DNA from: Caulobacter sp.
GTDB lineage: Bacteria; Pseudomonadota; Alphaproteobacteria; Caulobacterales; Caulobacteraceae
Length of the DNA stretch: 64,000 nucleotides
Reading direction: 5' to 3'
NCBI GenBank assembly: GCA_030680355.1
Contig: JAUXVF010000031.1
Location: forward strand, 1-64,000
Part shown: piece by piece, positions 1 through 64,000 of the stretch
Layout: each line of letters starts with the position of its first letter
How positions within the stretch are numbered: the first letter of the stretch is position 1
The notes under the pieces: model-generated
Databases searched by the model: none
The model's input: the letters and a program-made list of their open reading frames with translations, nothing else
Told to the model about the DNA's origin: nothing
Program-made: the position numbers and the translations under genes

Positions 1-550
1 CGTTTTCCGGGTGCTGCGGTAGGCAGCCCGCTTAAGGCTTAGCCGCATCGACCCCCGGCGGGCGGGCGGCGGCGAAGCCGTCCCCGGACCGTGAGCGTAT
101 CCCCCGCTCACCTGTCGCTCGTCCGGCCAGAGGTCGTTCCGGCTGCTTCCGTCGGGACGCCATTGGCGGCGACGGAGGGGACCTTCACGACTGGCGCCGG
201 GCCAAGCGTCCCGCTCGAACCCCGTCCCGCCGCCGCATCGGAACGCCTGGCCGAGACGCCCTCCCCATGCCGCGGGACGAAGAGAAGGATACGGGCGCTC
301 TGGCGGGTGGGGAGAGATGGGCGTCCTTCCCCGGGATGACGAGGAAAGGACTCAGTCATTTCAGGGGCTTGAACGTGTCCGGGCTGCGGATATCCCCGGA
401 ACGGGCCGCCCCCGAAGAGCCCTCCTCCATCGAGGGGGAAGGGCGCTCAGCGTGGGCGTCCGGGACCGTTGCGATTCACCTCCCCAGAGGAAGGGATCAT
501 CGGCCCGGGTCGACCTCCAGCCGTTGACGGTCGATAGGCCGCGCTGGACC
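1..550. other. No recognisable gene (window edge to chrR)
   Basis: I see no convincing protein or RNA gene here. The open frames on both strands are short, lack family signatures and look like by-products of high GC. A small stem (GTGAGCG at about 90-96 pairing with CGCTCAC) is visible near the left edge. A short frame closing at base 42 could be the tail of a gene outside the window, but nothing supports it. Confidence 0.5.
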
Positions 551-1189
551 CTACAGCCTGGCGATCGGCTGCAGAATCCGTCCGAGCAGGCCCGGGAGCC
601 GAATCTGCCCCTCCAGCGAGGCGACGCAAAGGCAGGGGCCGTCGGCGTCGGCCACGGGCTGGTGGCGGGTCTCCGGCCCGGCCTCTTCAAGATCGCCGGG
701 GCCGAACCGGGCGACCTCGGTCGAGTAGGCTCCGGAAATCACACAGGTCAGTTCGGACCCGTCGTGGGTGTGAAACGGCGTCTTCCGTCCCGCGCCGATC
801 CTCAGCAGGATCACCCGGCAGTCGCCGTCCCGCGGGCCGAGCACGTCGCGGACATGCATGTCCGGCCCGATCCAGCGCCACGGGCCCAGCGGGTAGCGCC
901 GCAGGGGCTCGGGCAGTTCCGGCATGTCGTTGAGCGGCGCCGGCGCCGTGGCCACGCCGCCGTCGGCCTCGGCCCTGGCCAGGGCCTGGTCGAGGGCGCC
1001 GGGGGCCATGGCGGCGGGATCCAGTGACTCCAGCACCTGACCGCCGACGTCCTGCAGCCGGCGAACCCAGGCGGTCGACGTCGGGCTGAGCGCCAGATGC
1101 GTCGCCACGACCACCGCCTCGGGCGTGCGCAGGGTGCCGGCCGCATAGGCCAGCAGGGTGTCTTCATTGGGAAAGTGTTGAACCGTCAT
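551..1189 (-). CDS. chrR: ChrR-family anti-sigma factor with cupin domain, zinc cysteines of the N-terminal domain replaced
   Basis: Predicted cytoplasmic anti-sigma factor that holds the adjacent ECF sigma factor inactive until a stress signal (singlet oxygen or organic peroxide in characterised ChrR systems). The 212 residues match ChrR in length and layout: an N-terminal anti-sigma domain (about 1-85) and a C-terminal cupin-like domain (about 100-200). The cupin metal ligands are intact: H140, H142, E146 and H176. In the N-terminal domain H5 and H31 are kept, but the usual H-x3-C-x2-C reads HLALSPTS, so both cysteines are serine (S35, S38). The start codon overlaps the sigma stop as ATGA, so the two are translationally coupled. 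Identity as ChrR family is strong; whether the domain still binds sigma without zinc is open. Confidence 0.85.
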   Translation of the reverse strand: MTVQHFPNEDTLLAYAAGTLRTPEAVVVATHLALSPTSTAWVRRLQDVGGQVLESLDPAAMAPGALDQALARAEADGGVATAPAPLNDMPELPEPLRRYPLGPWRWIGPDMHVRDVLGPRDGDCRVILLRIGAGRKTPFHTHDGSELTCVISGAYSTEVARFGPGDLEEAGPETRHQPVADADGPCLCVASLEGQIRLPGLLGRILQPIARL

Positions 1190-1794
1190 GGCCGTTCGCC
1201 CAGGGAGTCCCGCAGTCTCAGCATCGCCAGCCGGATCCGTGACTTCACCGTTCCGAGCGGCAAATTCAGTTCCGTCGCGATGCGGGCGTGCGGCTTGTGA
1301 TGGAAAAAAGCCATCCGGACCACCTCGATCTGGTCGGCCGGAAGGCCTGACAGGGCCTGGCGCACCAGGGCCGCGTCGTTGCGTTCGGCGACAATATCGT
1401 CGGGCCGGGCCGGGGCGTCGGGCGCTTCGCTGAGGTCGAGCGCCAGCGGCGTCCGGCCCTCGCGGCGCAGGCTGTCGATGCGCAGATTGCGGGCGATGGT
1501 GAAGATCCAGGTCGCCGCGCCGGCCTTGGCCGGGTCGTAGAGTTCCGCCTTCCGCCAGACCGTGAGCATGGCGTCCTGGGCGAAGTCCTCGGCGGCGCCC
1601 GGGGTCGCGCCGCCGCTGATCAGATAGGCCTTCAGCCGGGGTGCGAAATGGTCGAACAGCCGCGCGAAGGCGGCCCGGTCCCGGGTCCGGGCGACAGCCA
1701 CGATCAACGCGCCGAAGTCGTCGGGCCGGCCGGGGCCGGTCACGGATTTGAACGCGGGCGGCGCGCGGCGCAGGAGGGAGGCATCGGAAACCAT
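1186..1794 (-). CDS. rpoE: ECF RNA polymerase sigma factor (RpoE/SigE, ChrR-partnered group)
   Basis: ECF-type sigma factor of 202 residues. Region 2 lies at about residues 43-112 (RLFDHFAPRLKAYL through AATWIFTIARNLRID). Region 4 is at about 140-195, with the helix-turn-helix LNLPLGTVKSRIRLAMLRLR. It is followed with ATGA overlap by the ChrR-like anti-sigma gene, the arrangement of RpoE-ChrR in Rhodobacter and SigE-ChrR in Caulobacter, which govern singlet-oxygen and peroxide responses. A promoter-like element just upstream (1801-1828) resembles the one reading the other way to the oxidoreductase, suggesting autoregulation. The -10 lies so close to the ATG at 1794 that the transcript would be nearly leaderless; a GTG start at 1743 is the alternative. 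Confidence 0.88.
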   Translation of the reverse strand: MVSDASLLRRAPPAFKSVTGPGRPDDFGALIVAVARTRDRAAFARLFDHFAPRLKAYLISGGATPGAAEDFAQDAMLTVWRKAELYDPAKAGAATWIFTIARNLRIDSLRREGRTPLALDLSEAPDAPARPDDIVAERNDAALVRQALSGLPADQIEVVRMAFFHHKPHARIATELNLPLGTVKSRIRLAMLRLRDSLGERP

Positions 1795-1800
1795 GCTCTC

Positions 1801-1828
1801 AATACGGTTCGTGGAAGCAACTGGATCA
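1801..1828 (-). promoter_or_regulatory. Putative ECF-type promoter of rpoE-chrR
   Basis: On the minus strand the sequence reads TGATCC, 16 bases, CGTATT. The GATC-containing -35 and CGTA-type -10 fit promoters described for the RpoE/ChrR class. A second element with the same spacing faces the other way 6 bp away, which makes chance less likely. The predicted transcription start falls at or next to the sigma ATG. Confidence 0.6.
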
Positions 1829-1833
1829 ACGGG

Positions 1834-1860
1834 TCATCCAAAACCGGCCGGGCTGCGTAT
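1834..1860 (+). promoter_or_regulatory. Putative ECF-type promoter of the FAD oxidoreductase/DUF1365 operon
   Basis: On the plus strand the sequence reads TCATCC, 16 bases, CGTAT. It matches the divergent rpoE element at 10 of 11 comparable -35/-10 positions with identical spacing. It would start transcription near 1867, giving a leader of about 55 bases to the ATG at 1923. Confidence 0.6.
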
Positions 1861-1922
1861 CAACCTAGGTGAAGGCCGTCGCTCCCGCCAGCGGCCAACC
1901 GGTCCGTCTGGAGCCCAAGACC

Positions 1923-3284
1923 ATGTCCCTGTCCTTCCCCGCGCCGGCCGCGCCCTCGACCCTGACGTCCGGCAAACGCCAGCGCATCGCGGTGGTCGGG
2001 TCGGGAATCTCCGCCCTGTCCTGCGCCTGGTTGCTCAAACAGGGGCATGACGTGACCCTGTTCGAACGGGCCGATCGCCTGGGCGGCCATTCCAATACGG
2101 TGACGGCCCGGACCCCCGAGGGCGACATGCCGGTCGATACCGGTTTCATGGTCTACAACGCGCGCACCTATCCCAATCTGACGGCCCTGTTCGACCACCT
2201 CGCCCTGCCGACCCAGCCGACGGACATGTCGTTTTCGGTGTCGCTGGACAACGGCGGGTTCGAATACGCCGCCCCCGGCCTGTTCGCGCAGCGGCGCAAT
2301 CTGGTGCGGCCGCGGTTCTGGTCGATGATCCGTCAGGTGCTGCGTTTCTATCGGCAGGCGGGCGACGCGGCGGCGAGCCTGGAGGATCCCACTGTCACTC
2401 TCGGCGACTGGCTGGCCCGGAACGGCTTTGACCGTCGTCTGCGCGATGACCACCTGCTGCCGATGGCGGCGGCGATCTGGTCCGCCCCGGTCGAGACGCT
2501 CCTCGACCACCCCGCCGGCAGCTTCATCCGCTTCTGCCAGAACCACGGGCTGCTGCAGCTTCGCGACCGCCCGATCTGGCGGACGGTCAAGGGCGGCAGC
2601 CGGACCTATGTGCAGCGTTTGGCCGCGATGCTCGGCGACAGCGTGCGTCTGGGGTGCGGCGTGACCCGCGTGGAGCGGGTCGCCGACGGCGTCATGGTCC
2701 ACGACACGCAGGGACGAACGACCCGCTTCGACCAGGTGGTGATCGGGACCCATGCCGATCAGGCCCTGGCCATGCTGGCGGCGCCGAGCGAGGCGGAGCG
2801 CCGGCTGCTCGGCGCCTTCCGCTACAGCCGGAACATGACTGTGTTGCACAGCGACGCCAGCCTGATGCCCCGCCGCCGCCGCGCCTGGTCGAGCTGGAAC
2901 TATATGGGCGTCGATGACGGCCTGTGCGTCACCTACTGGATGAACCGGCTGCAGGGGCTGCCCGGGCGCGACCTGTTCGTGACCCTCAATCCGCCGCGCC
3001 CGCCCCGGCCCGACAGCCTGCTGCACAGCGAGCTCTACGAGCACCCGGTGTTCGACGCCGCCGCCGTCCGCGCCCAGCAGGACCTGTGGTCGTTGCAGGG
3101 GCAGGGCGGCGTCTGGTTCTGCGGGGCCCATTTCGGCGCCGGTTTCCATGAGGACGGGCTGCAGTCGGGGCTCGCCGTCGCCGAACAGCTGGGCGGCCTG
3201 CGTCGGCCCTGGACCGTCGCGGACGAAAGCGGCCGTATCCATGTCGCCCCCGTGGGCAGCCCCAGCCTGGCGCGGGCGGCATGA
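1923..3284 (+). CDS. FAD-dependent oxidoreductase (amine oxidase-like), probable ECF sigma target
   Basis: Flavoprotein of 453 residues with an N-terminal dinucleotide-binding loop, VVGSGISALSCAW at about residues 24-36, followed by ERADRLGGHSNTV, the FAD-contacting segment of the amine oxidase/desaturase-like family. The start is set at ATG 1923 because GGAG lies 9 bases upstream; an in-frame GTG at 1869 would put the start almost on the predicted transcription start. It overlaps the DUF1365 gene by ATGA. This oxidoreductase-DUF1365 pair is often seen in RpoE-ChrR regulons, where it is linked to lipid or fatty acid modification in photo-oxidative stress. The exact substrate cannot be read from the sequence. 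Confidence 0.85.
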   Translation: MSLSFPAPAAPSTLTSGKRQRIAVVGSGISALSCAWLLKQGHDVTLFERADRLGGHSNTVTARTPEGDMPVDTGFMVYNARTYPNLTALFDHLALPTQPTDMSFSVSLDNGGFEYAAPGLFAQRRNLVRPRFWSMIRQVLRFYRQAGDAAASLEDPTVTLGDWLARNGFDRRLRDDHLLPMAAAIWSAPVETLLDHPAGSFIRFCQNHGLLQLRDRPIWRTVKGGSRTYVQRLAAMLGDSVRLGCGVTRVERVADGVMVHDTQGRTTRFDQVVIGTHADQALAMLAAPSEAERRLLGAFRYSRNMTVLHSDASLMPRRRRAWSSWNYMGVDDGLCVTYWMNRLQGLPGRDLFVTLNPPRPPRPDSLLHSELYEHPVFDAAAVRAQQDLWSLQGQGGVWFCGAHFGAGFHEDGLQSGLAVAEQLGGLRRPWTVADESGRIHVAPVGSPSLARAA

Positions 3285-4054
3285 CCGACGCCTCGGGCCT
3301 CTATACGGGGATTGTCAGCCACAGCCGGCTGCGGCCGCGCCGGCACAGTCTGCGGTATCGGGTGTTCTGGACACTGTTTGATCTCGCCGAGCTCGAGACG
3401 CTCGATCGGCGTTCGCGGCTGTTTTCCCACAACCGGTTCAATCTGTTCGCCTTCCATGACCGTGACCACGGCGATGGAAGCGGTCCGCTGCGGCCGCAGA
3501 TTGTGGAACGGCTGGTCGAGGCGGGCGTGGATCTGAAGGGCGGGGCGATCCGGCTGCTCTGCATGCCGCGACTGCTCGGCTACGTCTTCAACCCGATCAG
3601 CGTCTATTTCTGTCACCGCCCCGACGGCGGCCTGGCGGCGCTGATCTATGAGGTCACCAACACCTTCGGCGCGCGGCATTCCTATCTGATCCCGACCAAG
3701 CCGGGTGACGAGGGCGCACCGGTCATCCGCCAGCGGAGCGCCAAGCAGCTCTATGTTTCACCGTTCATGGACATGGACCTGACCTATGATTTCAAGGTGA
3801 CGCCGCCGGGGGAGTCGGTCGCCCTTCAGGTCCGCTGTTCCGACGCGGACGGGCTGATGCTGACGGCGACCATGGCCGGTCGGCGGTCGGCCCTGACCGA
3901 CGCCGGCATCCTGCGCGCCGCGGCGACCCACCCGCTGCTGACCCTCAAGGTGGTGGCGGGCATCCATTGGGAAGCCCTGATGCTGTTCCTCAAGGGCGTG
4001 CGTCTGACCCGGCAGCCGGCCCCGCCGAAGCGGTCGTTCTCGATCGTCAGGTAA
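3281..4054 (+). CDS. DUF1365 family protein
   Basis: Protein of 257 residues with DUF1365 signatures: an early GIVSHSRLRPRRHSLRYRVF segment, then RLLCMPRLLGYVFNPISVYF at about residues 88-107, and SPFMDMDLTYDF near 167. Family members usually sit beside an FAD oxidoreductase and sometimes a cyclopropane-fatty-acid synthase-like methyltransferase. Here only the oxidoreductase is present, immediately upstream with an ATGA overlap. The molecular activity of DUF1365 is not assigned here. The gene ends convergently with the acyl-CoA dehydrogenase, the two stop regions overlapping by 8 bases, which implies shared or bidirectional termination. Confidence 0.87.
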   Translation: MTDASGLYTGIVSHSRLRPRRHSLRYRVFWTLFDLAELETLDRRSRLFSHNRFNLFAFHDRDHGDGSGPLRPQIVERLVEAGVDLKGGAIRLLCMPRLLGYVFNPISVYFCHRPDGGLAALIYEVTNTFGARHSYLIPTKPGDEGAPVIRQRSAKQLYVSPFMDMDLTYDFKVTPPGESVALQVRCSDADGLMLTATMAGRRSALTDAGILRAAATHPLLTLKVVAGIHWEALMLFLKGVRLTRQPAPPKRSFSIVR

Positions 4055-5240
4055 GCTCTTCCGACGAATAGCCGAGGATCTCGCGGGCGATGATCAGCCG
4101 CTGGATCTGGCCGGTGCCCTCGTAGATGTCGCTGATCCGGCCGTCGCGCAGGTATTTCTCGACCAGATGGTCGTGGCTGACCGACATGCCGCCGAGCAGC
4201 TCCATCGCCGCCTGGGGAATGGTGCGGCAAACCTCGCCGCCCTTGGCCTTGCAGACCGAGCTTTCCAGGTTGTTGGGCTGGCGGGTGTCGCTGAGCCAGG
4301 CGGCGTGCAGCACCGACAGGGTGGCGGCCTCGGTGTCGGCCTCCATCTCGATCAGCTTCTGTTCGACGGCGCTGCGCTGGTTGAAGCTCTTGTCCCAGTC
4401 GACCGTGACGCCTTCCTCGGCCAGGGCGGCCTTGGCGAACTCCAGCGCCCCCTTGGCCTTGGCGACGCCGCCCGAGGCGACCGCCGGACGGGTCATGTTG
4501 AAGGTCTTCATGACGCCCTTGTAGGAGGCCGAGCCGCCGCCTTTGGGCACCGTCTCGTCGCCGCCCAGCAGGCTGTCGCGCGGAATGCGGCAGTCGCGGA
4601 AGGCGTAGGCGGCGGTGTCCGAGGCCCGGATGCCGAGCTTCTTTTCCTGACGGACCAGTTCGAAACCGGGCGCGTCGCGCAGCACCAGGAAGGACTTGAT
4701 GCCGGCGCGGCCCGCCGATTTGTCGATGGTCGCCCAGACGATGGCGCCGTCGCATTTTACGCCGTCGGTGACGAATATCTTGTCGCCGTTCAGCACCCAT
4801 TCCTCGCCGTCGAGACGGGCGGTGGTCTGGATGGCCTTGGTGTCGGATCCGGCGCCGGGCTCGGTGATCGACATCGACAGGAACAGGTTGCCCCATTTGG
4901 TCTTCTGCTCGGCGGTGCCGGCCGACTGCAGGGCGGCGTTGCCCAGGCCGCTGGCGCGACCGGACGGCATGGCCAGGCCGAGACCCCGGACCACGCCGCT
5001 GGTCGAGCCGCGGGCGATGCTGACGGCCATCATGAAGGTCATCATCGGGGTGTCGTCGGGCTGGCGCTGGCCGAACAGCGGGAACACCTCCTCGAAACCG
5101 CGTTCGCCCTCCAGCCGGGCCGGCGGCGTCTCGTGCTCGTGGTCTTCGTAATAGCGGGTGTGGGCGGTCGTCGAATTGCCGACCTCGATCACCTTGTCGA
5201 GGATCTGCTGGTCGATCGCGGAGAGACGGAAGTCTGCCAT
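4047..5240 (-). CDS. Acyl-CoA dehydrogenase with canonical catalytic Glu
   Basis: Flavoenzyme of 397 residues predicted to introduce an alpha-beta double bond in an acyl-CoA thioester. The middle domain carries SITEPGAGSDTKAIQTTA (about 125-142), the usual flavin/substrate-contacting stretch, and WVLNGDKIFVTDG. The C-terminal domain has SDIYEGTGQIQR, whose Glu is the catalytic base position of most family members. The start has GGGAAC 8-13 bases upstream. It lies 12 bases downstream of a second acyl-CoA dehydrogenase gene, so the two are co-transcribed. The N-terminus (YYEDHEHETPPARLEGER) is unlike short-chain enzymes; substrate is unknown. Confidence 0.88.
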   Translation of the reverse strand: MADFRLSAIDQQILDKVIEVGNSTTAHTRYYEDHEHETPPARLEGERGFEEVFPLFGQRQPDDTPMMTFMMAVSIARGSTSGVVRGLGLAMPSGRASGLGNAALQSAGTAEQKTKWGNLFLSMSITEPGAGSDTKAIQTTARLDGEEWVLNGDKIFVTDGVKCDGAIVWATIDKSAGRAGIKSFLVLRDAPGFELVRQEKKLGIRASDTAAYAFRDCRIPRDSLLGGDETVPKGGGSASYKGVMKTFNMTRPAVASGGVAKAKGALEFAKAALAEEGVTVDWDKSFNQRSAVEQKLIEMEADTEAATLSVLHAAWLSDTRQPNNLESSVCKAKGGEVCRTIPQAAMELLGGMSVSHDHLVEKYLRDGRISDIYEGTGQIQRLIIAREILGYSSEELT

Positions 5241-5252
5241 GAGCGGGGTTCC

Positions 5253-6365
5253 CTAAACCGAGACCGGACCGTCGAGGACGGTCAGCGTGCGGGCGTTGCG
5301 AAGCCACATTTCCAGCGGCAGGTCGCGGATGAAGCCATGGCCGCCGAAGATCTGCAGGGCGTCGTCGGCGATCTTGATGGCTTTGCGGCGAACGTAGTCC
5401 TGGGCCAGCACGCTCGCCCTGGCGGCGCCGGGATCATTGTGCTCGAGCAGGCTGGCGGCCTTCCAGACCATCCAGCGCATGGTCTCGCACTCGATATGCA
5501 TGTCGGCCAGCATGAAGGCGATCGACTGTTTCTTGCCGATCGGCTCGCCGAAGGCGACGCGCTCCTTTGCGTAGGGAAGGGCGTAGTCGGTGGCCTGGCG
5601 GCAGAGGCCGACCGCGACGGCGGCGGCCCCGATGCGGGCCTGATTGACCAGTCGACCGGCGTCGATGCCGGCGTCGCCGCCGAGCCGCGCCGAGCCGGGC
5701 AGCTCGACGGCGTTCAGCGTGATCCTGGCCTTGGGCACCGGCTTGAGACCCTGGCTGCCGCTCTCGGCGGTCACGGTCAGGCCCGCCGCATCCCGCGGCA
5801 CGATGAAGGCGGACACCGCGCCCAGGCCGTCGCCGTCCGGATCGCGCGCCAGGACGAGGAAGTGGTCGGCCTGGTCGCCCAGGGGAATCAGGCGCTTCTC
5901 GCCGTTCAGCACCCAGCCGTTGCCCTTGCGGGTGGCCGTGGTGCGCTGGGCCTCGGCGGCGAAGCCGAACTGGCTTTCCTGCAGGGCCAGACCGGCCGCG
6001 ACGGGCGTGGGACCGGCAAAGCGGGGCAGATGCTCGGCCTTCTGCTCTTCGGTGCCAAAGTCGATCAAGGCGCTGACAAATTGGCCGGGGGCCATGATGG
6101 CGACGGCCTGGCTGGCGCAGCCGCCGCCCAGGGCCTCGAGGACAACGGCGTTGGTCATGCAGGACCGGTCGCCGCCGCCGCCGCCGTAGGCTTCCGGGAT
6201 CGAGGCCGCGATCAGGCCGAAGTCCCAGCCCGCCTGGATGACCTCGGCGGGCATCTCGCCGGCCTCGTCGATGGCCCGCGCCCTGGGCGCCAGCACCTCG
6301 GCCGCGAAGCCCTGCAGGCTCTCGCGGATCATGGTCTGCTCTTCGCTGAGCGCGAATGTAATCAT
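5253..6365 (-). CDS. Acyl-CoA dehydrogenase with DGP in place of the YEGT motif
   Basis: Acyl-CoA dehydrogenase of 370 residues, start at ATG 6365 with GGGGAG 7-12 bases upstream (longer frames lack a ribosome site). Typical features: LSEEQTMIRESLQGFAAE at the N-terminus, LQESQFGF where most enzymes have TEP-type loops, WVLNGEKRLIPLG, and QIFGGHGFIRD near the C-terminus. The catalytic segment reads LTVLDGPVSV and then stops. The usual Y-E-G is therefore L-D-G, resembling the DGP motif of ACAD10/11-like proteins, and the final helix of the family is missing. Paired with the canonical gene downstream it may be the partner subunit of a heteromeric enzyme; that is inference. Confidence 0.85.
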   Translation of the reverse strand: MITFALSEEQTMIRESLQGFAAEVLAPRARAIDEAGEMPAEVIQAGWDFGLIAASIPEAYGGGGGDRSCMTNAVVLEALGGGCASQAVAIMAPGQFVSALIDFGTEEQKAEHLPRFAGPTPVAAGLALQESQFGFAAEAQRTTATRKGNGWVLNGEKRLIPLGDQADHFLVLARDPDGDGLGAVSAFIVPRDAAGLTVTAESGSQGLKPVPKARITLNAVELPGSARLGGDAGIDAGRLVNQARIGAAAVAVGLCRQATDYALPYAKERVAFGEPIGKKQSIAFMLADMHIECETMRWMVWKAASLLEHNDPGAARASVLAQDYVRRKAIKIADDALQIFGGHGFIRDLPLEMWLRNARTLTVLDGPVSV

Positions 6366-6522
6366 GTCAGTCTCCCCTTGCGTCATGGTTCGCAGACCAA
6401 CCGAAGGGAAGGCAAGACGCTTCTTGCCGCGGCGCGGCGGCCTGACGTCGCACGTCTTGACGGCCGGTCGCCAAAGGTCCGCAATGCGGGCCAACGAACA
6501 AACCATCCAGGGAGGATGCGCC

Positions 6523-7704
6523 ATGGCTTATGTCGAGGGCCAGACGGTCCATGACGCCGACAGTCACATCATGGAGCTGCCGGGGACGATCAACCGCTAC
6601 ATCGAGCCGCGGTTTCGCGACGCCTTCGTGGAGAAGACCGGCCGCAAGGACGTGCTGCCCGAGTTCTTCGCCAACGCCGCCGCCAAGGCCAGTGACCCCG
6701 AGTTCCTAGCCGGCGCCGAGGCCAACATCCTGCTGCGCAAGAACTACGAGGCCCTGGGCGCCTTCAATAGCGGCGACCGGCCCCGGACTCTAGACTGCCT
6801 GGGGTTCACCTCGCAGCTGGTCTTCACCACCGCCTGCCTGTCCAACTTCGGACTCGAACAGGCGGGCGAGGTCGAGCTGGCCGTCGAGGCGGCCCGGGCC
6901 CACAACCGGATGATGACCGAGTTCTGTTCGGTCGACCGCCGGCTGCTGGCCACCGGCTACGTGCCGCTTGTCGACCGCCAGCGGGCGCCGGAGATTGCTC
7001 GTGAGGCCCTGGCCCTGGGCGCCAAGGGCCTGGTCGTGCCGTCCCGCCATCCGCCCGGTTTCTCGCCCAGCCACCGCGAGCTCGATCCGCTGTGGGCCCT
7101 GGCCCAGGAGGCCGGGGCGCCGATCCTCTTCCATGTCGGCGGCGAGGAGAAGATGCATGGCGACTATCTCGAAAACGGCCTGCCGTTCGTGAAGGACTTC
7201 CACGGCGGCGACGAGAACTTCACCTCCCTGACCTTCATGGCCATCCCGCTCAGCGTCTGGCAGACGCTGTCGGCCCTGGTCATCGACGGGGTGTTCGACC
7301 GCTTCCCGAGGCTGAAGTTCGGGGCCATCGAACTGGGCGCCTCCTGGCTGCCCAGCCTGATGAAATTCCTCGACTCCGGCTGCGCGGCCTTTGGTCGGGA
7401 AGAGCGGCTGCAGGCCCTGTCGGGGACGCCGTCGGAAATCCTGCGTCGCCAACTCCGGGTCACGCCCTATCCGCATGAGGATGTTCGCTGGATCATGGAG
7501 AATTCGGGCGAGGAGATGGTGTTGTTCTCGTCCGACTTCCCGCACGTAGAAGGTGGCCGTAACCCTTTGAAACGGTTCAACGACAGCCTGGCAGGCGTCG
7601 ATGAGGCGGTGAAGCGGAAATTCTACCGCGACAACTTCATCGACCTGATGGGCGCCGGCCTCGCCGAGGACCTTCACGACCTGCCGTCGCTGCGGGCGGC
7701 CTGA
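6523..7704 (+). CDS. Amidohydrolase family 2 (ACMSD-like TIM barrel) protein
   Basis: Metal-dependent hydrolase/decarboxylase of 393 residues, start set by GGAGG 8-12 bases upstream of ATG 6523. The N-terminal HDADSHIMELP is the altered metal-binding strand (D-x-H) typical of the family; ILFHVGGEE (about 203) holds a conserved His and LFSSDFPHVEG (about 336) holds the conserved Asp near the C-terminus. Family members include amidohydrolases and ACMSD-type decarboxylases of aromatic catabolism. It stands divergent from the two acyl-CoA dehydrogenases with about 157 bases between the starts, and is followed by a nitroreductase, which fits a degradative cluster. Substrate unknown. Confidence 0.85.
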   Translation: MAYVEGQTVHDADSHIMELPGTINRYIEPRFRDAFVEKTGRKDVLPEFFANAAAKASDPEFLAGAEANILLRKNYEALGAFNSGDRPRTLDCLGFTSQLVFTTACLSNFGLEQAGEVELAVEAARAHNRMMTEFCSVDRRLLATGYVPLVDRQRAPEIAREALALGAKGLVVPSRHPPGFSPSHRELDPLWALAQEAGAPILFHVGGEEKMHGDYLENGLPFVKDFHGGDENFTSLTFMAIPLSVWQTLSALVIDGVFDRFPRLKFGAIELGASWLPSLMKFLDSGCAAFGREERLQALSGTPSEILRRQLRVTPYPHEDVRWIMENSGEEMVLFSSDFPHVEGGRNPLKRFNDSLAGVDEAVKRKFYRDNFIDLMGAGLAEDLHDLPSLRAA

Positions 7705-7765
7705 CGGACCACGCCGTCCGAAGCGTGCTACAGACAGGCCAACGAGGCAGTAGGCGAGTTCAGAT

Positions 7766-8443
7766 ATGCAGTTCGATGACGTGGTGATGGGACGGCGGAG
7801 CGTCCGTGGCTACAAACCTGATCCGGTGCCCAAGGCGCTGATCAAGGAGATCATCGAGATCGCCATGCGCGCGCCCTCGTCGCTCAACACCCAGCCCTGG
7901 AACTTCTATGTCGTTGCCGGCGAGCCCCTCGACCGGATCCGCGCCGGCAACACCGAACGCAACCTGGCGGGCGTGCCGTCATCCCGCGAGTTCCGCAGCC
8001 ATGGCGAATACGCCGGGCCGCACCGCGAGCGGCAGATCGAGATCGCCAAGCAGCTGTTCGGCGCCATGGGGATCGAGCGGGACAACAAGGGAAAGCGGAT
8101 GGACTGGGTCATGCGCGGCTTCCGCCAGTTTGACGCGCCGGTCTCCGTGGTCGTGACTTATGACCGCTCGATCCACGGCGGCGACATCGGCCCGTTCGAC
8201 TGCGGCGCGGTCGCCAACGCCCTGGTCAACGCGGCCTGGTCCCGCGGCCTGGGCTGCGTGATCAACAGCCAGGGCATCATGCAGTCGCCGGTGGTGCGCG
8301 AACATGCCGCGATCCCCGAGGACCAGGTGATCATGATCTGTATCGCCATGGGCTATCCCGACGACGCCTTCCCGGCCAATGCGGTGGTCTCCCGCCGCAA
8401 GTCCGTCGATGAAGCGGCCGTGTTCGTCGGCTTCGACAGCTAG
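7766..8443 (+). CDS. Nitroreductase family FMN protein
   Basis: Flavin-dependent nitroreductase-fold enzyme of 225 residues. The N-terminal MGRRSVRGYKPDPVP holds the arginine pair (RRS-R) that contacts FMN phosphate; RAPSSLNTQPWNFYVV (about 35-50) is the family's conserved flavin-binding segment, and GCVINSQGIMQS and the C-terminal MGYPDD complete the fold. Such enzymes reduce nitroaromatics, quinones or enones using NAD(P)H. The start lies about 60 bases after the amidohydrolase stop, so it is probably in the same transcript. It ends 4 bases inside the convergent trmL stop. Confidence 0.9.
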   Translation: MQFDDVVMGRRSVRGYKPDPVPKALIKEIIEIAMRAPSSLNTQPWNFYVVAGEPLDRIRAGNTERNLAGVPSSREFRSHGEYAGPHRERQIEIAKQLFGAMGIERDNKGKRMDWVMRGFRQFDAPVSVVVTYDRSIHGGDIGPFDCGAVANALVNAAWSRGLGCVINSQGIMQSPVVREHAAIPEDQVIMICIAMGYPDDAFPANAVVSRRKSVDEAAVFVGFDS

Positions 8444-8925
8444 ACGGTCGACCAGCCGGGCCCGGGCAGTCCGCCGGTCTGGCGGAGCGCCTCGAACAGA
8501 CCGATGCCGGCGCTGACCGAAAGGTTCAGCGACCGGGCGTCCGGCATCAGCGGAATGACCACCCGCGCGCCAGCGGCGGCATGCACCGCCTCGGGCGCGC
8601 CGGTCGTCTCGCTGCCGAACAGCAGCACATCGTCGGGCTGAAAGGCGAAGCCGTCGAGCGGCGTCGCGCCCTTCGTCGTGAACAGCACCAGCCGGCCGGG
8701 CGGGCGGTCGGCCTGGAAGGCGTCCCAATCCTCATGCCGGGTCATGTGGCCCAGCGGCCCATAGTCGAGGGCCGCGCGTTTCATGGCCCTGTTGTCGAAC
8801 CGGAAGCCGACCGGCTCGATGACGTGCAGATCAACGCCGAAACAGGCCGACAGCCGGATACAGGCGCCGACATTCTGCGGAATGACCGGCTGGAACAGGG
8901 CGAGACGCGGTCGGCTGGTCGTCAT
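8440..8925 (-). CDS. trmL: tRNA (cytidine/uridine-2'-O-)-methyltransferase, TrmL/SPOUT family
   Basis: SPOUT methyltransferase of 161 residues, the normal TrmL length. Family motifs are complete: FQPVIPQNVGACIRLSACFG (11-30), which carries the N-x-G and R of motif 1, LLFGSETTGAPEAVH (101-115) for motif 2, and IPLMPDARSLNLSVSAGIG (124-142) for motif 3, the SAM-binding knot. TrmL methylates the wobble base 34 of tRNA-Leu isoacceptors. The start at 8925 overlaps the stop of the upstream TetR gene as ATGA, so it is translated in an operon with coq4-like and tetR; the functional link between these is not obvious. Confidence 0.9.
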   Translation of the reverse strand: MTTSRPRLALFQPVIPQNVGACIRLSACFGVDLHVIEPVGFRFDNRAMKRAALDYGPLGHMTRHEDWDAFQADRPPGRLVLFTTKGATPLDGFAFQPDDVLLFGSETTGAPEAVHAAAGARVVIPLMPDARSLNLSVSAGIGLFEALRQTGGLPGPGWSTV

Positions 8926-9533
8926 GTCTCGGCCTTCGCCGCCGTCATGAGCATGTCGATGACATCCCGCGCCAGGGGGCCGGCCTCGTCGAACGCCAGC
9001 CGGTCGAAATTGACGGGCAGGGCGAGGCAGCCGTGCAACCCGGCCCAGAAGATCTGGGCCAGCCGGCGCGGGTCTCCGGACCGGAGGAGGCCGGCGCTCT
9101 GACCGTCCCGCACCGCGTCGATCAGCAGGCCCGGAAAGACCGCGCTTTCGAGGGCAGCCTTTTCCGGCGCAGGCAGAACCTTGGGCCGCACGAAGAGGAA
9201 GGCGCCTCGGTAGAGCTCCGGGTTCTTCAGGGCAAACTCGGCATAGGCCCCCAGCAAGGCGCGCAGGCGCTGCACCGGGTCGGCGTTTTCCCGGGCGACC
9301 TGGGTGAAGAGCACGTCGATGTGTGCGACCGGCTCCATCCACAGGGACTGCATGAGCCCCTGAAGATCGCTGAAGTAGGCGTAGAGCGTCCCGACCGAAA
9401 CGCCCGCCCGGCCGGCGATGGCGCGGGCGGAAACGCCCGCCGCGCCCTCGTCGGCGAAGAGCTTGGCCGCCGCCTTCTGGATGCGCTTTCGTACGGCTTG
9501 GCGCTGTTCTTCCGAGGCGGGTTTGCGGGGCAT
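8922..9533 (-). CDS. TetR family transcriptional regulator
   Basis: TetR-type repressor of 203 residues. The N-terminal DNA-binding domain runs to about residue 60, with the helix-turn-helix ARAIAGRAGVSVGTLYAYF at about 37-55. The ligand-binding domain follows and has WHG-like features (LAQIFWAGLHGCLALPV, about 160-176). It lies 8 bases downstream of the coq4-like gene and is ATGA-coupled to trmL. A perfect TGAAC-CT-GTTCA inverted repeat about 55 bases upstream of the coq4-like start is a plausible operator, giving autoregulation of the operon and perhaps control of the divergent GST. Ligand unknown. Confidence 0.88.
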   Translation of the reverse strand: MPRKPASEEQRQAVRKRIQKAAAKLFADEGAAGVSARAIAGRAGVSVGTLYAYFSDLQGLMQSLWMEPVAHIDVLFTQVARENADPVQRLRALLGAYAEFALKNPELYRGAFLFVRPKVLPAPEKAALESAVFPGLLIDAVRDGQSAGLLRSGDPRRLAQIFWAGLHGCLALPVNFDRLAFDEAGPLARDVIDMLMTAAKAET

Positions 9534-9541
9534 CCGCGTCC

Positions 9542-10246
9542 TTAGGCGGCGAGCTTCCGGCTGTTCAAGTTCATTCGCTCGCGGAGCACCTCGAGCGGGG
9601 TGTCCAGCTCGTCCTCCCAGCGTTCGAAATTGAGGTTTCGCGACGATCGTCCATAGGACCAGCCGTCGACGAACGCGTCCATCGCCTCGACGATCAGGGT
9701 CGGCCGCAGGAAGGCCATATGGGAGGTGGTCACGGCCACTCGCATCGCATGGTAGGGATTCCGAATCTGCCCGAGATAGAAGGCCGCAAGCGCCAGCTCA
9801 CCGTAGATCGTGGCCTCGTAGCCGGTCAGGACGTGCAGGAAGTCATGGATCTGGAAGCCGCGGACCATCATGAAGCTCAGGTCGTCCGGCAGCCGGTCGA
9901 GCTTGCCTGACTGGTGCAGGTCCTCGTTCATCTTGCGATAGTTGCGGCCGAGATTCTGCTCCAGACCGTTGTCGATGATGAATTTCCGATAGCCATGCCC
10001 CAGGGTTCCGGGCGCGCATTCGGCAAGCCGTTCCAGCGAGATGGGTTCGGCGATGAACCGCTCCTTGAGGGCCGCCTCCGACTCGGGAATGGACCTCAGC
10101 TCCTGGACATAGGCGTCGATCGCCTCCTGCGGCGCTTCGGCCCACCAGTCGTGGAAGAGGAAATAGACGCCGTAGTCCAGCGGGGTATCAACCGACTTCA
10201 GAAACTTCTCCGCGAACTCGCGATCGACCGTCTTCGTCACTTCCAT
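9542..10246 (-). CDS. Coq4 family protein (ubiquinone biosynthesis-like)
   Basis: Protein of 234 residues with the Coq4 metal signature H-D-x2-H-x11-E: QIHDFLHVLTGYEATIYGE at about residues 132-150. Around it are GTLGHGYRKFI and YLGQIRNPYHAMRVAV, also consistent with the family. Eukaryotic Coq4 is a scaffold and oxidative decarboxylase in ubiquinone assembly; bacterial members are less studied. No other ubi/coq gene is nearby; instead it heads a TetR-trmL operon and is divergent from a glutathione S-transferase. It may therefore act in a stress or degradative context rather than in core quinone synthesis. That last point is inference. Confidence 0.75.
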   Translation of the reverse strand: MEVTKTVDREFAEKFLKSVDTPLDYGVYFLFHDWWAEAPQEAIDAYVQELRSIPESEAALKERFIAEPISLERLAECAPGTLGHGYRKFIIDNGLEQNLGRNYRKMNEDLHQSGKLDRLPDDLSFMMVRGFQIHDFLHVLTGYEATIYGELALAAFYLGQIRNPYHAMRVAVTTSHMAFLRPTLIVEAMDAFVDGWSYGRSSRNLNFERWEDELDTPLEVLRERMNLNSRKLAA

Positions 10247-10298
10247 AGGACTTTCTCCAGGCTGCCTGGGGCGACCCTACATCAACGCGATAATAAAA

Positions 10299-10310
10299 TG
10301 AACCTGTTCA
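10299..10310. promoter_or_regulatory. Perfect inverted repeat, candidate TetR operator
   Basis: TGAACCTGTTCA is a perfect 5-2-5 palindrome inside an AT-rich patch in the 189-bp gap between the divergent coq4-like/tetR operon and the GST gene. TetR-family operators are typically short palindromes of this kind upstream of their own operon. Binding is inferred. Confidence 0.4.
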
Positions 10311-10435
10311 AAATATAATGACGCTGGCGGACGCGAGCAGGTCCGTACCGTTGCGACGTCGCCCGCCCCCTTGATCCTGCGCCATGAAGCGGGTCTCTGG
10401 ACCCATGCGGCCCCACCGCGAACAGGACTCAACAC

Positions 10436-11590
10436 ATGGCCTTCAGGCTCTATGGTACGCCGGGCTCTCTCTACACGGGCAAGGTCAGGTCCTACCTGAT
10501 CAAACAGGGCATCCCGTTCGACAGTCGCGCCGCCGGCGAGGCTCGATTCCGCGAGGAGATCGTCGGCAAGCTTGGACGCTGGATCATTCCGGTGCTGGAA
10601 ACCCCCGAGGGTGAGCTGCTCCAGGACGGTTCGGCGATCATCGAGCGGCTGGAGGCGGACGGCCACGCGCGCTGGTCGACCTTCCCCACGACGCCGCGCC
10701 ACCGACTGATCGGCCAAGTCTTCGAACTGTTTGGCGGCGAGGGGCTGCTGCGCCCGGCGATGCACTATCGCTGGAATTTCGACGCCACGAACCAGCCGTT
10801 TATCGCCAACGATTTCATCGCCGGCCTTGCCGTGCCCGGCGCGGATCCCGCGGAAGGCCAGGCGATCTTCCAGTTCGCCGCCCAGCGCATGCGCAAGGCG
10901 ATGGCGAGTTTTGGCGTCTCGCCGACGTCCATTCCCCTGGTGGAAGCGGCGTACGAGCAGTTTCTGGACCTCTTCGACGCTCATCTGGCGCAGTCGCCCT
11001 ATCTGCTGGGAGGGCGCCCGACGATTGGCGACTACGGCCTGATCGCGCCGCTGTACGCCCACCTGGGAAGAGACCCCTTTCCGGCCAGTCTGATGAAGGC
11101 GCGGGCCCACCGGGTCTGGCGATGGGTCGAGCGGATGAACGCGCCCGACCTCGACGCCGGCGAATATGGCTGTCCGCCGGCGGAGCTGTTTCCCGACGAC
11201 AGCGTGCCGGACACGCTCAAGGACCTGCTGCGTTTCGTGGCCGAGGACTACCTGCCGGAAGTCCGCGCCTATGTCGGATTCGCCAACGCCTGGCTTGCCG
11301 AGCGCCCCGGTCTTGAGCCGATGACGAGCGGCCTGCCGCGGACCTCGACACGGGCCATCGGCATGGCGGCGTTTGATTGGCGGGGCGCGCCGGTCGAGGT
11401 CGCGGTCATGCCCTATCGCCTGTGGCTGTTGCAGAAGGTTCAGGATGCGGCGGCGGTCCCGGCGGACGGCGAAGGGACCGGGCCGGAAGCGCTGTTGCGG
11501 GAGACCGGTCTCTCCGAGCTCGTCACCCTGACCACCGCCCGCCGCATTGAACGGGTGGGGCAACTCGAGGTCTGGGCGGGCCCAGGCTGA
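10436..11590 (+). CDS. Glutathione S-transferase-like protein, long form
   Basis: Protein of 384 residues with a thioredoxin-like N-terminal GST domain (MAFRLYGTPGSLYTGKVRSY at the start, WIIPVLETPEGELLQDGSAI at about 49-68, where the cis-Pro and the Asp-Gly-Ser-Ala-Ile glutathione site are seen) and an all-helical C-terminal domain with SPYLLGGRPTIGDYGLIAPL at about 184-203. GSTs usually have 200-250 residues; the extra C-terminal 150 residues form an additional domain seen in some proteobacterial members. The start has AGGA 10-13 bases upstream. It is divergent from the coq4-like/tetR operon and may share its control region. Substrate unknown. Confidence 0.82.
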   Translation: MAFRLYGTPGSLYTGKVRSYLIKQGIPFDSRAAGEARFREEIVGKLGRWIIPVLETPEGELLQDGSAIIERLEADGHARWSTFPTTPRHRLIGQVFELFGGEGLLRPAMHYRWNFDATNQPFIANDFIAGLAVPGADPAEGQAIFQFAAQRMRKAMASFGVSPTSIPLVEAAYEQFLDLFDAHLAQSPYLLGGRPTIGDYGLIAPLYAHLGRDPFPASLMKARAHRVWRWVERMNAPDLDAGEYGCPPAELFPDDSVPDTLKDLLRFVAEDYLPEVRAYVGFANAWLAERPGLEPMTSGLPRTSTRAIGMAAFDWRGAPVEVAVMPYRLWLLQKVQDAAAVPADGEGTGPEALLRETGLSELVTLTTARRIERVGQLEVWAGPG

Positions 11591-11630
11591 TCACGGCTGG
11601 AGTATCGCCGCCGGATCGGGTCCTGGCCGC

Positions 11631-12956
11631 CTAGGTGACAGGTCTGGCGCGCGGCTCGCGCACGGCGATGAGCAGCACCACAAACCCCGCCGCGAGCAGG
11701 CCCAGCGAAGCGCCGAAGACGACGCTGTAGCCGAGCAGGTCGGCGACCGCGCCCCCGACCAGCGGGCCGAGTGTGGCTGTGACCCCTTCGGCCGTCGCCG
11801 AGATGCCGATCCGCATCGACAGGTCATCGCGATGGCCGAACTCGAGGATCATGGTCTGCGACGCCATGCTGTAGCCGGCCTGGGCCGCGCCCAGGATGCA
11901 GAAGGCGAGGAAGATCGCCGCCGGCGCATTGAAGGTCATCAGCAGCACGGTCGCGGCGATCCAGCCGGCGATGGACAGCAGCAGCACGATCCGGAAGCCC
12001 GACCTGTCGCCGAGATAGCCCCACAGGATGTTGGAGACCGTATCCGCCCCCAGGAAAGCCAGCGTCAGCAGCCCCAGTGTCGCGCCGTCCAGGCCCATCG
12101 TCGCCCCGACGTGCAGGATGTAGAACGGCGTCGCGATCCGGGCGGAGGTGGCCAGCATCTGCACCACCAGGAACCAGCGATAGGCTGGATCGGCGGCGAT
12201 CAGGCCCGGAATGTCCCGCATGCGGTCCCTCATTCGGGTCGGCTCGCGAATGGTCGGCGGGGCGGGTTCGCGAATCTGGTGCTGCAGGAACCACAGCCCG
12301 GCGCTGGTCAGCAGAAAGGCCAGGACGAAGGTGGTCGAATAGCCGTTGCCCAGCACATTGGTGTCGATCAGGTACTTGCCGGAGCCATAGGCCAGGATGG
12401 CCGCGATGAGTCCCCCGACCGCATTGCGCCAGGCCTGCAATCGTCCGCGCAGCCCGACCGGAATGACCCGCGACATCAACAGGGTGAAGGCGACGCGCTG
12501 GGCGCCCATGAAGACGCCGAACAGGAAGAGAAACAGCAGCAGTGTGATCACCTGGGCCTGGTCCCTGAGGAACCAGCCCGACAGGGCCATGCCCAGGATC
12601 GCCAGCCGCCCCAGACTGCCCAGGACGATCGCCGCCGGCATGATCTTCGCCCGGTGTTCGATCTTCGCCCCGGCCACCAGCGGTGAAATGATCCCGCCCA
12701 CCTGCTGCAGCGCCAGGCCCAGGCCGACGATGGTGTTCGAGCCGGAGATCAGATGCAGGTAGGCGGGCATGAAGGTCGGGGCGTTGATCAGCCGAAACCC
12801 GGTCATGCCGAGCATGCCGTGCACGAAGTTGCCGATATAGTTGCGGCGCAGATTGTCCCAGATGAAGGCCTGGAACGTGGCTTCGCGCGCGGCCATGTCC
12901 TGGGAGGCGTCGGTGGAGGGCCTCGGCTCTACGGCCGGAGGCGCGGACTCATCCAT
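11631..12956 (-). CDS. MFS transporter
   Basis: Integral membrane permease of 441 residues with about 12 hydrophobic segments and a long charged N-terminal extension (about 45 residues). Loop signatures of the major facilitator superfamily are visible, including the GYLGDRSGFRIVLLL stretch at about 316-330. It lies 60 bases downstream of the acyl-CoA synthetase gene on the same strand, so the flavin monooxygenase, ligase and permease probably form one catabolic operon, the permease importing the substrate or exporting a product. Direction and cargo cannot be read from sequence. Confidence 0.85.
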   Translation of the reverse strand: MDESAPPAVEPRPSTDASQDMAAREATFQAFIWDNLRRNYIGNFVHGMLGMTGFRLINAPTFMPAYLHLISGSNTIVGLGLALQQVGGIISPLVAGAKIEHRAKIMPAAIVLGSLGRLAILGMALSGWFLRDQAQVITLLLFLFLFGVFMGAQRVAFTLLMSRVIPVGLRGRLQAWRNAVGGLIAAILAYGSGKYLIDTNVLGNGYSTTFVLAFLLTSAGLWFLQHQIREPAPPTIREPTRMRDRMRDIPGLIAADPAYRWFLVVQMLATSARIATPFYILHVGATMGLDGATLGLLTLAFLGADTVSNILWGYLGDRSGFRIVLLLSIAGWIAATVLLMTFNAPAAIFLAFCILGAAQAGYSMASQTMILEFGHRDDLSMRIGISATAEGVTATLGPLVGGAVADLLGYSVVFGASLGLLAAGFVVLLIAVREPRARPVT

Positions 12957-13016
12957 GCTGACCCAGGCCTTCCCCGGTCGCCGTTTTCCGCCTGTCGCTG
13001 AACCCCGTGTCGGTCA

Positions 13017-14603
13017 TCAAATCTGGCGCGCCCGCCCCTCCCAGTAGAGGGCGCGGACCTTGTTGCGCTGGATTTTCCCGGCTTCGGACCGGGGCATATC
13101 GGCGACGAAGTCGAGGCTGCGGGGCGTCTTGAAGGCCGGCAGGTTCGCCCGGGCGAAAGCCAGGATTTCGTCGGCGAGGGCTCCGTTGGGCTCGTAGCCA
13201 GGGTTTAGCAGGATGACCGCCTGCACCTGTTCGCCCCATTCGTCATGCGGCGCGCCGACGGTGGCTGAATCCGCGACGGCGGGGTGTTTGAGCAACTCGT
13301 TGTCGATCTCCTGGGGGTAGATGTTCACCCCGCCGGAGATGATGGTCTCGGCGTTGCGGCCGGTCAGGAACAGGTAGTCGTCCTCATCGAAATAGCCGAC
13401 GTCGCCCATGGTGAAGAAGTCGCCGACGCGGGCGGCCTGGGTCTTCGCCTCGTCCTTGAAATAGCTGAACCCGGCGCCGGGCGGCAGCTGCTGGTAGATC
13501 CCGCCCGGCTGGCCGCTGGGCAGGTCTTGGCCGGCGTCGTCCAGAATGCGGACCTGGAGCAGGGCGGGGCGGCGTCCGACGCTGCCGGGCTTCTTCAGCC
13601 ACTCGACGGAGTCGATCAGGAACCCGGCCCCGCCCTCCGAGCCGGCGTAGTATTCGGTCAGGACCGGACCGAACCAGTCGATCATGGCGTGTTTGACCTC
13701 GGGCGGGCAGGGCGCGGCGCCATGGATGATGAAGCGGACATGGTCGACGCGGTAGCGGGCCTTGACCGCGTCAGGCAGCGCCAGCAACCGCTGGAACATG
13801 ATCGGCACCAGGTGGAAATGGGTGACCTTTCGTTCGGCGATGGTGCGCAACACCTGTTCGGAGTCCCATCGGTCGATGAACACCAGCGCCGCCCCGCCGC
13901 CCATGGCCGCCCGGACGTCGAAGGCCAGGGGCGCGGCGTGGTAGGCCGGTCCGGCGCACATCTGCACCGAGGCGCCGGGATCATAGCCGCGCATCAGGTA
14001 GGTGGCGTGGGGCGTCACCACGGGAACGGGCCGCAGGACCCCTTTCGGCCGGCCGGTCGTCCCCGAGGTGTACATCATGGTGTTGCCCAGCACCGGATCG
14101 GCGATGTCCGATCCGTCAAACGCGGCCACCGCCGCGGCATAGGGCTCGAACCCGTCGATCGGCCCGCCGACGGCCAGTTTCAGCTCAAGGTCCGGGCATT
14201 GGGCGACGGCCTGCGGGACCGCCGCGACCCGGGCGTCGGCGATTACGGCCTTCGCCTCGCAGTCCTGGAGGATGTAGGCGATCTCGTCGGCTGACAGATG
14301 CCAGTTGACCGGCGTCAGGCGGATCCCGCTGCGAAGCGCGGCGGCCAGGACCTCGACGAACTCGACCCGGTTGGAACAGACCAGGGCGACGGAGTCGCCT
14401 TCGCCGAGGCCGCGATCCCGCAGCAACCGGACCATCCGATTGGCGTTGGCGTTTGTCCTGGCGAAGCTGTGCGCCGTCCCGTCGGGGTCGTAGACGGCGA
14501 TTTTCGCTGGCTGCACGTCCGCCCAGACGGCCAGGGTCATGCCCTGCAGCGCGGCGGCGTCCAGGCGCTGGACCAGCTCAGGGTCGAGTTCGGCGACGTC
14601 CAT
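13017..14603 (-). CDS. AMP-dependent acyl-CoA synthetase/ligase
   Basis: ANL-superfamily ligase that activates a carboxylic acid to its adenylate and then to the CoA thioester. The ATP-binding loop MMYTSGTTGRPKGVLRP is at about residues 180-196 and YYAGSEGGAG near 317. MGDVGYFDEDDYLFLTGR (about 404-421) and the C-terminal RSEAGKIQRNKVR, with the catalytic Lys, are complete. The start at ATG 14603 is preferred because GGAG lies 6 bases upstream; the frame stays open to an ATG at 14663. It sits 114 bases after the flavin monooxygenase stop, same strand, and before an MFS gene. Substrate class (fatty or aromatic acid) cannot be decided. Confidence 0.87.
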   Translation of the reverse strand: MDVAELDPELVQRLDAAALQGMTLAVWADVQPAKIAVYDPDGTAHSFARTNANANRMVRLLRDRGLGEGDSVALVCSNRVEFVEVLAAALRSGIRLTPVNWHLSADEIAYILQDCEAKAVIADARVAAVPQAVAQCPDLELKLAVGGPIDGFEPYAAAVAAFDGSDIADPVLGNTMMYTSGTTGRPKGVLRPVPVVTPHATYLMRGYDPGASVQMCAGPAYHAAPLAFDVRAAMGGGAALVFIDRWDSEQVLRTIAERKVTHFHLVPIMFQRLLALPDAVKARYRVDHVRFIIHGAAPCPPEVKHAMIDWFGPVLTEYYAGSEGGAGFLIDSVEWLKKPGSVGRRPALLQVRILDDAGQDLPSGQPGGIYQQLPPGAGFSYFKDEAKTQAARVGDFFTMGDVGYFDEDDYLFLTGRNAETIISGGVNIYPQEIDNELLKHPAVADSATVGAPHDEWGEQVQAVILLNPGYEPNGALADEILAFARANLPAFKTPRSLDFVADMPRSEAGKIQRNKVRALYWEGRARQI

Positions 14604-14717
14604 CCACAACTCCACGCGGCGCGGCAGCGCGCCAGGTTCATTCCGGGCCCTGCGGCCGATCACCCCGTGGCGCGCCTCGACCGGCTCTGGCCGGCGCGCC
14701 GCTCCCGCCCGCCGGCG

Positions 14718-16419
14718 TCAGCGAAACGCCAGCCCCTCGAAGTCGCCCTTCGACCGCCAGGCGTCGATGTATCTGAAATAGGCCGAGGCGCCGGCGGGGT
14801 AGCCGACATTGAGCTTGGCGGCGGGCCCGGGGTCCTCGCCCTCGTTGTTGTAATAGCCGGGGGTGCAGTCGGGCGAGCCCATGAACACCCGGCCCATGCC
14901 GGTCAGCAGCAGCGCCACCCAGGCGTCCTGCGCCGCCTTGGTGACCTCGACCTCATTGGCGCCGACATCCATGGCGTGGCCGATGGTCATGGCGATGGTC
15001 CGGCCGGCCTCGGTCAGATTGTGCGGCACGTTGGAGATCAGGTTGGCGCCCTGGGTCGGCTGCACGAAGAAGGCGTTGGGGAAGCCGTGCACGTGAATGC
15101 CATGCAGGGACTGCATGCCCTCGGCCCAGGCCTGCGACAGCTTCAGCCCGCCCTCGCCGGTCAGGTCGAAGCCGGCCCGCCGCTCAAACGCCGTCCCGAC
15201 CTCGAAGCCCGAGGCGTAGATGATGCAGTCGACCGGATAGGCGACGCCGCCGACGACGAAGCCGTCCTCGGTGATCGCCTCGACGCCCTTGCCGTCGGTG
15301 TCGACCAGATGGGCGGCCGGTTCGTTGAAGGCCTGCAGATAGGCGTCGTGGAAACAGGGCCGCTTGCACAGCTGCCGGTACCAGGCCTTCAGCTTCTGGG
15401 CGGTCTCGCTGTCGCCGACGATGCTGTCCACCCGCGACCGGATTTCCTCCATCTTCTCGAAGTCGGAGTCCTCGAACGCCGCCATCATCGCCTGGGGCGT
15501 GAGGTCTTCGCGGGGGATGGCCATCATCTTGCTGCGGATGCGCCGGGACAGGTCGGTCCAGCCGTCCTGCACCAGGTCCACTTCGGCGACGCCGGCGCCC
15601 TGGTTTTCGGTGAAATTCTCCAGCCAGCGCTGCTGCCAGCCGGGGGTGGCGATGGACGAGAACCAGTCGGGGTCGATCGGCGCGTTGGCCCGCACATCGA
15701 CCGACGACGGCGTGCGCTGGACGACGTAGAGCGCCTCGCAGGCCTTCGCCAGATGCGGCACGCACTGCACCGAGGTGGCCCCGGTGCCGATGATCGCCAC
15801 CCGCTTGTCGCCCAGTCGGTCGAGCGGCGCGCCGCCAGGATCGCCGCCGGTGTAGTCATAGTCCCAGCGGCTGGTGTGGAACGAATGGCCCTTGAACCGC
15901 TCGATCCCCGGGATGCCCGGCAGTTTGGGCACATGCAGCGGCCCGGTGCCCAGGCCGATGAACTGGGCGGTGAAGTCGTCGCCGCGGTTGGTCCGGATCC
16001 GCCAGGCCGAGATCTCGGCCTCCCAGGTCAGGGACTGCACCTCGGTGTGGAACAGGGCGTTGTCGTACAGGCCGAACTGGCGGCCGATGCGCTGGCACTG
16101 CTCGAGGATCTCCGGCGCATGGGCGTATTTTTCGCTCGGCCGGTGCCCGGTCTCTTCCAGCAACGGCATGTAGATCATCGAGGCGGTGTCGCACTGGGCG
16201 CCGGGATAGCGGTTCCAGTACCAGGTGCCGCCGAAGTCGCCGCCCTTTTCGATGATCCGCACATCGGTGACGCCGGCCTCGACCATCCGCGCGCCGGTCA
16301 CCAGGCCGGCGAACCCGCCGCCGACGAAGGCGAAGGTGACGTGGTCGGTCTTTGGCGCCCGTTCGACCCGGGGCGTGTAGGGGTCTTCCAGATAGTGGGC
16401 GAGGTTGCCCGCGACGGTG
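14718..16419 (-). pseudogene. Flavin-containing monooxygenase (Baeyer-Villiger type), 5' end lost at IS junction
   Basis: The frame encodes about 565 residues of an FAD/NADPH monooxygenase. FAFVGGGFAGLVTGARM is the FAD Rossmann loop, GGDFGGTWYWNRYPGAQCD is the FAD segment typical of Baeyer-Villiger enzymes, FKGHSFHTSRWDY resembles the FxGxxxHxxxW family fingerprint, and VAIIGTGATSVQC is the NADPH loop. The frame enters the IS6-family end at 16419-16420 and meets a stop inside it, with no ATG or GTG before the Rossmann loop (the GTG in LVTG would destroy the FAD fold). The original start and perhaps 10-40 residues are gone, so it is most likely inactive unless translated from an unusual start. 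It led an operon with the ligase and MFS genes. Confidence 0.75.
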
Positions 16420-17239
16420 CTGTCAGTCCAACGCTAACTTGTCTCCACCAGGCGCGACTAGGGCAGGGGACTCACCGTCAGGCGGCGAGCGTCTTCCACT
16501 CGGCAAACGCAGCCGATCGTCGGGCTTTGAAATCGTCTCGGCTGATGAGGTGGCGGTCCTGGTTGAAGTGGTTGTGGAAGGCGGCGTGGACGGAGCTGAA
16601 CTTCTGCAATGTCTTCATCTGCCTGAAGCGAAGCATGGCCCGTTCTCGTCGTCGGAATGGCAGATGTGAGTTCTCGGCCCTGTTGTTGAGCCAGCGACCG
16701 AGCACCTGCTTTTCAGCGTTACCGAGCTGTTTCATCGCGGCCTTGTATGAGCGCAGTCCGTCGGTCACGACGACCCTGGGCCGGCCGTGACGTTTCATGG
16801 CCTTCTTGATGAACTTCAGAGCTGCGGCCTTGTCTCTGGTCCGCGTGACAAAGGATTCCAGCACCTCTCCCTCGTGGTCAACGGCTCGCCAGAGGTAGTG
16901 CATTTCACCGTTGATGCGGACGTAGACCTCGTCCAGATGCCAGCGCCAATGGATGTAGGCGCGCATGTGATCAACGCGCTTCCTGCGGATCTCCGCGGCG
17001 AACATTGGGCCGAACCGGTTCCACCACAGCCGCACCGTTTCGTGGCAGATATCGATGCCGCGTTCAGCCAGCAGGTCCTCCACGTTTCGGAGCGACAGCG
17101 GGTACCTCACATACATCAACACCACGAGGCGGATCACCTCGGGTGAGCTGTCAAACCAGCGGAACGGGTTGGTGGATTTGGCCATGCCATGAGCCTGGCT
17201 CGGACCGTCTTACCCGGCGACTAAAGTTTGGGCTGACAG
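16420..17239 (-). mobile_element. IS6-family insertion sequence (about 820 bp)
   Basis: The element is bounded by imperfect inverted repeats: CTGTCAGTCCAA reading in from the left at 16420 and CTGTCAGCCCAA reading in from the right at 17239. Its size and single transposase gene fit the IS6/IS26 family. The 8 bases flanking each end (CGACGGTG and GACCTGCT) do not match. There is thus no target duplication, which suggests the two flanks were joined by deletion or recombination after insertion rather than by a simple insertion. Confidence 0.8.
16478..17185 (-). CDS. IS6-family transposase
   Basis: DDE transposase of 235 residues, the standard length for IS6/IS26. The N-terminal part carries a helix-turn-helix region (LRNVEDLLAERGIDICHETV). 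The catalytic triad is present: D in WHLDEVYVRI (about 84), D in VVVTDGLRSY and E in NNRAENSHLPFRRRER (about 169). No stop or frameshift is visible, so it should be active. IS6 elements transpose by a replicative or conservative route that often fuses or deletes flanking DNA, matching the disrupted genes on both sides. Confidence 0.93.
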   Translation of the reverse strand: MAKSTNPFRWFDSSPEVIRLVVLMYVRYPLSLRNVEDLLAERGIDICHETVRLWWNRFGPMFAAEIRRKRVDHMRAYIHWRWHLDEVYVRINGEMHYLWRAVDHEGEVLESFVTRTRDKAAALKFIKKAMKRHGRPRVVVTDGLRSYKAAMKQLGNAEKQVLGRWLNNRAENSHLPFRRRERAMLRFRQMKTLQKFSSVHAAFHNHFNQDRHLISRDDFKARRSAAFAEWKTLAA

Positions 17240-17241
17240 GA

Positions 17242-17532
17242 CCTGCTGGAGAACTACTTTCTGCCCGGCGACCTTGAGGCCCAGATCGGCCTCTTCATCG
17301 AGCACTACAACCACGCCCGCTACCACGAGAGCCTGGGCAACGTGACGCCGGCGGACGCCTACTTCGGCCGGGCCGCCGACATCCTGCGCCAGCGAGCCTA
17401 CATCAAACGCCAGACCATCGAACATCGGCGCTTGCAGCACCGCAAAATCGCCGCCTAAATATCAACCCCAGATGAGGCCAACCCTCCGCTAAATCCGGAC
17501 CCCAACTGTCTCAAAAGTTCTGACGACGTACA
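17242..17532 (+). mobile_element. 3' remnant of an IS3-family element, inverted relative to the full copy
   Basis: From 17242 the plus strand encodes the last 72 or so residues of the IS3-family OrfB (LLENYFLPGDLEAQIG to LQHRKIAA, stop near 17458), followed by the same terminal inverted repeat region ending in ACGTACA at 17532. It is nearly identical to the corresponding end of the complete element at 18147-19660 with a few substitutions, but lies in the opposite orientation. The rest of this copy is missing exactly where the IS6-family element abuts it, so the IS6 event probably removed it. Confidence 0.85.
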
Positions 17533-17578
17533 CCCACCTTCACTTCCATGTTGGAAGTACGTGCGCTAATATAATTGA

Positions 17579-17806
17579 CTAGCTCGATCTACGTGCCTCT
17601 TCTATAGGAATAATTACTTCTGATACAATAGACCCAATTATACTGCCAATAAATCTCCGAAACTCCACGGCTTCTGAAATTTCAAGATCCCTCACAACCA
17701 TCTCTGCTAACGTATTTAATTGGCCATTAATGATTCTAGCATAATCAATTACAATATCATGATTTACATTTGACCAGTCAATATTGTTATTGATAGTTAT
17801 TGTCAT
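17579..17806 (-). CDS. Small AT-rich hypothetical protein
   Basis: Protein of 75 residues with no family I recognise. It begins MTITINNNIDWSNVNHD and ends IPIEEARRSS, with a hydrophobic Ile/Val-rich helix-like stretch at about 51-66. The ribosome site GGAGAA 6 bases before ATG 17806 supports it as real. Base composition is strikingly AT-rich against its neighbours of roughly two-thirds GC, and it lies between two inverted copies of an IS3-family element, which points to horizontal origin. It follows a truncated gene on the same strand; partner-type roles (antitoxin, immunity) are possible but unsupported. Confidence 0.55.
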   Translation of the reverse strand: MTITINNNIDWSNVNHDIVIDYARIINGQLNTLAEMVVRDLEISEAVEFRRFIGSIIGSIVSEVIIPIEEARRSS

Positions 17807-17866
17807 GACATTTCTCCAAAATTCCTGTTTACGTCTAATTATGCTAATGTAGCCTCAATTGTAATT

Positions 17867-18146
17867 TCATATAATATTCATTTCTCTATCTTCCATTCTG
17901 CGCCTCTCCTTTTCCCTTCTACGCCTCTCCTCTTCTTGGCGACGCCGCTCTTCGCGTAACTCTTCCTGTCGAAGCTGCTCCGCGCATTCTTTGATGCACC
18001 TCTCGATGCGATGATCGTAGTTGGACCCACTTCCCGGAAGCCCCTCGGGATCATCGGCATATACGTCGCGGCATTTTGGGATACATTGTCGGCGACGTGC
18101 ACGACTTCGATCCTCCGAATTAACGATGTCCTCTGCGTCGGATGAT
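17867..18146 (-). pseudogene. 3' part of an unknown gene cut by the IS3-family element
   Basis: On the minus strand an open frame of about 93 codons runs from the IS end at 18146 to a TGA at 17867-17869 with no usable start. Its product has two C-x3-C pairs (CIPKC and CIKEC, 27 residues from first to first Cys), a Gly/Ser turn between them, then a highly charged Glu/Arg coiled-coil-like tail (EELREERRRQEEERRRREKE). The composition is coherent and the neighbouring small gene follows in the same direction, so this looks like the surviving C-terminus of a transferred gene. Other frames here also stay open, so the frame choice is a judgement. Confidence 0.45.
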
Positions 18147-18220
18147 TGTACGTCGTCAGATCATTTGAGACAGGCGGGGTCCGGATTTAGCGGAGAGTTG
18201 GCCTCATCTGGGGTTGATAT

Positions 18221-19201
18221 TTAGGCGGCGATTTTGCGGTGCTGCAAGCGCCGTTGTTCGATGGTCTGGCGTTTGACGTGGGCCCGCTGGCGCAGGATGT
18301 CGGCGGCGCGGCCGAAGTAGGCGTCCGCCGGCGTCACATTGCCCAGGCTCTCGTGGTAGCGGGCGTGGTTGTAGTGCTCGATGAAGACGCCGATCTGGGC
18401 CTCCAGGTCGCCGGGCAGGAAGTAGTTCTCCAGCAGGATGCGGTTCTTCAGGGTCTGATGCCAGCGCTCGATCTTGCCCTGGGTCTGGGGATGATAGGGC
18501 GCGCCGCGGACGTGTTTCATCTCCTGCTTGCCCAGCCATTCGGCCAGGTCGCCGGAGATGTAACTCGAGCCATTATCGGAGAGCAGGCGTGGTTTGTGCC
18601 GGACATGGGCCTGGTCGCAACCTGACGCCGTGAGCGCCAGTTCCAGGGTGTCGGTCACATCCCCGGCCTTCATCGTCGTGCAGAGCTTCCAGGCGATCAC
18701 GTAGCGTGAGAAGTCGTCCAGGATGGTCGACAGATAGACCCAGCCCCACCCGATGATCTTGAAGTAGGTGAAGTCGGTCTGCCACATCTCGTTGGGCGCC
18801 GTGGTCTTGTCGGTGAAGGACTTGGCGGCCTTCATGACGATGAAGGCCGGGCTGGTGATCAGGTCATGGGCCTTCAACAGCCTGTAAACGCTGGCTTCCG
18901 AGACAAAGTAGCCCTGGCTGTCGCTGAACCGCACGGCCAGCTCTCGCGGGCTCAGCTCCGACTGTTCCAGGGCCAGCTCGATGATCGCAGCGCGGACATC
19001 GTCAGGTATGCGGTTCCACACCCGGCCAGGTCGCCCCGGGCGGTCTTCCAGCGCCTCGGGACCGCCGGTCTGGTACCGGTCATACCAGCGGTAGAAGGTC
19101 GCGCGGGGAACGCCGATCTGGTTCAGCGTCCTGCGAACAGGAAGGCTCGATTGCTCGACGAGACGGATGATCTCGACCTTCTCAGGTGCGGGATATCTCA
19201 T
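18221..19201 (-). CDS. IS3-family transposase OrfB (integrase core)
   Basis: Catalytic transposase of 326 residues from ATG 19201. An N-terminal helix-turn-helix (SLPVRRTLNQIGVPRATFYR) is followed by the rve integrase core with the DDE triad: D in NEMWQTDFTYF, D in RLLSDNGSSYI and E in HPQTQGKIERWHQTLKN, the last two about 35 residues apart. The C-terminus YHESLGNVTPADAYFG is the usual IS3 ending. Its ATG overlaps the orfA stop, and a run of seven A residues upstream in orfA (minus strand, near 19230-19236) is a classic -1 slippage site, so an OrfAB fusion may also be made. Confidence 0.92.
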   Translation of the reverse strand: MRYPAPEKVEIIRLVEQSSLPVRRTLNQIGVPRATFYRWYDRYQTGGPEALEDRPGRPGRVWNRIPDDVRAAIIELALEQSELSPRELAVRFSDSQGYFVSEASVYRLLKAHDLITSPAFIVMKAAKSFTDKTTAPNEMWQTDFTYFKIIGWGWVYLSTILDDFSRYVIAWKLCTTMKAGDVTDTLELALTASGCDQAHVRHKPRLLSDNGSSYISGDLAEWLGKQEMKHVRGAPYHPQTQGKIERWHQTLKNRILLENYFLPGDLEAQIGVFIEHYNHARYHESLGNVTPADAYFGRAADILRQRAHVKRQTIEQRRLQHRKIAA

Positions 19202-19575
19202 TCCCCGTCTCCCCCATCCGCGATCATGCTTTTTTTGAGCAGGCGCAGCTCCAGCGCCTGTTCCGCGACGACCTCCTTCAGGGCAGTGGCTTCCCGACGC
19301 AGCCCCTTCACCTCGTCGGTGGTCGCAGCCCGGGCGGTATCGCCCGCCAGGCGGCGCTTGCCCGCCTCCAGAAACTCCTTCGACCACACATAGTAGAGGC
19401 TCTGGGCGATCCCCTCCTTGCGGCAGAGCTCGGCAATGCTGTCCTCGCCGCGAAGGCCGTCCAGCACGATCCTGATCTTGTCTTCCGCCGAGAAATGCCG
19501 CCGCGTCGCGCGCCGGATATCCTTCACCACCCGCTCACCGGGCGTCGCCTTCGAGGGCAAGGGTTTTGATCTCAT
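19198..19575 (-). CDS. IS3-family transposase OrfA (HTH subunit)
   Basis: DNA-binding subunit of 125 residues from ATG 19575, with AAGGA seven bases upstream. The helix-turn-helix region is RRHFSAEDKIRIVLDGLRGE through AELCRKEGIAQSLYYVWSKE, followed by the leucine-zipper-like tail VKGLRREATALKEVVAEQAL that mediates OrfA/OrfAB association in this family. The codons for LLKKS contain the A7 slippage run. The stop overlaps the orfB start. Confidence 0.9.
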   Translation of the reverse strand: MRSKPLPSKATPGERVVKDIRRATRRHFSAEDKIRIVLDGLRGEDSIAELCRKEGIAQSLYYVWSKEFLEAGKRRLAGDTARAATTDEVKGLRREATALKEVVAEQALELRLLKKSMIADGGDGE

Positions 19576-19660
19576 CTTCGTTCCTTCGTCACTGCGATGA
19601 GACCAAAACCCTCCGTTAGCTGGAACCCTCAATCTGTCTCATTGGTGCTGACGGCCGACA

Positions 19661-19789
19661 ACCGGCGGCCATTCGCCGGCGCTCGCCCTGCGTCAGCTGC
19701 TCAAATGCCCGATGCCGCTGGCATGGGCCGACCAGGGTGAACTCTTCGACGATCTCAGCGGCTCCGGCGCCCACCTGCACAGGTCCTGA
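19661..19789 (+). pseudogene. Possible 3' gene fragment next to the IS
   Basis: Directly outside the IS3-family right end, the plus strand stays open for 42 codons (ending LRQLLKCPMPLAWADQGELF and about 14 more residues) before a TGA at 19787. The composition looks protein-like, but I do not recognise the family and there is no start. It may be the tail of a gene whose front was removed by the IS. Weak evidence. Confidence 0.25.
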
Positions 19790-19825
19790 TACGCAGCTGC
19801 TCCTTACCTGATACGTCGAAAATAC

Positions 19826-19987
19826 TTCCCTGTTACCTCATTTGAAATTCCCTGTTCGGAATAGACCTTTCGGCGAGCTTGGAATTGCACAGCCCCTTAC
19901 AGCGTAGATGATCTCGGGCGTTCTGGCGCCACGCAACACCGCTTTCGGATGCGCCGTTCGCTGTAAATTTCCCTGTTAGCAGGGAAA
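19826..19987. repeat. TTCCCTGTT repeats near tRNA-Arg
   Basis: The nonamer TTCCCTGTT occurs at 19826-19834, 19848-19856 and 19969-19977; the last forms a perfect TTTCCCTG-4-CAGGGAAA hairpin (19968-19987). I have the impression that similar runs are common in alphaproteobacteria beside tRNA-linked integration sites, where they are often mis-called as short proteins. No real gene is seen between 19790 and 20155. Confidence 0.5.
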
Positions 19988-20155
19988 CCGTCACGTCTTT
20001 CCAGGGGTGGAGAATGGGCCCCGGAATGGCCTTATCGAGGCTCGAAAACCTCGCCATCACCGGCATGCGAATGACGGTTTGGGCGGCGCAAGCGCCCGCA
20101 ATGTCGGGGGTTCCCGGACCGCGGCGGCGTGAAGAGACGTGTCGCCCTGACTGTC

Positions 20156-20232
20156 TGGCGGCCCGGAAGGGACTCGAACCCCTGACCTTCGCTTTAGGAA
20201 AGCGCTGCTCTATCCTGCTGAGCTACCGGGCC
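20156..20232 (-). tRNA. tRNA-Arg (anticodon CCU)
   Basis: A 77-base cloverleaf is readable on the minus strand. The acceptor stem is GGCCCGG pairing with CCGGGCC, with discriminator G and encoded CCA. The D arm is GCTC..GAGC, the anticodon loop TTCCTAA gives anticodon CCT, and the T arm has GGTTCGAGTCCC. It reads AGG codons as arginine. Its 3' end faces the mobile region, the side where tRNA-directed integrases insert. Confidence 0.93.
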
Positions 20233-20299
20233 GCACGGCGCTGGTCATAGCCTGCCGCAACCGTCAGCGGAAGCGGGCTCGGGCGGCTCGGGGAGACGA

Positions 20300-21610
20300 A
20301 TGCGGTATCTGAAGCTGCTCTATGTCCAGGTGCTGATCGCCATCGTCCTGGGCGTGGCGGTCGGGGCGATCTGGCCGGCCACGGGCGCGGCGCTCAAGCC
20401 GCTGGCCGACGCCTTCATCAAGCTGATCAAACTGGTCATCGCCCCGGTCATCTTCATCACCGTGGCCGGCGGCATCGCCCGGATGAGCGACCTGAAGGCC
20501 TTCGGCCGGCTGGGCGGCAAGACCCTGCTCTATTTCGAGGCGGTCTCGACCCTGGCCCTGCTGATCGGGCTCGCCGTGGGGCTGCTGATCCGGCCCGGCG
20601 CCGGGTTCAACGTCGACCCCGCCACGCTCGACCCGGCGGTCGGCGCCGAATACGCGGCCAAGGCGGCCCATGGCGAGGGGATCGTGGCCTGGCTGCTGCA
20701 TCTGATCCCCGACACCTTCTTGGGGCCGCTGGCCGGCGGCGAGCTGCTGCAGGTGCTGCTGATCGCCATCCTGACCGGCTTCGCCTGCGCCAAGTTGGGC
20801 GAGTTCGGCGACCGGGTGGCCGACGGGCTGGACCAGGTCGGCAAGGTGTTCTTCGCCATCATCCATCTGGTGGTGCGGCTGGCCCCGATCGGCGCCTTCG
20901 GGGCGATGGGGTTCACGGTCGGCAAATACGGCGTCGCGGCGCTGGGCAATCTGGCGGTGCTGGTCGGGACCTTCTACCTGACCAGCCTGATTTTCGTGAT
21001 CGTCGTGCTGGGCCTGATCGCCCGGCTGGCCGGGTTCTCGATCTTCCGCTTCATCGCCTATATCCGCGAGGAGCTGTTGATCGTTCTGGGCACCAGCTCC
21101 TCGGAATCGGTGCTGCCCCAGATCATGGAGAAGCTGCAGCGGCTGGGCGCCTCGCGCACCGTGACGGGCCTGGTCATTCCCACCGGCTACAGTTTCAATC
21201 TCGACGGCACCAACATCTACATGACCCTGGCCACCCTGTTCCTGGCCCAGGCGACCAACACTCCCCTCGACGCCTGGCAGCTGGCCACCATCCTGGGCGT
21301 GGCCATGCTGACCTCGAAGGGCGCGAGCGGCGTCACCGGGGCGGGCTTCATCACCCTGGCCGCCACCCTGGCCGTGGTGCCCGACATCCCCATCGCCGCC
21401 CTGGCCCTGATCGTCGGCATCGACCGGTTCATGAGCGAATGCCGGGCCCTGACCAATCTGGTCGGCAATGGCGTCGCCACCCTGGTCGTGGCCCGCTGGG
21501 AGGGCGAACTTGATCGGGGTCGGCTGGCGCGCGAACTGGCCGCAGGGCCGGGAGCGGGGGCGGACCACCCCCTTGCCGAGGGTCTGGCGACCGACGCGGA
21601 CGGCGATTGA
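20300..21610 (+). CDS. Dicarboxylate/amino acid:cation symporter (DAACS, DctA/GltP-like)
   Basis: Inner membrane secondary transporter of 436 residues with the complete DAACS fold. Hairpin loop 1 has the serine-rich [11 protein letters not shown] (about 268-278), TM7 has [13 protein letters not shown] (about 296-308), hairpin loop 2 has [12 protein letters not shown], and TM8 has [19 protein letters not shown] (about 375-393) with the substrate-coordinating Asp and Asn. It should carry C4-dicarboxylates or acidic amino acids with Na+ or H+. The start has GGGGAG 5-10 bases upstream. It is monocistronic between tRNA-Arg and a small membrane protein gene. Confidence 0.92.
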
Positions 21611-21718
21611 CCTGTCCCGCCGTCCCCGGCATCAATTGGCATTCATCGTGCTGAAAGTTCGTCGCGACTGATTCGACGGCGACGGCGGCCAGTGCGACCA
21701 AACCCCGGGGGGAAGACG

Positions 21719-22105
21719 ATGGCGCGGATGCTGGTGAGAGGCCTGGTTGGCCTGATGGGATTGCTCGGTCTGCTGTTGGCGCTCCGGTTCTGGACCAGCC
21801 CGGCGGTGATCGGCGGGGCCATGGATCTGACGGCGGGGGGCGCCGCGGGCCTGGGCACGCTGCGCGCGGACATGGCCGGCTTCTTCGGCGGCGTCGGCCT
21901 GCTGTCGCTGGCGGCGGCGCTTCGCGATGACGGCCGCTGGCTGACGCCGGTGCTGTTGCTGGTGGGGCTGGCCCTGTCGGGCCGGGTGATCAATCTGGTG
22001 CTGACCGGCGGCGGCGCGGTCCTCTATCCGCCGATGATCATCGAGGCGGTGCTGATCGCGATCTCGGGCCTGGGCTGGCGGGTGCTGTCAGAGCGGGCGA
22101 AGTAG
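21719..22105 (+). CDS. Small integral membrane protein (DUF4345-like)
   Basis: Predicted four-segment membrane protein of 128 residues, start at ATG 21719 with GGGGGGAAG upstream. Hydrophobic stretches lie at about 3-21, 46-66, 74-95 and 103-118, and a charged RDDGRW turn separates the second from the third. Layout and the sequence ADMAGFFGGVGLLSLAA fit the DUF4345 family, whose function is unknown. No neighbour suggests a role. Confidence 0.65.
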   Translation: MARMLVRGLVGLMGLLGLLLALRFWTSPAVIGGAMDLTAGGAAGLGTLRADMAGFFGGVGLLSLAAALRDDGRWLTPVLLLVGLALSGRVINLVLTGGGAVLYPPMIIEAVLIAISGLGWRVLSERAK

Positions 22106-22162
22106 TCCCCGAAAGGGATCTGGCCGCTGGCCAGCCGCGCGCCGCGGCGCCAAGCTCGCCGC

Positions 22163-22504
22163 ATGACCCTCCAGGCCTCCTGTCACTGCGGCGCTATCCG
22201 GTTTTCGGTCGAGACAGCGCCCGCTGAACTGAACAATTGCCAGTGCTCGATCTGCCGCCGCTACGGCGCGCTCTGGGCCTACTACCGGCCGCGCGAGGTG
22301 CGGTTAGAGGCAGACAATGGTCCGACTGAGGTCTACATCTGGGGCGACCGGGAGCTGGAATTCCACCGCTGCCGAACCTGCGGCTGCGTGACCCACTGGT
22401 CGGCCGTGGACCCGACCTACGACCGCATGGGCGTCAACGGCCGGCTGATGGCCCCCGAGGTGGTCGCCGCCGCTCATCAGTACAAGAGCACGGGCCCCGG
22501 TTGA
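22163..22504 (+). CDS. GFA-domain (CENP-V/formaldehyde-activating enzyme-like) protein
   Basis: Zinc-binding GFA-fold protein of 113 residues. The cysteine set is complete: CHCGAIRF (8-15), NCQCSICRRYGALW (about 25-38) and HRCRTCGC (about 68-75), which bind two zinc ions in the family. Members include a glutathione-formaldehyde binding protein, though most act on unknown small thiols. The start follows the previous gene by 57 bases, and an SRPBCC gene follows on the same strand. Confidence 0.87.
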   Translation: MTLQASCHCGAIRFSVETAPAELNNCQCSICRRYGALWAYYRPREVRLEADNGPTEVYIWGDRELEFHRCRTCGCVTHWSAVDPTYDRMGVNGRLMAPEVVAAAHQYKSTGPG

Positions 22505-22536
22505 TCACCGGCTGCCGGTCCGGCAGGGTCTGACCC

Positions 22537-22977
22537 ATGAAACAGATCCGCACCGAAGCCCTCATTCCCGCCCCGCCGGCCAAGGTCTGGGCGGTGCTGA
22601 CCGACTTCGCCCGCTATCACGAATGGAACCCGCTCAACATCGCCGCCGACGGCGAGGCGCGGGCGGGCGGCAAGATCCGCACGACCTTCCTCAATCCGGC
22701 CGGCCGGGCGGGGGCGACGATCACCCAGACGGTGACCCTGACCACGTTCGAGCCCTACAGCGCGCTGTCCTGGACCGGCGTCGTGCCGCTGCTGTTTCGC
22801 GGCACGCATCTGTTCCGGCTCGAGCCGGCCCCCGAGGGCACCAAACTGACCCACGGCGAGGACATGAGCGGCCTGATCCCCCTGACCTTCTCGCGGGCCC
22901 GGCTGGACCGGGATTTCCGACCCCACTACGTGGCCGTCAACGCGGCCCTGGCGAAGCGGGTGGCGGCCCTGGCGTAG
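22537..22977 (+). CDS. SRPBCC (polyketide cyclase/START-like) protein
   Basis: Protein of 146 residues with the SRPBCC helix-grip fold pattern: MKQIRTEALIPAPPAKVWAV at the start, DFARYHEWNPLN at about 28-39, and LEPAPEGTKLTHGEDMSG at about 96-113 before the long C-terminal helix. The family binds hydrophobic ligands in a deep cavity. It is 32 bases downstream of the GFA gene and probably co-transcribed. Ligand unknown. Confidence 0.85.
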   Translation: MKQIRTEALIPAPPAKVWAVLTDFARYHEWNPLNIAADGEARAGGKIRTTFLNPAGRAGATITQTVTLTTFEPYSALSWTGVVPLLFRGTHLFRLEPAPEGTKLTHGEDMSGLIPLTFSRARLDRDFRPHYVAVNAALAKRVAALA

Positions 22978-22980
22978 GGT

Positions 22981-24216
22981 TCAGAGCGGAAGCGGGGCAT
23001 AGGCCAACGGGAGCCGTTCGGTCGCGTACCGGGCGGGATTCACGGGCGAGATCAAGTGATCACTGATCGCCAGTCCGCTGAGAAAGGGCGCCCGCAGCTT
23101 GATGCACTCCGTCACCTCCCGATGGCTGCGTACGTTGGCGACCGCGGGCCATATGCGCCGGCGTTTGTAGGCATCCCTGTTGCCCATGAACCGGCTCATC
23201 GCCGACATTCGACTGCCGTCGTCGGTGTCGGGCAGGGTCAGGGTGACGCTGTTGACCGCGCCCATCGCCAAGCTTTCGACCTCGAAACCGGGGTCGGCGG
23301 TCTGCAGGTCGATGAAGGAGAAATAGGGGTTGAGAAAGGCCTGCAATTGACGGACGGCGGCGAAGGAGGGGGCTCGGGGGACGCCGTAGACGGACGCGGC
23401 GAGGCGGGGGCGACTTTCAGGCGGCAGAGCCTCGAGCGCGTCCAGATAGCTTTCCCGAACCGGCCGGACGATCGTGGACGAAAAGCAGATCGGCAGGAAC
23501 AGAAGCCCCTGGGAACCAACCAGAGCATTGGGCGTCGCTTCGATGCACCCGATATCGAACTCTGCGGCGTCACCCGACGGCGGTTGGTTCGCTTCGCCAT
23601 CGATCGTGCTGAAGAATGATCGAGCGCCTCTTCGGCGGGCGGTCAGGCCGCTGCCAATGACGGTCTGGTTCAGGCCACACCAGATGGCGCGGAAGCTGGC
23701 GTCCGTACCCGCCGGTTCTTCTGGCGCAGACCGTCGCCCGCCCGCCGCCGGAGTCCCGGAGGGTGCCGGAACGAAAGGGCCCGCCTCGTGTTGCGGGGAG
23801 ACCACCCGAATTCCGTTACGCGTAATTTCGCTTATACGTCCCGGAATGCCCGCGATTGTGCCGCCATTCGTGATGATTTCGCGGAGTTGCTCGGCCTCCA
23901 CAGCGGCGAACCGGGTCACATCGTCCTGGTGACCTTCGATCATCGCCAGGCAGACGCTGCCGGGACCATCCGCGCCAAACAGTTTGACATGAAGCTCTTC
24001 CGACAGGGCGCAGAGTTCGGAAGGATCAAGCCGGGTCGCTTTGGGGTCCGTTAGCAGGACAGCGTAAGGTGCGATCTGGCCGTGGCGGCGGGGCCATATC
24101 CAACGGCTTTCCAGAAAGGCGTCGGTGACCTTGCTCACCAACGCAGCCAAGGTCTCCCCGCCCGCCGAGGCGCGGTCTTCACTGATCAGAATACGGAGGC
24201 AGGCGAGCGCGGTCAT
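22981..24216 (-). CDS. Hypothetical protein, C-terminal half weakly EAL-barrel-like
   Basis: Protein of 411 residues without a clear family. The N-terminal 130 residues are mixed alpha/beta, then a low-complexity Pro/Ala/Gly linker (about 145-175) leads to a C-terminal region. That region has a strand/helix rhythm, including ESRPRLAASVYGVPRAPSFA and, near the end, ANVRSHREVTECIKLRAPFL then SGLAISDHL. The latter resembles the last strands of EAL-type barrels but lacks the EAL, metal and catalytic residues, so any resemblance would be to a degenerate, non-enzymatic domain. It converges on the SRPBCC gene with a 3-base gap. Confidence 0.6.
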   Translation of the reverse strand: MTALACLRILISEDRASAGGETLAALVSKVTDAFLESRWIWPRRHGQIAPYAVLLTDPKATRLDPSELCALSEELHVKLFGADGPGSVCLAMIEGHQDDVTRFAAVEAEQLREIITNGGTIAGIPGRISEITRNGIRVVSPQHEAGPFVPAPSGTPAAGGRRSAPEEPAGTDASFRAIWCGLNQTVIGSGLTARRRGARSFFSTIDGEANQPPSGDAAEFDIGCIEATPNALVGSQGLLFLPICFSSTIVRPVRESYLDALEALPPESRPRLAASVYGVPRAPSFAAVRQLQAFLNPYFSFIDLQTADPGFEVESLAMGAVNSVTLTLPDTDDGSRMSAMSRFMGNRDAYKRRRIWPAVANVRSHREVTECIKLRAPFLSGLAISDHLISPVNPARYATERLPLAYAPLPL

Positions 24217-24412
24217 ACAGCCTTATCGCGCGCCAAATTTTATCGAATAGTTTCTAGGCAACCGTCGCGGGCAGGGAATGATTGCCCGTTTTGGGCATTT
24301 CCACCTGGGCGCGATTTTTCGACCCCGTCGCGGCAGTCAAACCGTCTGATATCACTGCGGGGCGTGTCACGACATCACGTCCCCGCCCCGGCGTCGCCGA
24401 TTTCGGCTGACG

Positions 24413-24853
24413 TCAGCCCTGCGGCGCGTTTACGAGCAGTTGCTCCAGGGCCGCCCGCAGTTCGGGGACGATGGCGCTGGCGCCGGTCGCCGAGGCCTGG
24501 ACCAGGACGGTTGAGCTGACCCCGACGCACTGGTCGTTCTGATACATCGTCTGGCCGATCTCCCAGGACGAATTGCCGATCCTCAGGATGCCTGAAAAAA
24601 CCTCGACGTCGCCGGGATGGAACACCTCGCCCATGTAGGACACCCGCACCTCGGCGGTGACGATGCGCACACCGGTCAGACCGACCGCCAGTTCGAAGGC
24701 CCGCCGCGTCAACTGTGACCGCGCCTCGTCATAGTAGGCGGCCACGGCGATGTTGTTGACGTGCCCGAGCCGGTCCTCGTCGTGATAGCGGGTCTGGACG
24801 CGGACATGGTGCGGATAGAGGGCGCGGTCCTGGCGCCAGGCGGGCGGTTTCAT
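24413..24853 (-). CDS. Acyl-CoA thioesterase (hot-dog fold, 4HBT type)
   Basis: Hot-dog-fold protein of 146 residues from ATG 24853. RYHDEDRLGHVNNIAVAAYY (about 22-41) is the 4HBT active-site segment, with the conserved Asp position and the HVNN helix; EVRVSYMGEVFHPGDVEV supplies the central strand region. Such proteins hydrolyse acyl-CoA thioesters, including 4-hydroxybenzoyl-type and medium chain substrates. It follows the DUF938 gene on the same strand after 88 bases. Confidence 0.85.
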   Translation of the reverse strand: MKPPAWRQDRALYPHHVRVQTRYHDEDRLGHVNNIAVAAYYDEARSQLTRRAFELAVGLTGVRIVTAEVRVSYMGEVFHPGDVEVFSGILRIGNSSWEIGQTMYQNDQCVGVSSTVLVQASATGASAIVPELRAALEQLLVNAPQG

Positions 24854-24941
24854 CGGCGGGGATACTCGGCGGGTGGCTGTCTGAACGGCGGCGAGGTTTA
24901 GGCCGGCGCCGTTGGGGCAGTCCATCGTCGATGCGGGGGAC

Positions 24942-25544
24942 CTAGCGCCGAAACAGCAGGCAGAGGTTGTTGGCCGGCATGGCGACCCGCTCGGCGAGGA
25001 CCAGGCCGTGCGCCGCGGCCAGGGCCCTGATCGCGTCCAGGTCCCGCAGCCCCCAGGCCGGGTCACGCCGCCGCAGGTCGGCGTCGAAGGCCAGGTTGCC
25101 CGGCGCGGTTTCGACGTCGGCCTCGAGATAGGGCCCATAGAGGCAGAGGGGCGCGCCGGGCGGCAGCAGTCTCGCGGCCCCCGTCATCAAACCCTCGGTC
25201 ACGGCCCAGGGCGAGATGTGGACCATGTTGATGCAGACGATGGCGTCGGCGCGGTCCAGCGGCCAATGGTCAGGCTCGGCGGCGTTGAGGGCGAGAGGCG
25301 GGGCCAGGTTCGCCAGGCCCGCCGCCGCCCGCCGCGCGCCCAGCACCGCCAGCGCCTCCCGCGACTGGTCGGTCGGCTGCCAGGTCACGCCCGGAAGGGC
25401 CGCCGCGAACCAGGCCGCGTGTTCGCCCAGGCCGCTGGCGATCTCCAGCACCGTCCCCGACGCCGGCAGCCAACGTTGCAGCACGGCCAGCAATGGCGCG
25501 CGATTACGGGCGGAGGAGGGGGAGGCGGGCAGGGGCGTGGTCAT
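24942..25544 (-). CDS. DUF938 SAM-dependent methyltransferase-like protein
   Basis: Class I methyltransferase-fold protein of 200 residues. VLEIASGLGEHAAWFAAALP (about 33-52) is motif I for SAM binding, WQPTDQSREALAVL follows as the acidic motif, and INMVHISPWAVTEGLM (about 105-120) is characteristic of DUF938. The substrate is unknown. Three GTCAGGGA repeats lie directly upstream (25558, 25570 and 25586), possibly leader sequence. Confidence 0.88.
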   Translation of the reverse strand: MTTPLPASPSSARNRAPLLAVLQRWLPASGTVLEIASGLGEHAAWFAAALPGVTWQPTDQSREALAVLGARRAAAGLANLAPPLALNAAEPDHWPLDRADAIVCINMVHISPWAVTEGLMTGAARLLPPGAPLCLYGPYLEADVETAPGNLAFDADLRRRDPAWGLRDLDAIRALAAAHGLVLAERVAMPANNLCLLFRR

Positions 25545-25730
25545 GAGAGTCTCGGGCGTCAGGGAGGGTGTCAGGGACGGAGCGTGTCAGGGACGCCCCC
25601 CGAAATCCTGCCCGCCCTGAACGGGCGGCTGACCAGTCTCAACCTCGTGGGCGCGCGGAGCCCCCAATGGTCCACCGGGCGTCGGGCGACAGAGGGCGCG
25701 GCCCGAGGTTAGCCGTCAACCGGCTCATGA

Positions 25731-25958
25731 TCATTTGGAGGGCCGCGCGGGCGGCGCGGGCGGCGTTGATGCGCTTCCAACCGGCACAGGCACCGGAGGT
25801 TGTCCGCGTGCGCCGGTGGTGACGTCCGGCTCTCCCTCGTACATGCTATCCGTCGCCGCGCTCGCCTCCATTGGAGCGCTGGTCTCTTCGGCCGGCCGGC
25901 CGCAGGCCCCGAGCAGTAGACTCAATCCAAATCCGATCATGACGTGGCGCAGTTTCAT
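25731..25958 (-). CDS. Small predicted lipoprotein
   Basis: Protein of 75 residues from ATG 25958, with GGGAGGAAG upstream. MKLRHVMIGFGLSLLLGACG is a lipoprotein signal peptide with lipobox LGAC, so Cys19 should be lipidated. The rest is Pro/Ala/Glu-rich and probably unstructured. Its ATG overlaps the stop of the upstream membrane protein gene, suggesting the pair is made together. No family recognised. Confidence 0.7.
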   Translation of the reverse strand: MKLRHVMIGFGLSLLLGACGRPAEETSAPMEASAATDSMYEGEPDVTTGARGQPPVPVPVGSASTPPAPPARPSK

Positions 25959-26671
25959 GGTCTTCCCTCCTGGGTCGCCGGGCATTTGTCTGTCAGGTCA
26001 AGGAACGTCTGTTTCACCCACCACATCGAACCCCCACCCGGCCCATCATACCAGGATGACGGCTTGGGCATTTGAAGGGTGAGGTAGATCCTCAGTTCAG
26101 GGTCACAAGGAAGAATTGCCCGATAGTAGAGGTTCTCGGTCTCTCCGGCCTCGAGGTAGGTGTCGAGTTGCGACCTGGCGTCAAGTTGAAGCGGAACAGA
26201 TCGCGCTGCCGCGGGGCGACCATCAAGCGCCGCCAGAACGCCCCAGTCATCCGCCGGTCGAATGGATTCGACGGTTGCATTGGGCAGCTTCGCCGCGTCG
26301 CGCTCAACACCATCAGGCAGCGGCGTAACTTGCTGAATCCAGAGCAGGAACTCTCGTTTCCTCAGATTTAGCGCAGTGTTGCCGATATTCTTCAATCCAA
26401 CTTCAACCAGGACCAGAACCCGGCCGTCGCCGAGTTCGACGCCGGTGACGGTTTGCTGGATATCAAGTCTGGCGGAGTCCGGGCGCTCAATAAAAAACCA
26501 CAGGCTGCCAAACACCAGCGCCGATACGGTCAGCACACTCTGGAAGGCTGAAAGGTAGTTCCGCCACTCACTGGTCAACGGCGGCCTGACCAGCCGATTC
26601 AGGAGCAGCACGCTCACCGTCGGTATGGTCACGGCGAGCAACAGACCGACGAGTGCGAACCCCAACAACAC
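25955..26671 (-). CDS. Hypothetical membrane-anchored protein
   Basis: Protein of about 238 residues with two N-terminal membrane segments (about 3-26 and 43-61), then a soluble domain of about 170 residues containing GDGRVLVLVEVGLKNIGNTA, a beta-rich, fibronectin-like feel. The start is one of GTG 26671, TTG 26668 or TTG 26665, just after GGAGG; spacing favours one of the TTG codons. It overlaps the lipoprotein gene by ATGA. Function unknown. Confidence 0.6.
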   Translation of the reverse strand: MLLGFALVGLLLAVTIPTVSVLLLNRLVRPPLTSEWRNYLSAFQSVLTVSALVFGSLWFFIERPDSARLDIQQTVTGVELGDGRVLVLVEVGLKNIGNTALNLRKREFLLWIQQVTPLPDGVERDAAKLPNATVESIRPADDWGVLAALDGRPAAARSVPLQLDARSQLDTYLEAGETENLYYRAILPCDPELRIYLTLQMPKPSSWYDGPGGGSMWWVKQTFLDLTDKCPATQEGRP

Positions 26672-26796
26672 CTGCCTCCGAAGGTAGCTTGCCTATTTGT
26701 AGCCTTGGACGGAAATGGCCCGCAATAGCCCGACCTGAACCGGTCCGCGGATCCATCGGGAGCCGGCGGCATTGCGGGACATGAGCCCACAATGCA

Positions 26797-26824
26797 AAAC
26801 GCCCGGCCTTGCGACCGGGCGTTT
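26797..26824 (-). terminator. Rho-independent terminator of cdnL
   Basis: AACGCCCGG and CCGGGCGTT form a perfect 9-bp stem with an 8-base loop; on the minus strand it is followed by TTTGCATT. It lies 27 bases past the cdnL stop. Confidence 0.8.
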
Positions 26825-26850
26825 CACGAAATCACGTCACTGGAAGACGC

Positions 26851-27354
26851 CTAGGCGGCCTTTTGCAGGGACTTGGTCAGGATGCCGACGGCGGCGTCGC
26901 GATCGATCTTCTCGATGGCGGCGACTTCGCGGGCCATGCGGTCGAGCGCCGATTCATAGAGCTGACGCTCCGAATAGGACTGTTCCGGCTGGTTGTCGGC
27001 GCGGTGCAGATCGCGCACCACCTCGGCGATCGAGATCAGGTCGCCGGAGTTGATCTTGGCTTCGTATTCCTGGGCGCGACGCGACCACATCGTGCGCTTG
27101 ACCCGGGCGCGACCCTTCAGCGTGGTCAGGGCGCGGGTCATGATCGGACCCTCGGCCAGCGGGCGCAGACCCGAGGTGACCGCCTTCTGGGTCGGAACGC
27201 GCAGCGTCATCTTCTCGTGGTCAAAGGTGATGACATAGACCTCGAGCGACATGCCGGCGACTTCCTGGGTCTCGACCGCACGAATCGTGCCCACGCCGTG
27301 GGCGGGGTAGACCACGTGATCGTCGACCGAAAACGCCAGACTGTTCTTGCTCAT
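26851..27354 (-). CDS. cdnL: CarD family transcriptional regulator CdnL
   Basis: RNA polymerase-binding factor of 167 residues that stabilises open promoter complexes, notably at rRNA promoters, and links growth to nutrient state. The N-terminal CarD/TRCF RNAP-interaction domain is FSVDDHVVYPAHGVGTIRAV (8-27) and onward; the C-terminal helical domain contains MWSRRAQEYEAKINSGDL (about 89-106), with the Trp used in the minor groove. The ribosome site AAGGA precedes ATG 27354. It is the last gene of the helicase-S4-fdxA-cdnL run and ends in a strong terminator. Confidence 0.95.
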   Translation of the reverse strand: MSKNSLAFSVDDHVVYPAHGVGTIRAVETQEVAGMSLEVYVITFDHEKMTLRVPTQKAVTSGLRPLAEGPIMTRALTTLKGRARVKRTMWSRRAQEYEAKINSGDLISIAEVVRDLHRADNQPEQSYSERQLYESALDRMAREVAAIEKIDRDAAVGILTKSLQKAA

Positions 27355-27646
27355 ATGTTCGTCCTTTTCTTGAACTCTGACGGCGGGTGTCACCCGCGCG
27401 TCGCAGCCTTCCATCCAGCCGACAACAGCGAAAACCTCTCCGGCCGCGGTGTGGCCGCGGAGTTCGCCGTCTCGGATTATACAGACCTCTAGGACACCCT
27501 CGCCTTCGTCAGGCGCGCCGTTCGGATGCGGCTGTTCTTGAACCAAGGCGCGACGGCCAACCCGTCACGTCACGCAAAGACCCTACCATAAAATTGAGTG
27601 CAAAGAAAGGGTTGCGGAAATGCGGCGCCGCAGCGGACGTGTCCGG

Positions 27647-27988
27647 TCAGGAGCCCTTGCCGGGCTTGTCGCTGAAGTACTTCTCGAACTTTCCAGTCTC
27701 GCGTTCGAAGGCCTCCGCGTCGGCCGGCGGTTCGCCCTTGAGCGTGATGTTGGGCCAGATTCGGGCGAAGTCGGAGTTGACCTTCAGCCACTTGCCGTCG
27801 GGCTCGTCCTCGGTGTCGGGCTTGATGGCGTCGACCGGGCATTCCGGCTCGCAAACACCGCAGTCGATGCATTCGTCGGGACTGATGACCAGGAAGTTCT
27901 CGCCCTCATAGAAGCAGTCGACGGGGCAGACCTCGACGCAGTCCATGAACTTGCATTTGATACAGGCGTCGGTGACGATATAGGTCAT
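27647..27988 (-). CDS. fdxA: 7Fe ferredoxin FdxA
   Basis: Soluble electron carrier of 113 residues. [17 protein letters not shown] (9-25) and [16 protein letters not shown] (about 40-55) supply the cysteines for one [3Fe-4S] and one [4Fe-4S] cluster, as in the Azotobacter-type FdI/FdxA family, with the usual long C-terminal tail. It is placed between the S4 protein and cdnL, a conserved alphaproteobacterial neighbourhood. The partner redox enzyme is not apparent. Confidence 0.95.
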
Positions 27989-28106
27989 CTGGTCTTCCGG
28001 GCGGTCTGGGCGGGCGTATTTCCAGCCCTGGGCACACGTTGTCAACGTGGGTGGCCCTCAGGATTCCTGCAAGGCGCGATAGCTCCGGAACACGGCCGGG
28101 TCAGGT

Positions 28107-28379
28107 CTAGAGTCCGGAATAGAGCCCTCGCGCCTCCTCGGGCGGACCGCGCCGGTCGCCAAACGCCTCGAGCCGCACCGCGATCAGCCGGCCGCCGAGG
28201 GCGAAGACAACCTGATCATGCAGTTTGAGGGGCCGGGACGGCTTGTCGAGGCGGGTCTCGACGCCGCACCGCGTACAGCGCACGCGCCCCGCTTCGATGA
28301 AACGGGCGGCCATGGACCGGGTCTTGAAGAAACGCGCGCGCCAGAGCCAGACGTCAGCGCGGCAGGCCGTCTCGTTCAT
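28107..28379 (-). CDS. S4-domain RNA-binding protein (Hsp15/HslR-like)
   Basis: Small RNA-binding protein of 90 residues. The S4 domain begins at RADVWLWRARFFKTRSMAAR (8-27) and the core strand motif is RPLKLHDQVVFALGGR. Hsp15-type proteins bind stalled 50S subunits carrying nascent chains; whether this one does is inferred from family membership. Its start overlaps the stop of the helicase gene by ATGA, so the two are translationally coupled. Confidence 0.9.
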   Translation of the reverse strand: MNETACRADVWLWRARFFKTRSMAARFIEAGRVRCTRCGVETRLDKPSRPLKLHDQVVFALGGRLIAVRLEAFGDRRGPPEEARGLYSGL

Positions 28380-30883
28380 ACAGGGGCGGCCTTTCGACGG
28401 CGTGGGCGGCGACGACGGGCAGGCGCCGGCCTGAGGCCGGCCAGGGCGGCGAACGGGGAATCAGGTGGCGGCGGCGCCAGCGTGGCCGGGGTCTTGTCGA
28501 CGCGGCGGCGCCAGGCGAGGGGTTGGGTCCTGGTGGTCAGGGTAAAGCCCAGGCCGCGCAGGATGGCCTCCGCTTCGGTCGGGCTCCAGCCCAGGCCTTC
28601 GCGCGCCGGATCAGCCAGAATGATGCCGACGCCGGGTTTGAAGCCGGCCCGCAGCAGTTCGTCCAGTCGCTCCAGCTGGTCCGCCGGCGCCGCCAGCCCG
28701 CCGATGGCGCGCAGACCGTAGGCGGCCAGCTGGCGCGGCGTCGGCGTCGGCTGGGGCAGGCGTGAGAGGCCGTCCGTCCGTGGGCGCCAGTCGCCGCCCG
28801 CCGCGGCCTGGGCGTAGGCCAGGGCCTCCGGCGCCAGCAGGCCCGGCATATAGAGGCTGAAGGCGCCGATCTTCACGCCCAGGGACCGCAGGGCGCGGCG
28901 TTCGGCCTGGCTGAGGGCCTTGAGGTCGGACTCGACGATCCGCCGGTCAAGAATGCCGCCGGCCTCGACCAGGCGGTGGCCCAGGCCGCGCGGCAGGCCC
29001 TTGACCCGTCCCTCGGCCATGGCCCGTTCCAGATGGGCCAGGGGCTTCAGCCGCCGCTCGCGTTCGGCGGCGACGAAGGCCTGCAGCCGTTGTCGGGCCC
29101 GTTCCCGGGCGGTCTCAGGTCCCAGATCGCCGACCAGCCGCACCTTGCCGCCCTCGCCCAGAACGCCGGCCACGGCGCCGCGCCAGAGCACCGCCCCATC
29201 GGGCGTGACCGCGAAGGCGTCGTCGGGTTCGGCGGCCAGCCGGCCGAGTCGCCGGGCGACCTCGGGCGCCACGGCTCGCTGGGCGGCGCCGCGCAGGGCC
29301 TTTTCCTCCAGCGAGGTCCCGCCCCGGGGGGCCTCGAAGGCCAGGCCGTCCAGGCGACCCACGACATGCCCCTCGACCGTGACGACGCCGTCCTCGGCCA
29401 CGCCGGCCAACAGCTCGCCGCGCGTGCCCAGCTGGCGCATCAGCACGCTGGTCCGCCGGTCGATGAACCGCGCCATCAGCTTTTCATGCAGGGCGTCCGA
29501 CAGCCGCTCCTCGAGCCCGCGGGTGACGCCCTGCCAGTGAGCGGGATCGGCCAGCCAGTTGGGCCGGTTGGCGACGTAGGCCAGGGTGCGCACCCCGGCC
29601 AGGCGGGTGGCCAGGGTGTCGATCTCGCCGTCGGTGCGGTCCAGGCCGGCCAGCTGGCCGTTCATCCACTCTTCCGACATGCGCCGTTTGCCGGTGGTCA
29701 GATGGTCGAACAGGGTGCGCACCAGCCGCAGATGCTCGTCGGGGGTCTGTTTGCGGAAATCGGGGGTCTGGCAGACCTCCCACAGCCGCTCCAGGGCCAC
29801 CCGGTCGCGAACCCGGCGGGTGACGTCCTCGTCCTCGGCCAGCCGTTTGAGCGCCGTTTCGTCGATGGCCTCGGCGGCCAGCATCAATCCGTCGCGCGGG
29901 GGCTGGGCCTGCAGCGAGCGGAGCAGCGACGGCAGGTTGTCGAAATCCAGGCGATGATTGCGCCATTCGGCCGAGGGCACGGCCTGGAACTGGTGGTTCT
30001 CGACGCAGCCGACGAGGTCCTCGTCCATCTCCTCGGCCTCGCCGGTGACGCCGAAGGTGCCGTCGCGGATGTGTCGCCCGGCCCGGCCGGCGATCTGGGC
30101 GACCTCCTGGGGGTGCAGCCAGCGGGTCTTGGCGCCGTCGAACTTGCGCAGGCCGGCGAAGGCGACATGGTCGACGTCCATGTTCAACCCCATGCCGATG
30201 GCGTCGGTGGCGACCAGGAAGTCGACCTCGCCGGACTGGTAGAGGGCCACCTGGGCGTTGCGGGTGCGTGGGCTGAGCGAGCCCATGACCACGGCGGCCC
30301 CGCCGCGCTGGCGGCGGATCAGTTCGGCGATGGCGTAGACATTGTCGGCGCTGAAGGCGACCACAGCGCTGCGCCGCGGCAGGCGGGTCAGTTTCTTGGC
30401 CCCGGCGTAGTGCAGGCTCGAGAACCGCTCCCGGGTGACGATCTCGGCCTGGGGCAGCAGGCGGCGGATCAGCGGGGCCATGGTCCCGGCTCCCAGCAGC
30501 ATGGTTTCGAACCGGCCGCGGGCGTGCAGCAGCCGCTGGGTGAAGACATGGCCGCGGGCCGGATCGGCGCAGAGCTGGATTTCGTCGATGGCCATGAACT
30601 CGACCTCGCGGCCCAGCGGCATCGCCTCGACGGTGCAGATGAAATAGTTGGGCCGGGGCGGGACGATCTTTTCCTCGCCGGTGATCAGGGCCACCTCGCG
30701 CGGGCCTTTCAGCCGCACGACCCGGTCATAGATCTCCCGCGCCAGCAGCCGCAGCGGCAGGCCGATCATGCCGCTGTGATGACCCAGCATCCGCTCGACG
30801 GCGAGGTGGGTCTTGCCGGTATTGGTCGGGCCCAGCACCGCCACCAGACGGTGGTCGGGCGGGCCAATGGGCCGGTCGCTCAT
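28376..30883 (-). CDS. SUV3-like ATP-dependent RNA helicase
   Basis: DExH-type helicase of 835 residues related to mitochondrial Suv3. Walker A is VAVLGPTNTGKTHLAVERM (about 9-27). The DExx box is FMAIDEIQLCADPARGHVF, with IDEIQ typical of Suv3, and YSGE-like RERFSSLHYAGAKKLTRLPR links the two RecA domains. The second RecA domain carries ATDAIGMGLNMDVDH and QIAGRAGRH. The C-terminal half adds a helicase extension absent from simple DEAD-box proteins. Suv3 acts with exonucleases in RNA turnover. It heads the S4-fdxA-cdnL run. Confidence 0.92.
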   Translation of the reverse strand: MSDRPIGPPDHRLVAVLGPTNTGKTHLAVERMLGHHSGMIGLPLRLLAREIYDRVVRLKGPREVALITGEEKIVPPRPNYFICTVEAMPLGREVEFMAIDEIQLCADPARGHVFTQRLLHARGRFETMLLGAGTMAPLIRRLLPQAEIVTRERFSSLHYAGAKKLTRLPRRSAVVAFSADNVYAIAELIRRQRGGAAVVMGSLSPRTRNAQVALYQSGEVDFLVATDAIGMGLNMDVDHVAFAGLRKFDGAKTRWLHPQEVAQIAGRAGRHIRDGTFGVTGEAEEMDEDLVGCVENHQFQAVPSAEWRNHRLDFDNLPSLLRSLQAQPPRDGLMLAAEAIDETALKRLAEDEDVTRRVRDRVALERLWEVCQTPDFRKQTPDEHLRLVRTLFDHLTTGKRRMSEEWMNGQLAGLDRTDGEIDTLATRLAGVRTLAYVANRPNWLADPAHWQGVTRGLEERLSDALHEKLMARFIDRRTSVLMRQLGTRGELLAGVAEDGVVTVEGHVVGRLDGLAFEAPRGGTSLEEKALRGAAQRAVAPEVARRLGRLAAEPDDAFAVTPDGAVLWRGAVAGVLGEGGKVRLVGDLGPETARERARQRLQAFVAAERERRLKPLAHLERAMAEGRVKGLPRGLGHRLVEAGGILDRRIVESDLKALSQAERRALRSLGVKIGAFSLYMPGLLAPEALAYAQAAAGGDWRPRTDGLSRLPQPTPTPRQLAAYGLRAIGGLAAPADQLERLDELLRAGFKPGVGIILADPAREGLGWSPTEAEAILRGLGFTLTTRTQPLAWRRRVDKTPATLAPPPPDSPFAALAGLRPAPARRRRPRRRKAAPV

Positions 30884-30892
30884 GACTTAAAA

Positions 30893-30918
30893 GGTGGGGG
30901 AGTCGCGCGCCCCCCGCA
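30893..30918 (-). terminator. Probable terminator of the amidohydrolase gene
   Basis: On the minus strand a G-run (GGGGGG) and a C-run (CCCCC) pair around GCGCGCGACT, followed by ACCTTTT, just downstream of the amidohydrolase stop and directly before the helicase start. Confidence 0.4.
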
Positions 30919-30920
30919 AG

Positions 30921-32585
30921 TCACCGCCCGTCGTGGACGATCTTTCCGCCGACGATGGTCATCACCGGGCGAACCGTGAGGATGTCCGCTTCCGGAAGGG
31001 TCATGATATCGGCCGAAAACACGGTGATGTCGGCGGGCGGGGGTTTGGGCGGGCCGGGCAGGGCCGCGTCCGCCACGGCGGCGACGCCCCGGACAGACAG
31101 GGCGTCGAGCGCCTCGGCGCGGGTCAGCGCCTGTTCCGGGCTCCAGTCGGGCCCGGATTTTCCCGACAGGTCCTTGCGGGCCACGGCGGCGTAGAACTCG
31201 ATCCGCGGATCGCCGACCTCGACGGGCGCGTCGCTGCCGAACACCACCGACGCCCCGCTGTCGACCAGGCTGCGCCAGGCATAGGCCCCGGCCAGACGGT
31301 CCGGTCCCAGCCGCGACGGCGCGAAATACAGGTCGCCGATGGCGTGCGACGGCTGCATCGAGGCGACCACCCCCAGCTTCGCCAGCCGGGGAATGTCGGC
31401 CGGGTTGATGATCTGGGCGTGTTCGATCCGCCAGGTCGTCTGGGCGGCGCCGGGCCCGTCGGTCCGGAACGCCTCAGACATCCAGTCCATCGCCAGCCGG
31501 TTTCCCCGGTCGCCGATGGCGTGAATGGCGACCTGGGCGCGCACCGCCAGCGCCTGTTTCAGGATCGCCAGGGTGGCGTCGTGGTCGGCGACCAGCAGGC
31601 CGGACGTGTCGGGCCGGTCCGAATAGGGTTTGAGCAGCGCCGCGCCGCGCGAGCCGAGCGCGCCGTCCATGTACAGCTTCACCCCGCGCACCCGGACAAG
31701 GCCGGTCGGATCGGCGTAGGGACCGCGCCGCAGCACCTCGCCCCCGTCTTCCGGCGTCATGAACACATCGACCCGGATCGGCAGCCGCCCCTCGGCGGCC
31801 AGCGCTTCCAGCGCCTTCAGGTCTTCGGCCTGGGTCGACATATTGACCCCGCGGGTCCAGCCCCGGGCCGCATACAGCGCCGTACCCCGTGCGAGGGCTT
31901 CCTTGCGGCGGGCGTAGGACAGCGGCGGCAGCTTCGGACCGATCAGGTCCATGGCGTTGTCGATCAGCATGCCGGTGGCCCGGCCGTCGGCGTCGCGGTC
32001 GATACGACCGCCGGCGGGGTCGGGCGTGTCGCGGCCGATCCCGGCCAGGCGCAGGGCGGCCGAGTTCAGAACCACGGCGTGGCCGTCGGCGCGCCAGAGC
32101 GCCACGGGGCGATCGGGCGCCACGGCGTCGAGATCGGCGCTCGTCGGGAACCGGCCCTCCGGCCAGTGGGTCTCGATCCAGCCGGCGCCGGTCAGGGGCT
32201 CGTCGCCTGGGTGGGCGGCGGCCCAGGCGGCGACCGCCTTGACCAGATCGGCGACGGACCGGACCTGATCAAGATTGAGGCTGGTTTCGCGCAGGCCGAC
32301 GCCGGTCAGGTGGACATGGGAATCAACGAAGCCGGGATAGGCGGCCGCGCCCTTCAGGTCGATCTCGGGCAGGCCGCCGGCCTTGGCCCGCGCCGCGGCC
32401 AGGGACCCGGTGAAGACGATCACGCCATCCCGCGCCACCAGCGCCTCGGGCGGACTCGCCGCGCCCCCGGCGTCGCTGACATGCAGCGGGCCGCCGTACA
32501 TCAGGAAGCCGTTGTCCCCCGCCCGGGCGGGCTGGGCGGCGGCGGCGATGAACAGGGCGACGGCGAGGGAAAGGATGCGGATCAT
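30921..32585 (-). CDS. Secreted YtcJ-like amidohydrolase
   Basis: Metal-dependent amidohydrolase of 554 residues with a Sec signal peptide (SLAVALFIAAAAQPARA, cleavage after ARA-GD about residue 23). AYPGFVDSHVHLTGVG (about 79-94) holds the H-x-H metal site, QVAIHAIGDRGNRLAMD the barrel histidine, and VVFGSDAPVEVGDPRIEF (about 442-459) the conserved Asp. The YtcJ group acts on N-substituted or cyclic amides. A periplasmic location with a broad hydrolase fold suggests scavenging of amides; the natural substrate is unknown. Confidence 0.88.
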   Translation of the reverse strand: MIRILSLAVALFIAAAAQPARAGDNGFLMYGGPLHVSDAGGAASPPEALVARDGVIVFTGSLAAARAKAGGLPEIDLKGAAAYPGFVDSHVHLTGVGLRETSLNLDQVRSVADLVKAVAAWAAAHPGDEPLTGAGWIETHWPEGRFPTSADLDAVAPDRPVALWRADGHAVVLNSAALRLAGIGRDTPDPAGGRIDRDADGRATGMLIDNAMDLIGPKLPPLSYARRKEALARGTALYAARGWTRGVNMSTQAEDLKALEALAAEGRLPIRVDVFMTPEDGGEVLRRGPYADPTGLVRVRGVKLYMDGALGSRGAALLKPYSDRPDTSGLLVADHDATLAILKQALAVRAQVAIHAIGDRGNRLAMDWMSEAFRTDGPGAAQTTWRIEHAQIINPADIPRLAKLGVVASMQPSHAIGDLYFAPSRLGPDRLAGAYAWRSLVDSGASVVFGSDAPVEVGDPRIEFYAAVARKDLSGKSGPDWSPEQALTRAEALDALSVRGVAAVADAALPGPPKPPPADITVFSADIMTLPEADILTVRPVMTIVGGKIVHDGR

Positions 32586-32935
32586 GGAGGCGCTCGGCTG
32601 GCGGTTAACGTCACAGACGATTCCGGCGAACAGGCACGAAACGAATCATGACCGAATCAGCGACTTCGCTCAATTCGGCATTTGTTCACCGCAACATATT
32701 GTATCTTAAGGGCGATTAACCACAATGCAAATGTTGGGGCCGCACGCCCCTTGGTGGCGCGGGACAGGCCGCACGGCAGTCAGGGCGATGATCAAAGGAC
32801 TGAGCTGGGCAGGACGCCAATGACCACGTCCGACTCATGGCGGCGGTTCGGGACGTCCGCTGTCAGGCTGGCGAGCAATGGCCGACCCCGACCCATTGCG
32901 GACGGTACGTCTTTGCCGACATGACCTCAGGGACG
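32586..32935. other. Intergenic region with degenerate GGACGTCCGC-type sequence
   Basis: No gene is supported. An AT-richer patch at about 32670-32730 could hold control elements. At 32830-32925 GACGTCCGCT and TGCGGACGGTACGTC resemble similar words at 33650-33780 and 50950-51030, suggesting a decayed intergenic repeat family. The repeat identity is weak. Confidence 0.35.
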
Positions 32936-33499
32936 TCAGCCTTCGGAGATGCGGTCGGGATCATCGCTATCGCCAGATTGACTGAGGGCGCTAGTCTTCC
33001 CGGACAGAAAATGGCCCATAAAATAGAAGAACACGACCACCAACGAGACTTCAACCCAGATGAAGTGAAGCTGGATAACGGCCTTAATGACGGTCGGTGA
33101 GGGCTGCCAGAACTGTCCGTTCAGGATGACCAGATACACCACAGTTTCAAGCGCGTATCCGATCATGACCAGCATGGATGGAAGAGGTGTCTGCGCCTTG
33201 ATCTTGCTGCGACGCCAAACATAGAGCGCTAGGTAGAGAGCCGTCGCGACCAAATTCAACAAAATGAACCCTCGGTCGGCTTCGGTCTGATCTGAGATGT
33301 TGCGCGCAAGGAACAAAGCAATCATCGCCAAGATTAGCTGCATCAAGCCCACCTCGACAAAGAAGCGGACCACCAGGTTCTGTAGCGGTGGAAGAGTTTC
33401 CCCTGACGCGAGCCGAAGGGTCGCGACGATGGCCATGAATGCGACCGTACCAAGCAGCGCCTGGATATAGATTTCCAGAAATGCCGTGTAGTTTTCCAA
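32936..33499 (-). CDS. Hypothetical integral membrane protein
   Basis: Protein of 187 residues with five predicted membrane spans (about 8-28, 42-66, 79-94, 107-126 and 145-163) and a short acidic C-terminal tail (SQSGDSDDPDRISEG). I recognise no family. The start is TTG 33499, supported by GGGGGAG 8 bases upstream; an ATG a little upstream is out of frame. It is flanked on both sides by intergenic repeat-like sequence. GC is lower than the neighbours, hinting at foreign origin. Confidence 0.65.
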   Translation of the reverse strand: MENYTAFLEIYIQALLGTVAFMAIVATLRLASGETLPPLQNLVVRFFVEVGLMQLILAMIALFLARNISDQTEADRGFILLNLVATALYLALYVWRRSKIKAQTPLPSMLVMIGYALETVVYLVILNGQFWQPSPTVIKAVIQLHFIWVEVSLVVVFFYFMGHFLSGKTSALSQSGDSDDPDRISEG

Positions 33500-33826
33500 T
33501 GTTCATCTCCCCCGCGATCCTGGGACTCACCTACGCGGATCGGCAGAATTTGCAAAGTCTGGAAGCGCACCTTCCGGATCGCGACATGTGCCAAGCTCTT
33601 CTTCATGAACGACTGTATCTGGCGCTGTTCGCAACTCGATGGGATCGGCAGCGGACGGCCGCTTCCCACCCCTTGCTGCAGCCCAGAACGTCCGCTTCAG
33701 GCCCGGGTCCCCAAGGTCCGGTTTCGGCTATGGGTCAAACGACGACATCCGACCCACGAGCGTCATTCAGAAGGTCCGCTTGCGGTCATCGCCTGATCAG
33801 CAAAGCTCGGCAGCAAGGAGGAGGCG
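33500..33826. other. Intergenic region with decayed GGACGTCCGC-like repeats
   Basis: No gene is supported. At least three related words appear: AGCGGACGGCCGCTT at about 33651, AACGTCCGCTTC at about 33689 and AAGGTCCGCTTGCG at about 33771, with ATGGGTCAAACGACGACATC between. The small open frames here are not convincing. Confidence 0.35.
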
Positions 33827-34114
33827 TTGCGACAGGCCTCGGTCAAGCTATCGAAGCGTTCAAGGGCGCTCATGGCCGCAGCCATGACCTTCGCCTTGAC
33901 GGCATGTTTCGCGGGCGATGAGAACGGCGACCATTGGGCGAGCCGCCGTCAAATCGTGGAGGCTGCGGCCCGATGCGGTGTCCCTGACTTCAGACCAACA
34001 CAAGCCGGCGCCCATTGGGCCGCCTATGTCGATGGGGAACATCCCGACCATGGGCCAAAGGGAGGCTGCATCTACACTGACCTGAGACACCAGGCTCTCC
34101 TGGCCACCAGGTAA
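33827..34114 (+). CDS. Small predicted lipoprotein
   Basis: Protein of 95 residues beginning at TTG 33827. The start is chosen because an exceptionally strong ribosome site (AGGAGGAGG, 33816-33824) sits 2 bases before it, and it gives a signal peptide (KLSKRSRALMAAAMTFALTAC) with lipobox LTAC, Cys27. The mature part has two further cysteines (RCGVPDF and GGCIY) that could form a disulfide in the periplasm. No family recognised; it may be a Caulobacterales-specific lipoprotein. Confidence 0.6.
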   Translation: MRQASVKLSKRSRALMAAAMTFALTACFAGDENGDHWASRRQIVEAAARCGVPDFRPTQAGAHWAAYVDGEHPDHGPKGGCIYTDLRHQALLATR

Positions 34115-34263
34115 GGTCGGTTCCCACCCATCACCGACCTTTCCAAGGCCTGCATTCCGGGCCCCTTTAATGACGGGCATGGGTCAAAGCCGCGGTGCGA
34201 TCCCGCGATCCTCATACCTCCTCCCTGGAAAGACGGGGGGCGGGCGGACGCCGACTGCAAACC

Positions 34264-34292
34264 TTGACGCCCCGAGACTCTCTGCCTATACC
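34264..34292 (+). promoter_or_regulatory. Housekeeping promoter of rpmB
   Basis: TTGACG, 17 bases, TATACC matches the vegetative sigma consensus with optimal spacing. It lies about 65 bases upstream of the rpmB ATG. Confidence 0.75.
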
Positions 34293-34314
34293 CGCCGCTC
34301 TCGTGCGAAGGGCT

Positions 34315-34331
34315 CCTTCGCGCGTCCGTAT
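34315..34331 (+). promoter_or_regulatory. Hairpin in the rpmB leader
   Basis: GCGAAGG and CCTTCGC form a perfect 7-bp stem with a 3-base loop in the predicted 5' leader, with no U-run. It could be a protein-binding or stability element; function unknown. Confidence 0.4.
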
Positions 34332-34355
34332 TTCATTACTGCGAAAGACGCTCTC

Positions 34356-34658
34356 ATGTCGCGCCGCTGCGAACTTACTGGTGTTGGACCGATGGTCGGA
34401 AACAACGTCAGCCACTCGAACGTCAAGACCAAGCGCCGCTTCCTGCCGGCCCTGTCGCCCGCCACCCTGGTGTCGGACGCGCTCGGCCAGAGCTTCAAGC
34501 TGCGGATCACCAACGCCGCCCTGCGCACGCTGGACTTCCGCGGCGGCCTGGACGTGTTTCTGGCCAAGGCCAAGGACGAGAACCTCTCGCCCCGCGCCCT
34601 GAAGATCAAGCGTCAGCTCAAGGCCAAACTGGCCGAGAAAGCCGCCGCCGCCGCTTAA
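34356..34658 (+). CDS. rpmB: 50S ribosomal protein L28
   Basis: Ribosomal protein of 100 residues. RRCELTGVGPMVGNNVSHSN is the bL28 N-terminus, here with the C-x-L-T-G form, followed by KTKRRFLPAL and a basic C-terminal tail ending in Ala. The length fits alphaproteobacterial L28. A near-consensus promoter and a strong terminator flank it, so it is transcribed alone. Confidence 0.96.
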   Translation: MSRRCELTGVGPMVGNNVSHSNVKTKRRFLPALSPATLVSDALGQSFKLRITNAALRTLDFRGGLDVFLAKAKDENLSPRALKIKRQLKAKLAEKAAAAA

Positions 34659-34681
34659 GGCGACAAGCTTCAAGACGACAG

Positions 34682-34709
34682 ACGGCCCGCGAGGCGACTC
34701 GCGGGCCGT
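34682..34709 (+). terminator. Rho-independent terminator of rpmB
   Basis: ACGGCCCGCGA and TCGCGGGCCGT form a perfect 11-bp GC-rich stem with a 6-base loop, followed by TTGCGTT, 23 bases after the rpmB stop. Confidence 0.85.
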
Positions 34710-34733
34710 TTGCGTTGGTGCGCCCGGCGGCGG

Positions 34734-34829
34734 CTATTTCTTGAGCAGACCGTCTTTCCAGGCGAGGAAGATCGGGCCGCCGACGCCGATGACCAGCGTG
34801 GAGATGATGGAGAGGATAGCCCACGTCAT
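34734..34829 (-). CDS. 31-residue single-span membrane microprotein
   Basis: The frame runs from ATG 34829 to TAG 34734 and encodes 31 residues: an N-terminal MTWAILSIISTLVIGVGGPI hydrophobic helix, then FLAWKDGLLKK with a positive C-terminal end. An excellent ribosome site, GGAGGA, lies 5 bases before the ATG, inside the stop region of the upstream 89-residue gene (2-base gap), so it is likely translated together with it. Small membrane proteins of this size often regulate transporters or kinases or act as type I toxins; here the partner is the neighbouring two-span protein. No family recognised. Confidence 0.6.
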   Translation of the reverse strand: MTWAILSIISTLVIGVGGPIFLAWKDGLLKK

Positions 34830-34830
34830 T

Positions 34831-35100
34831 TCAGTCCTCCAAGCCTGCGGCGAAGCCCCGACCAACTCCGTGCAATATAAGCCCGACCAGGCCGAAGACC
34901 AACAATGCCAGATAGTCTTTGGCCGTAAACGTTCGCTCCTGTCGGACCAAACTCAGGGCAGGCTGGAGCAGCGCCGCGATCAATGACGCCGCGCAGAGGT
35001 TGTTGAGGAGCGTCGCCAGCAGCTTGCGGCGCTCGTTGCGGCCAGCCTTGCTTCCCACTGGCGGGGCGGGGCTTGGATCTTCGTTCAGCGTGGCGTCCAT
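34831..35100 (-). CDS. Small two-span membrane protein
   Basis: Protein of 89 residues: a charged N-terminal part (residues 1-27), then spans at about 28-49 (LLATLLNNLCAASLIAALLQ) and 62-82 (DYLALLVFGLVGLILHGVGR). No family recognised. It is followed after one base by a 31-residue membrane microprotein. A perfect 13-bp palindrome sits 16 bases upstream of the start and may control the pair. Confidence 0.65.
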   Translation of the reverse strand: MDATLNEDPSPAPPVGSKAGRNERRKLLATLLNNLCAASLIAALLQPALSLVRQERTFTAKDYLALLVFGLVGLILHGVGRGFAAGLED

Positions 35101-35115
35101 ATCGACAGCCTAGCA

Positions 35116-35148
35116 GGGTAAATACAATCGTAAAAATTGTATTTACCC
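35116..35148. promoter_or_regulatory. Perfect 13-bp inverted repeat upstream of the small membrane protein pair
   Basis: GGGTAAATACAAT and ATTGTATTTACCC are exact reverse complements separated by 7 bases. The stem is AT-rich, has no following U-run and lies in the 67-bp gap between the lldD stop and the start at 35100. An operator or dimeric regulator site is more likely than a terminator, though a bidirectional structure at the lldD end is possible. Confidence 0.55.
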
Positions 35149-35167
35149 CCGTCGCCCTCTATTGTTT

Positions 35168-36307
35168 CTAGGCCAACAGCTCCCGCCCGGCGTCCCGCAC
35201 ATCGGTGCAGCCGGTCAGGGCCATGGCCATCAGCATCTCCTGGCGCATGATCTGCAGCACATGGTCGACGCCGGCCTGACCCCGTCCCGCCAGGGCCCAG
35301 GCCCAGGCGCGGCCGATGAAACAACCCTTGGCCCCGCTGGCCAGGGCCTTGACCACGTCGAGGCCCGAGCGCACGCCGCCGTCCATCAGCACGGTCATCT
35401 CGTCGCCCACCGCGTCGGCGATGGCGGGCAAGGCGCGGATGCCGCTCTGCACCCCGTCCAGTTGGCGGCCGCCATGGTTGGAGACGATCAGGCCGTCGGC
35501 GCCGTAGCGTTTGGCCTCGCGAGCGTCATCGGCGTCGAGCACGCCCTTGATGACCAGCGGACCGGCCCAGTTCTCGCGAATCCAGTCGAGATCCTTCCAG
35601 GTCAGGGTCGGATCGAAATTCTTGGTCACCCACGGCCAGAACTCCATCACCCCCTTGGCCTCGGGGATGGCGGGGGCGAGGTTGCCGAAGGTGTGGGGCC
35701 CGCCGCGGGCCATGACGTCCCAGGCCCAGCCCGGATGGGTGATGCCGTCCCAGGCGCGCTGCAGCGGCACGAAGGGCGACTGGGCCCCGAACAGCCCCGA
35801 GCGCACGTCGCGATAGCGGGCCCCGGGCACCGGCAGGTCGACGGTGAAGGCCAGGACCGGGCAGCCGAGCTCGGTCACCCGGGCCAGCAGCTCCTTCATG
35901 TAGCCGCGGTCCTTGATGATGTAGAGCTGGTACCAGGGGGCCTGGCCGCCGTCCCGGGTGACCTCTTCCACGTCACAGATCGACAGCGATGACAGGCACA
36001 TGTTGAGGCCGGCGGCGCGGGCCGCCTTCATCGCCTGGACCTCGCCGCGGCGGGCGTACATGCCGCCCATGCCGATCGGCGACAGCACCATCGGCATGGC
36101 CATCGTCTGGCCGAACAGCTCGGTCTCCAGAGAGATCTCCGACACGTCCCGCATGACCCGCTGACGCAGGGCCAGGGCCTCGAAGTCCTCGACATTGCGC
36201 CGCAGGGTGGCCTCGGCGTAGGAGCCGCCGTCGAGATAGTCGAACAGCACGCGGGGCAGCCGGCGGCGGGCCAGCTCGCGATAGTCGGTGACGCAGGCTG
36301 GGATCAT
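35168..36307 (-). CDS. lldD: FMN-dependent alpha-hydroxy acid (L-lactate) dehydrogenase
   Basis: FMN enzyme of 379 residues that oxidises L-lactate or related 2-hydroxy acids. Family features: FDYLDGGSYAEATLRRNVED (about 18-37), PMVLSPIGMGGMYARRGE, the catalytic-His segment LIVSNHGGRQLDG (about 268-280), and the phosphate-binding VLMDGGVRSGLDVVKALA (about 301-318). Electrons probably pass to the respiratory chain at the inner membrane. Its start overlaps the stop of the phytase-like gene by ATGA, so it is downstream in a cobT-phytase-like-lldD overlap chain. Substrate range cannot be fixed beyond the family. Confidence 0.88.
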   Translation of the reverse strand: MIPACVTDYRELARRRLPRVLFDYLDGGSYAEATLRRNVEDFEALALRQRVMRDVSEISLETELFGQTMAMPMVLSPIGMGGMYARRGEVQAMKAARAAGLNMCLSSLSICDVEEVTRDGGQAPWYQLYIIKDRGYMKELLARVTELGCPVLAFTVDLPVPGARYRDVRSGLFGAQSPFVPLQRAWDGITHPGWAWDVMARGGPHTFGNLAPAIPEAKGVMEFWPWVTKNFDPTLTWKDLDWIRENWAGPLVIKGVLDADDAREAKRYGADGLIVSNHGGRQLDGVQSGIRALPAIADAVGDEMTVLMDGGVRSGLDVVKALASGAKGCFIGRAWAWALAGRGQAGVDHVLQIMRQEMLMAMALTGCTDVRDAGRELLA

Positions 36308-37296
36308 TTGGGGGGCGTCCAGTCGAAGGCCAGCAGCAGGGTGCGTTGGGTGGGGCTGAAATTGTCGTCCGACAACAGATAGATCCGCCAGATCGAGTCA
36401 GAGAGCGGGACGATGGCCAGGCCTTCGAAATTGTCGGTGGTCAGGGGCGGCGCCAGTTTGAACTGGCCGATCACGGTCTTGGTCCCGGCGGGCGATTTGA
36501 CGACCAGCACCTCGATCCGCGAGCCCAGAACCGGCGACCAGCTGTGGTGCAGGATGACCAGTTCGCCGTTAGGACCGGTCGTCAGGCCTGACAGTCGCCA
36601 GCCCGGTCCCGGCTTGGGCAGGCCGTCCTGCGGGATACAGGTCACCTTCAGGGCGCAGTACCAGATGTCGCCGGGCTCGATCCCGACCCAATAGCCGTCG
36701 GCCGAGAGGGTGGCGGCGGCGGCGAGCCCCTCCATGCCGTCATTGTTGGCCATCCTGGCCAGAGGCTGCCGGACCGGCCGGGCCCGTCCATTGGCTGTGT
36801 AGCGCCAGATCCGGTGCTGGCGTTCAAAACTGACCAGCAGATCGCCGTTGCCGAGCCGGGCGAGGCCCTCGGCGTCGCCCCAGTCCTTGCCCTGCACAGG
36901 CTGACCGGTCAGGCCGGTGAGGGGGCGTAGAGCCCCTTCGGTCAGGCCGACCAGTCGACCCTTGCCGTCCAGAACCAGCCGGCCGGTGAACAGGTCGCCG
37001 TCGTCGGATACGGCGGTCAGTCGATCGCCGCCCTCGATGATCATGTCCGACAGGCCGTGCAGCCGGCTGGACTGATCGCTGGTCACGGCGATTCCGCCGG
37101 CGAAGGTGAACGCGCCGACGGCGGTCCGCGCGGCATCGGCTGGATCGAGGGAGACGGTCGTGGTCTGCACCGCGATCGCCGGTCCGGCGGCCACGGGCGC
37201 CGCGGGCAGTTCCACCCGGGCGGCGACGCAGGCGGCGAGCGACAGCAGCAGCGCCGCGAAACTTCCCGCCAGCACAGGCCACCGCCGCCGGTTCAT
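36304..37296 (-). CDS. Phytase-like esterase-domain lipoprotein
   Basis: Secreted protein of 330 residues with a lipoprotein signal ([20 protein letters not shown], Cys23). The mature part is a beta-propeller-like phytase/esterase-like domain: [20 protein letters not shown] (about 79-98), [34 protein letters not shown] (about 183-196) and [11 protein letters not shown] (about 293-303), the repeated E-G-L-A pattern being typical of this family. Its real substrate is unclear, since members are annotated from weak esterase activity. ATGA overlaps on both sides link it to cobT and lldD. Confidence 0.82.
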
Positions 37297-39224
37297 CCCA
37301 CCGCCTCGCGCACCTGTTTGAAGGTCACGGTCTTCGGCGGCGGCGGCTGGGTCACCGGCGGCGCGGCGAGCAGGCCGCGCGTGGAGGCCACCCGTTTGGG
37401 CTCTTCCTCGAACAGGCCGGCCAGCTGCTCGACCAGCGCCCCGCCCAGCTGTTCGACATCCACGATGGTCACCGCCTTGCGATAATAGCGCGTCACATCA
37501 TGGCCGATGCCGATGGCCAGCAGCTCGACCGGGCTGCGGGTTTCGATCTCGGTGATCACGCTGCGCAGGTGGCGTTCCAGATAGTGGCCGCTGTTGACCG
37601 ACAGGGTGGAGTCGTCGACCGGCGCGCCGTCGCTGATGACCATCAGGATGCGGCGCTGTTCGGTGCGGTTGATCATCCGCTGGTGGGCCCACATCAGGGC
37701 CTCGCCGTCGATGTTCTCCTTGAGCAGCCCCTCGCGCATCATCAGGCCGAGATTGCGCCGCGCTCGCCGCCAGGGCGCGTCGGCGGCCTTGTAGACGATA
37801 TGGCGCAGATCATTGAGGCGGCCGGGGGCTGCGGGTTTACCGGCCTTGATCCACTCGTCGCGACTGAGGCCGCCCTTCCAGGCGCGGGTGGTGAACCCGA
37901 GAATCTCGGTCTTTACCGCGCAGCGCTCGAGGGTCCGGGCCAGGATGTCGGCGCAGACGGCGGCGACCATGATCGGGCGGCCGCGCATGGAGCCGGAATT
38001 GTCGATCAGCAGGGTGACGACGGTGTCGCGGAACTGGATGTCCTCCTCCTGCTTGAAGGACAGAGGCGCGGTGGGGTCGGTGATGATCCGCGGCAGCCGG
38101 GCGACGTCGAGCATCCCTTCCTCGAGATCAAAGCTCCAGGACCGGTTCTGCTGCGCCATCAGCCGGCGCTGCAGCTTGTTGGCCAGGCGGGCGACGACGC
38201 TGGAGAGGCTGGCCAGCTGCTGGTCGAGATAGGCCCGCAGCCGGGTCAGCTCCTCCGCGTCGCAGAGGTCCTCGGCGCCGACCACCTCGTCGTGGGCCGT
38301 GGTGAAGATCTTGTAGGGCGGTTCGATCTGGCCATTGTCGCGCGCCTCAGGCCGGGCCGGTTTGGCGCCGTCGCCCATCTCGGGCGCTTCGTCGGACATC
38401 TCGGTGGAGTCGTCGTCGCTCTCGACCATCTGCTCGTCGCCGTCCTGCGACTCGCTGTCGTCCCCCTCGGTCTCCTCCATGGAGGCGCCGTCCGGCGTTT
38501 CGCCGTCGCCGTCGCCGTCGTTGTCCTCGCTGCTCTCGGACTGGTCCTCGTCGCCCTCCTCGTCGTCGCTGGACTCGGACGGGTCGATGTCTGCGTCGCC
38601 CAGGTCGAGGTCATGCAGAATGGCCCGGGCCACCTTCGCGAAGGCGGCCTGGTCGTGCAGACTGGTCGCCAGACGGTCGAGATCAGCGCCGGCCTTGGCC
38701 TCGATCTCCTCCCGCCAGAGATTGACCGCCGTCTGGGCGCCTTCGGGCGGAGCGTCGCCGGTCAGCCGTTCGCGGACCATCAGGGCGACAACGTCGGCGA
38801 TCGGGGCGGCGGCCCTGTCGGTGACGCGGGCCAGGCCCTTGCGCTCGATGGCCAGGTCCAGAACCGTCTTCAGATTGGCCCGCACGCCGCCCAGCGCATT
38901 GGCGCCGATGGCCTCGATACGGGCCTGCTCCACGGCTTCAAACACAGCCTGCCCCTGCGGGGTGGCGGGGCGGGCCTTGGCATAGGCGGCCGGGTCATGG
39001 TGGGCCAGCCGCAGCGCCATCTGGTCGGCCAGGCCGCGAATGCGCGAGGCTTCCTTTGACGACAGATCGCGGGGCGGATGGGGCAGCACCGCCCGGTTGC
39101 CCGACAGCGACGGGCCGTCGCCGGAGAACACCACTTCCAGATCGGGTGTCTCGGCGAGCGAGCGTGCGGCGTGCGCCAGGGCGCGCTTGAAGGGTTCGGT
39201 CGGGCTTTCGGGCTTGTTGGCCAT
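37293..39224 (-). CDS. cobT: Cobaltochelatase subunit CobT
   Basis: CobT of 643 residues, part of the ATP-dependent CobNST complex that inserts cobalt in aerobic cobalamin synthesis. The N-terminal domain (to about 210) precedes a strongly acidic Asp/Glu/Ser linker (about 213-290), then the von Willebrand A domain with the MIDAS motif [13 protein letters not shown] (about 408-420) and SDGAPVDD (about 529-536). cobS, often adjacent, is not in this window. Downstream ATGA overlap with the phytase-like gene suggests co-expression, which has no evident functional logic. Confidence 0.93.
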
Positions 39225-39299
39225 GACACCGTCTTACTCCGGCGGCGCGGCGATATGGAAGAGTGTCGGCGTTCTAAGTCGCCGGCCGTCGTCCGCCGA

Positions 39300-40964
39300 T
39301 CAGGCGGCGATGCGCACAGGCGCCCGTTCAACCGGCAGGAAGAAGCTGAAATAGGAGCCTTCGCCGACGGTGCTTTCGACCGCGATCTGCCCCCCCATCA
39401 GGGTGACGAGGTCGCGGCAGATGGCCAGCCCCAGCCCGGTGCCGCCCAGACGGCGGGCGGTCCCGCTTTCGAGTTGGCTGAACTTGGAGAAGAGGTCCGT
39501 CATCCGGTCGGCGGCGATGCCGATGCCGGTGTCGACCACCGCGAACTCCAGACCCCGTTCGCTATGCCAGACCCGAACCGAGACCTGGCCCCGGGCGGTG
39601 AACTTCACGGCGTTGGAGACGAGATTGCCCAGCACCTGCGACAGACGCAGGCCGTCCAGCGTCCATGCGCCGGTCGCCGACGGCTCGATGGCCACCCCGA
39701 GTCTCACGCCCTTCTCATGGGCGCGGACCATGTGCATGGCGCAGGCGGCGCTGACGGTGGCCGCCAGATCGATCTCATACCGGTTCACCTCGAGCTTGCC
39801 GGCTTCGATCTTGGCCAGGTCGAGGACATCATTAAGCACGGCGAGCAAGGTGCCGCCGGCTTCGCGAATGATCGCCAGATTATTGCGTTGCGGCGCCGGC
39901 AGCTCGCCCATGTCCATGATCTGGGCCATCCCCAGCACGCCGTTCAGGGGGGTGCGGATCTCGTGGCTGACATTGGCCAGGAACAGCGTCTTGGCGGCGC
40001 TGGCGGCTTCGGCGCGGTCGCGCGCGCGGGTCAGGTCTTCAAGGGCCGCTTCCAGTCTGGCGTCGTTGACGCCCAGGGATTTGAGCGCTGATGACACCCT
40101 GAGGGCCAGAGCCCAGCCGGCGATCAGGAAGACGGCCATGATCAGGATCATCGGACCGGCGGCGTTGGCGAGGGCGCCGCGACCGGGCTGGCGCGGCGTC
40201 CAGGCCAGCCGGCCCAGGACCTGATCGTCCAGACCCATCACCGGCACGGCGATGCCCGCGGGCGCGACCCCGGGGGCCATCAGATGAATATCGGCAACGC
40301 CAAGATCATCCTCAAGGGAGGTCAGGAAGGCCGGCCCGATCCGCCGGGCTGAAATCACCACGACACCAGGGCCGCGGATCCGGGCGACAGCCGCGGTTTC
40401 GGGCCTGATCTGCGACAGGGCCACCATCCAGATCCGGCCCTGCGAGCGGATCATCCCGCTTTGGGTCGCCGTGGCGTCCAGGCCGTAGGGAAGGCCCTGA
40501 CCGGCGGCGGCGCGCGCTTCGCTCTGGCGGACCCTGGCCAGGAGGGGAGAGAGATCGGCGGCGAACACCGCCAGGTCGGCGGACGGGGTGGCCTTGCCAT
40601 GATCGGACGCGGAAAGCAGCCGGTCGTCAGGGCCCAGGATGAGGGTCCGGTCGTGATGCAGGTATTGGGAATAGTAACGGCCGAAATTCTCGTCGGTCCA
40701 GATCGGGTCGAACCGGGTGACGGTTCTGGCGTAGGCGTCGTCCCAGACCGTGGCCGAGGTCACATCGACAACCAGACGCTCCATCTGCCGGTCGAGGGTC
40801 CGCAGCAGCAGCTCCTGCTCCTGCAGGGCCGTCGCCCGGTCCACCGCGCGGGCCGACAGGGCCATCGCGCCCAGACCGCCGGCCGCCACGATCGCGAGCA
40901 CCAGCAGTCCCAGGGCGAGAACCAGGCGCAGCTTGCGGCGGCTTTTGAGGGCGAGACCTGTCAT
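39300..40964 (-). CDS. Membrane sensor histidine kinase with CHASE4-like domain
   Basis: Two-span sensor kinase of 554 residues. The first membrane span is at about 13-35; the periplasmic part (about 40-270) contains SATVWDDAYARTVTRFDPIW (66-85), the CHASE4-type pattern. The second span is at about 272-290. The kinase core has H-box FLANVSHEIRTPLNGVLG (about 332-349, phospho-His), N-box LGNLVSNAVKF, G1 VVDTGIG and G2 GGTGLGLAICRDL. No receiver domain or adjacent response regulator is present, so it is an orphan or partners with a distant regulator. Confidence 0.9.
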   Translation of the reverse strand: MTGLALKSRRKLRLVLALGLLVLAIVAAGGLGAMALSARAVDRATALQEQELLLRTLDRQMERLVVDVTSATVWDDAYARTVTRFDPIWTDENFGRYYSQYLHHDRTLILGPDDRLLSASDHGKATPSADLAVFAADLSPLLARVRQSEARAAAGQGLPYGLDATATQSGMIRSQGRIWMVALSQIRPETAAVARIRGPGVVVISARRIGPAFLTSLEDDLGVADIHLMAPGVAPAGIAVPVMGLDDQVLGRLAWTPRQPGRGALANAAGPMILIMAVFLIAGWALALRVSSALKSLGVNDARLEAALEDLTRARDRAEAASAAKTLFLANVSHEIRTPLNGVLGMAQIMDMGELPAPQRNNLAIIREAGGTLLAVLNDVLDLAKIEAGKLEVNRYEIDLAATVSAACAMHMVRAHEKGVRLGVAIEPSATGAWTLDGLRLSQVLGNLVSNAVKFTARGQVSVRVWHSERGLEFAVVDTGIGIAADRMTDLFSKFSQLESGTARRLGGTGLGLAICRDLVTLMGGQIAVESTVGEGSYFSFFLPVERAPVRIAA

Positions 40965-41047
40965 TACCCCCAGAATGGGGAAAAAGCGCTAACGAGGGTT
41001 GAATTTCGTCATTGCCAAACTGTCGCAGCCGGGCGGTGATCCTGAAA

Positions 41048-41084
41048 CGAAAACGGGCCGGCCCCCATCAGGAGACCGGCCCGT
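41048..41084 (-). terminator. Rho-independent terminator of the cold shock gene
   Basis: ACGGGCCGG and CCGGCCCGT form a 9-bp GC stem with a 14-base loop; on the minus strand TTTTCGTTTC follows. It begins 22 bases past the cold shock gene stop. Confidence 0.8.
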
Positions 41085-41105
41085 TCAGCTTTGTGTCCGC
41101 AGGCC

Positions 41106-41315
41106 TTAGAGGGCTTGCAGCTGGCCCGCCGAGGTCTTGCCCGAGCGCTGGTCGCGCTCGAGTTCGTAGCTCAGCTTCTGGCCTTCGTTCAGCGAACGCA
41201 TGCCGGCGCGCTCAACGGCCGAGATGTGGACGAAAACGTCCGCGCCGCCATCGTCAGGCTGGACAAAGCCGTAGCCCTTGGTGGCGTTGAACCACTTCAC
41301 GGTTCCGGTAGCCAT
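41106..41315 (-). CDS. Cold shock domain protein
   Basis: Single-domain CSD nucleic-acid chaperone of 69 residues. [19 protein letters not shown] (5-23) holds RNP1 (KGYGFV) and DVFVHISAV (26-34) is RNP2; both aromatic patches are intact. The normal length is 65-70. The ribosome site AGAGGA is upstream of ATG 41315. Whether it is cold-induced or growth-phase controlled cannot be told. Confidence 0.95.
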
Positions 41316-41482
41316 GGATCGTATCCTCTTTCATCAATCAGGTTGCGCCCCGTGGGACGCGGTAGGATCGGTATTTCGGAAGGATCGAGGAGCAGGTCCG
41401 GCGCAAGACTTCAAGACGTGCGGTGGATGGCGACCGAACCAGGCGAAATTTCGACGCAGGCTCCCTCGCATTTTTTCGCGTG

Positions 41483-41848
41483 TCAGGCAAGACTCCGCGA
41501 ACGCGTTTCGCCACGCACGGCCATCGACAGACGGCCTGGCGCGGCCGGCGGCGAGCGCAGCAGATCGGCGATCTGCATCAGGAACTCCTTGCGGCGGGCC
41601 AGAGCCCCCGGCACGTCCTGTCCGGCGCGGACAAACCGGACGTCCTCGCGCTCGGCTTCATGCGCCACGCGGTCGGCCACGGCGGGCAGGTGACCCTCGC
41701 CCTTGCGCGAGTCCATCAGGGTGGCGTGCGAGCGCGCCTCGTCGATTCTTTTCTTCACCAGGGCCTCGACATCGGAGCCGCCTTCAGCCCGGGCCGCCAG
41801 CGCGGCGAAGTCGTGCGCATACATCCGCACGAAGCCTTCCTCGATCAT
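41483..41848 (-). CDS. Conserved-type hypothetical protein, helical
   Basis: Protein of 121 residues, mostly helical and charged, beginning MIEEGFVRMYAHDFAALAAR. GGAGACT directly before ATG 41848 supports the start. No family is recognised. The sequence has no membrane span or signal peptide. Its C-terminus is arginine/serine-rich. Confidence 0.55.
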   Translation of the reverse strand: MIEEGFVRMYAHDFAALAARAEGGSDVEALVKKRIDEARSHATLMDSRKGEGHLPAVADRVAHEAEREDVRFVRAGQDVPGALARRKEFLMQIADLLRSPPAAPGRLSMAVRGETRSRSLA

Positions 41849-42003
41849 GGAGTCTCCAATCTTCCGCGAGAATCAGCGGAGGGCGCGACAACAGCGCGCA
41901 GAAGCACATCTTCTAGCACAGATTGGGCGAAAATGGGGACGCAATGTCGGGTAGATGGGCCGCCGCGCTTGTCTCGACCCCGGTTGCGGTTTGAAATATC
42001 GCC

Positions 42004-42534
42004 ATGACCTTGACCCACCGCCTCGCCGAACCCGCGGATGTTTCGGTCCTGACCCGACTGATGGACCTGGCCATCGGGAATTTGCAGCGCGACTTCCTTG
42101 ATCCCGCCCAGATCGCGGCCTCGAAACAGCTGATGGGGCTCGACAGCCAGCTGATCGCCGACCGGACCTATTTCGTCATTGAGGCTGACGGCGAGATCGC
42201 CGGCTGCGGCGGCTGGAGCCGGCGGGCGACCCTCTATGGCGGCGACCACAGCCCCGGCCGTGACGCCCATGGCCTGAACCCGACCGTCGACGCCGCCCGG
42301 GTGCGGGCCATGTACACCCCCCCTGATTTCGTCCGGCGGGGCGTCGGCCGGCTGATCCTGTCGCTCTGCGAAGCGGCGGCCAAGGCCGAGGGGTTCGCGC
42401 GCGTGGAACTGGCCGCGACCCTGGCCGGCCAGCCGCTTTACGAGGCCTGTGGTTACGCGGTCCTCGAACGGCTCATCGACGACAGGGGCGGGGCGCCGGT
42501 GCCGCTGCTGCGGATGGGCAAGACCATCGGCTAG
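42004..42534 (+). CDS. GNAT family N-acetyltransferase
   Basis: GNAT-fold protein of 176 residues. The acetyl-CoA pyrophosphate-binding loop (motif A) is YTPPDFVRRGVGRLILSLCE, at about residues 102-121, with the R-x2-G-x-G/A pattern; FVIEADGEIAGCGG is the preceding beta-strand pair and YEACGYAVLERLID the motif B region. Substrate, protein or small amine, unknown. It is monocistronic. Confidence 0.9.
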   Translation: MTLTHRLAEPADVSVLTRLMDLAIGNLQRDFLDPAQIAASKQLMGLDSQLIADRTYFVIEADGEIAGCGGWSRRATLYGGDHSPGRDAHGLNPTVDAARVRAMYTPPDFVRRGVGRLILSLCEAAAKAEGFARVELAATLAGQPLYEACGYAVLERLIDDRGGAPVPLLRMGKTIG

Positions 42535-42650
42535 GGCGCGTCGAAGGACGCAGGGCCGAAAACCGTGCTATCGCCGGCCGCCGACCGTCGGCGACTCTCT
42601 CCCATATCCCCGCATCACAGCCGCCGCCGCGCGGCGGAAGGCCCGTTCCC

Positions 42651-42899
42651 ATGGCCGTTGAAACCATCCACCTCGTGCAGGCCTTCATCGCCGGGCGCGG
42701 CAAGGCGCTGAAGTCGGAACAGCCGCTGGTCTGCAAGACGGCCGAGGAGGCCCTGCGCCGCGCCGAACGGCTGGCGCCGCTGCGGCTGGGCGTGGTCGCG
42801 TTTTCCGCCACCGGCGACGCCGAAATGGGCGACTTCGACGAAACCCCGACGATCCTGTTCAAGAGCGGCCGCTTGCCGCCGCCGTTCGACGAGGGGTAG
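42651..42899 (+). CDS. Small hypothetical protein
   Basis: Protein of 82 residues starting MAVETIHLVQAFIAGRGKAL, with GGAAGG seven or eight bases upstream of ATG 42651. It has a compact alpha/beta look (EEALRRAERLAPLRLGVVAF) without signal or membrane parts. No recognised domain. It ends before the REP-like repeats that separate it from clpB. Confidence 0.6.
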   Translation: MAVETIHLVQAFIAGRGKALKSEQPLVCKTAEEALRRAERLAPLRLGVVAFSATGDAEMGDFDETPTILFKSGRLPPPFDEG

Positions 42900-42910
42900 G
42901 GGAATTTCCA

Positions 42911-43073
42911 TCCCCCCTTGCGGGAGAAGGCGGCCTGCGGAGCAGGCCGGATGGAGGGGCGCTCCGGCGGATGTGGGCAATCGCCGGGGCCCGTCCGAAG
43001 CGGCCCCGATCATCAACCCCTCATCCGTCGGCCTTCGGCCGCCACCTTCTCCCGCAAGGGGGAGAAGGTGCTT
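42911..43073. repeat. Pair of inverted REP-like repeats between convergent genes
   Basis: Two related units face each other: the first (about 42911-42956) reads TCCCCCCTTGCGGGAGAAGG and onward, the second (about 43017-43073) has ACCTTCTCCCGCAAGGGGGA with CCTCATCCGTCGGCCTTCGG before it. A third copy follows lepA at 52564-52613. They sit at gene ends in this window and probably act as REP-type or termination elements. Confidence 0.65.
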
Positions 43074-43080
43074 TGAAGCC

Positions 43081-45663
<2,583 letters not shown>

Positions 45664-45682
45664 GCTGTCCCCGTTACGGCGG

Positions 45683-45707
45683 ATGTGGCCCGGCCGCCTT
45701 GATCAAG
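45683..45707 (-). promoter_or_regulatory. Possible heat-shock (sigma32) promoter of clpB
   Basis: On the minus strand CTTGA, 14 bases, CCACAT resembles the sigma32 consensus CTTGAA-N13/15-CCCCAT. It ends 20 bases before the clpB ATG. The -10 matches only partly. Confidence 0.4.
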
Positions 45708-45755
45708 CGCAACCGGCGAGCCCGATGTAGGTGTGGCGCATGGGTCACACAAGGG

Positions 45756-46451
45756 TCAGCGCTTCAACTCCAGCACATCGAGTTTCGACTCCTGTTTCGG
45801 CCAGGGCAGGACCAGCCGCCAGCGGTTGGTTCCGACCCGTTCGACGACGCCGATCTGGTCGCGCTCGGGATTGGCGCCGTAGGCGGGATAGTCGGTCTCG
45901 TCCTCGCCCCAGGCCTGGGCGCCGAGGAACACCAGCCGCTTGTCGCTGTCGGGAAAGAGCAGGCCGCGCGAGCGCTGGCTGCCGGTGGTCTTGGTCAGGA
46001 TCAGGTCGCCGCCGGGGGTCAGCTCAACCGTGCAGGTGAACCAGCCATAGACGATATAGGCCGGGTCGCCGCCGATCTTGATCGTGCGGCAGGCGTACTT
46101 GCCCGGCGGCGGCTGCAGATTGCCGGCCAGGGCGCCGTTCGGCGCCAGCAGCAGGCTCATGGCGTCGATATGGGCGCCGAACAGATGGTCGGCGTCGTCG
46201 AGGGCCCGCCGCCAGGCGTCGGGCAGTCTCGCCAGCCGGTCCTTGTCGCCGGCCGTGGCCAGGGCCTTCCACAGGGCGTCCTCGCCGGGCTCGGTCTCGG
46301 CGACCGGCGGCGCCTCGGTTGGGGCGGGGCCCGGGTCGGCGACCACCGGCGGCGGGGCCGCGGCGGCCGGACCGCTGGTTTCCTGGGCCGGCTCGGGCGA
46401 GCAGGCGACGAGGGTCAGGGCCGCGAGCGCGGCGAATGCGGTTTTCATCAT
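45756..46451 (-). CDS. Hypothetical lipoprotein
   Basis: Protein of 231 residues with lipoprotein signal MMKTAFAALAALTLVACSPE (lipobox LVAC, Cys17). A Pro/Ala/Glu-rich linker (about 20-55) precedes a soluble domain with GDPAYIVYGWFTCTVELTPG and WGEDETDYPAYGANPERDQI. No family assigned; the domain looks like an outer-membrane-associated binding module. It is upstream of clpB on the same strand, 92 bases away, but separately controlled if the sigma32 site is real. Confidence 0.65.
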   Translation of the reverse strand: MMKTAFAALAALTLVACSPEPAQETSGPAAAAPPPVVADPGPAPTEAPPVAETEPGEDALWKALATAGDKDRLARLPDAWRRALDDADHLFGAHIDAMSLLLAPNGALAGNLQPPPGKYACRTIKIGGDPAYIVYGWFTCTVELTPGGDLILTKTTGSQRSRGLLFPDSDKRLVFLGAQAWGEDETDYPAYGANPERDQIGVVERVGTNRWRLVLPWPKQESKLDVLELKR

Positions 46452-46492
46452 GCTTCAACCGTTAACCGGCGCGGACGTTCCGTCCAACCCCG

Positions 46493-48727
46493 CTACTGCC
46501 GCGCCATCTCCGCTGCCCCGATTCCGTCGCCGTCGAGGGCCTGGTCGTCGTCCATGGTCACGGTCACCGTCTGCAGCAGGCCGGTGAAGTCGAACGGGGC
46601 GGCGTAGTCGGCCACGGGGCTGCCCCGGTCGCGGCCGATATCCAGTCCCGACCAGCTGATGAAGTTGAAAAAGCCCAGCGGGGTGGAAACCTCGCCCGCC
46701 GGCTGGCCGTCGATCAGCAGCACGATGCGCCGCTGGCCGCCGTCCGGCCTGACCGCCACGCCCAGCCGCCGCCAGCCCGGCGCGATGACCTGGTCGGAGG
46801 TCACCGTCACATGGGTCCCGCCGATGTTCATGTCATGCACCAGCCGTCCGTCGCGCACGAACAGGCTGTAGCCGCAGGTGGCGTCGCCGTGGGCGATCAG
46901 CACCCCCGCGTCGCCCGCCGCCAGCCGTGCGCTGGCCTCGATATGATAGCTGCGGCTGCGGATGTCGGGCGCGACGTCGGTGGGCACATGGCCCATGCCG
47001 CGGTGGAAGACGAACCGCTTGCGGGCGCCATGGAAACGCTGGGCGTTCTCGGCGAACCGGGCCCCGAACCGGTCGTCCAGCGGCAGCACCTTGTGCGCCT
47101 CCGCCTCGGCCCACCACAGGGCGGTCAGCTCGGCCAGCTTGTCGGGGTGGGTCGCCGCCAGATCCGTGGTCTCGGCGAAGTCGGCGTCGAGATTGTACAG
47201 CTCCCAGACATCGTCGTCGAAGGCCCGCCCCGGCGGATGGAAGGCCACCGCCTTCCAGCCGTCCCGCCAGACGCCGCGATGGCCGAACATCTCGAAATAC
47301 TGCGGTTTGGTCCGGCGCGGCGCGGCGGCGTCGAACAGCGAGGCCTTGAAGCTCGACCCCTCCAACGGCGTCTGGGCCACCCCGGCGACGCTGGCCGGCG
47401 GCGTCACCCCCAGGATGTCGAGGATCGTCGGGGTCACGTCGCAGACGTGGGTGAACTGGTCGCGCAGCTCGCCTCGCGCCGCCAGCCCGGCCGGCCAGTG
47501 GACGATCAGCGGATCGCGGATGCCGCCGCCGTGGGTGTTCTGTTTGTAGCGCCGCAGCGGCGTATTGGCGGCCATCGCCCAGCCGAGCGGGAAGTTGCTG
47601 TGGGTGTCGGGCCCGCCGATGTCGTCGATGCGGGCGATCTTCTCCTCCATCGGCTCGAACTTCATATTGTAGGGCCCCATGGCGTTGACCATGCCCAGCG
47701 GCCCGCCCTCCTGGCTGGCGCCGTTGTCCGACAGCACCAGGATCAGGGTGTCGTCCTTGAGCCCGGCCGCTTCGAGGAAGGCGACCAGCCGCGCCAGATG
47801 CTGGTCGGCGTGGTCGAGCATGGCGGCGTAGGCGCCCTGCAGCCGGGTGAACAGCCGCTGCTCGTCCGGCGCATGCTCGGCCCAGGCCCGCACATGATCG
47901 TTGCGCGGCGGCAGGTCGGTCCTCGCCGGCACCACGCCCAGCGTCTTCTGCCGGGCCAGTCGCCGGTCGCGCTCGACGTCCCAGCCCTCATTAAAGACGG
48001 CGTCGTATTTTTTTATCAACTCCTTCGGTCCCTGGTGCGGCGCATGGCAGGCGCCGAAGGCCAGCCAGGTCAGCCATGGAATGTCGGGCGCGTCGGCGGT
48101 GTGGTCGGCGATATAGCGGATGGCCTGGTCGACCAGATCGGCGGTCAGGTGATAGCCGCTCTCAAAGGTTCCCGGCGCCTCGATGGGCGTGTTGTCCCGC
48201 ACCAGTTCGGGCGCGTACTGGTCGGTCTCGGCGTCCATGAAGCCGTAGAAGCGGTCAAACCCCCGGCCCAGCGGCCAGCCGTCGAACGGCCCGCTGGCCC
48301 CGACCTCGGTCAGGGGCGTCACATGCCATTTGCCGACCATGTAGCTGCGATAGCCGTGCGGCCGCAGCATCTCCGGCAGGGTGCCGGCCTCGGCGGCGAT
48401 CTTGCCGCGATAACCGGGAAAGCCGCTGTCGAAATTGGCCAGGCAGCCGACCCCGACGCTGTGGTGGTTGCGACCGGTCAGCAGCGCCGCCCGGGTGGTC
48501 GAACACATGGCCGTGGTGTGAAACCCGGTGTAGCGCAGCCCCCCGGCGGCCAGGGCGTCGATGGTCGGGGTCTCGATCGGCGAGCCGTAGCAGCCGAAAT
48601 CGGAAAACCCGACATCGTCAAACAGCACCACCAGGATGTTGGGCGCCCCCTTGGGCGGCGGCGTCCGCTGCGGCCAGAACGGCGTGGAGTCGGCGATCGT
48701 CCGCCCGATGATCGGTCCGTCGGCCAT
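46493..48727 (-). CDS. Arylsulfatase family protein
   Basis: Alkaline-phosphatase-fold sulfatase of 744 residues from ATG 48727 (GGAGAC 7 bases upstream; longer frames lack support). NILVVLFDDVGFSDFGCYGS supplies the metal-binding aspartates. The catalytic segment is TTAMCSTTRAALLTGRNHHS, followed by LSDNGASQEGG with the second metal ligand pair. The formylglycine site reads C-S-T-T-R: the Cys is kept but the canonical Pro of C-x-P-x-R is absent. The C-terminal part (about 560-744) is an extra beta-rich domain ending near LLQTVTVTMDDDQALDGDG. No signal peptide is seen, so it is probably cytoplasmic. Confidence 0.85.
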   Translation of the reverse strand: MADGPIIGRTIADSTPFWPQRTPPPKGAPNILVVLFDDVGFSDFGCYGSPIETPTIDALAAGGLRYTGFHTTAMCSTTRAALLTGRNHHSVGVGCLANFDSGFPGYRGKIAAEAGTLPEMLRPHGYRSYMVGKWHVTPLTEVGASGPFDGWPLGRGFDRFYGFMDAETDQYAPELVRDNTPIEAPGTFESGYHLTADLVDQAIRYIADHTADAPDIPWLTWLAFGACHAPHQGPKELIKKYDAVFNEGWDVERDRRLARQKTLGVVPARTDLPPRNDHVRAWAEHAPDEQRLFTRLQGAYAAMLDHADQHLARLVAFLEAAGLKDDTLILVLSDNGASQEGGPLGMVNAMGPYNMKFEPMEEKIARIDDIGGPDTHSNFPLGWAMAANTPLRRYKQNTHGGGIRDPLIVHWPAGLAARGELRDQFTHVCDVTPTILDILGVTPPASVAGVAQTPLEGSSFKASLFDAAAPRRTKPQYFEMFGHRGVWRDGWKAVAFHPPGRAFDDDVWELYNLDADFAETTDLAATHPDKLAELTALWWAEAEAHKVLPLDDRFGARFAENAQRFHGARKRFVFHRGMGHVPTDVAPDIRSRSYHIEASARLAAGDAGVLIAHGDATCGYSLFVRDGRLVHDMNIGGTHVTVTSDQVIAPGWRRLGVAVRPDGGQRRIVLLIDGQPAGEVSTPLGFFNFISWSGLDIGRDRGSPVADYAAPFDFTGLLQTVTVTMDDDQALDGDGIGAAEMARQ

Positions 48728-48870
48728 GTCGAAGTCTCCCGCTGTCTGGCCGTCAGGATAGGGGAGGGTGGAGCAGGTTACCAGCGGGTAACGCGTGGGT
48801 GTCTTCCTTCCCCCTGGAAGGGGGCAGGGCGTGCGGGCGCTGATCAGGGGCGATGATGGCGCCCGACCGT

Positions 48871-49713
48871 TCACGCCTCCCCGGACGCGGTCTCCGGGCT
48901 GGCGTCGTCGCCGGGTCTATAGGGCCCGGTGGCGTCCTCGAACCTGTACCCCGGCGGCGGGTCCACCATCGGATGGTGCAGGTTCTGCGAGTCCCAGCCG
49001 GGCAGGATATTGCCGTCGGCGTCATAGACGGTGTCGGTCCAGCCCCCCTTGCACATCTCCCGATAGTCGTTGGCCGCTGTCTCGGGCCCGAACGTTTCCG
49101 CCCGCCAGCGCATCACGGCCCGGGAAAAGACTTCCGGCCCGTGCCACCGGTCGCCGAGCATCTTCAGGGCGATTTCGCAGGCAAAGGGATAGACCATCTC
49201 GGCGACCTCCGCGAACGTGGTCTTGAGCGGCCCGGTGAGCACCGGATACCCGTCCTCGTCGAACCCCTCGCCCGACCGTTCCAGATCGCCGACCTTGCCC
49301 AGCGTCAGCAACAGCCGGCCCAGCCGCTCGGCCTCCGCCACCCGCCCGGCCGCCATCGCCCGGGCCAGGTCCTCCATCGCTCGCTGCTTCAGCGCCTCGG
49401 GATTGGCCGCCGGCGGCGGCGGGGCCGGCAGGGCCGGGACCGGCGCCAGCCCGACCAGCCGCCGCGCTTCGTTGTCGACCGCCCCGCCCTCGACCGTCGC
49501 CTGGGCATGGGCCCGGGCGACGGCGTCGCTGTGGCGCTTCTTGGTGAAGCCGTCGCGGCAGGCGTAGCGATAGATGGTCGTCGGCGACACCTTCCACCGC
49601 GCCGCCAGCTCCCGGGCGGTGGCCCCGCCCCGATAGGCCTCGGCGATCAGCGCCCAGCTCTCCTCGGAGAGCCGGAAATGGGTGGCGGGAGCATCGGCGA
49701 CGGCGCGGGTCAT
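48871..49713 (-). CDS. Hypothetical protein with N-terminal helix-turn-helix
   Basis: Protein of 280 residues from ATG 49713. The helix-turn-helix ATARELAARWKVSPTTIYRY (about 31-50) is followed by a basic segment, a Pro/Ala linker (about 93-104) and a helical domain ending in a polar tail (WDSQNLHHPMVDPPPG). The layout recalls small terminase or transposase-associated DNA-binding proteins, but I do not recognise the family. It lies 143 bases upstream of the sulfatase on the same strand and borders a phage-type accessory patch. Confidence 0.6.
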   Translation of the reverse strand: MTRAVADAPATHFRLSEESWALIAEAYRGGATARELAARWKVSPTTIYRYACRDGFTKKRHSDAVARAHAQATVEGGAVDNEARRLVGLAPVPALPAPPPPAANPEALKQRAMEDLARAMAAGRVAEAERLGRLLLTLGKVGDLERSGEGFDEDGYPVLTGPLKTTFAEVAEMVYPFACEIALKMLGDRWHGPEVFSRAVMRWRAETFGPETAANDYREMCKGGWTDTVYDADGNILPGWDSQNLHHPMVDPPPGYRFEDATGPYRPGDDASPETASGEA

Positions 49714-49906
49714 GGCGCGCAGTGTGCGACGGGCGCGAGCGCGGCAGCGGAGACGGGCGCTGGCCGGGCGCAAGCGGCGGAAAAGGCTGGGTGTTTTTGG
49801 GTTGGCGCCGGGGACAGGGCCGGGGCTTTCCCCGAAAGCCCGTGGCCTTGCCGGTGACCGCGCCCCTCGGGGCGGAAACCGCCCTGAACCCCTTGATGGA
49901 ATGAGC

Positions 49907-49996
49907 GCGCCGGGCGGGAGCCCTGGTCAAGGACCGCGTCGCGGCCGCGCAGCGGCGGGCCGCAGGCCCGTCCTTGACCAGGACCCCCGCCGGCGC
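49907..49996. repeat. Large inverted repeat
   Basis: CCTGGTCAAGGAC (about 49922-49934) and GTCCTTGACCAGG (49970-49982) are perfect 13-bp arms with a 35-base GC-rich centre that itself forms smaller hairpins. The outer flanks (GCGCCGGGCGGG and CCCGCCGGCGC) extend the pairing with one bulge, to about 27 bases per arm. It sits in the otherwise gene-free 49714-50050 gap. It could be a bidirectional terminator or a mobile-repeat remnant. Confidence 0.6.
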
Positions 49997-50050
49997 AGAC
50001 TGGCCTTCAAGGCGTCAGGGGGAGGGGTGGCTACAGACGCTGTCGCGGCA

Positions 50051-50674
50051 TCACGCCGGGCTGACCTCGCAGGCTCCGAAAATGCCCCACTGGGTCGCCA
50101 TAGCCTTGGCGATCCCGGGAAAGAACCGCGATCGTTCCTTCCAGCGATCTGGCGAGGGCGACATATGATGAACCCTTGGCGCCCGACCACTGACAACCTC
50201 GGTCGGGACAAGGGGCGGCAGGTTCTTCAGCCAAAGACAGGTCCGCTTGGTTTCACCGTGGCCGAACTGCCATGGCTGAATGCTCTGGGCGAAGTCTTCG
50301 AAATTTATGATGCGGGTCTTGGCGTGCTTGTGCATCACCGGGTTCTCAATCGCGATCCGCTCGATGGGCGCGTTCCAGAAGTCGGAAAATAGCGCAGCGC
50401 CTTCTTCCAACTCCGCCCACATTTCCTCAATCGTCTTGCCGCGCGGCGGCGCGGTCAGCCAGCGGACACCCGAGTTGCATAGACGAGTGCAAGGCGGGTG
50501 GGCGACCATCAACAGGTCCCAGCCGTCGTTCAGGAGATCACGCGCATCGCCGATGATGTGGCGGTTCGAGCCGTCCTCGCTCGGCAGCAGGTCGCACGAC
50601 CACGCATCGTGGCCGTGGTCGAGGAAGGCGTTGCGGACTGTGCCGCTATACTCGCAGGCCACGAGGACTCTCAT
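50051..50674 (-). CDS. Phage-type DNA cytosine methyltransferase-like protein
   Basis: Protein of 207 residues from ATG 50674. MRVLVACEYSGTVRNAFLDH (1-20) resembles motif I of C5-cytosine methyltransferases, VAHPPCTRLCNSG (about 57-69) the PC motif IV, and RIAIENPVMHKHAK the ENV-type motif VI. The chain is far shorter than a normal Dcm enzyme and lacks a clear target-recognition domain. Proteins of this kind are common in phages; DNA methylation is not demonstrated for them. It suggests phage-derived accessory DNA next to the HNH gene. Confidence 0.75.
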   Translation of the reverse strand: MRVLVACEYSGTVRNAFLDHGHDAWSCDLLPSEDGSNRHIIGDARDLLNDGWDLLMVAHPPCTRLCNSGVRWLTAPPRGKTIEEMWAELEEGAALFSDFWNAPIERIAIENPVMHKHAKTRIINFEDFAQSIQPWQFGHGETKRTCLWLKNLPPLVPTEVVSGRAPRVHHMSPSPDRWKERSRFFPGIAKAMATQWGIFGACEVSPA

Positions 50675-51048
50675 GCCTGAGCCCCGCCCGTCTTTACCCC
50701 TGAAACCATCACGTCGTCGCGCCTCTTGGACTGCTCGCGGCAATCCCGCCGCGCCGCCAAGGATCGGCTATAGACGATAAGAAAATACCAGGATAGGTTG
50801 TGTTTTGCCTAGTGCGTTGGTTCTCTAAGAGGCAGCGCGAGTTTCTCCAGCGGATCGACTGATCGACATGAAGCGGGATTGGAAAGAGTGGCTCTTGGTC
50901 CTAGCGCTGCTCGTCTGCACCGTAGCGCAGCTTGGTGACTTGCTCTGGAGGATGGTGCCCCACTAGCGGACGATCTGCTTTTGGTTATGGTCACTCGGGA
51001 AGGCGGGAACTAGACGGTCCGCGTCAAACGGGTGAGACGGACGAAGGC
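50675..51048. other. Gap between phage-type gene and HNH gene, with decayed repeat
   Basis: No well-supported gene. At 50955-51035 CTAGCGGACGATCTGCTTTTGG and GACGGTCCGCGTCAAACGGG resemble the words at 33650-33780. A 32-codon hydrophobic frame at 50868-50966 is listed separately. Confidence 0.35.
50868..50966 (+). CDS. Possible 32-residue membrane peptide
   Basis: The frame from ATG 50868 to TAG 50966 would give MKRDWKEWLLVLALLVCTVA and 12 more residues, i.e. a charged N-terminus and one membrane span. There is no good ribosome site upstream, so it may not be translated. Confidence 0.25.
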   Translation: MKRDWKEWLLVLALLVCTVAQLGDLLWRMVPH

Positions 51049-51942
51049 ATGGCAAAGGGCGTCCTAACCATAAAAGCTCAGCCTAGCTACAAGGACATCC
51101 CGGGGGTTCAGTATCATTTTGGAAGTGACCTTCTGGACCGCGTGCGGCAGACTCTGAACGACAAAATCATCTTCTACGAACCTCGCCGTCCGAGCACTGA
51201 CCTAAGCAGCCGTGGTGGGCGTCAGTCCTACATTGCTGTAGCGACCCCCACTCAAATCCGACCGGACCCCGAGCTCGCCGATCACTACTTCTGCGACCTC
51301 AAGAACTATTTGGACTTCGTCAGGCCCGTAGGGTTCAGGGAAGGTGGCTCCTACTATGAAAGCCGCCTCCAGAAAGCCGACGGCAGCACAAACAGAGGCC
51401 AGTTTGGGCAGTCTGTCCGTATCATTACGGATCAAGAGTTCGATGCCATCTTCGCCGCTGGCTTCGCGGACATCTTGTCCGGAGCTCCCTCACCGGACGA
51501 CCCTGACGGTTACGATGACGACCCTCTCGTGATTGATCGCCCGCTCGTCGAATTGACCACGCTGAAGCCATTTAGAGATCGCGCTTTCCGTCGCTCAGTG
51601 AGACAGGCTTACGGAAACCGGTGCGCCGTTTCCGGCCTGGCAATTCTCGACGCCAAAGGCAACCCCGAGGTGCAGGCGGCGCACATTCGACCGGTTCGCG
51701 ACAACGGGTCGGACTCCGTCCGAAATGGGCTAGCCCTTACCGGGACGTTCCACTGGCTATTTGATCACGGCATCATCGCCATCGCCGACGATATGAAAAT
51801 TCTCGTCGCCGAGAAATTGCTTATACCTAAACTCAGGAGTATGATCAACGAAAACGGTTCTTTGAACCTCCCGAATGATAGTACAAAACGGCCCCACCCT
51901 GCATTTTTTGAGCACCATCGAAATAAATACTTCTTAGGTTAG
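51049..51942 (+). CDS. HNH endonuclease with N-terminal PUA-like domain, candidate modification-dependent restriction enzyme
   Basis: Protein of 297 residues from ATG 51049, GAAGG 2-6 bases upstream. The C-terminal HNH nuclease domain is complete: NRCAVSGLAI (about 196-205), VQAAHIRPVRDNG (about 214-226), VRNGLALTGTFHWLFDHG (about 229-246), giving His, Asn and His catalytic/metal positions. The N-terminal 160 residues (VQYHFGSDLLDRVRQTLNDK then SYIAVATPTQIRPDPELADH) have the strand order I associate with PUA/EVE-type readers fused to HNH in enzymes that cut modified DNA. That reading is inference; an ordinary restriction or toxin nuclease is possible. Confidence 0.75.
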   Translation: MAKGVLTIKAQPSYKDIPGVQYHFGSDLLDRVRQTLNDKIIFYEPRRPSTDLSSRGGRQSYIAVATPTQIRPDPELADHYFCDLKNYLDFVRPVGFREGGSYYESRLQKADGSTNRGQFGQSVRIITDQEFDAIFAAGFADILSGAPSPDDPDGYDDDPLVIDRPLVELTTLKPFRDRAFRRSVRQAYGNRCAVSGLAILDAKGNPEVQAAHIRPVRDNGSDSVRNGLALTGTFHWLFDHGIIAIADDMKILVAEKLLIPKLRSMINENGSLNLPNDSTKRPHPAFFEHHRNKYFLG

Positions 51943-51979
51943 CTATTCGATCTCGCGGCCGCTCTTAACCCCCCCAGCC

Positions 51980-52204
51980 CTACTCCGCCGCCGCAACCGC
52001 CTTCGGCCCGGGCAGCCGCGCCTTTGACCACGCGCCCGGCGCCAGCACCTTTGAAGCGCCGAGCACCTCGATGCCCACGACCCGGTCTTCGGCGTCGTAG
52101 TCGAGCACGATGCCGTCGGCGACTTCCTCGCTCTCGATGATCGGTCCGTCGCCCAGATAGATGTAGGCGGCGTCGGTCTCGGGGTCGTAGGTCATGTCAG
52201 GCAT
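51980..52204 (-). CDS. DUF2283 protein
   Basis: Protein of 74 residues from ATG 52204 (or 71 from 52195). MTYDPETDAAYIYLGDGP through GIVLDYDAEDRVVGIEVLGA is the DUF2283 signature, an all-beta protein. The family sits beside DUF4258 genes in many genomes and the pair is regarded as a putative toxin-antitoxin-like module. Its start lies within the 3' end of the DUF4258 gene (8-base overlap), so translation is coupled. Confidence 0.85.
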   Translation of the reverse strand: MPDMTYDPETDAAYIYLGDGPIIESEEVADGIVLDYDAEDRVVGIEVLGASKVLAPGAWSKARLPGPKAVAAAE

Positions 52205-52454
52205 GGCGGCGCCTCGCGCGACGGTCAAAGTGAACGCTTATAACCCGGATATGGGTTTGCGTCTCCACACAGGCCACCCGTAGCACCCTGTCGCCGTATT
52301 CGGGGATAGCCCGGAAACGTCGCTCAATCGTGGGATCGTCACGGTCCGGCTCGACCCACTCGGGCTCGCGAACCGTCCGTTCCAGCCACGTGGCGGCGAT
52401 TGACCGCTCACGCATGCGGTCGGGCGCATGGTGTGTGAAGAGCAGCGGCTTCAT
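52197..52454 (-). CDS. DUF4258 protein
   Basis: Protein of 85 residues: LLFTHHAPDRMRERSIAATW (4-23) is the DUF4258 N-terminus with the H-x4-R-M-x-E-R pattern, and RFRAIPEYGDRVLRVACVE (46-64) the central strands. The fold is barnase/RelE-like in related families, so ribonuclease activity is plausible but not shown here. It heads the DUF4258-DUF2283 pair. Confidence 0.85.
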   Translation of the reverse strand: MKPLLFTHHAPDRMRERSIAATWLERTVREPEWVEPDRDDPTIERRFRAIPEYGDRVLRVACVETQTHIRVISVHFDRRARRRHA

Positions 52455-52563
52455 GCTGCACTATCACGCGAGTTTCGCGAAGATGCAATCAAAAATAGCA
52501 ATTCACGCCATCACACGCGTCGTTTGGGCCGCGCCATTGACGGCTCTGCCTGACCCGGCCCTG

Positions 52564-52613
52564 ATCCCTCATCCGTCGGGCTCCGCCTGAAACCTTCTCC
52601 CTCGGGGAGAAGG
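52564..52613. repeat. REP-like repeat downstream of lepA
   Basis: CCCTCATCCGTCGGGCTCCG and CCTTCTCCCTCGGGGAGAAGG match the unit at 43017-43073. The CCTTCTCCC-GGGAGAAGG hairpin lies 9 bases from the lepA stop and may terminate transcription. Confidence 0.6.
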
Positions 52614-52621
52614 AACCCGGA

Positions 52622-54427
<1,806 letters not shown>

Positions 54428-54580
54428 GTCGCCCGTCTAGCACATTGGTCAGCCAAGGCGAGGGGCTGGACGGTTTCGCGGCGTTTCCTGCTTGCACTCG
54501 ACCACCGGACACATAGATACCAAGGGCGCCCGCCGGTTCTCCGGGGGTCTTTTCGCGAGCGCAAAAGAGGGGAACTCCAC

Positions 54581-55672
54581 GTGCGAGACATCCAGGCCGG
54601 ATCCGGTCGGCGAACGGCGATGCTCGCGTTGGTGGTCCTCATGCTCGCGGCCTGCGGCAAGAAGGAAGCCGTCGACGCGCCTGCCCAGAAGGCCAGCCAG
54701 ACGGTCAGCGTGCAAACGGTCACCGCGACCGCGCTGCCGCGGTCGGTTACCGCCAGCGGCGACATCGTCGCCTGGAACGAGGTCGTGGTCGGCGCCGAAA
54801 CCGGCGGTCTGACGGCGGTGGCGGTCTATGTCGACGAAGGCGCCTGGGTGCGCCAGGGCCAGCCCCTGATCAAGATGAACGACGACCTGCTGCGCGCCCA
54901 GCTGCGCCAGCAGGAAGCCAGCGTCGCCTCGGCGCGGGCGACCCTCGCCCAGGCCGACGCCGCGCTGGGCCGGGCGCGGGAGCTGAAGGATCGCGGCTAC
55001 CTGTCCCAGGCCGGACTCGACAACGCCGTGGCCGGCCAGGCCACCGCCGCCGCCCAGCTGGCCGCCGCCCAGGCCGGGCTGGCCGAGATTACCACCCGAC
55101 TGGGCCAGACCACGGTCCGCGCGCCGGTCGCCGGGCTGATCAGTTCGCGCAAGGTGGTCAAGGGCCAGATCGTCGGGGCCGGGGCCGAGCTGTTCCGCCT
55201 GGTGCGGGACGGCCGGCTGGAGCTCAACGCCGAGGTGCCGGAGACGCAGCTGTCCCTGGTCCGGGCCGGCATGCCCGCCGTCGTCGCTTCGGACCAGCTC
55301 GGCCAGGTCACCGGCCGGGTGCGGATCGTCACACCGCAGGTCAACGCCCAGAGCCGCGTGGGCCTGGTGCGCATATCCCTGTCGGCGGCCGGCGGTTTCC
55401 GGCCCGGCATGTTCGCGCGCGGAACCATCAATCTGGGCGAACAGCCCGCCCTGACCGTGCCGCAGTCGGCGGTGATCTATCGCGACAACAAACCCGGCGT
55501 CTTCGTCATCGACGCTGAATCGCGGGCCCACTTCCGGATCATCGTGGTCGGCGCGCGAACCAAGGGCGGCATGGAGGTCACCGAGGGCCTCAGCGCCGGT
55601 CAGCGCATCGCCGTCCAGGGCGCCGGCTTCCTCGCCGAGGGCGACCGCGTCCGTATCGCGCCGGCCCGGTAG
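54581..55672 (+). CDS. RND efflux periplasmic adaptor (HlyD/MFP family)
   Basis: Membrane fusion protein of 363 residues from GTG 54581 with AGGGGA 8 bases upstream. A lipoprotein signal LALVVLMLAACGKKE places Cys25 at the membrane. The lipoyl/beta-barrel region starts at about 60 (SGDIVAWNEVVVGAETGGLT), the coiled-coil hairpin lies at about 100-175 (LRQQEASVASARATLAQADA), and the C-terminal part ends in GAGFLAEGDRVRIAPAR. It is followed after 6 bases by the RND permease gene. No outer-membrane channel gene is near. Confidence 0.9.
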   Translation: MRDIQAGSGRRTAMLALVVLMLAACGKKEAVDAPAQKASQTVSVQTVTATALPRSVTASGDIVAWNEVVVGAETGGLTAVAVYVDEGAWVRQGQPLIKMNDDLLRAQLRQQEASVASARATLAQADAALGRARELKDRGYLSQAGLDNAVAGQATAAAQLAAAQAGLAEITTRLGQTTVRAPVAGLISSRKVVKGQIVGAGAELFRLVRDGRLELNAEVPETQLSLVRAGMPAVVASDQLGQVTGRVRIVTPQVNAQSRVGLVRISLSAAGGFRPGMFARGTINLGEQPALTVPQSAVIYRDNKPGVFVIDAESRAHFRIIVVGARTKGGMEVTEGLSAGQRIAVQGAGFLAEGDRVRIAPAR

Positions 55673-55678
55673 CGGCTG

Positions 55679-58600
55679 ATGAAAAACATTTCCTCCTGGT
55701 CGATCCGGAATCCGATCCCGGTCATCCTGCTGTTCATCCTGCTGACCATCGCCGGGATCAGCGGTTTCAACGCCATGCGCATCAACAACAACCCGGACGT
55801 GGATTTTCCGCTGATCCAGGTTGTCGCCGCCCGCCCCGGCGCGGCCCCTACCGAGATGGAGACCCAGGTCACCCGTCTGATCGAGGACTCGATCGCCGGG
55901 CTGGGCGGGGTGCGCCACATGCGCTCGACCATCCTGGACGGCGTCTCCTACACGATGATCGAGTTCGAGCTGTCGACCAATGTCGAACGCGCGACCAACG
56001 ACGTCCGCAACGCCATGAGCGGCCTGCGCGCCAACCTGCCGCAGGACATGCAGGAACCGTCAGTGCGACGGATCGACATCACGGGCGATCCGCTGATCAC
56101 CTGGGTGGTGCGGTCCGGCTCGATGACCCCCGAGCAGCTGTCCTGGTTCGTCGACAACGACATAAGCCGGGCCCTGCTGGCCGTCCCCGGGGTCGGCGAG
56201 GTCAACCGCCGGGGCGGCGTCGACCGCGAGATCCGCATCGACCTCGACCCCGACCGGCTGGCCTCCTTCGACGTCACCGCCGCCCAGGTCAGCCAGGCGC
56301 TTGTCAGCACCAACAACGACCTGCCAGGCGGGCGGGTCACGGTCAGCGGCTCCGAACGCTCCATCCGCACCCTGGGCGCGGCCGACAGTGTGCAGCAGCT
56401 GGCCGATACGCGAGTGTCTCTGGGCGGGCGCAGCGTGCGCCTCGGCGATCTGGGGCGCGTCACGGACGGCTGGACCGAGCCCCGGACCCGGGCCCGCTAC
56501 AACGACGAGGAGGTGGTCACCTTTGACTTCCTGCGCTCGCGCGAGGCCAGCGAAGTCAAGACCGCCGAACGTGTCCGCAAGGTCATCGCCAAGGTCGACG
56601 CTGACCATCCCGAACTGACCATCGAGCAGATCAACGCCAACGTCGAATACGCCGAGGAGAGCTATATCGCCTCGCTGGAGGCGGTCGGTCTGGGCGCCCT
56701 GCTGGCGGTGCTGGTGGTCTGGCTGTTCCTGCGCGACTGGCGGGCGACCCTGGTTGCGGCGGTGGCCATGCCGCTGTCGCTGATACCGACCTTCGCGGTG
56801 CTCGAGCCGTTAGGTCAGTCCCTGAACATGATCACCCTGCTGGCCATATCCCTGACCATCGGGGTGCTGGTCGATGACGCCATCGTCGAGATCGAGAACA
56901 TCGTCCGCCACATGCGCGGCGGCAAGGCGCCATACCCCGCGGCCATGGAGGCGGCCGACGAGATCGGTCTGGCCGTGGTCGCCACGACCCTGACCATCGT
57001 GGCGGTGTTCGCCCCCGTCGGCTTCATGCCCGGCATCATCGGCCAGTTCTTCAAGGCCTTCGCCCTGGCCGCCTGCGTCTCGGTGCTGTTCTCGCTGGTC
57101 GTAGCCCGGATTCTGACGCCCCTGATGGGGGCCTATCTGCTCAAACCGCTGCCTCAGGACGACCACGACCCCAAGTGGATGGCGGGCTATCTGAAGTCCC
57201 TCACCTGGGCCCTCAAACACCGCTGGGTGGTGTTTTCCATGGGCGTGGCGGTGTTCGTCGCCACGGGACTGGTGACGCCGCTCGTGCCGTTTGAATTCCA
57301 GCCCGTGGCCGATCGCGGCCGGGCCGCGTTCGACGTCGATCTGCCCCCCGGCGCCACCCTGGCCGAGACCGACGCTGTCGTGCAGCAGGTCACCACGGTG
57401 CTGCGCGCCCGGCCGGAGGTGCGTTCGGTCTATGCCGCGATCGGCGGCAACGACGTCAACACCTCCACGGTGACCGCCGACCTGGTCGACAAAGGCGATC
57501 GCAGTCTGAGCCAGCAACAGTTCGTCCGGACCATGGTCGACCGGTTTGAATCCGTCCCCGGCGCCCGCATCGGCGCCGCCTCCCAGTCCGGCGGCGGGCC
57601 CAGCGACGGCAGCAGCTATACCTTCTCCATTCTCAGCGATGACGGCGACCGGCTGCAGATGGCGGCGCGGGCCGTCGAGGCGGAGATGCGCGGGGTCCAG
57701 GGCCTGGCCAATGTGGTCAACACCGCTTCGATCGCCCGGCCAGAGATCCTGATCACCCCCAAGCCGGACCAGGCGGCCCGACTGGGCGTCTCGGCCGGCT
57801 CGCTGGCCCAGGCCATCCGGGTGGCGACCATCGGCGATGTCGACCAGTCACTGCCCAAATACAATCTCGGCGACCGGCAGGTGCCGATCCGCCTGATGCT
57901 GACGGACACGGCCCGCGAGGATCTGTCGGTGCTCGAAAACCTGCGCGTGCCGACCACCGGCGGCGGCGCCGTGCCGCTGGGCGCGGTGGCCGACATCACC
58001 TTCGGGGCGGGCCCCTCCCAGATCAAACGCGCCGACCGCTCCCGTATCGCCACCATCACCGGCGAACTGGACGGCATCACCAGCGGCGAGGCCAATCAGG
58101 CGGTCCACAAGCTCGAGTCGGTCAAGAACCTGCCCGATGGGGTGCGCGAGGTCGCCGCCGGCGACACCGAGTTCATCCAGGAGATGGTCATCGGCTTCGC
58201 CGGCGCGTTCATCACCGGCCTGCTGCTGATGTACGCGGTGCTGGCGCTGCTGTTCAAAAGCTTCCTGCACCCGATCACCATCATGGCCGCCCTGCCGCTG
58301 GCCATCGGCGGCGCCTTCGTCGGCCTGCTGATCATGGGCAGCAGCTTCTCGATCGCCTCCCTGATCGGAATCCTGATGCTGATGGGGATCGCGGCCAAGA
58401 ACTCGATCCTGCTGGTCGAGTACGCGCTGGAAGCCATCAGCGGCGGCATGACCCGCCACGAGGCCCTGATGGACGCCGCCCACAAACGGGCGCGGCCGAT
58501 CCTGATGACCAGCGTCGCCATGGGCGCGGGCATGGCCCCGATCGCCGTGGGCCTGGGCGCCGATGTGGAGTTCCGCCAGCCGATGGCGATCGCCGTGGTG

Positions 58601-58726
58601 GGCGGGCTGATCACCTCGACGCTGCTGTCGCTGCTCTATATTCCAGCGATCTTCACGATCATCGACGACATCCGGATCTGGGTGCATCGCAGGCTGCAAA
58701 TCCGCTTCGCGGGCCAGAAGGGCTAG
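55679..58726 (+). CDS. RND multidrug efflux permease (HAE1/AcrB type)
   Basis: Proton-driven inner membrane pump of 1015 residues, close to the normal 1020-1050. The N-terminal span and AARPGAAPTEMETQVTRLIE (about 42-61) match the family. The TM4 proton relay segment is TIGVLVDDAIVEIENIVRHM (about 393-412) with two Asp residues, and the TM10 partner segment MLMGIAAKNSILLVEYALEA (about 899-918) keeps the Lys/Asn region. Two large periplasmic loops are present. Together with the adaptor upstream it forms a two-gene efflux system; substrates cannot be predicted. Confidence 0.94.
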   Translation: MKNISSWSIRNPIPVILLFILLTIAGISGFNAMRINNNPDVDFPLIQVVAARPGAAPTEMETQVTRLIEDSIAGLGGVRHMRSTILDGVSYTMIEFELSTNVERATNDVRNAMSGLRANLPQDMQEPSVRRIDITGDPLITWVVRSGSMTPEQLSWFVDNDISRALLAVPGVGEVNRRGGVDREIRIDLDPDRLASFDVTAAQVSQALVSTNNDLPGGRVTVSGSERSIRTLGAADSVQQLADTRVSLGGRSVRLGDLGRVTDGWTEPRTRARYNDEEVVTFDFLRSREASEVKTAERVRKVIAKVDADHPELTIEQINANVEYAEESYIASLEAVGLGALLAVLVVWLFLRDWRATLVAAVAMPLSLIPTFAVLEPLGQSLNMITLLAISLTIGVLVDDAIVEIENIVRHMRGGKAPYPAAMEAADEIGLAVVATTLTIVAVFAPVGFMPGIIGQFFKAFALAACVSVLFSLVVARILTPLMGAYLLKPLPQDDHDPKWMAGYLKSLTWALKHRWVVFSMGVAVFVATGLVTPLVPFEFQPVADRGRAAFDVDLPPGATLAETDAVVQQVTTVLRARPEVRSVYAAIGGNDVNTSTVTADLVDKGDRSLSQQQFVRTMVDRFESVPGARIGAASQSGGGPSDGSSYTFSILSDDGDRLQMAARAVEAEMRGVQGLANVVNTASIARPEILITPKPDQAARLGVSAGSLAQAIRVATIGDVDQSLPKYNLGDRQVPIRLMLTDTAREDLSVLENLRVPTTGGGAVPLGAVADITFGAGPSQIKRADRSRIATITGELDGITSGEANQAVHKLESVKNLPDGVREVAAGDTEFIQEMVIGFAGAFITGLLLMYAVLALLFKSFLHPITIMAALPLAIGGAFVGLLIMGSSFSIASLIGILMLMGIAAKNSILLVEYALEAISGGMTRHEALMDAAHKRARPILMTSVAMGAGMAPIAVGLGADVEFRQPMAIAVVGGLITSTLLSLLYIPAIFTIIDDIRIWVHRRLQIRFAGQKG

Positions 58727-58748
58727 CTTGGCGACGTGGTTAATTAGA

Positions 58749-58781
58749 CATTAGGATTCGCGCCGCAAACCGGTCCTAATG
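58749..58781. promoter_or_regulatory. Inverted repeat between the RND pump and EipA-like gene
   Basis: CATTAGGA and TCCTAATG are exact 8-bp reverse complements separated by 17 bases, in the gap before the EipA-like gene. It may be an operator, or less likely a terminator of the pump gene since no U-run follows. Confidence 0.4.
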
Positions 58782-58825
58782 AGGTGCGAGTCTGATGACT
58801 CAAACCTGCTCTGGAGAGCCCGACT

Positions 58826-59416
58826 ATGGACCGCCGCACTCTGATCCTTTCCGGTCTCGCCGCGGGCGTGAGTGGATGCGCCACGGGCGGGTCCACCTAC
58901 GCCGCCGACGGGACGGTCGACGCCGAAACGCCCGGCACCTACAGCGCCGACGAAATCATCGGCGCGACCTCCGACTTCCTGGGCGTCACCGCCGAAGCGG
59001 CGGGCGCCGCCATCGAGCGCATCTTCAAGGAGAACGGCCGCCCCACCGCCTATATCGCCGGTGAAGAGGCCTCGGCCGCGATCAGCATCGGCGCCCGCTA
59101 CGGCCGCGGTCTGATGTACATGAAGGAACGGCCGACCCAGGAGGTGTTCTGGCAGGGCCCCTCGATCGGTTTCGATCTCGGCGGCAACGCCAGCCGGGTC
59201 TTTACCCTCTGCTACAATCTGCATTACCCGGACATGATCTATCGCCGCTTCCCCGGGGTCGAGGGATCGGCCTATGTGATCGCCGGCATGGGCGTGAACT
59301 ACCAGCGGGCCGACGGCATCACGCTGGCCCCGATGCGCGCCGGCGTCGGCTTCCGGCTGGGCGCCAACGTCGGCTACCTGTCCTACAGCCGCAAGCGCAA
59401 CATCCTGCCGTTCTAG
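58826..59416 (+). CDS. EipA/DUF1134 family envelope protein
   Basis: Protein of 196 residues. After an N-terminal signal (RTLILSGLAAGVSGCATGG, lipobox-like SGC at Cys18), the DUF1134 domain is recognisable: TYSADEIIGATSDFLG, AYIAGEEASAAISIGARYG, VFWQGPSIGFDLGGNASR (about 110-127), GVEGSAYVIAGMGVNYQR and a C-terminal NVGYLSYSRKRN. EipA in Brucella and relatives is a periplasmic protein needed for envelope integrity. GGAG lies about 11 bases before ATG 58826. The lipoprotein status is uncertain. Confidence 0.88.
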   Translation: MDRRTLILSGLAAGVSGCATGGSTYAADGTVDAETPGTYSADEIIGATSDFLGVTAEAAGAAIERIFKENGRPTAYIAGEEASAAISIGARYGRGLMYMKERPTQEVFWQGPSIGFDLGGNASRVFTLCYNLHYPDMIYRRFPGVEGSAYVIAGMGVNYQRADGITLAPMRAGVGFRLGANVGYLSYSRKRNILPF

Positions 59417-59431
59417 GCCCGCCGTCTCCGG

Positions 59432-59965
59432 TCAGTGCTTGTCGGTGAGACTGGCCAACCAGTCCATCAGGGCCAGCAGCACGCCGGAGACCACGAAGGT
59501 CAGGTGGACGACCACCAGCCATAGCAGCTTGGTCCCGTCGACCGGGGCGCCGGCGCCGGCGGTCTCCAGGAAGGCCTTGAGCAGGGCGATGGCGGAGATG
59601 GCCACGATCGAGGCCACCAGCTTCATCTTCAGGCCCGAGAAGTCGACCTTGCCCATCCAGCTGGGCCGGTCGGCGTGCTCGCCGATGTCCAGCTTGGAGA
59701 CGAAGTTCTCATAGCCCGAGAAGATCACGATCAGGACCAGGTTGCCGGCCAGCGACAGGTCGATCAGCGAAAGGGCCAGCAGGATGGCGTCCTCGGCCTT
59801 GGCGTGGCCCGACAGCATGACCGGAACGGCATGAACCAGTTCCTGGCCGAAGATCATGATCAGCGCGATCAGGGCCAGGACCAGCCCGACATACATCGGC
59901 GCCATCAACCAGCGGGAGGCGAACAGGCCGCGTTCAAGCACGGTTTCGAGCAGAGGTTTGGTCAT
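59432..59965 (-). CDS. UPF0114 (YqhA) family membrane protein
   Basis: Inner membrane protein of 177 residues: LERGLFASRWLMAPMYVGLV (10-29) is the family's N-terminal signature, LSLIDLSLAGNLVLIVIFSG (about 65-84) the second, and YENFVSK follows. About four spans. Function unknown. It converges on the EipA-like gene with 15 bases between. Confidence 0.92.
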   Translation of the reverse strand: MTKPLLETVLERGLFASRWLMAPMYVGLVLALIALIMIFGQELVHAVPVMLSGHAKAEDAILLALSLIDLSLAGNLVLIVIFSGYENFVSKLDIGEHADRPSWMGKVDFSGLKMKLVASIVAISAIALLKAFLETAGAGAPVDGTKLLWLVVVHLTFVVSGVLLALMDWLASLTDKH

Positions 59966-60024
59966 GAAGGCTCCTTGGCCGCCCTAGTTAGCCATCCGCG
60001 CGGCCGGCACAAGGCCGTGTGGGG

Positions 60025-60312
60025 TCAGGACCGCCCCCAAAGATGCTCGACCCGCGCCGACCGCACGCCCGGCCCGGCGGCCAGCTGGTCGGCCAGGCTG
60101 ACGGCTCCGGCCTCGTTGAGGCGACGGACGCGCAGCACGCCCTCGACCAGGTGACCGACGGTGCTGATCGACAGATTGCAGACCTCGGCCGTGCTGGCGG
60201 CCAGGCCGGTGCGGGCGGCGTCGAGCGCCTGGCTGACGTCGTCGGCGATAAAGCGCAGCACATGGCGACCGTCGGGTTGATCGGCGAGCGACTGGGGGGC
60301 AGGGAGAGGCAT
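60025..60312 (-). CDS. Small hypothetical protein
   Basis: Protein of 95 residues from ATG 60312 with AAGGA 8 bases upstream, largely helical and soluble: VLRFIADDVSQALDAARTGL in the first third, VGHLVEGVLRVRRLNEAGAV later. No family recognised. It begins just after a strong terminator hairpin that closes the pheST transcript, so it has its own promoter or depends on read-through. Confidence 0.5.
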   Translation of the reverse strand: MPLPAPQSLADQPDGRHVLRFIADDVSQALDAARTGLAASTAEVCNLSISTVGHLVEGVLRVRRLNEAGAVSLADQLAAGPGVRSARVEHLWGRS

Positions 60313-60357
60313 GGGCAGGGTCCTTTGACTGGGGTGAAGGACCGGCGAACCGCACAG

Positions 60358-60392
60358 CAAAAACCCCGCTTCCGTTTCCGGAGCGGGGCTTT
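60358..60392 (-). terminator. Rho-independent terminator of the pheST operon
   Basis: On the minus strand GCCCCGCT and AGCGGGGT form a GC-rich stem interrupted by a short central part (CCGGAAACGGA), followed directly by TTTTTGC. Confidence 0.8.
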
Positions 60393-60419
60393 GAAGATCT
60401 TGCGATCAGCCGGCGGGAT

Positions 60420-60554
60420 CTAGGTCGCGCGGGCAAGCTCCGGTCCGGAAGGATCGGTAATAATCTTGCTGGTTTTCGACATGAACAGGGCGCGGGCGGT
60501 CATCGTCCCGGCGGGGACGGCGAGGCTTTCAGCGATGGCGGCGCGGGTGCTCAT
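60420..60554 (-). CDS. Possible 44-residue protein downstream of pheT
   Basis: The frame from ATG 60554 to TAG 60420 gives MSTRAAIAESLAVPAGTMTA then a Ser/Thr/Lys-rich tail. No ribosome site is obvious and it shares a long open frame with pheT's antisense codon pattern, but its position between the pheT stop and the terminator is where a conserved small gene could sit. Low support. Confidence 0.35.
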   Translation of the reverse strand: MSTRAAIAESLAVPAGTMTARALFMSKTSKIITDPSGPELARAT

Positions 60555-60625
60555 GTCGGCGGCAGGGATAGGCGGTGGAAGACCGCCCGTCAAATCCTCT
60601 CCTCGCGGAGGGAAGGATGACCGAT

Positions 60626-63025
60626 CTATCCCCGCAACCGCCCGCCGGCTTTCTCGGCCGCCGCCACGATGGCGGCTGACAGGGCTTCGATCTCGGCCTC
60701 GGCGAGGGTCTTTTCGCGCGGCTGGACGGTGACCTCGACGGCCAGGGACTTCTGACCCTCGGGAACGCCGGCGCCCTGGTAGACGTCGAACACCCGGGCG
60801 CCGGCGATCAGCGCCTTGTCGGCCCCGACCACGGCCTTGACCAGGTCGCCGGCCGGTTTGGCGGCGTCGACCAGGAAGGCGAAGTCGCGGGTCAGCGGCA
60901 TCAGGGGCGACAGGTCGAGAGCCGACCGGGTCTTGCCCTTCTTCTTGGGCTCGGGAATGGCCTCGATCCAGATCTCGAAACCGTAGACCGGACCCTCGAC
61001 GTCGAGGGCCTTGAGCACGGCCGGGTGCAGTTCGCCGAACTCGGCCAGGATCGCCTTGGGACCCAGCTGCAGGCGCGCCGAGCGCCCCGGGTGCCACCAG
61101 CTCGACGCAGCGCCTTGCGCGGTCTGCAGCGAAGCCACGGGCGCGCCCAGCTCCTCCAGCAGGGCCAGCAAATCGGCCTTGACCGTGAACAGGTCGTCCT
61201 GGGGCCGCTTGTCCCAGCCGGTGGGCAGGTGCGGGGCCAGCACCGCCGCGATGGCCAGCTTCTGGTCCTGCGGCCGGTCGCCGGCGAACACCGGGCCGAC
61301 CTCGAAGAGGGCCGCGTCGGGGAAGCCCCGGCGGGCGTTGCGGCCGGCGGCCCCGATCAGGCCCGGCAGGATCGAGGGGCGCATGGTGTCGATGTCGGCT
61401 GACATCGGATTGGCCAGCACCAGGGCGTCGTCGCCGCCGCCGAACAGCTTTGCGGTAGCGTTGTGGGTGAAGGACCAGGTGATGGCTTCGGCATAGCCGG
61501 CGGCGGCCAGGGCGCGACGGGCGGTGCGGGCGCGACCCTGACGGACCGTCAGGACGCCGGCGGCGGAGCGGGCGACCTCGGGCAGGGGCGTGGCCGGCAG
61601 GGCGTCGTAGCCGGCGATGCGGGCGACTTCCTCGACCAGATCGGCCTTGCCCTCGACGTCGCGCCGCCAGGTCGGCGGGGTCACGGTCCAGGTCCGTCCC
61701 GTCGTCTCGACCGCGAAGCCGAGCTTGCCGAGAATGTCGGCCGACGTTTCCGGGGCGATCGACAGGCCCGCCAGCTGCTCGACATAGGCCGGATCGAAGG
61801 TGATCGGACCGGGCGCGGGCAGCGCCTCGCCGGCGACCACGACGTCGGAGGCCTCGCCGCCGCAGAGCTTGAGAATCAGGCCGGTGGCCAGCTCCAGGCC
61901 ATCGACCATGAAGCCGGTGTCGACGCCGCGGGCGAAGCGGTACTGGGCGTCGGAGGTGATGCCGGCGGTGCGGCCGGTCTGGGCCGTGCGGATCGGGTCG
62001 AACCAGGCGCTTTCGAGGAAGACCTCGGTGGTCGTTTCCGAACAGCCGGTGGACTCGCCGCCCATGACGCCGCCCAGGCCGACCGGGCGTTCGCCGTCGG
62101 CGTCGGCGATGACGCTCATCTCCGGGGTCAGGGCGTAGGTCTTGCCGTCCAGGGCGATCAGATGCTCGTCGCCGTGCTCGCCGTGGCGGCCCAGTCGCGC
62201 CTCGATCGTCGTTCCCGACAGCTTGGCGGCGTCATAGACGTGCAGCGGCCGGGCCCGGTCGTAGGTGATCAGGTTGGTGATATCGACCAGGGTGTTGATC
62301 GGGCGCAGGCCGATGGCCTTCAGCCGGGCCTGCAGCCAGGCGGGGGAGGGGCCGTTCTTCACGCCGCGGATCAGCCGGCCCGAAAAGGTCCGGCAGGCCT
62401 CGCCGTCGACCTTGAGGGCGATAGGGCAGGGGAAGGTCCCCGGGACCGGCGTCACCGTCTGGGCGCGCAGGGTCCCGACGCCGGCGGCCGACAGGTCGCG
62501 GGCGATGCCGGCGACGCCCAGCCAGTCGGGGCGGTTGGGGGTGACCTCGAAGTCGATGACCGATTCCAGGCCCAGGGCCTGGGCGGCGGGCAGGCCGACA
62601 GGGAAGTCGGCCGACAGGTCGAGGATGCCGTCGGATTCTTCGGCGGTCTCCATCTCGGCGGCCGAGCAGAGCATGCCGTTGGAGACCACGCCGCGAACCG
62701 GCTTTTCCACCAGGGTCACGCCCAGGCCCGGCACATAGCTGCCGATCGGGGCGTAGATCGTGGTCAGGCCGGCGCGGGCGTTGGGGGCGCCACAGACGAT
62801 CTCCTTGCGGCCGTCGACGGTGTCGACCTGACAGACCTGCAGCCGGTCGGCGTTGGGGTGCCGCTCGGCGGAGACGATCTTCGCCACGGTGAAGGCGGCC
62901 AGCTTCTCGGCCGGGTCGGTGACATGCTCGACTTCAAGGCCGGCCATGGTCATGGCCTCGACGACCTGGGCGGTCGTGGCCTCGGTGTCGAGGTGGTCCT
63001 TGAGCCAGGAGAGGGTGAATTTCAT
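60626..63025 (-). CDS. pheT: Phenylalanyl-tRNA synthetase beta subunit
   Basis: PheT of 799 residues. The N-terminal EMAP/B3-like and tRNA-binding region begins [40 protein letters not shown] is the OB-fold part. The B3/B4 editing region and B5 domain follow ([12 protein letters not shown] at about 471-482), and the C-terminal anticodon-binding ferredoxin-like domain ends in [20 protein letters not shown]. Full length for the bacterial enzyme. It lies 10 bases after pheS on the same strand and the operon ends at the hairpin at 60358-60392. Confidence 0.97.
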
Positions 63026-63035
63026 CGTCGCTCTC

Positions 63036-64000
63036 CTAGCTCAGGCCGGTGGCGGGATTGGGCGCGGCGAAGGCGCTGAACCCGTAGTGCGACAGCCAGC
63101 GGGTGTCGTTCTCGAAGGCGTCACGGGCGTCGGGCATGCCGTATTTCAGCATCGCCAGCCGGTCGATGCCGAGGCCGAAGGCGAAGCCCTGATAGATGTC
63201 CGGGTCGATGCCGCAGGAGCGCAGCACGTTGGGATGCACCATCCCGCAGCCGAGAATCTCCAGCCAGTCGCTGCCGGTGCCGATCTTGATCTCGCCGCCC
63301 GAGCGGTCGCAGCCGATATCCATCTCGGCGCTGGGCTCGGTGAACGGGAAGTGGTGCGGCCGGAAGCGGCTGACCACGCCGGCGACCTCGAAGAAGCGGG
63401 CGATGAAAGTTTCCAGGGTCCATTTCAGGTGACCCATATGGATGCCCTTGTCGATGACCAGGCCTTCCATCTGGTGGAACATCGGGGTGTGGGTCGCGTC
63501 GCTGTCGCAGCGATAGGTGCGGCCGGGCACGACGATGCGGATCGGCGGCTCGATGGTGGTGGCGATCCAGGGCGCGGCCGGCTTTTCGTTGGTGCGCTGC
63601 ATGGCCCGCACCTGCACCGGGCTGGTGTGGGTGCGCAGCAGTTTGCGCTCCCCGTCCGGGCCGGGCTTGAAGAAGAAGGTGTCGTGCATCTCCCGCGCCG
63701 GGTGCTTCTCCGGGAAGTTCAGGGCGGTGAAGTTGTTGAAGTCGGTCTCGATGTCGGGGCCTTCGGCGACCGCGAAGCCCATCTCGGCGAAGATGGCGGT
63801 CATCTCGTCCATGACCTGCAGGGTCGGATGCACCGAGCCCTTGCGGCGGGCCGGGGCGGGCAGGGTCAGGTCCAGCGTCTCGCGGGCCAGCCGGGCGTCG
63901 AGTTCGGCGGCCTCCAGGGCGACTTTGCGGGCCGCCAGGGCGGCGGCGACGCGGTCGCGCAGGCCGTTGATCGCCGGACCCGCCTCGCGGCGCTCGTCGG
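63036..64000 (-). CDS. pheS: Phenylalanyl-tRNA synthetase alpha subunit (5' part outside window)
   Basis: The frame is open to the window edge and lacks its first 30 or so codons. Class II synthetase motifs are visible: [20 protein letters not shown] with [12 protein letters not shown] following (motif 2 region), [15 protein letters not shown], and [20 protein letters not shown] (motif 3). The internal ATG at 63833 is not the start, since conserved N-terminal sequence continues upstream of it. Together with pheT it forms the alpha2-beta2 enzyme. Confidence 0.96.

Follow-up and report, generated by a model that had tools for sequence, protein, structure and literature searches.

The chrR locus and its zinc-ligand positions

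Near the start of the window, i.e., the whole 64,000-nucleotide stretch of Caulobacter sp. DNA analysed here, an ECF sigma factor gene and chrR lie on the minus strand, back to back with a divergent gene pair on the plus strand:

551..1189, minus strand: chrR, encoding a ChrR-family anti-sigma factor of 212 aa with a zinc-less anti-sigma domain and a cupin domain (TIGR02451, NF051881, 2z2s_B; predicted model against 2q1z_D)
1186..1794, minus strand: ECF sigma factor gene, overlapping chrR in an ATGA (2q1z_A, E 4.3e-45; Sigma70_r2 and r4_2)
1802..1828, minus strand: putative ECF11-like promoter, TGATCC-N16-CGTAT, before the sigma-chrR operon (pattern match)
1834..1860, plus strand: mirror-image site, TCATCC-N16-CGTAT, before the divergent genes (pattern match)
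1923..3284, plus strand: gene for a flavin amine oxidase-like protein, starting at ATG 1923 or possibly GTG 1869 (PF01593, E 2.6e-27)
3281..4054, plus strand: gene for a DUF1365 protein (PF07103, E 4.8e-80)

The chrR product exceeded the cut-offs of two curated models, TIGR02451 (206 bits against a cut-off of 124.5; residues 5-211) and NF051881 (328.9 bits against 300; residues 5-212), the latter titled "cadmium/peroxide/UV radiation responsive anti-sigma factor ChrR". Since the match spans the whole protein, a cupin-like domain with all four metal ligands is present, and the adjacent sigma gene is of ECF11 type as judged by its nearest solved relative, R. sphaeroides SigE, we assign the protein to the ChrR family. 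Its own nearest solved relative is R. sphaeroides ChrR (PDB 2z2s_B, E 2e-30), a homologue over the whole length, whose gene likewise follows that of its sigma partner, SigE (ECF11; 2Q1Z, 2Z2S). A structure predicted from 27 sequences (mean pLDDT 86.6, pTM 0.79) resembled R. sphaeroides ChrR, with Z 21.8 over 175 residues and rmsd 2.5 against 2q1z_D, and a Foldseek E of 4.2e-16 against 2q1z_B; such a model speaks to fold and says nothing on stability without metal.

The two promoter-like sites are separated by five bases and point in opposite directions. They are the only matches to the pattern in the window, where 0.06 would be expected and two or more occurred in 1 of 100 shuffles, the pattern itself having been built from these sites. 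Genome-wide, TGATC-N17-CGTAT occurred at four sites; the analysis covered the window's, and we claim no regulon from them. Whether the amine oxidase gene begins at GTG 1869 or ATG 1923 is uncertain; the plus-strand site at 1834-1860 stands just before it. The amine oxidase-like and DUF1365 genes are presumably homologues of RSP_1091 and RSP_1090. Further along, positions 4047-8443 hold two acyl-CoA dehydrogenase genes on the minus strand and amidohydrolase and nitroreductase genes on the plus strand, none of them evidently connected with the sigma factor.

The residues of ChrR that bear on zinc and cupin metal binding are as follows, the codon coordinates of H31, S35, and S38 having been counted from the start of the open reading frame:

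962..1189, minus strand: anti-sigma domain, residues 1-76, with predicted helices at 9-17, 22-34, 36-55, and 65-75 (predicted model; alignment to 2z2s_B)
1172..1174, minus strand: F6, where zinc ligand H6 would stand (alignment)
1097..1099, minus strand: H31, the sole zinc ligand kept, found in 64/66 of the clade described below (alignment)
1085..1087, minus strand: S35 (AGC), replacing zinc ligand C35; Arg in 60/66 of the clade (alignment, codons)
1076..1078, minus strand: S38 (TCG), replacing zinc ligand C38; Asn in 32 and Thr in 26 of 66 (alignment, codons)
1067..1069, minus strand: W41, a clade-specific Trp, 63/66 against 0/177 others (alignment counts)
620..880, minus strand: cupin domain, residues 104-190, with metal ligands H140, H142, E146, and H176 and the pair C186, C188 (Pfam Cupin_7, 27.7 bits against a cut-off of 27)

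An earlier note on this DNA had placed serines at the positions of the two zinc cysteines of R. sphaeroides ChrR, and S35 and S38 indeed occupy them in a full-length frame. The note was also right that the cupin ligands are kept: H140, H142, E146, and H176 match H141, H143, E147, and H177 of R. sphaeroides, and C186-x-C188 corresponds to its C187-x-C189. Its reading of H5 and H31 as the surviving zinc ligands stood for H31 and fell for H5. Both histidines are present, but the ungapped alignment to 2z2s_B puts F6 opposite H6, and column 6 is His in 112/113 cysteine-bearing relatives, as compared with 90/113 for column 5. Three of the four zinc ligands are thus lost, not two, leaving H31 alone. 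The zinc-binding anti-sigma (ZAS) motif is given as H/C-x24/25-H-x3-C-x2-C (PMC6432622), whereas the window has H31-x3-S35-x2-S38 with F6 at the first ligand. Nor have the cysteines moved: the anti-sigma domain contains none, and the protein's only cysteines are C124, C149, C186, and C188. Among the differences from R. sphaeroides, F6, S35, S38, and W41 stand where that protein has H6, C35, C38, and R41.

A clade of ChrR proteins lacking both zinc cysteines

Relatives recovered by a scan of genome contigs and a genus-wide search came from Brevundimonas, Phenylobacterium, and the window's own genus, and all those more than 50% identical to the window's protein lack both cysteines. With loci from the family and class added, we define the window's clade as the 66 distinct sequences above this identity; C35 and C38 are both absent from 66/66. 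Position 35 is Arg in 60, Lys in 4, Gln in 1, and Ser only in the window, and position 38 is Asn in 32, Thr in 26, Ser in 3, and another residue in 5. The loss of the cysteines is therefore a property of the whole clade, while the exact Ser/Ser pair, whose conservation among close homologues the earlier note had proposed to check, is found within the clade in the window alone (1/66). A private Ser/Ser mutation was rejected accordingly; as far as the alignment tells, the pair is how a loss ancestral to the entire clade has come to look in the window. The codons fit this: AGC (S35) is one step from CGC, used by 23/66 of the clade, and TCG (S38) is one step from ACG, used by 7/66, so that the simplest history of positions 35/38 would run from Cys through an Arg/Thr-like pair to Ser/Ser.

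In a 150-row tree built after removal of columns 5, 31, 35, and 38 (rows at least 80% identical to a kept row having been dropped, 203 to 150), the 19 rows of the clade formed one group with 99% SH-aLRT support, and the window fell inside it with 87% support. P36 is present in 66/66 members, and C124 and C149 are also conserved. Trp at position 41, one helix turn past position 38, occurs in 63/66 clade rows vs. 0/177 others (Phe in 4 of the others); judged from this placement, W41 could cover the former zinc site. As a side observation, a metagenome-assembled genome titled Bordetella (L009, JAFKFS010000017.1) carries a Brevundimonas-type chrR, 66-67% identical to that of the window, and the record is probably misnamed.

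Within the clade, helices 1-3 of the anti-sigma domain had a mean pairwise identity of 0.768 and the cupin one of 0.781, as compared with 0.531 for the linker. Median dN/dS gave the same ranking at 0.303 for the domain (1771 pairs), 0.214 for the cupin (1774), and 0.522 for the linker (1726), in pairs that are non-independent and often diverged, so that the anti-sigma domain is less constrained than the cupin. A sigma gene lies directly upstream of chrR in 66/66 clade rows, and a site similar to the window's promoter precedes it at 43/66 loci, by a pattern made from the sequences themselves; 23/66 loci gave no match, and a looser pattern applied to three of these 23 recovered the TCATCC form in two. 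By these comparative measures, the anti-sigma domain in the window's clade is conserved, not decayed.

Recurrent loss of the zinc site with an intact cupin

To place the clade among its relatives, loci were drawn from four taxonomic ranks, most of them being the highest-scoring matches rather than a random sample, and identical proteins were merged. Matches occurred in 41/75 genomes of the genus (30 loci taken), 147/298 of the family (30 loci and 40 picked regions), 161/387 of the class (30 loci and 60 picked regions), and 144/200 of the order (10 loci and 40 picked regions). With these last 40 regions added, the set comprised 243 distinct ChrR rows including R. sphaeroides. Both cysteines were present in 134 rows (133 with the complete H/H/C/C set), one in 4, and neither in 105, of which 66 belong to the window's clade and 39 lie outside it. 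All 243 rows have the cupin ligands HHEH, an invariance partly built in because the models and profiles used to find the rows all contain the cupin, and 242/243 have C186.

We then mapped the presence or absence of both cysteines on a tree of ChrR plus sigma with columns 5, 6, 31, 35, and 38 removed (181 rows, after dropping those at least 75% identical to a kept row from the 243). The state changed at least 14 times, with 7 changes forced by well-supported branches. These trees are quick searches with SH-aLRT support only, and the counts carry no direction; because it is implausible that a four-ligand site arose again and again, we read the changes as losses. A single zinc-less clade, in which 33 zinc-less rows were held together, was rejected (AU p 0.00016) in a 67-row subset made up of 8 clade rows, 25 other zinc-less rows that have a sigma gene and no gap in the ligand columns, and 34 rows taken at random from 116 with both cysteines.

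Zinc-less proteins outside the clade are less uniform. In 20 such rows, identity was 0.306 for the anti-sigma domain vs. 0.423 for the cupin, while 113 cysteine-bearing rows gave 0.443 vs. 0.404. Because the domain is here less conserved than the cupin, some zinc-less proteins outside the clade may no longer bind sigma. Immediately upstream there is a sigma gene in 34/43 of the other rows whose ligands are lost or incomplete, as compared with 125/134 cysteine-bearing rows, the R. sphaeroides row being scored as a miss because it has no locus. One zinc-less protein of another lineage (L219) has the same Ser/Ser pair as the window, though its locus showed no adjacent sigma gene.

Two apparent regularities did not survive. 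C188 is kept in 18/39 zinc-less rows outside the clade, in 125/134 cysteine-bearing rows, and in 65/66 clade rows, and although these raw counts suggest a link between loss of zinc and loss of C188, independent pairs on the tree gave it no support. Replacement of position 35 by a helix-capping residue (Ser, Asn, or Asp) as a general rule was also rejected, since it accounts for 15/39 zinc-less rows outside the clade and Arg is commoner (16/39). The Pfam model zf-HC2 matched 19/36 cysteine-bearing and 2/19 clade representatives, and with these two clade matches it does not cleanly part the two states.

Eight rows (L034, L062, L063, L121, L123, L124, L126, and L127) form a separate ChrR-like group with 99% support, in which the cupin is intact and the N-terminal half, strongly diverged or shortened, has no zinc motif. 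Eleven others from other families of the order (L245, L248, L250, L253, L258-L261, L263, L265, and L268) combine H31 replaced by Gln with loss of both cysteines. In L165, L206, and L216, C35 and H31 are kept, C38 is Ser, and H6 is lost; these are possible intermediates. Within the window's genome, no zinc-bearing paralogue was found and TIGR02451 matched once; as the assembly is 90.87% complete, a paralogue could have been missed. A weak protein hit, L002 (E 0.057, 38% over residues 85-132), was rejected as a second ChrR after the ChrR profile found nothing there.

How a zinc-less ChrR might work

The earlier note left a choice between a zinc-independent sigma-binding domain and a poorly restrained sigma factor. 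Clade-wide conservation, purifying selection, the adjacent sigma gene in every clade row, and the recurring promoter all point to the first, from which we infer that the window's anti-sigma domain is independent of zinc. The likeliest mechanism, and one we consider reasonably probable on these comparisons, pairs such a domain with a cupin that senses singlet oxygen. ChrR would be a working anti-sigma factor whose N-terminal domain folds and holds the ECF11-like sigma without zinc, with packing inside the protein (the conserved P36 and W41 at the start of helix 3) lending the stability that the metal would otherwise provide. The cupin metal site together with C186-x-C188, and not zinc-finger oxidation, would read singlet oxygen and probably cadmium, and the freed sigma factor would turn on the operon that encodes it as well as the divergent genes for the amine oxidase-like and DUF1365 proteins.

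There are precedents for such a domain. The zinc-free class I anti-sigma factors RseA and RskA hold their sigma factors with the same kind of helical domain, and RsiW has the zinc motif and yet binds its sigma without needing zinc (PMC7406223), although all three belong to other ECF groups than the window's ChrR. RseA keeps a similar fold by protein-protein contacts in place of zinc (PMC6852236). In the class I tree, domains with the motif (~56%) and without it (~44%) are intermixed, and ~72% of the soluble members have it (PMC7406223). Zinc-free anti-sigma domains are thus a known kind; AS19-1 and AS27 are named as mixed groups, and ChrR's group, AS11, is not so named in the parts of that source consulted (PMC7406223). 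To this the present analysis adds repeated loss, mapped within the ChrR group, together with an invariant cupin and a Trp specific to one clade. We know of no cupin sensor in RseA, RskA, or RsiW.

The contrary reading is that loss of zinc weakens the anti-sigma domain, leaving the sigma factor poorly restrained and its regulon partly constitutive. In R. sphaeroides, inhibition requires zinc and substitution of the zinc ligands abolishes it (PMC6852236), and a model peptide of the zinc site is mostly unfolded without metal and, on reacting with singlet oxygen, unfolds (PMC6432622). The stronger divergence of zinc-less domains relative to the cupin outside the clade also favours this reading. 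Within the window's clade, however, the domain is under purifying selection, which a slack domain would not need, and the C. crescentus system, very probably of the same clade, is reported to be inducible (PMC3818230), which requires a repressed resting state. We consider a poorly restrained sigma unlikely for the window, and missing zinc ligands should not be taken to predict a free sigma factor.

We give little credence to a domain that still binds metal through other residues, e.g., H5 and H31 plus residues that are polar or acidic. H31 is kept in 64/66 clade sequences and H5 is present in the window, but position 5 is Arg in 48/66 and His in only 12/66, and the window's domain has no Cys and no His beyond these two. 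That the serines are a sequencing error, or that the gene is decaying in the window's genome alone, is scarcely credible: the assembly is in 31 contigs at 90.87% completeness and the exact pair is unique within the clade, but the other 65 distinct clade sequences also lack both cysteines, the frame is full length and above two curated cut-offs, and both serine codons are single steps from codons of the clade.

An anti-sigma domain that holds its sigma without zinc remains our preferred reading, within limits set by R. sphaeroides. There the cupin is required for the response to singlet oxygen, while inactivation of ChrR by t-BOOH proceeds even when the cupin is not intact; induction by singlet oxygen or t-BOOH needs E147 and H177 and not C187 and C189, according to a 2019 review (PMC6852236). 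Since t-BOOH acts without an intact cupin, the peroxide route is kept out of the proposed cupin sensing; with C187 and C189 dispensable as well, the cupin and the cysteine pair cannot account for every response. The same review describes the precise role of the anti-sigma zinc in the singlet-oxygen response as unknown (PMC6852236). A natural ChrR with a cupin and without the zinc site makes this question directly testable, and if such a protein still responds to singlet oxygen, which is very probably the case in C. crescentus, oxidation of the zinc finger cannot be how sensing works in general. The zinc of ChrR is probably a replaceable structural prop. A wider proposal, which we advance tentatively and would expect to fail slightly sooner than to hold, is that the ECF11 anti-sigma zinc is such a prop, discarded at least seven times with the cupin left intact; that singlet oxygen is sensed via the cupin half, with zinc-finger oxidation no general step; and that W41, as an aromatic plug, came to replace the zinc in the Caulobacter-type clade.

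Model scores link the window's clade to the ChrR studied in the laboratory. Of 14 control genomes, that of C. vibrioides alone passed the NF051881 cut-off, as does the window, a likeness shared with the C. crescentus/vibrioides SigE-ChrR system. All 19/19 clade representatives matched NF051881 (best E 1.5e-117; scores compared with the cut-off for the window only), whereas the best of 36 cysteine-bearing representatives reached 202.6 bits (E 5e-60), below the cut-off of 300, and among 24 other rows whose ligands are lost or incomplete the best E was 7.1e-53. From this pattern, the zinc-less clade very probably includes C. crescentus ChrR; within it, S35/S38 is the window's variant and R35 with N/T38 the usual form. 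No statement that Caulobacter ChrR lacks the zinc ligands was found in the literature searched; Lourenco and Gomes 2009 may have one. Caulobacter sp. K31 is reported to have rpoE-chrR beside RSP_1091 and RSP_1090 homologues, whereas in other C. crescentus strains these do not cluster with rpoE-chrR (PMC3818230).

RpoE of C. crescentus is reported to be inducible by singlet oxygen, t-BOOH, cadmium, and UV-A, and individual signals may depend on specific residues of ChrR (PMC3818230). For the response to cadmium, two conserved cysteines in Caulobacter ChrR are important (PMC3511200). C186 and C188 are the obvious candidates, but C124 and C149 are conserved in the window's clade too.
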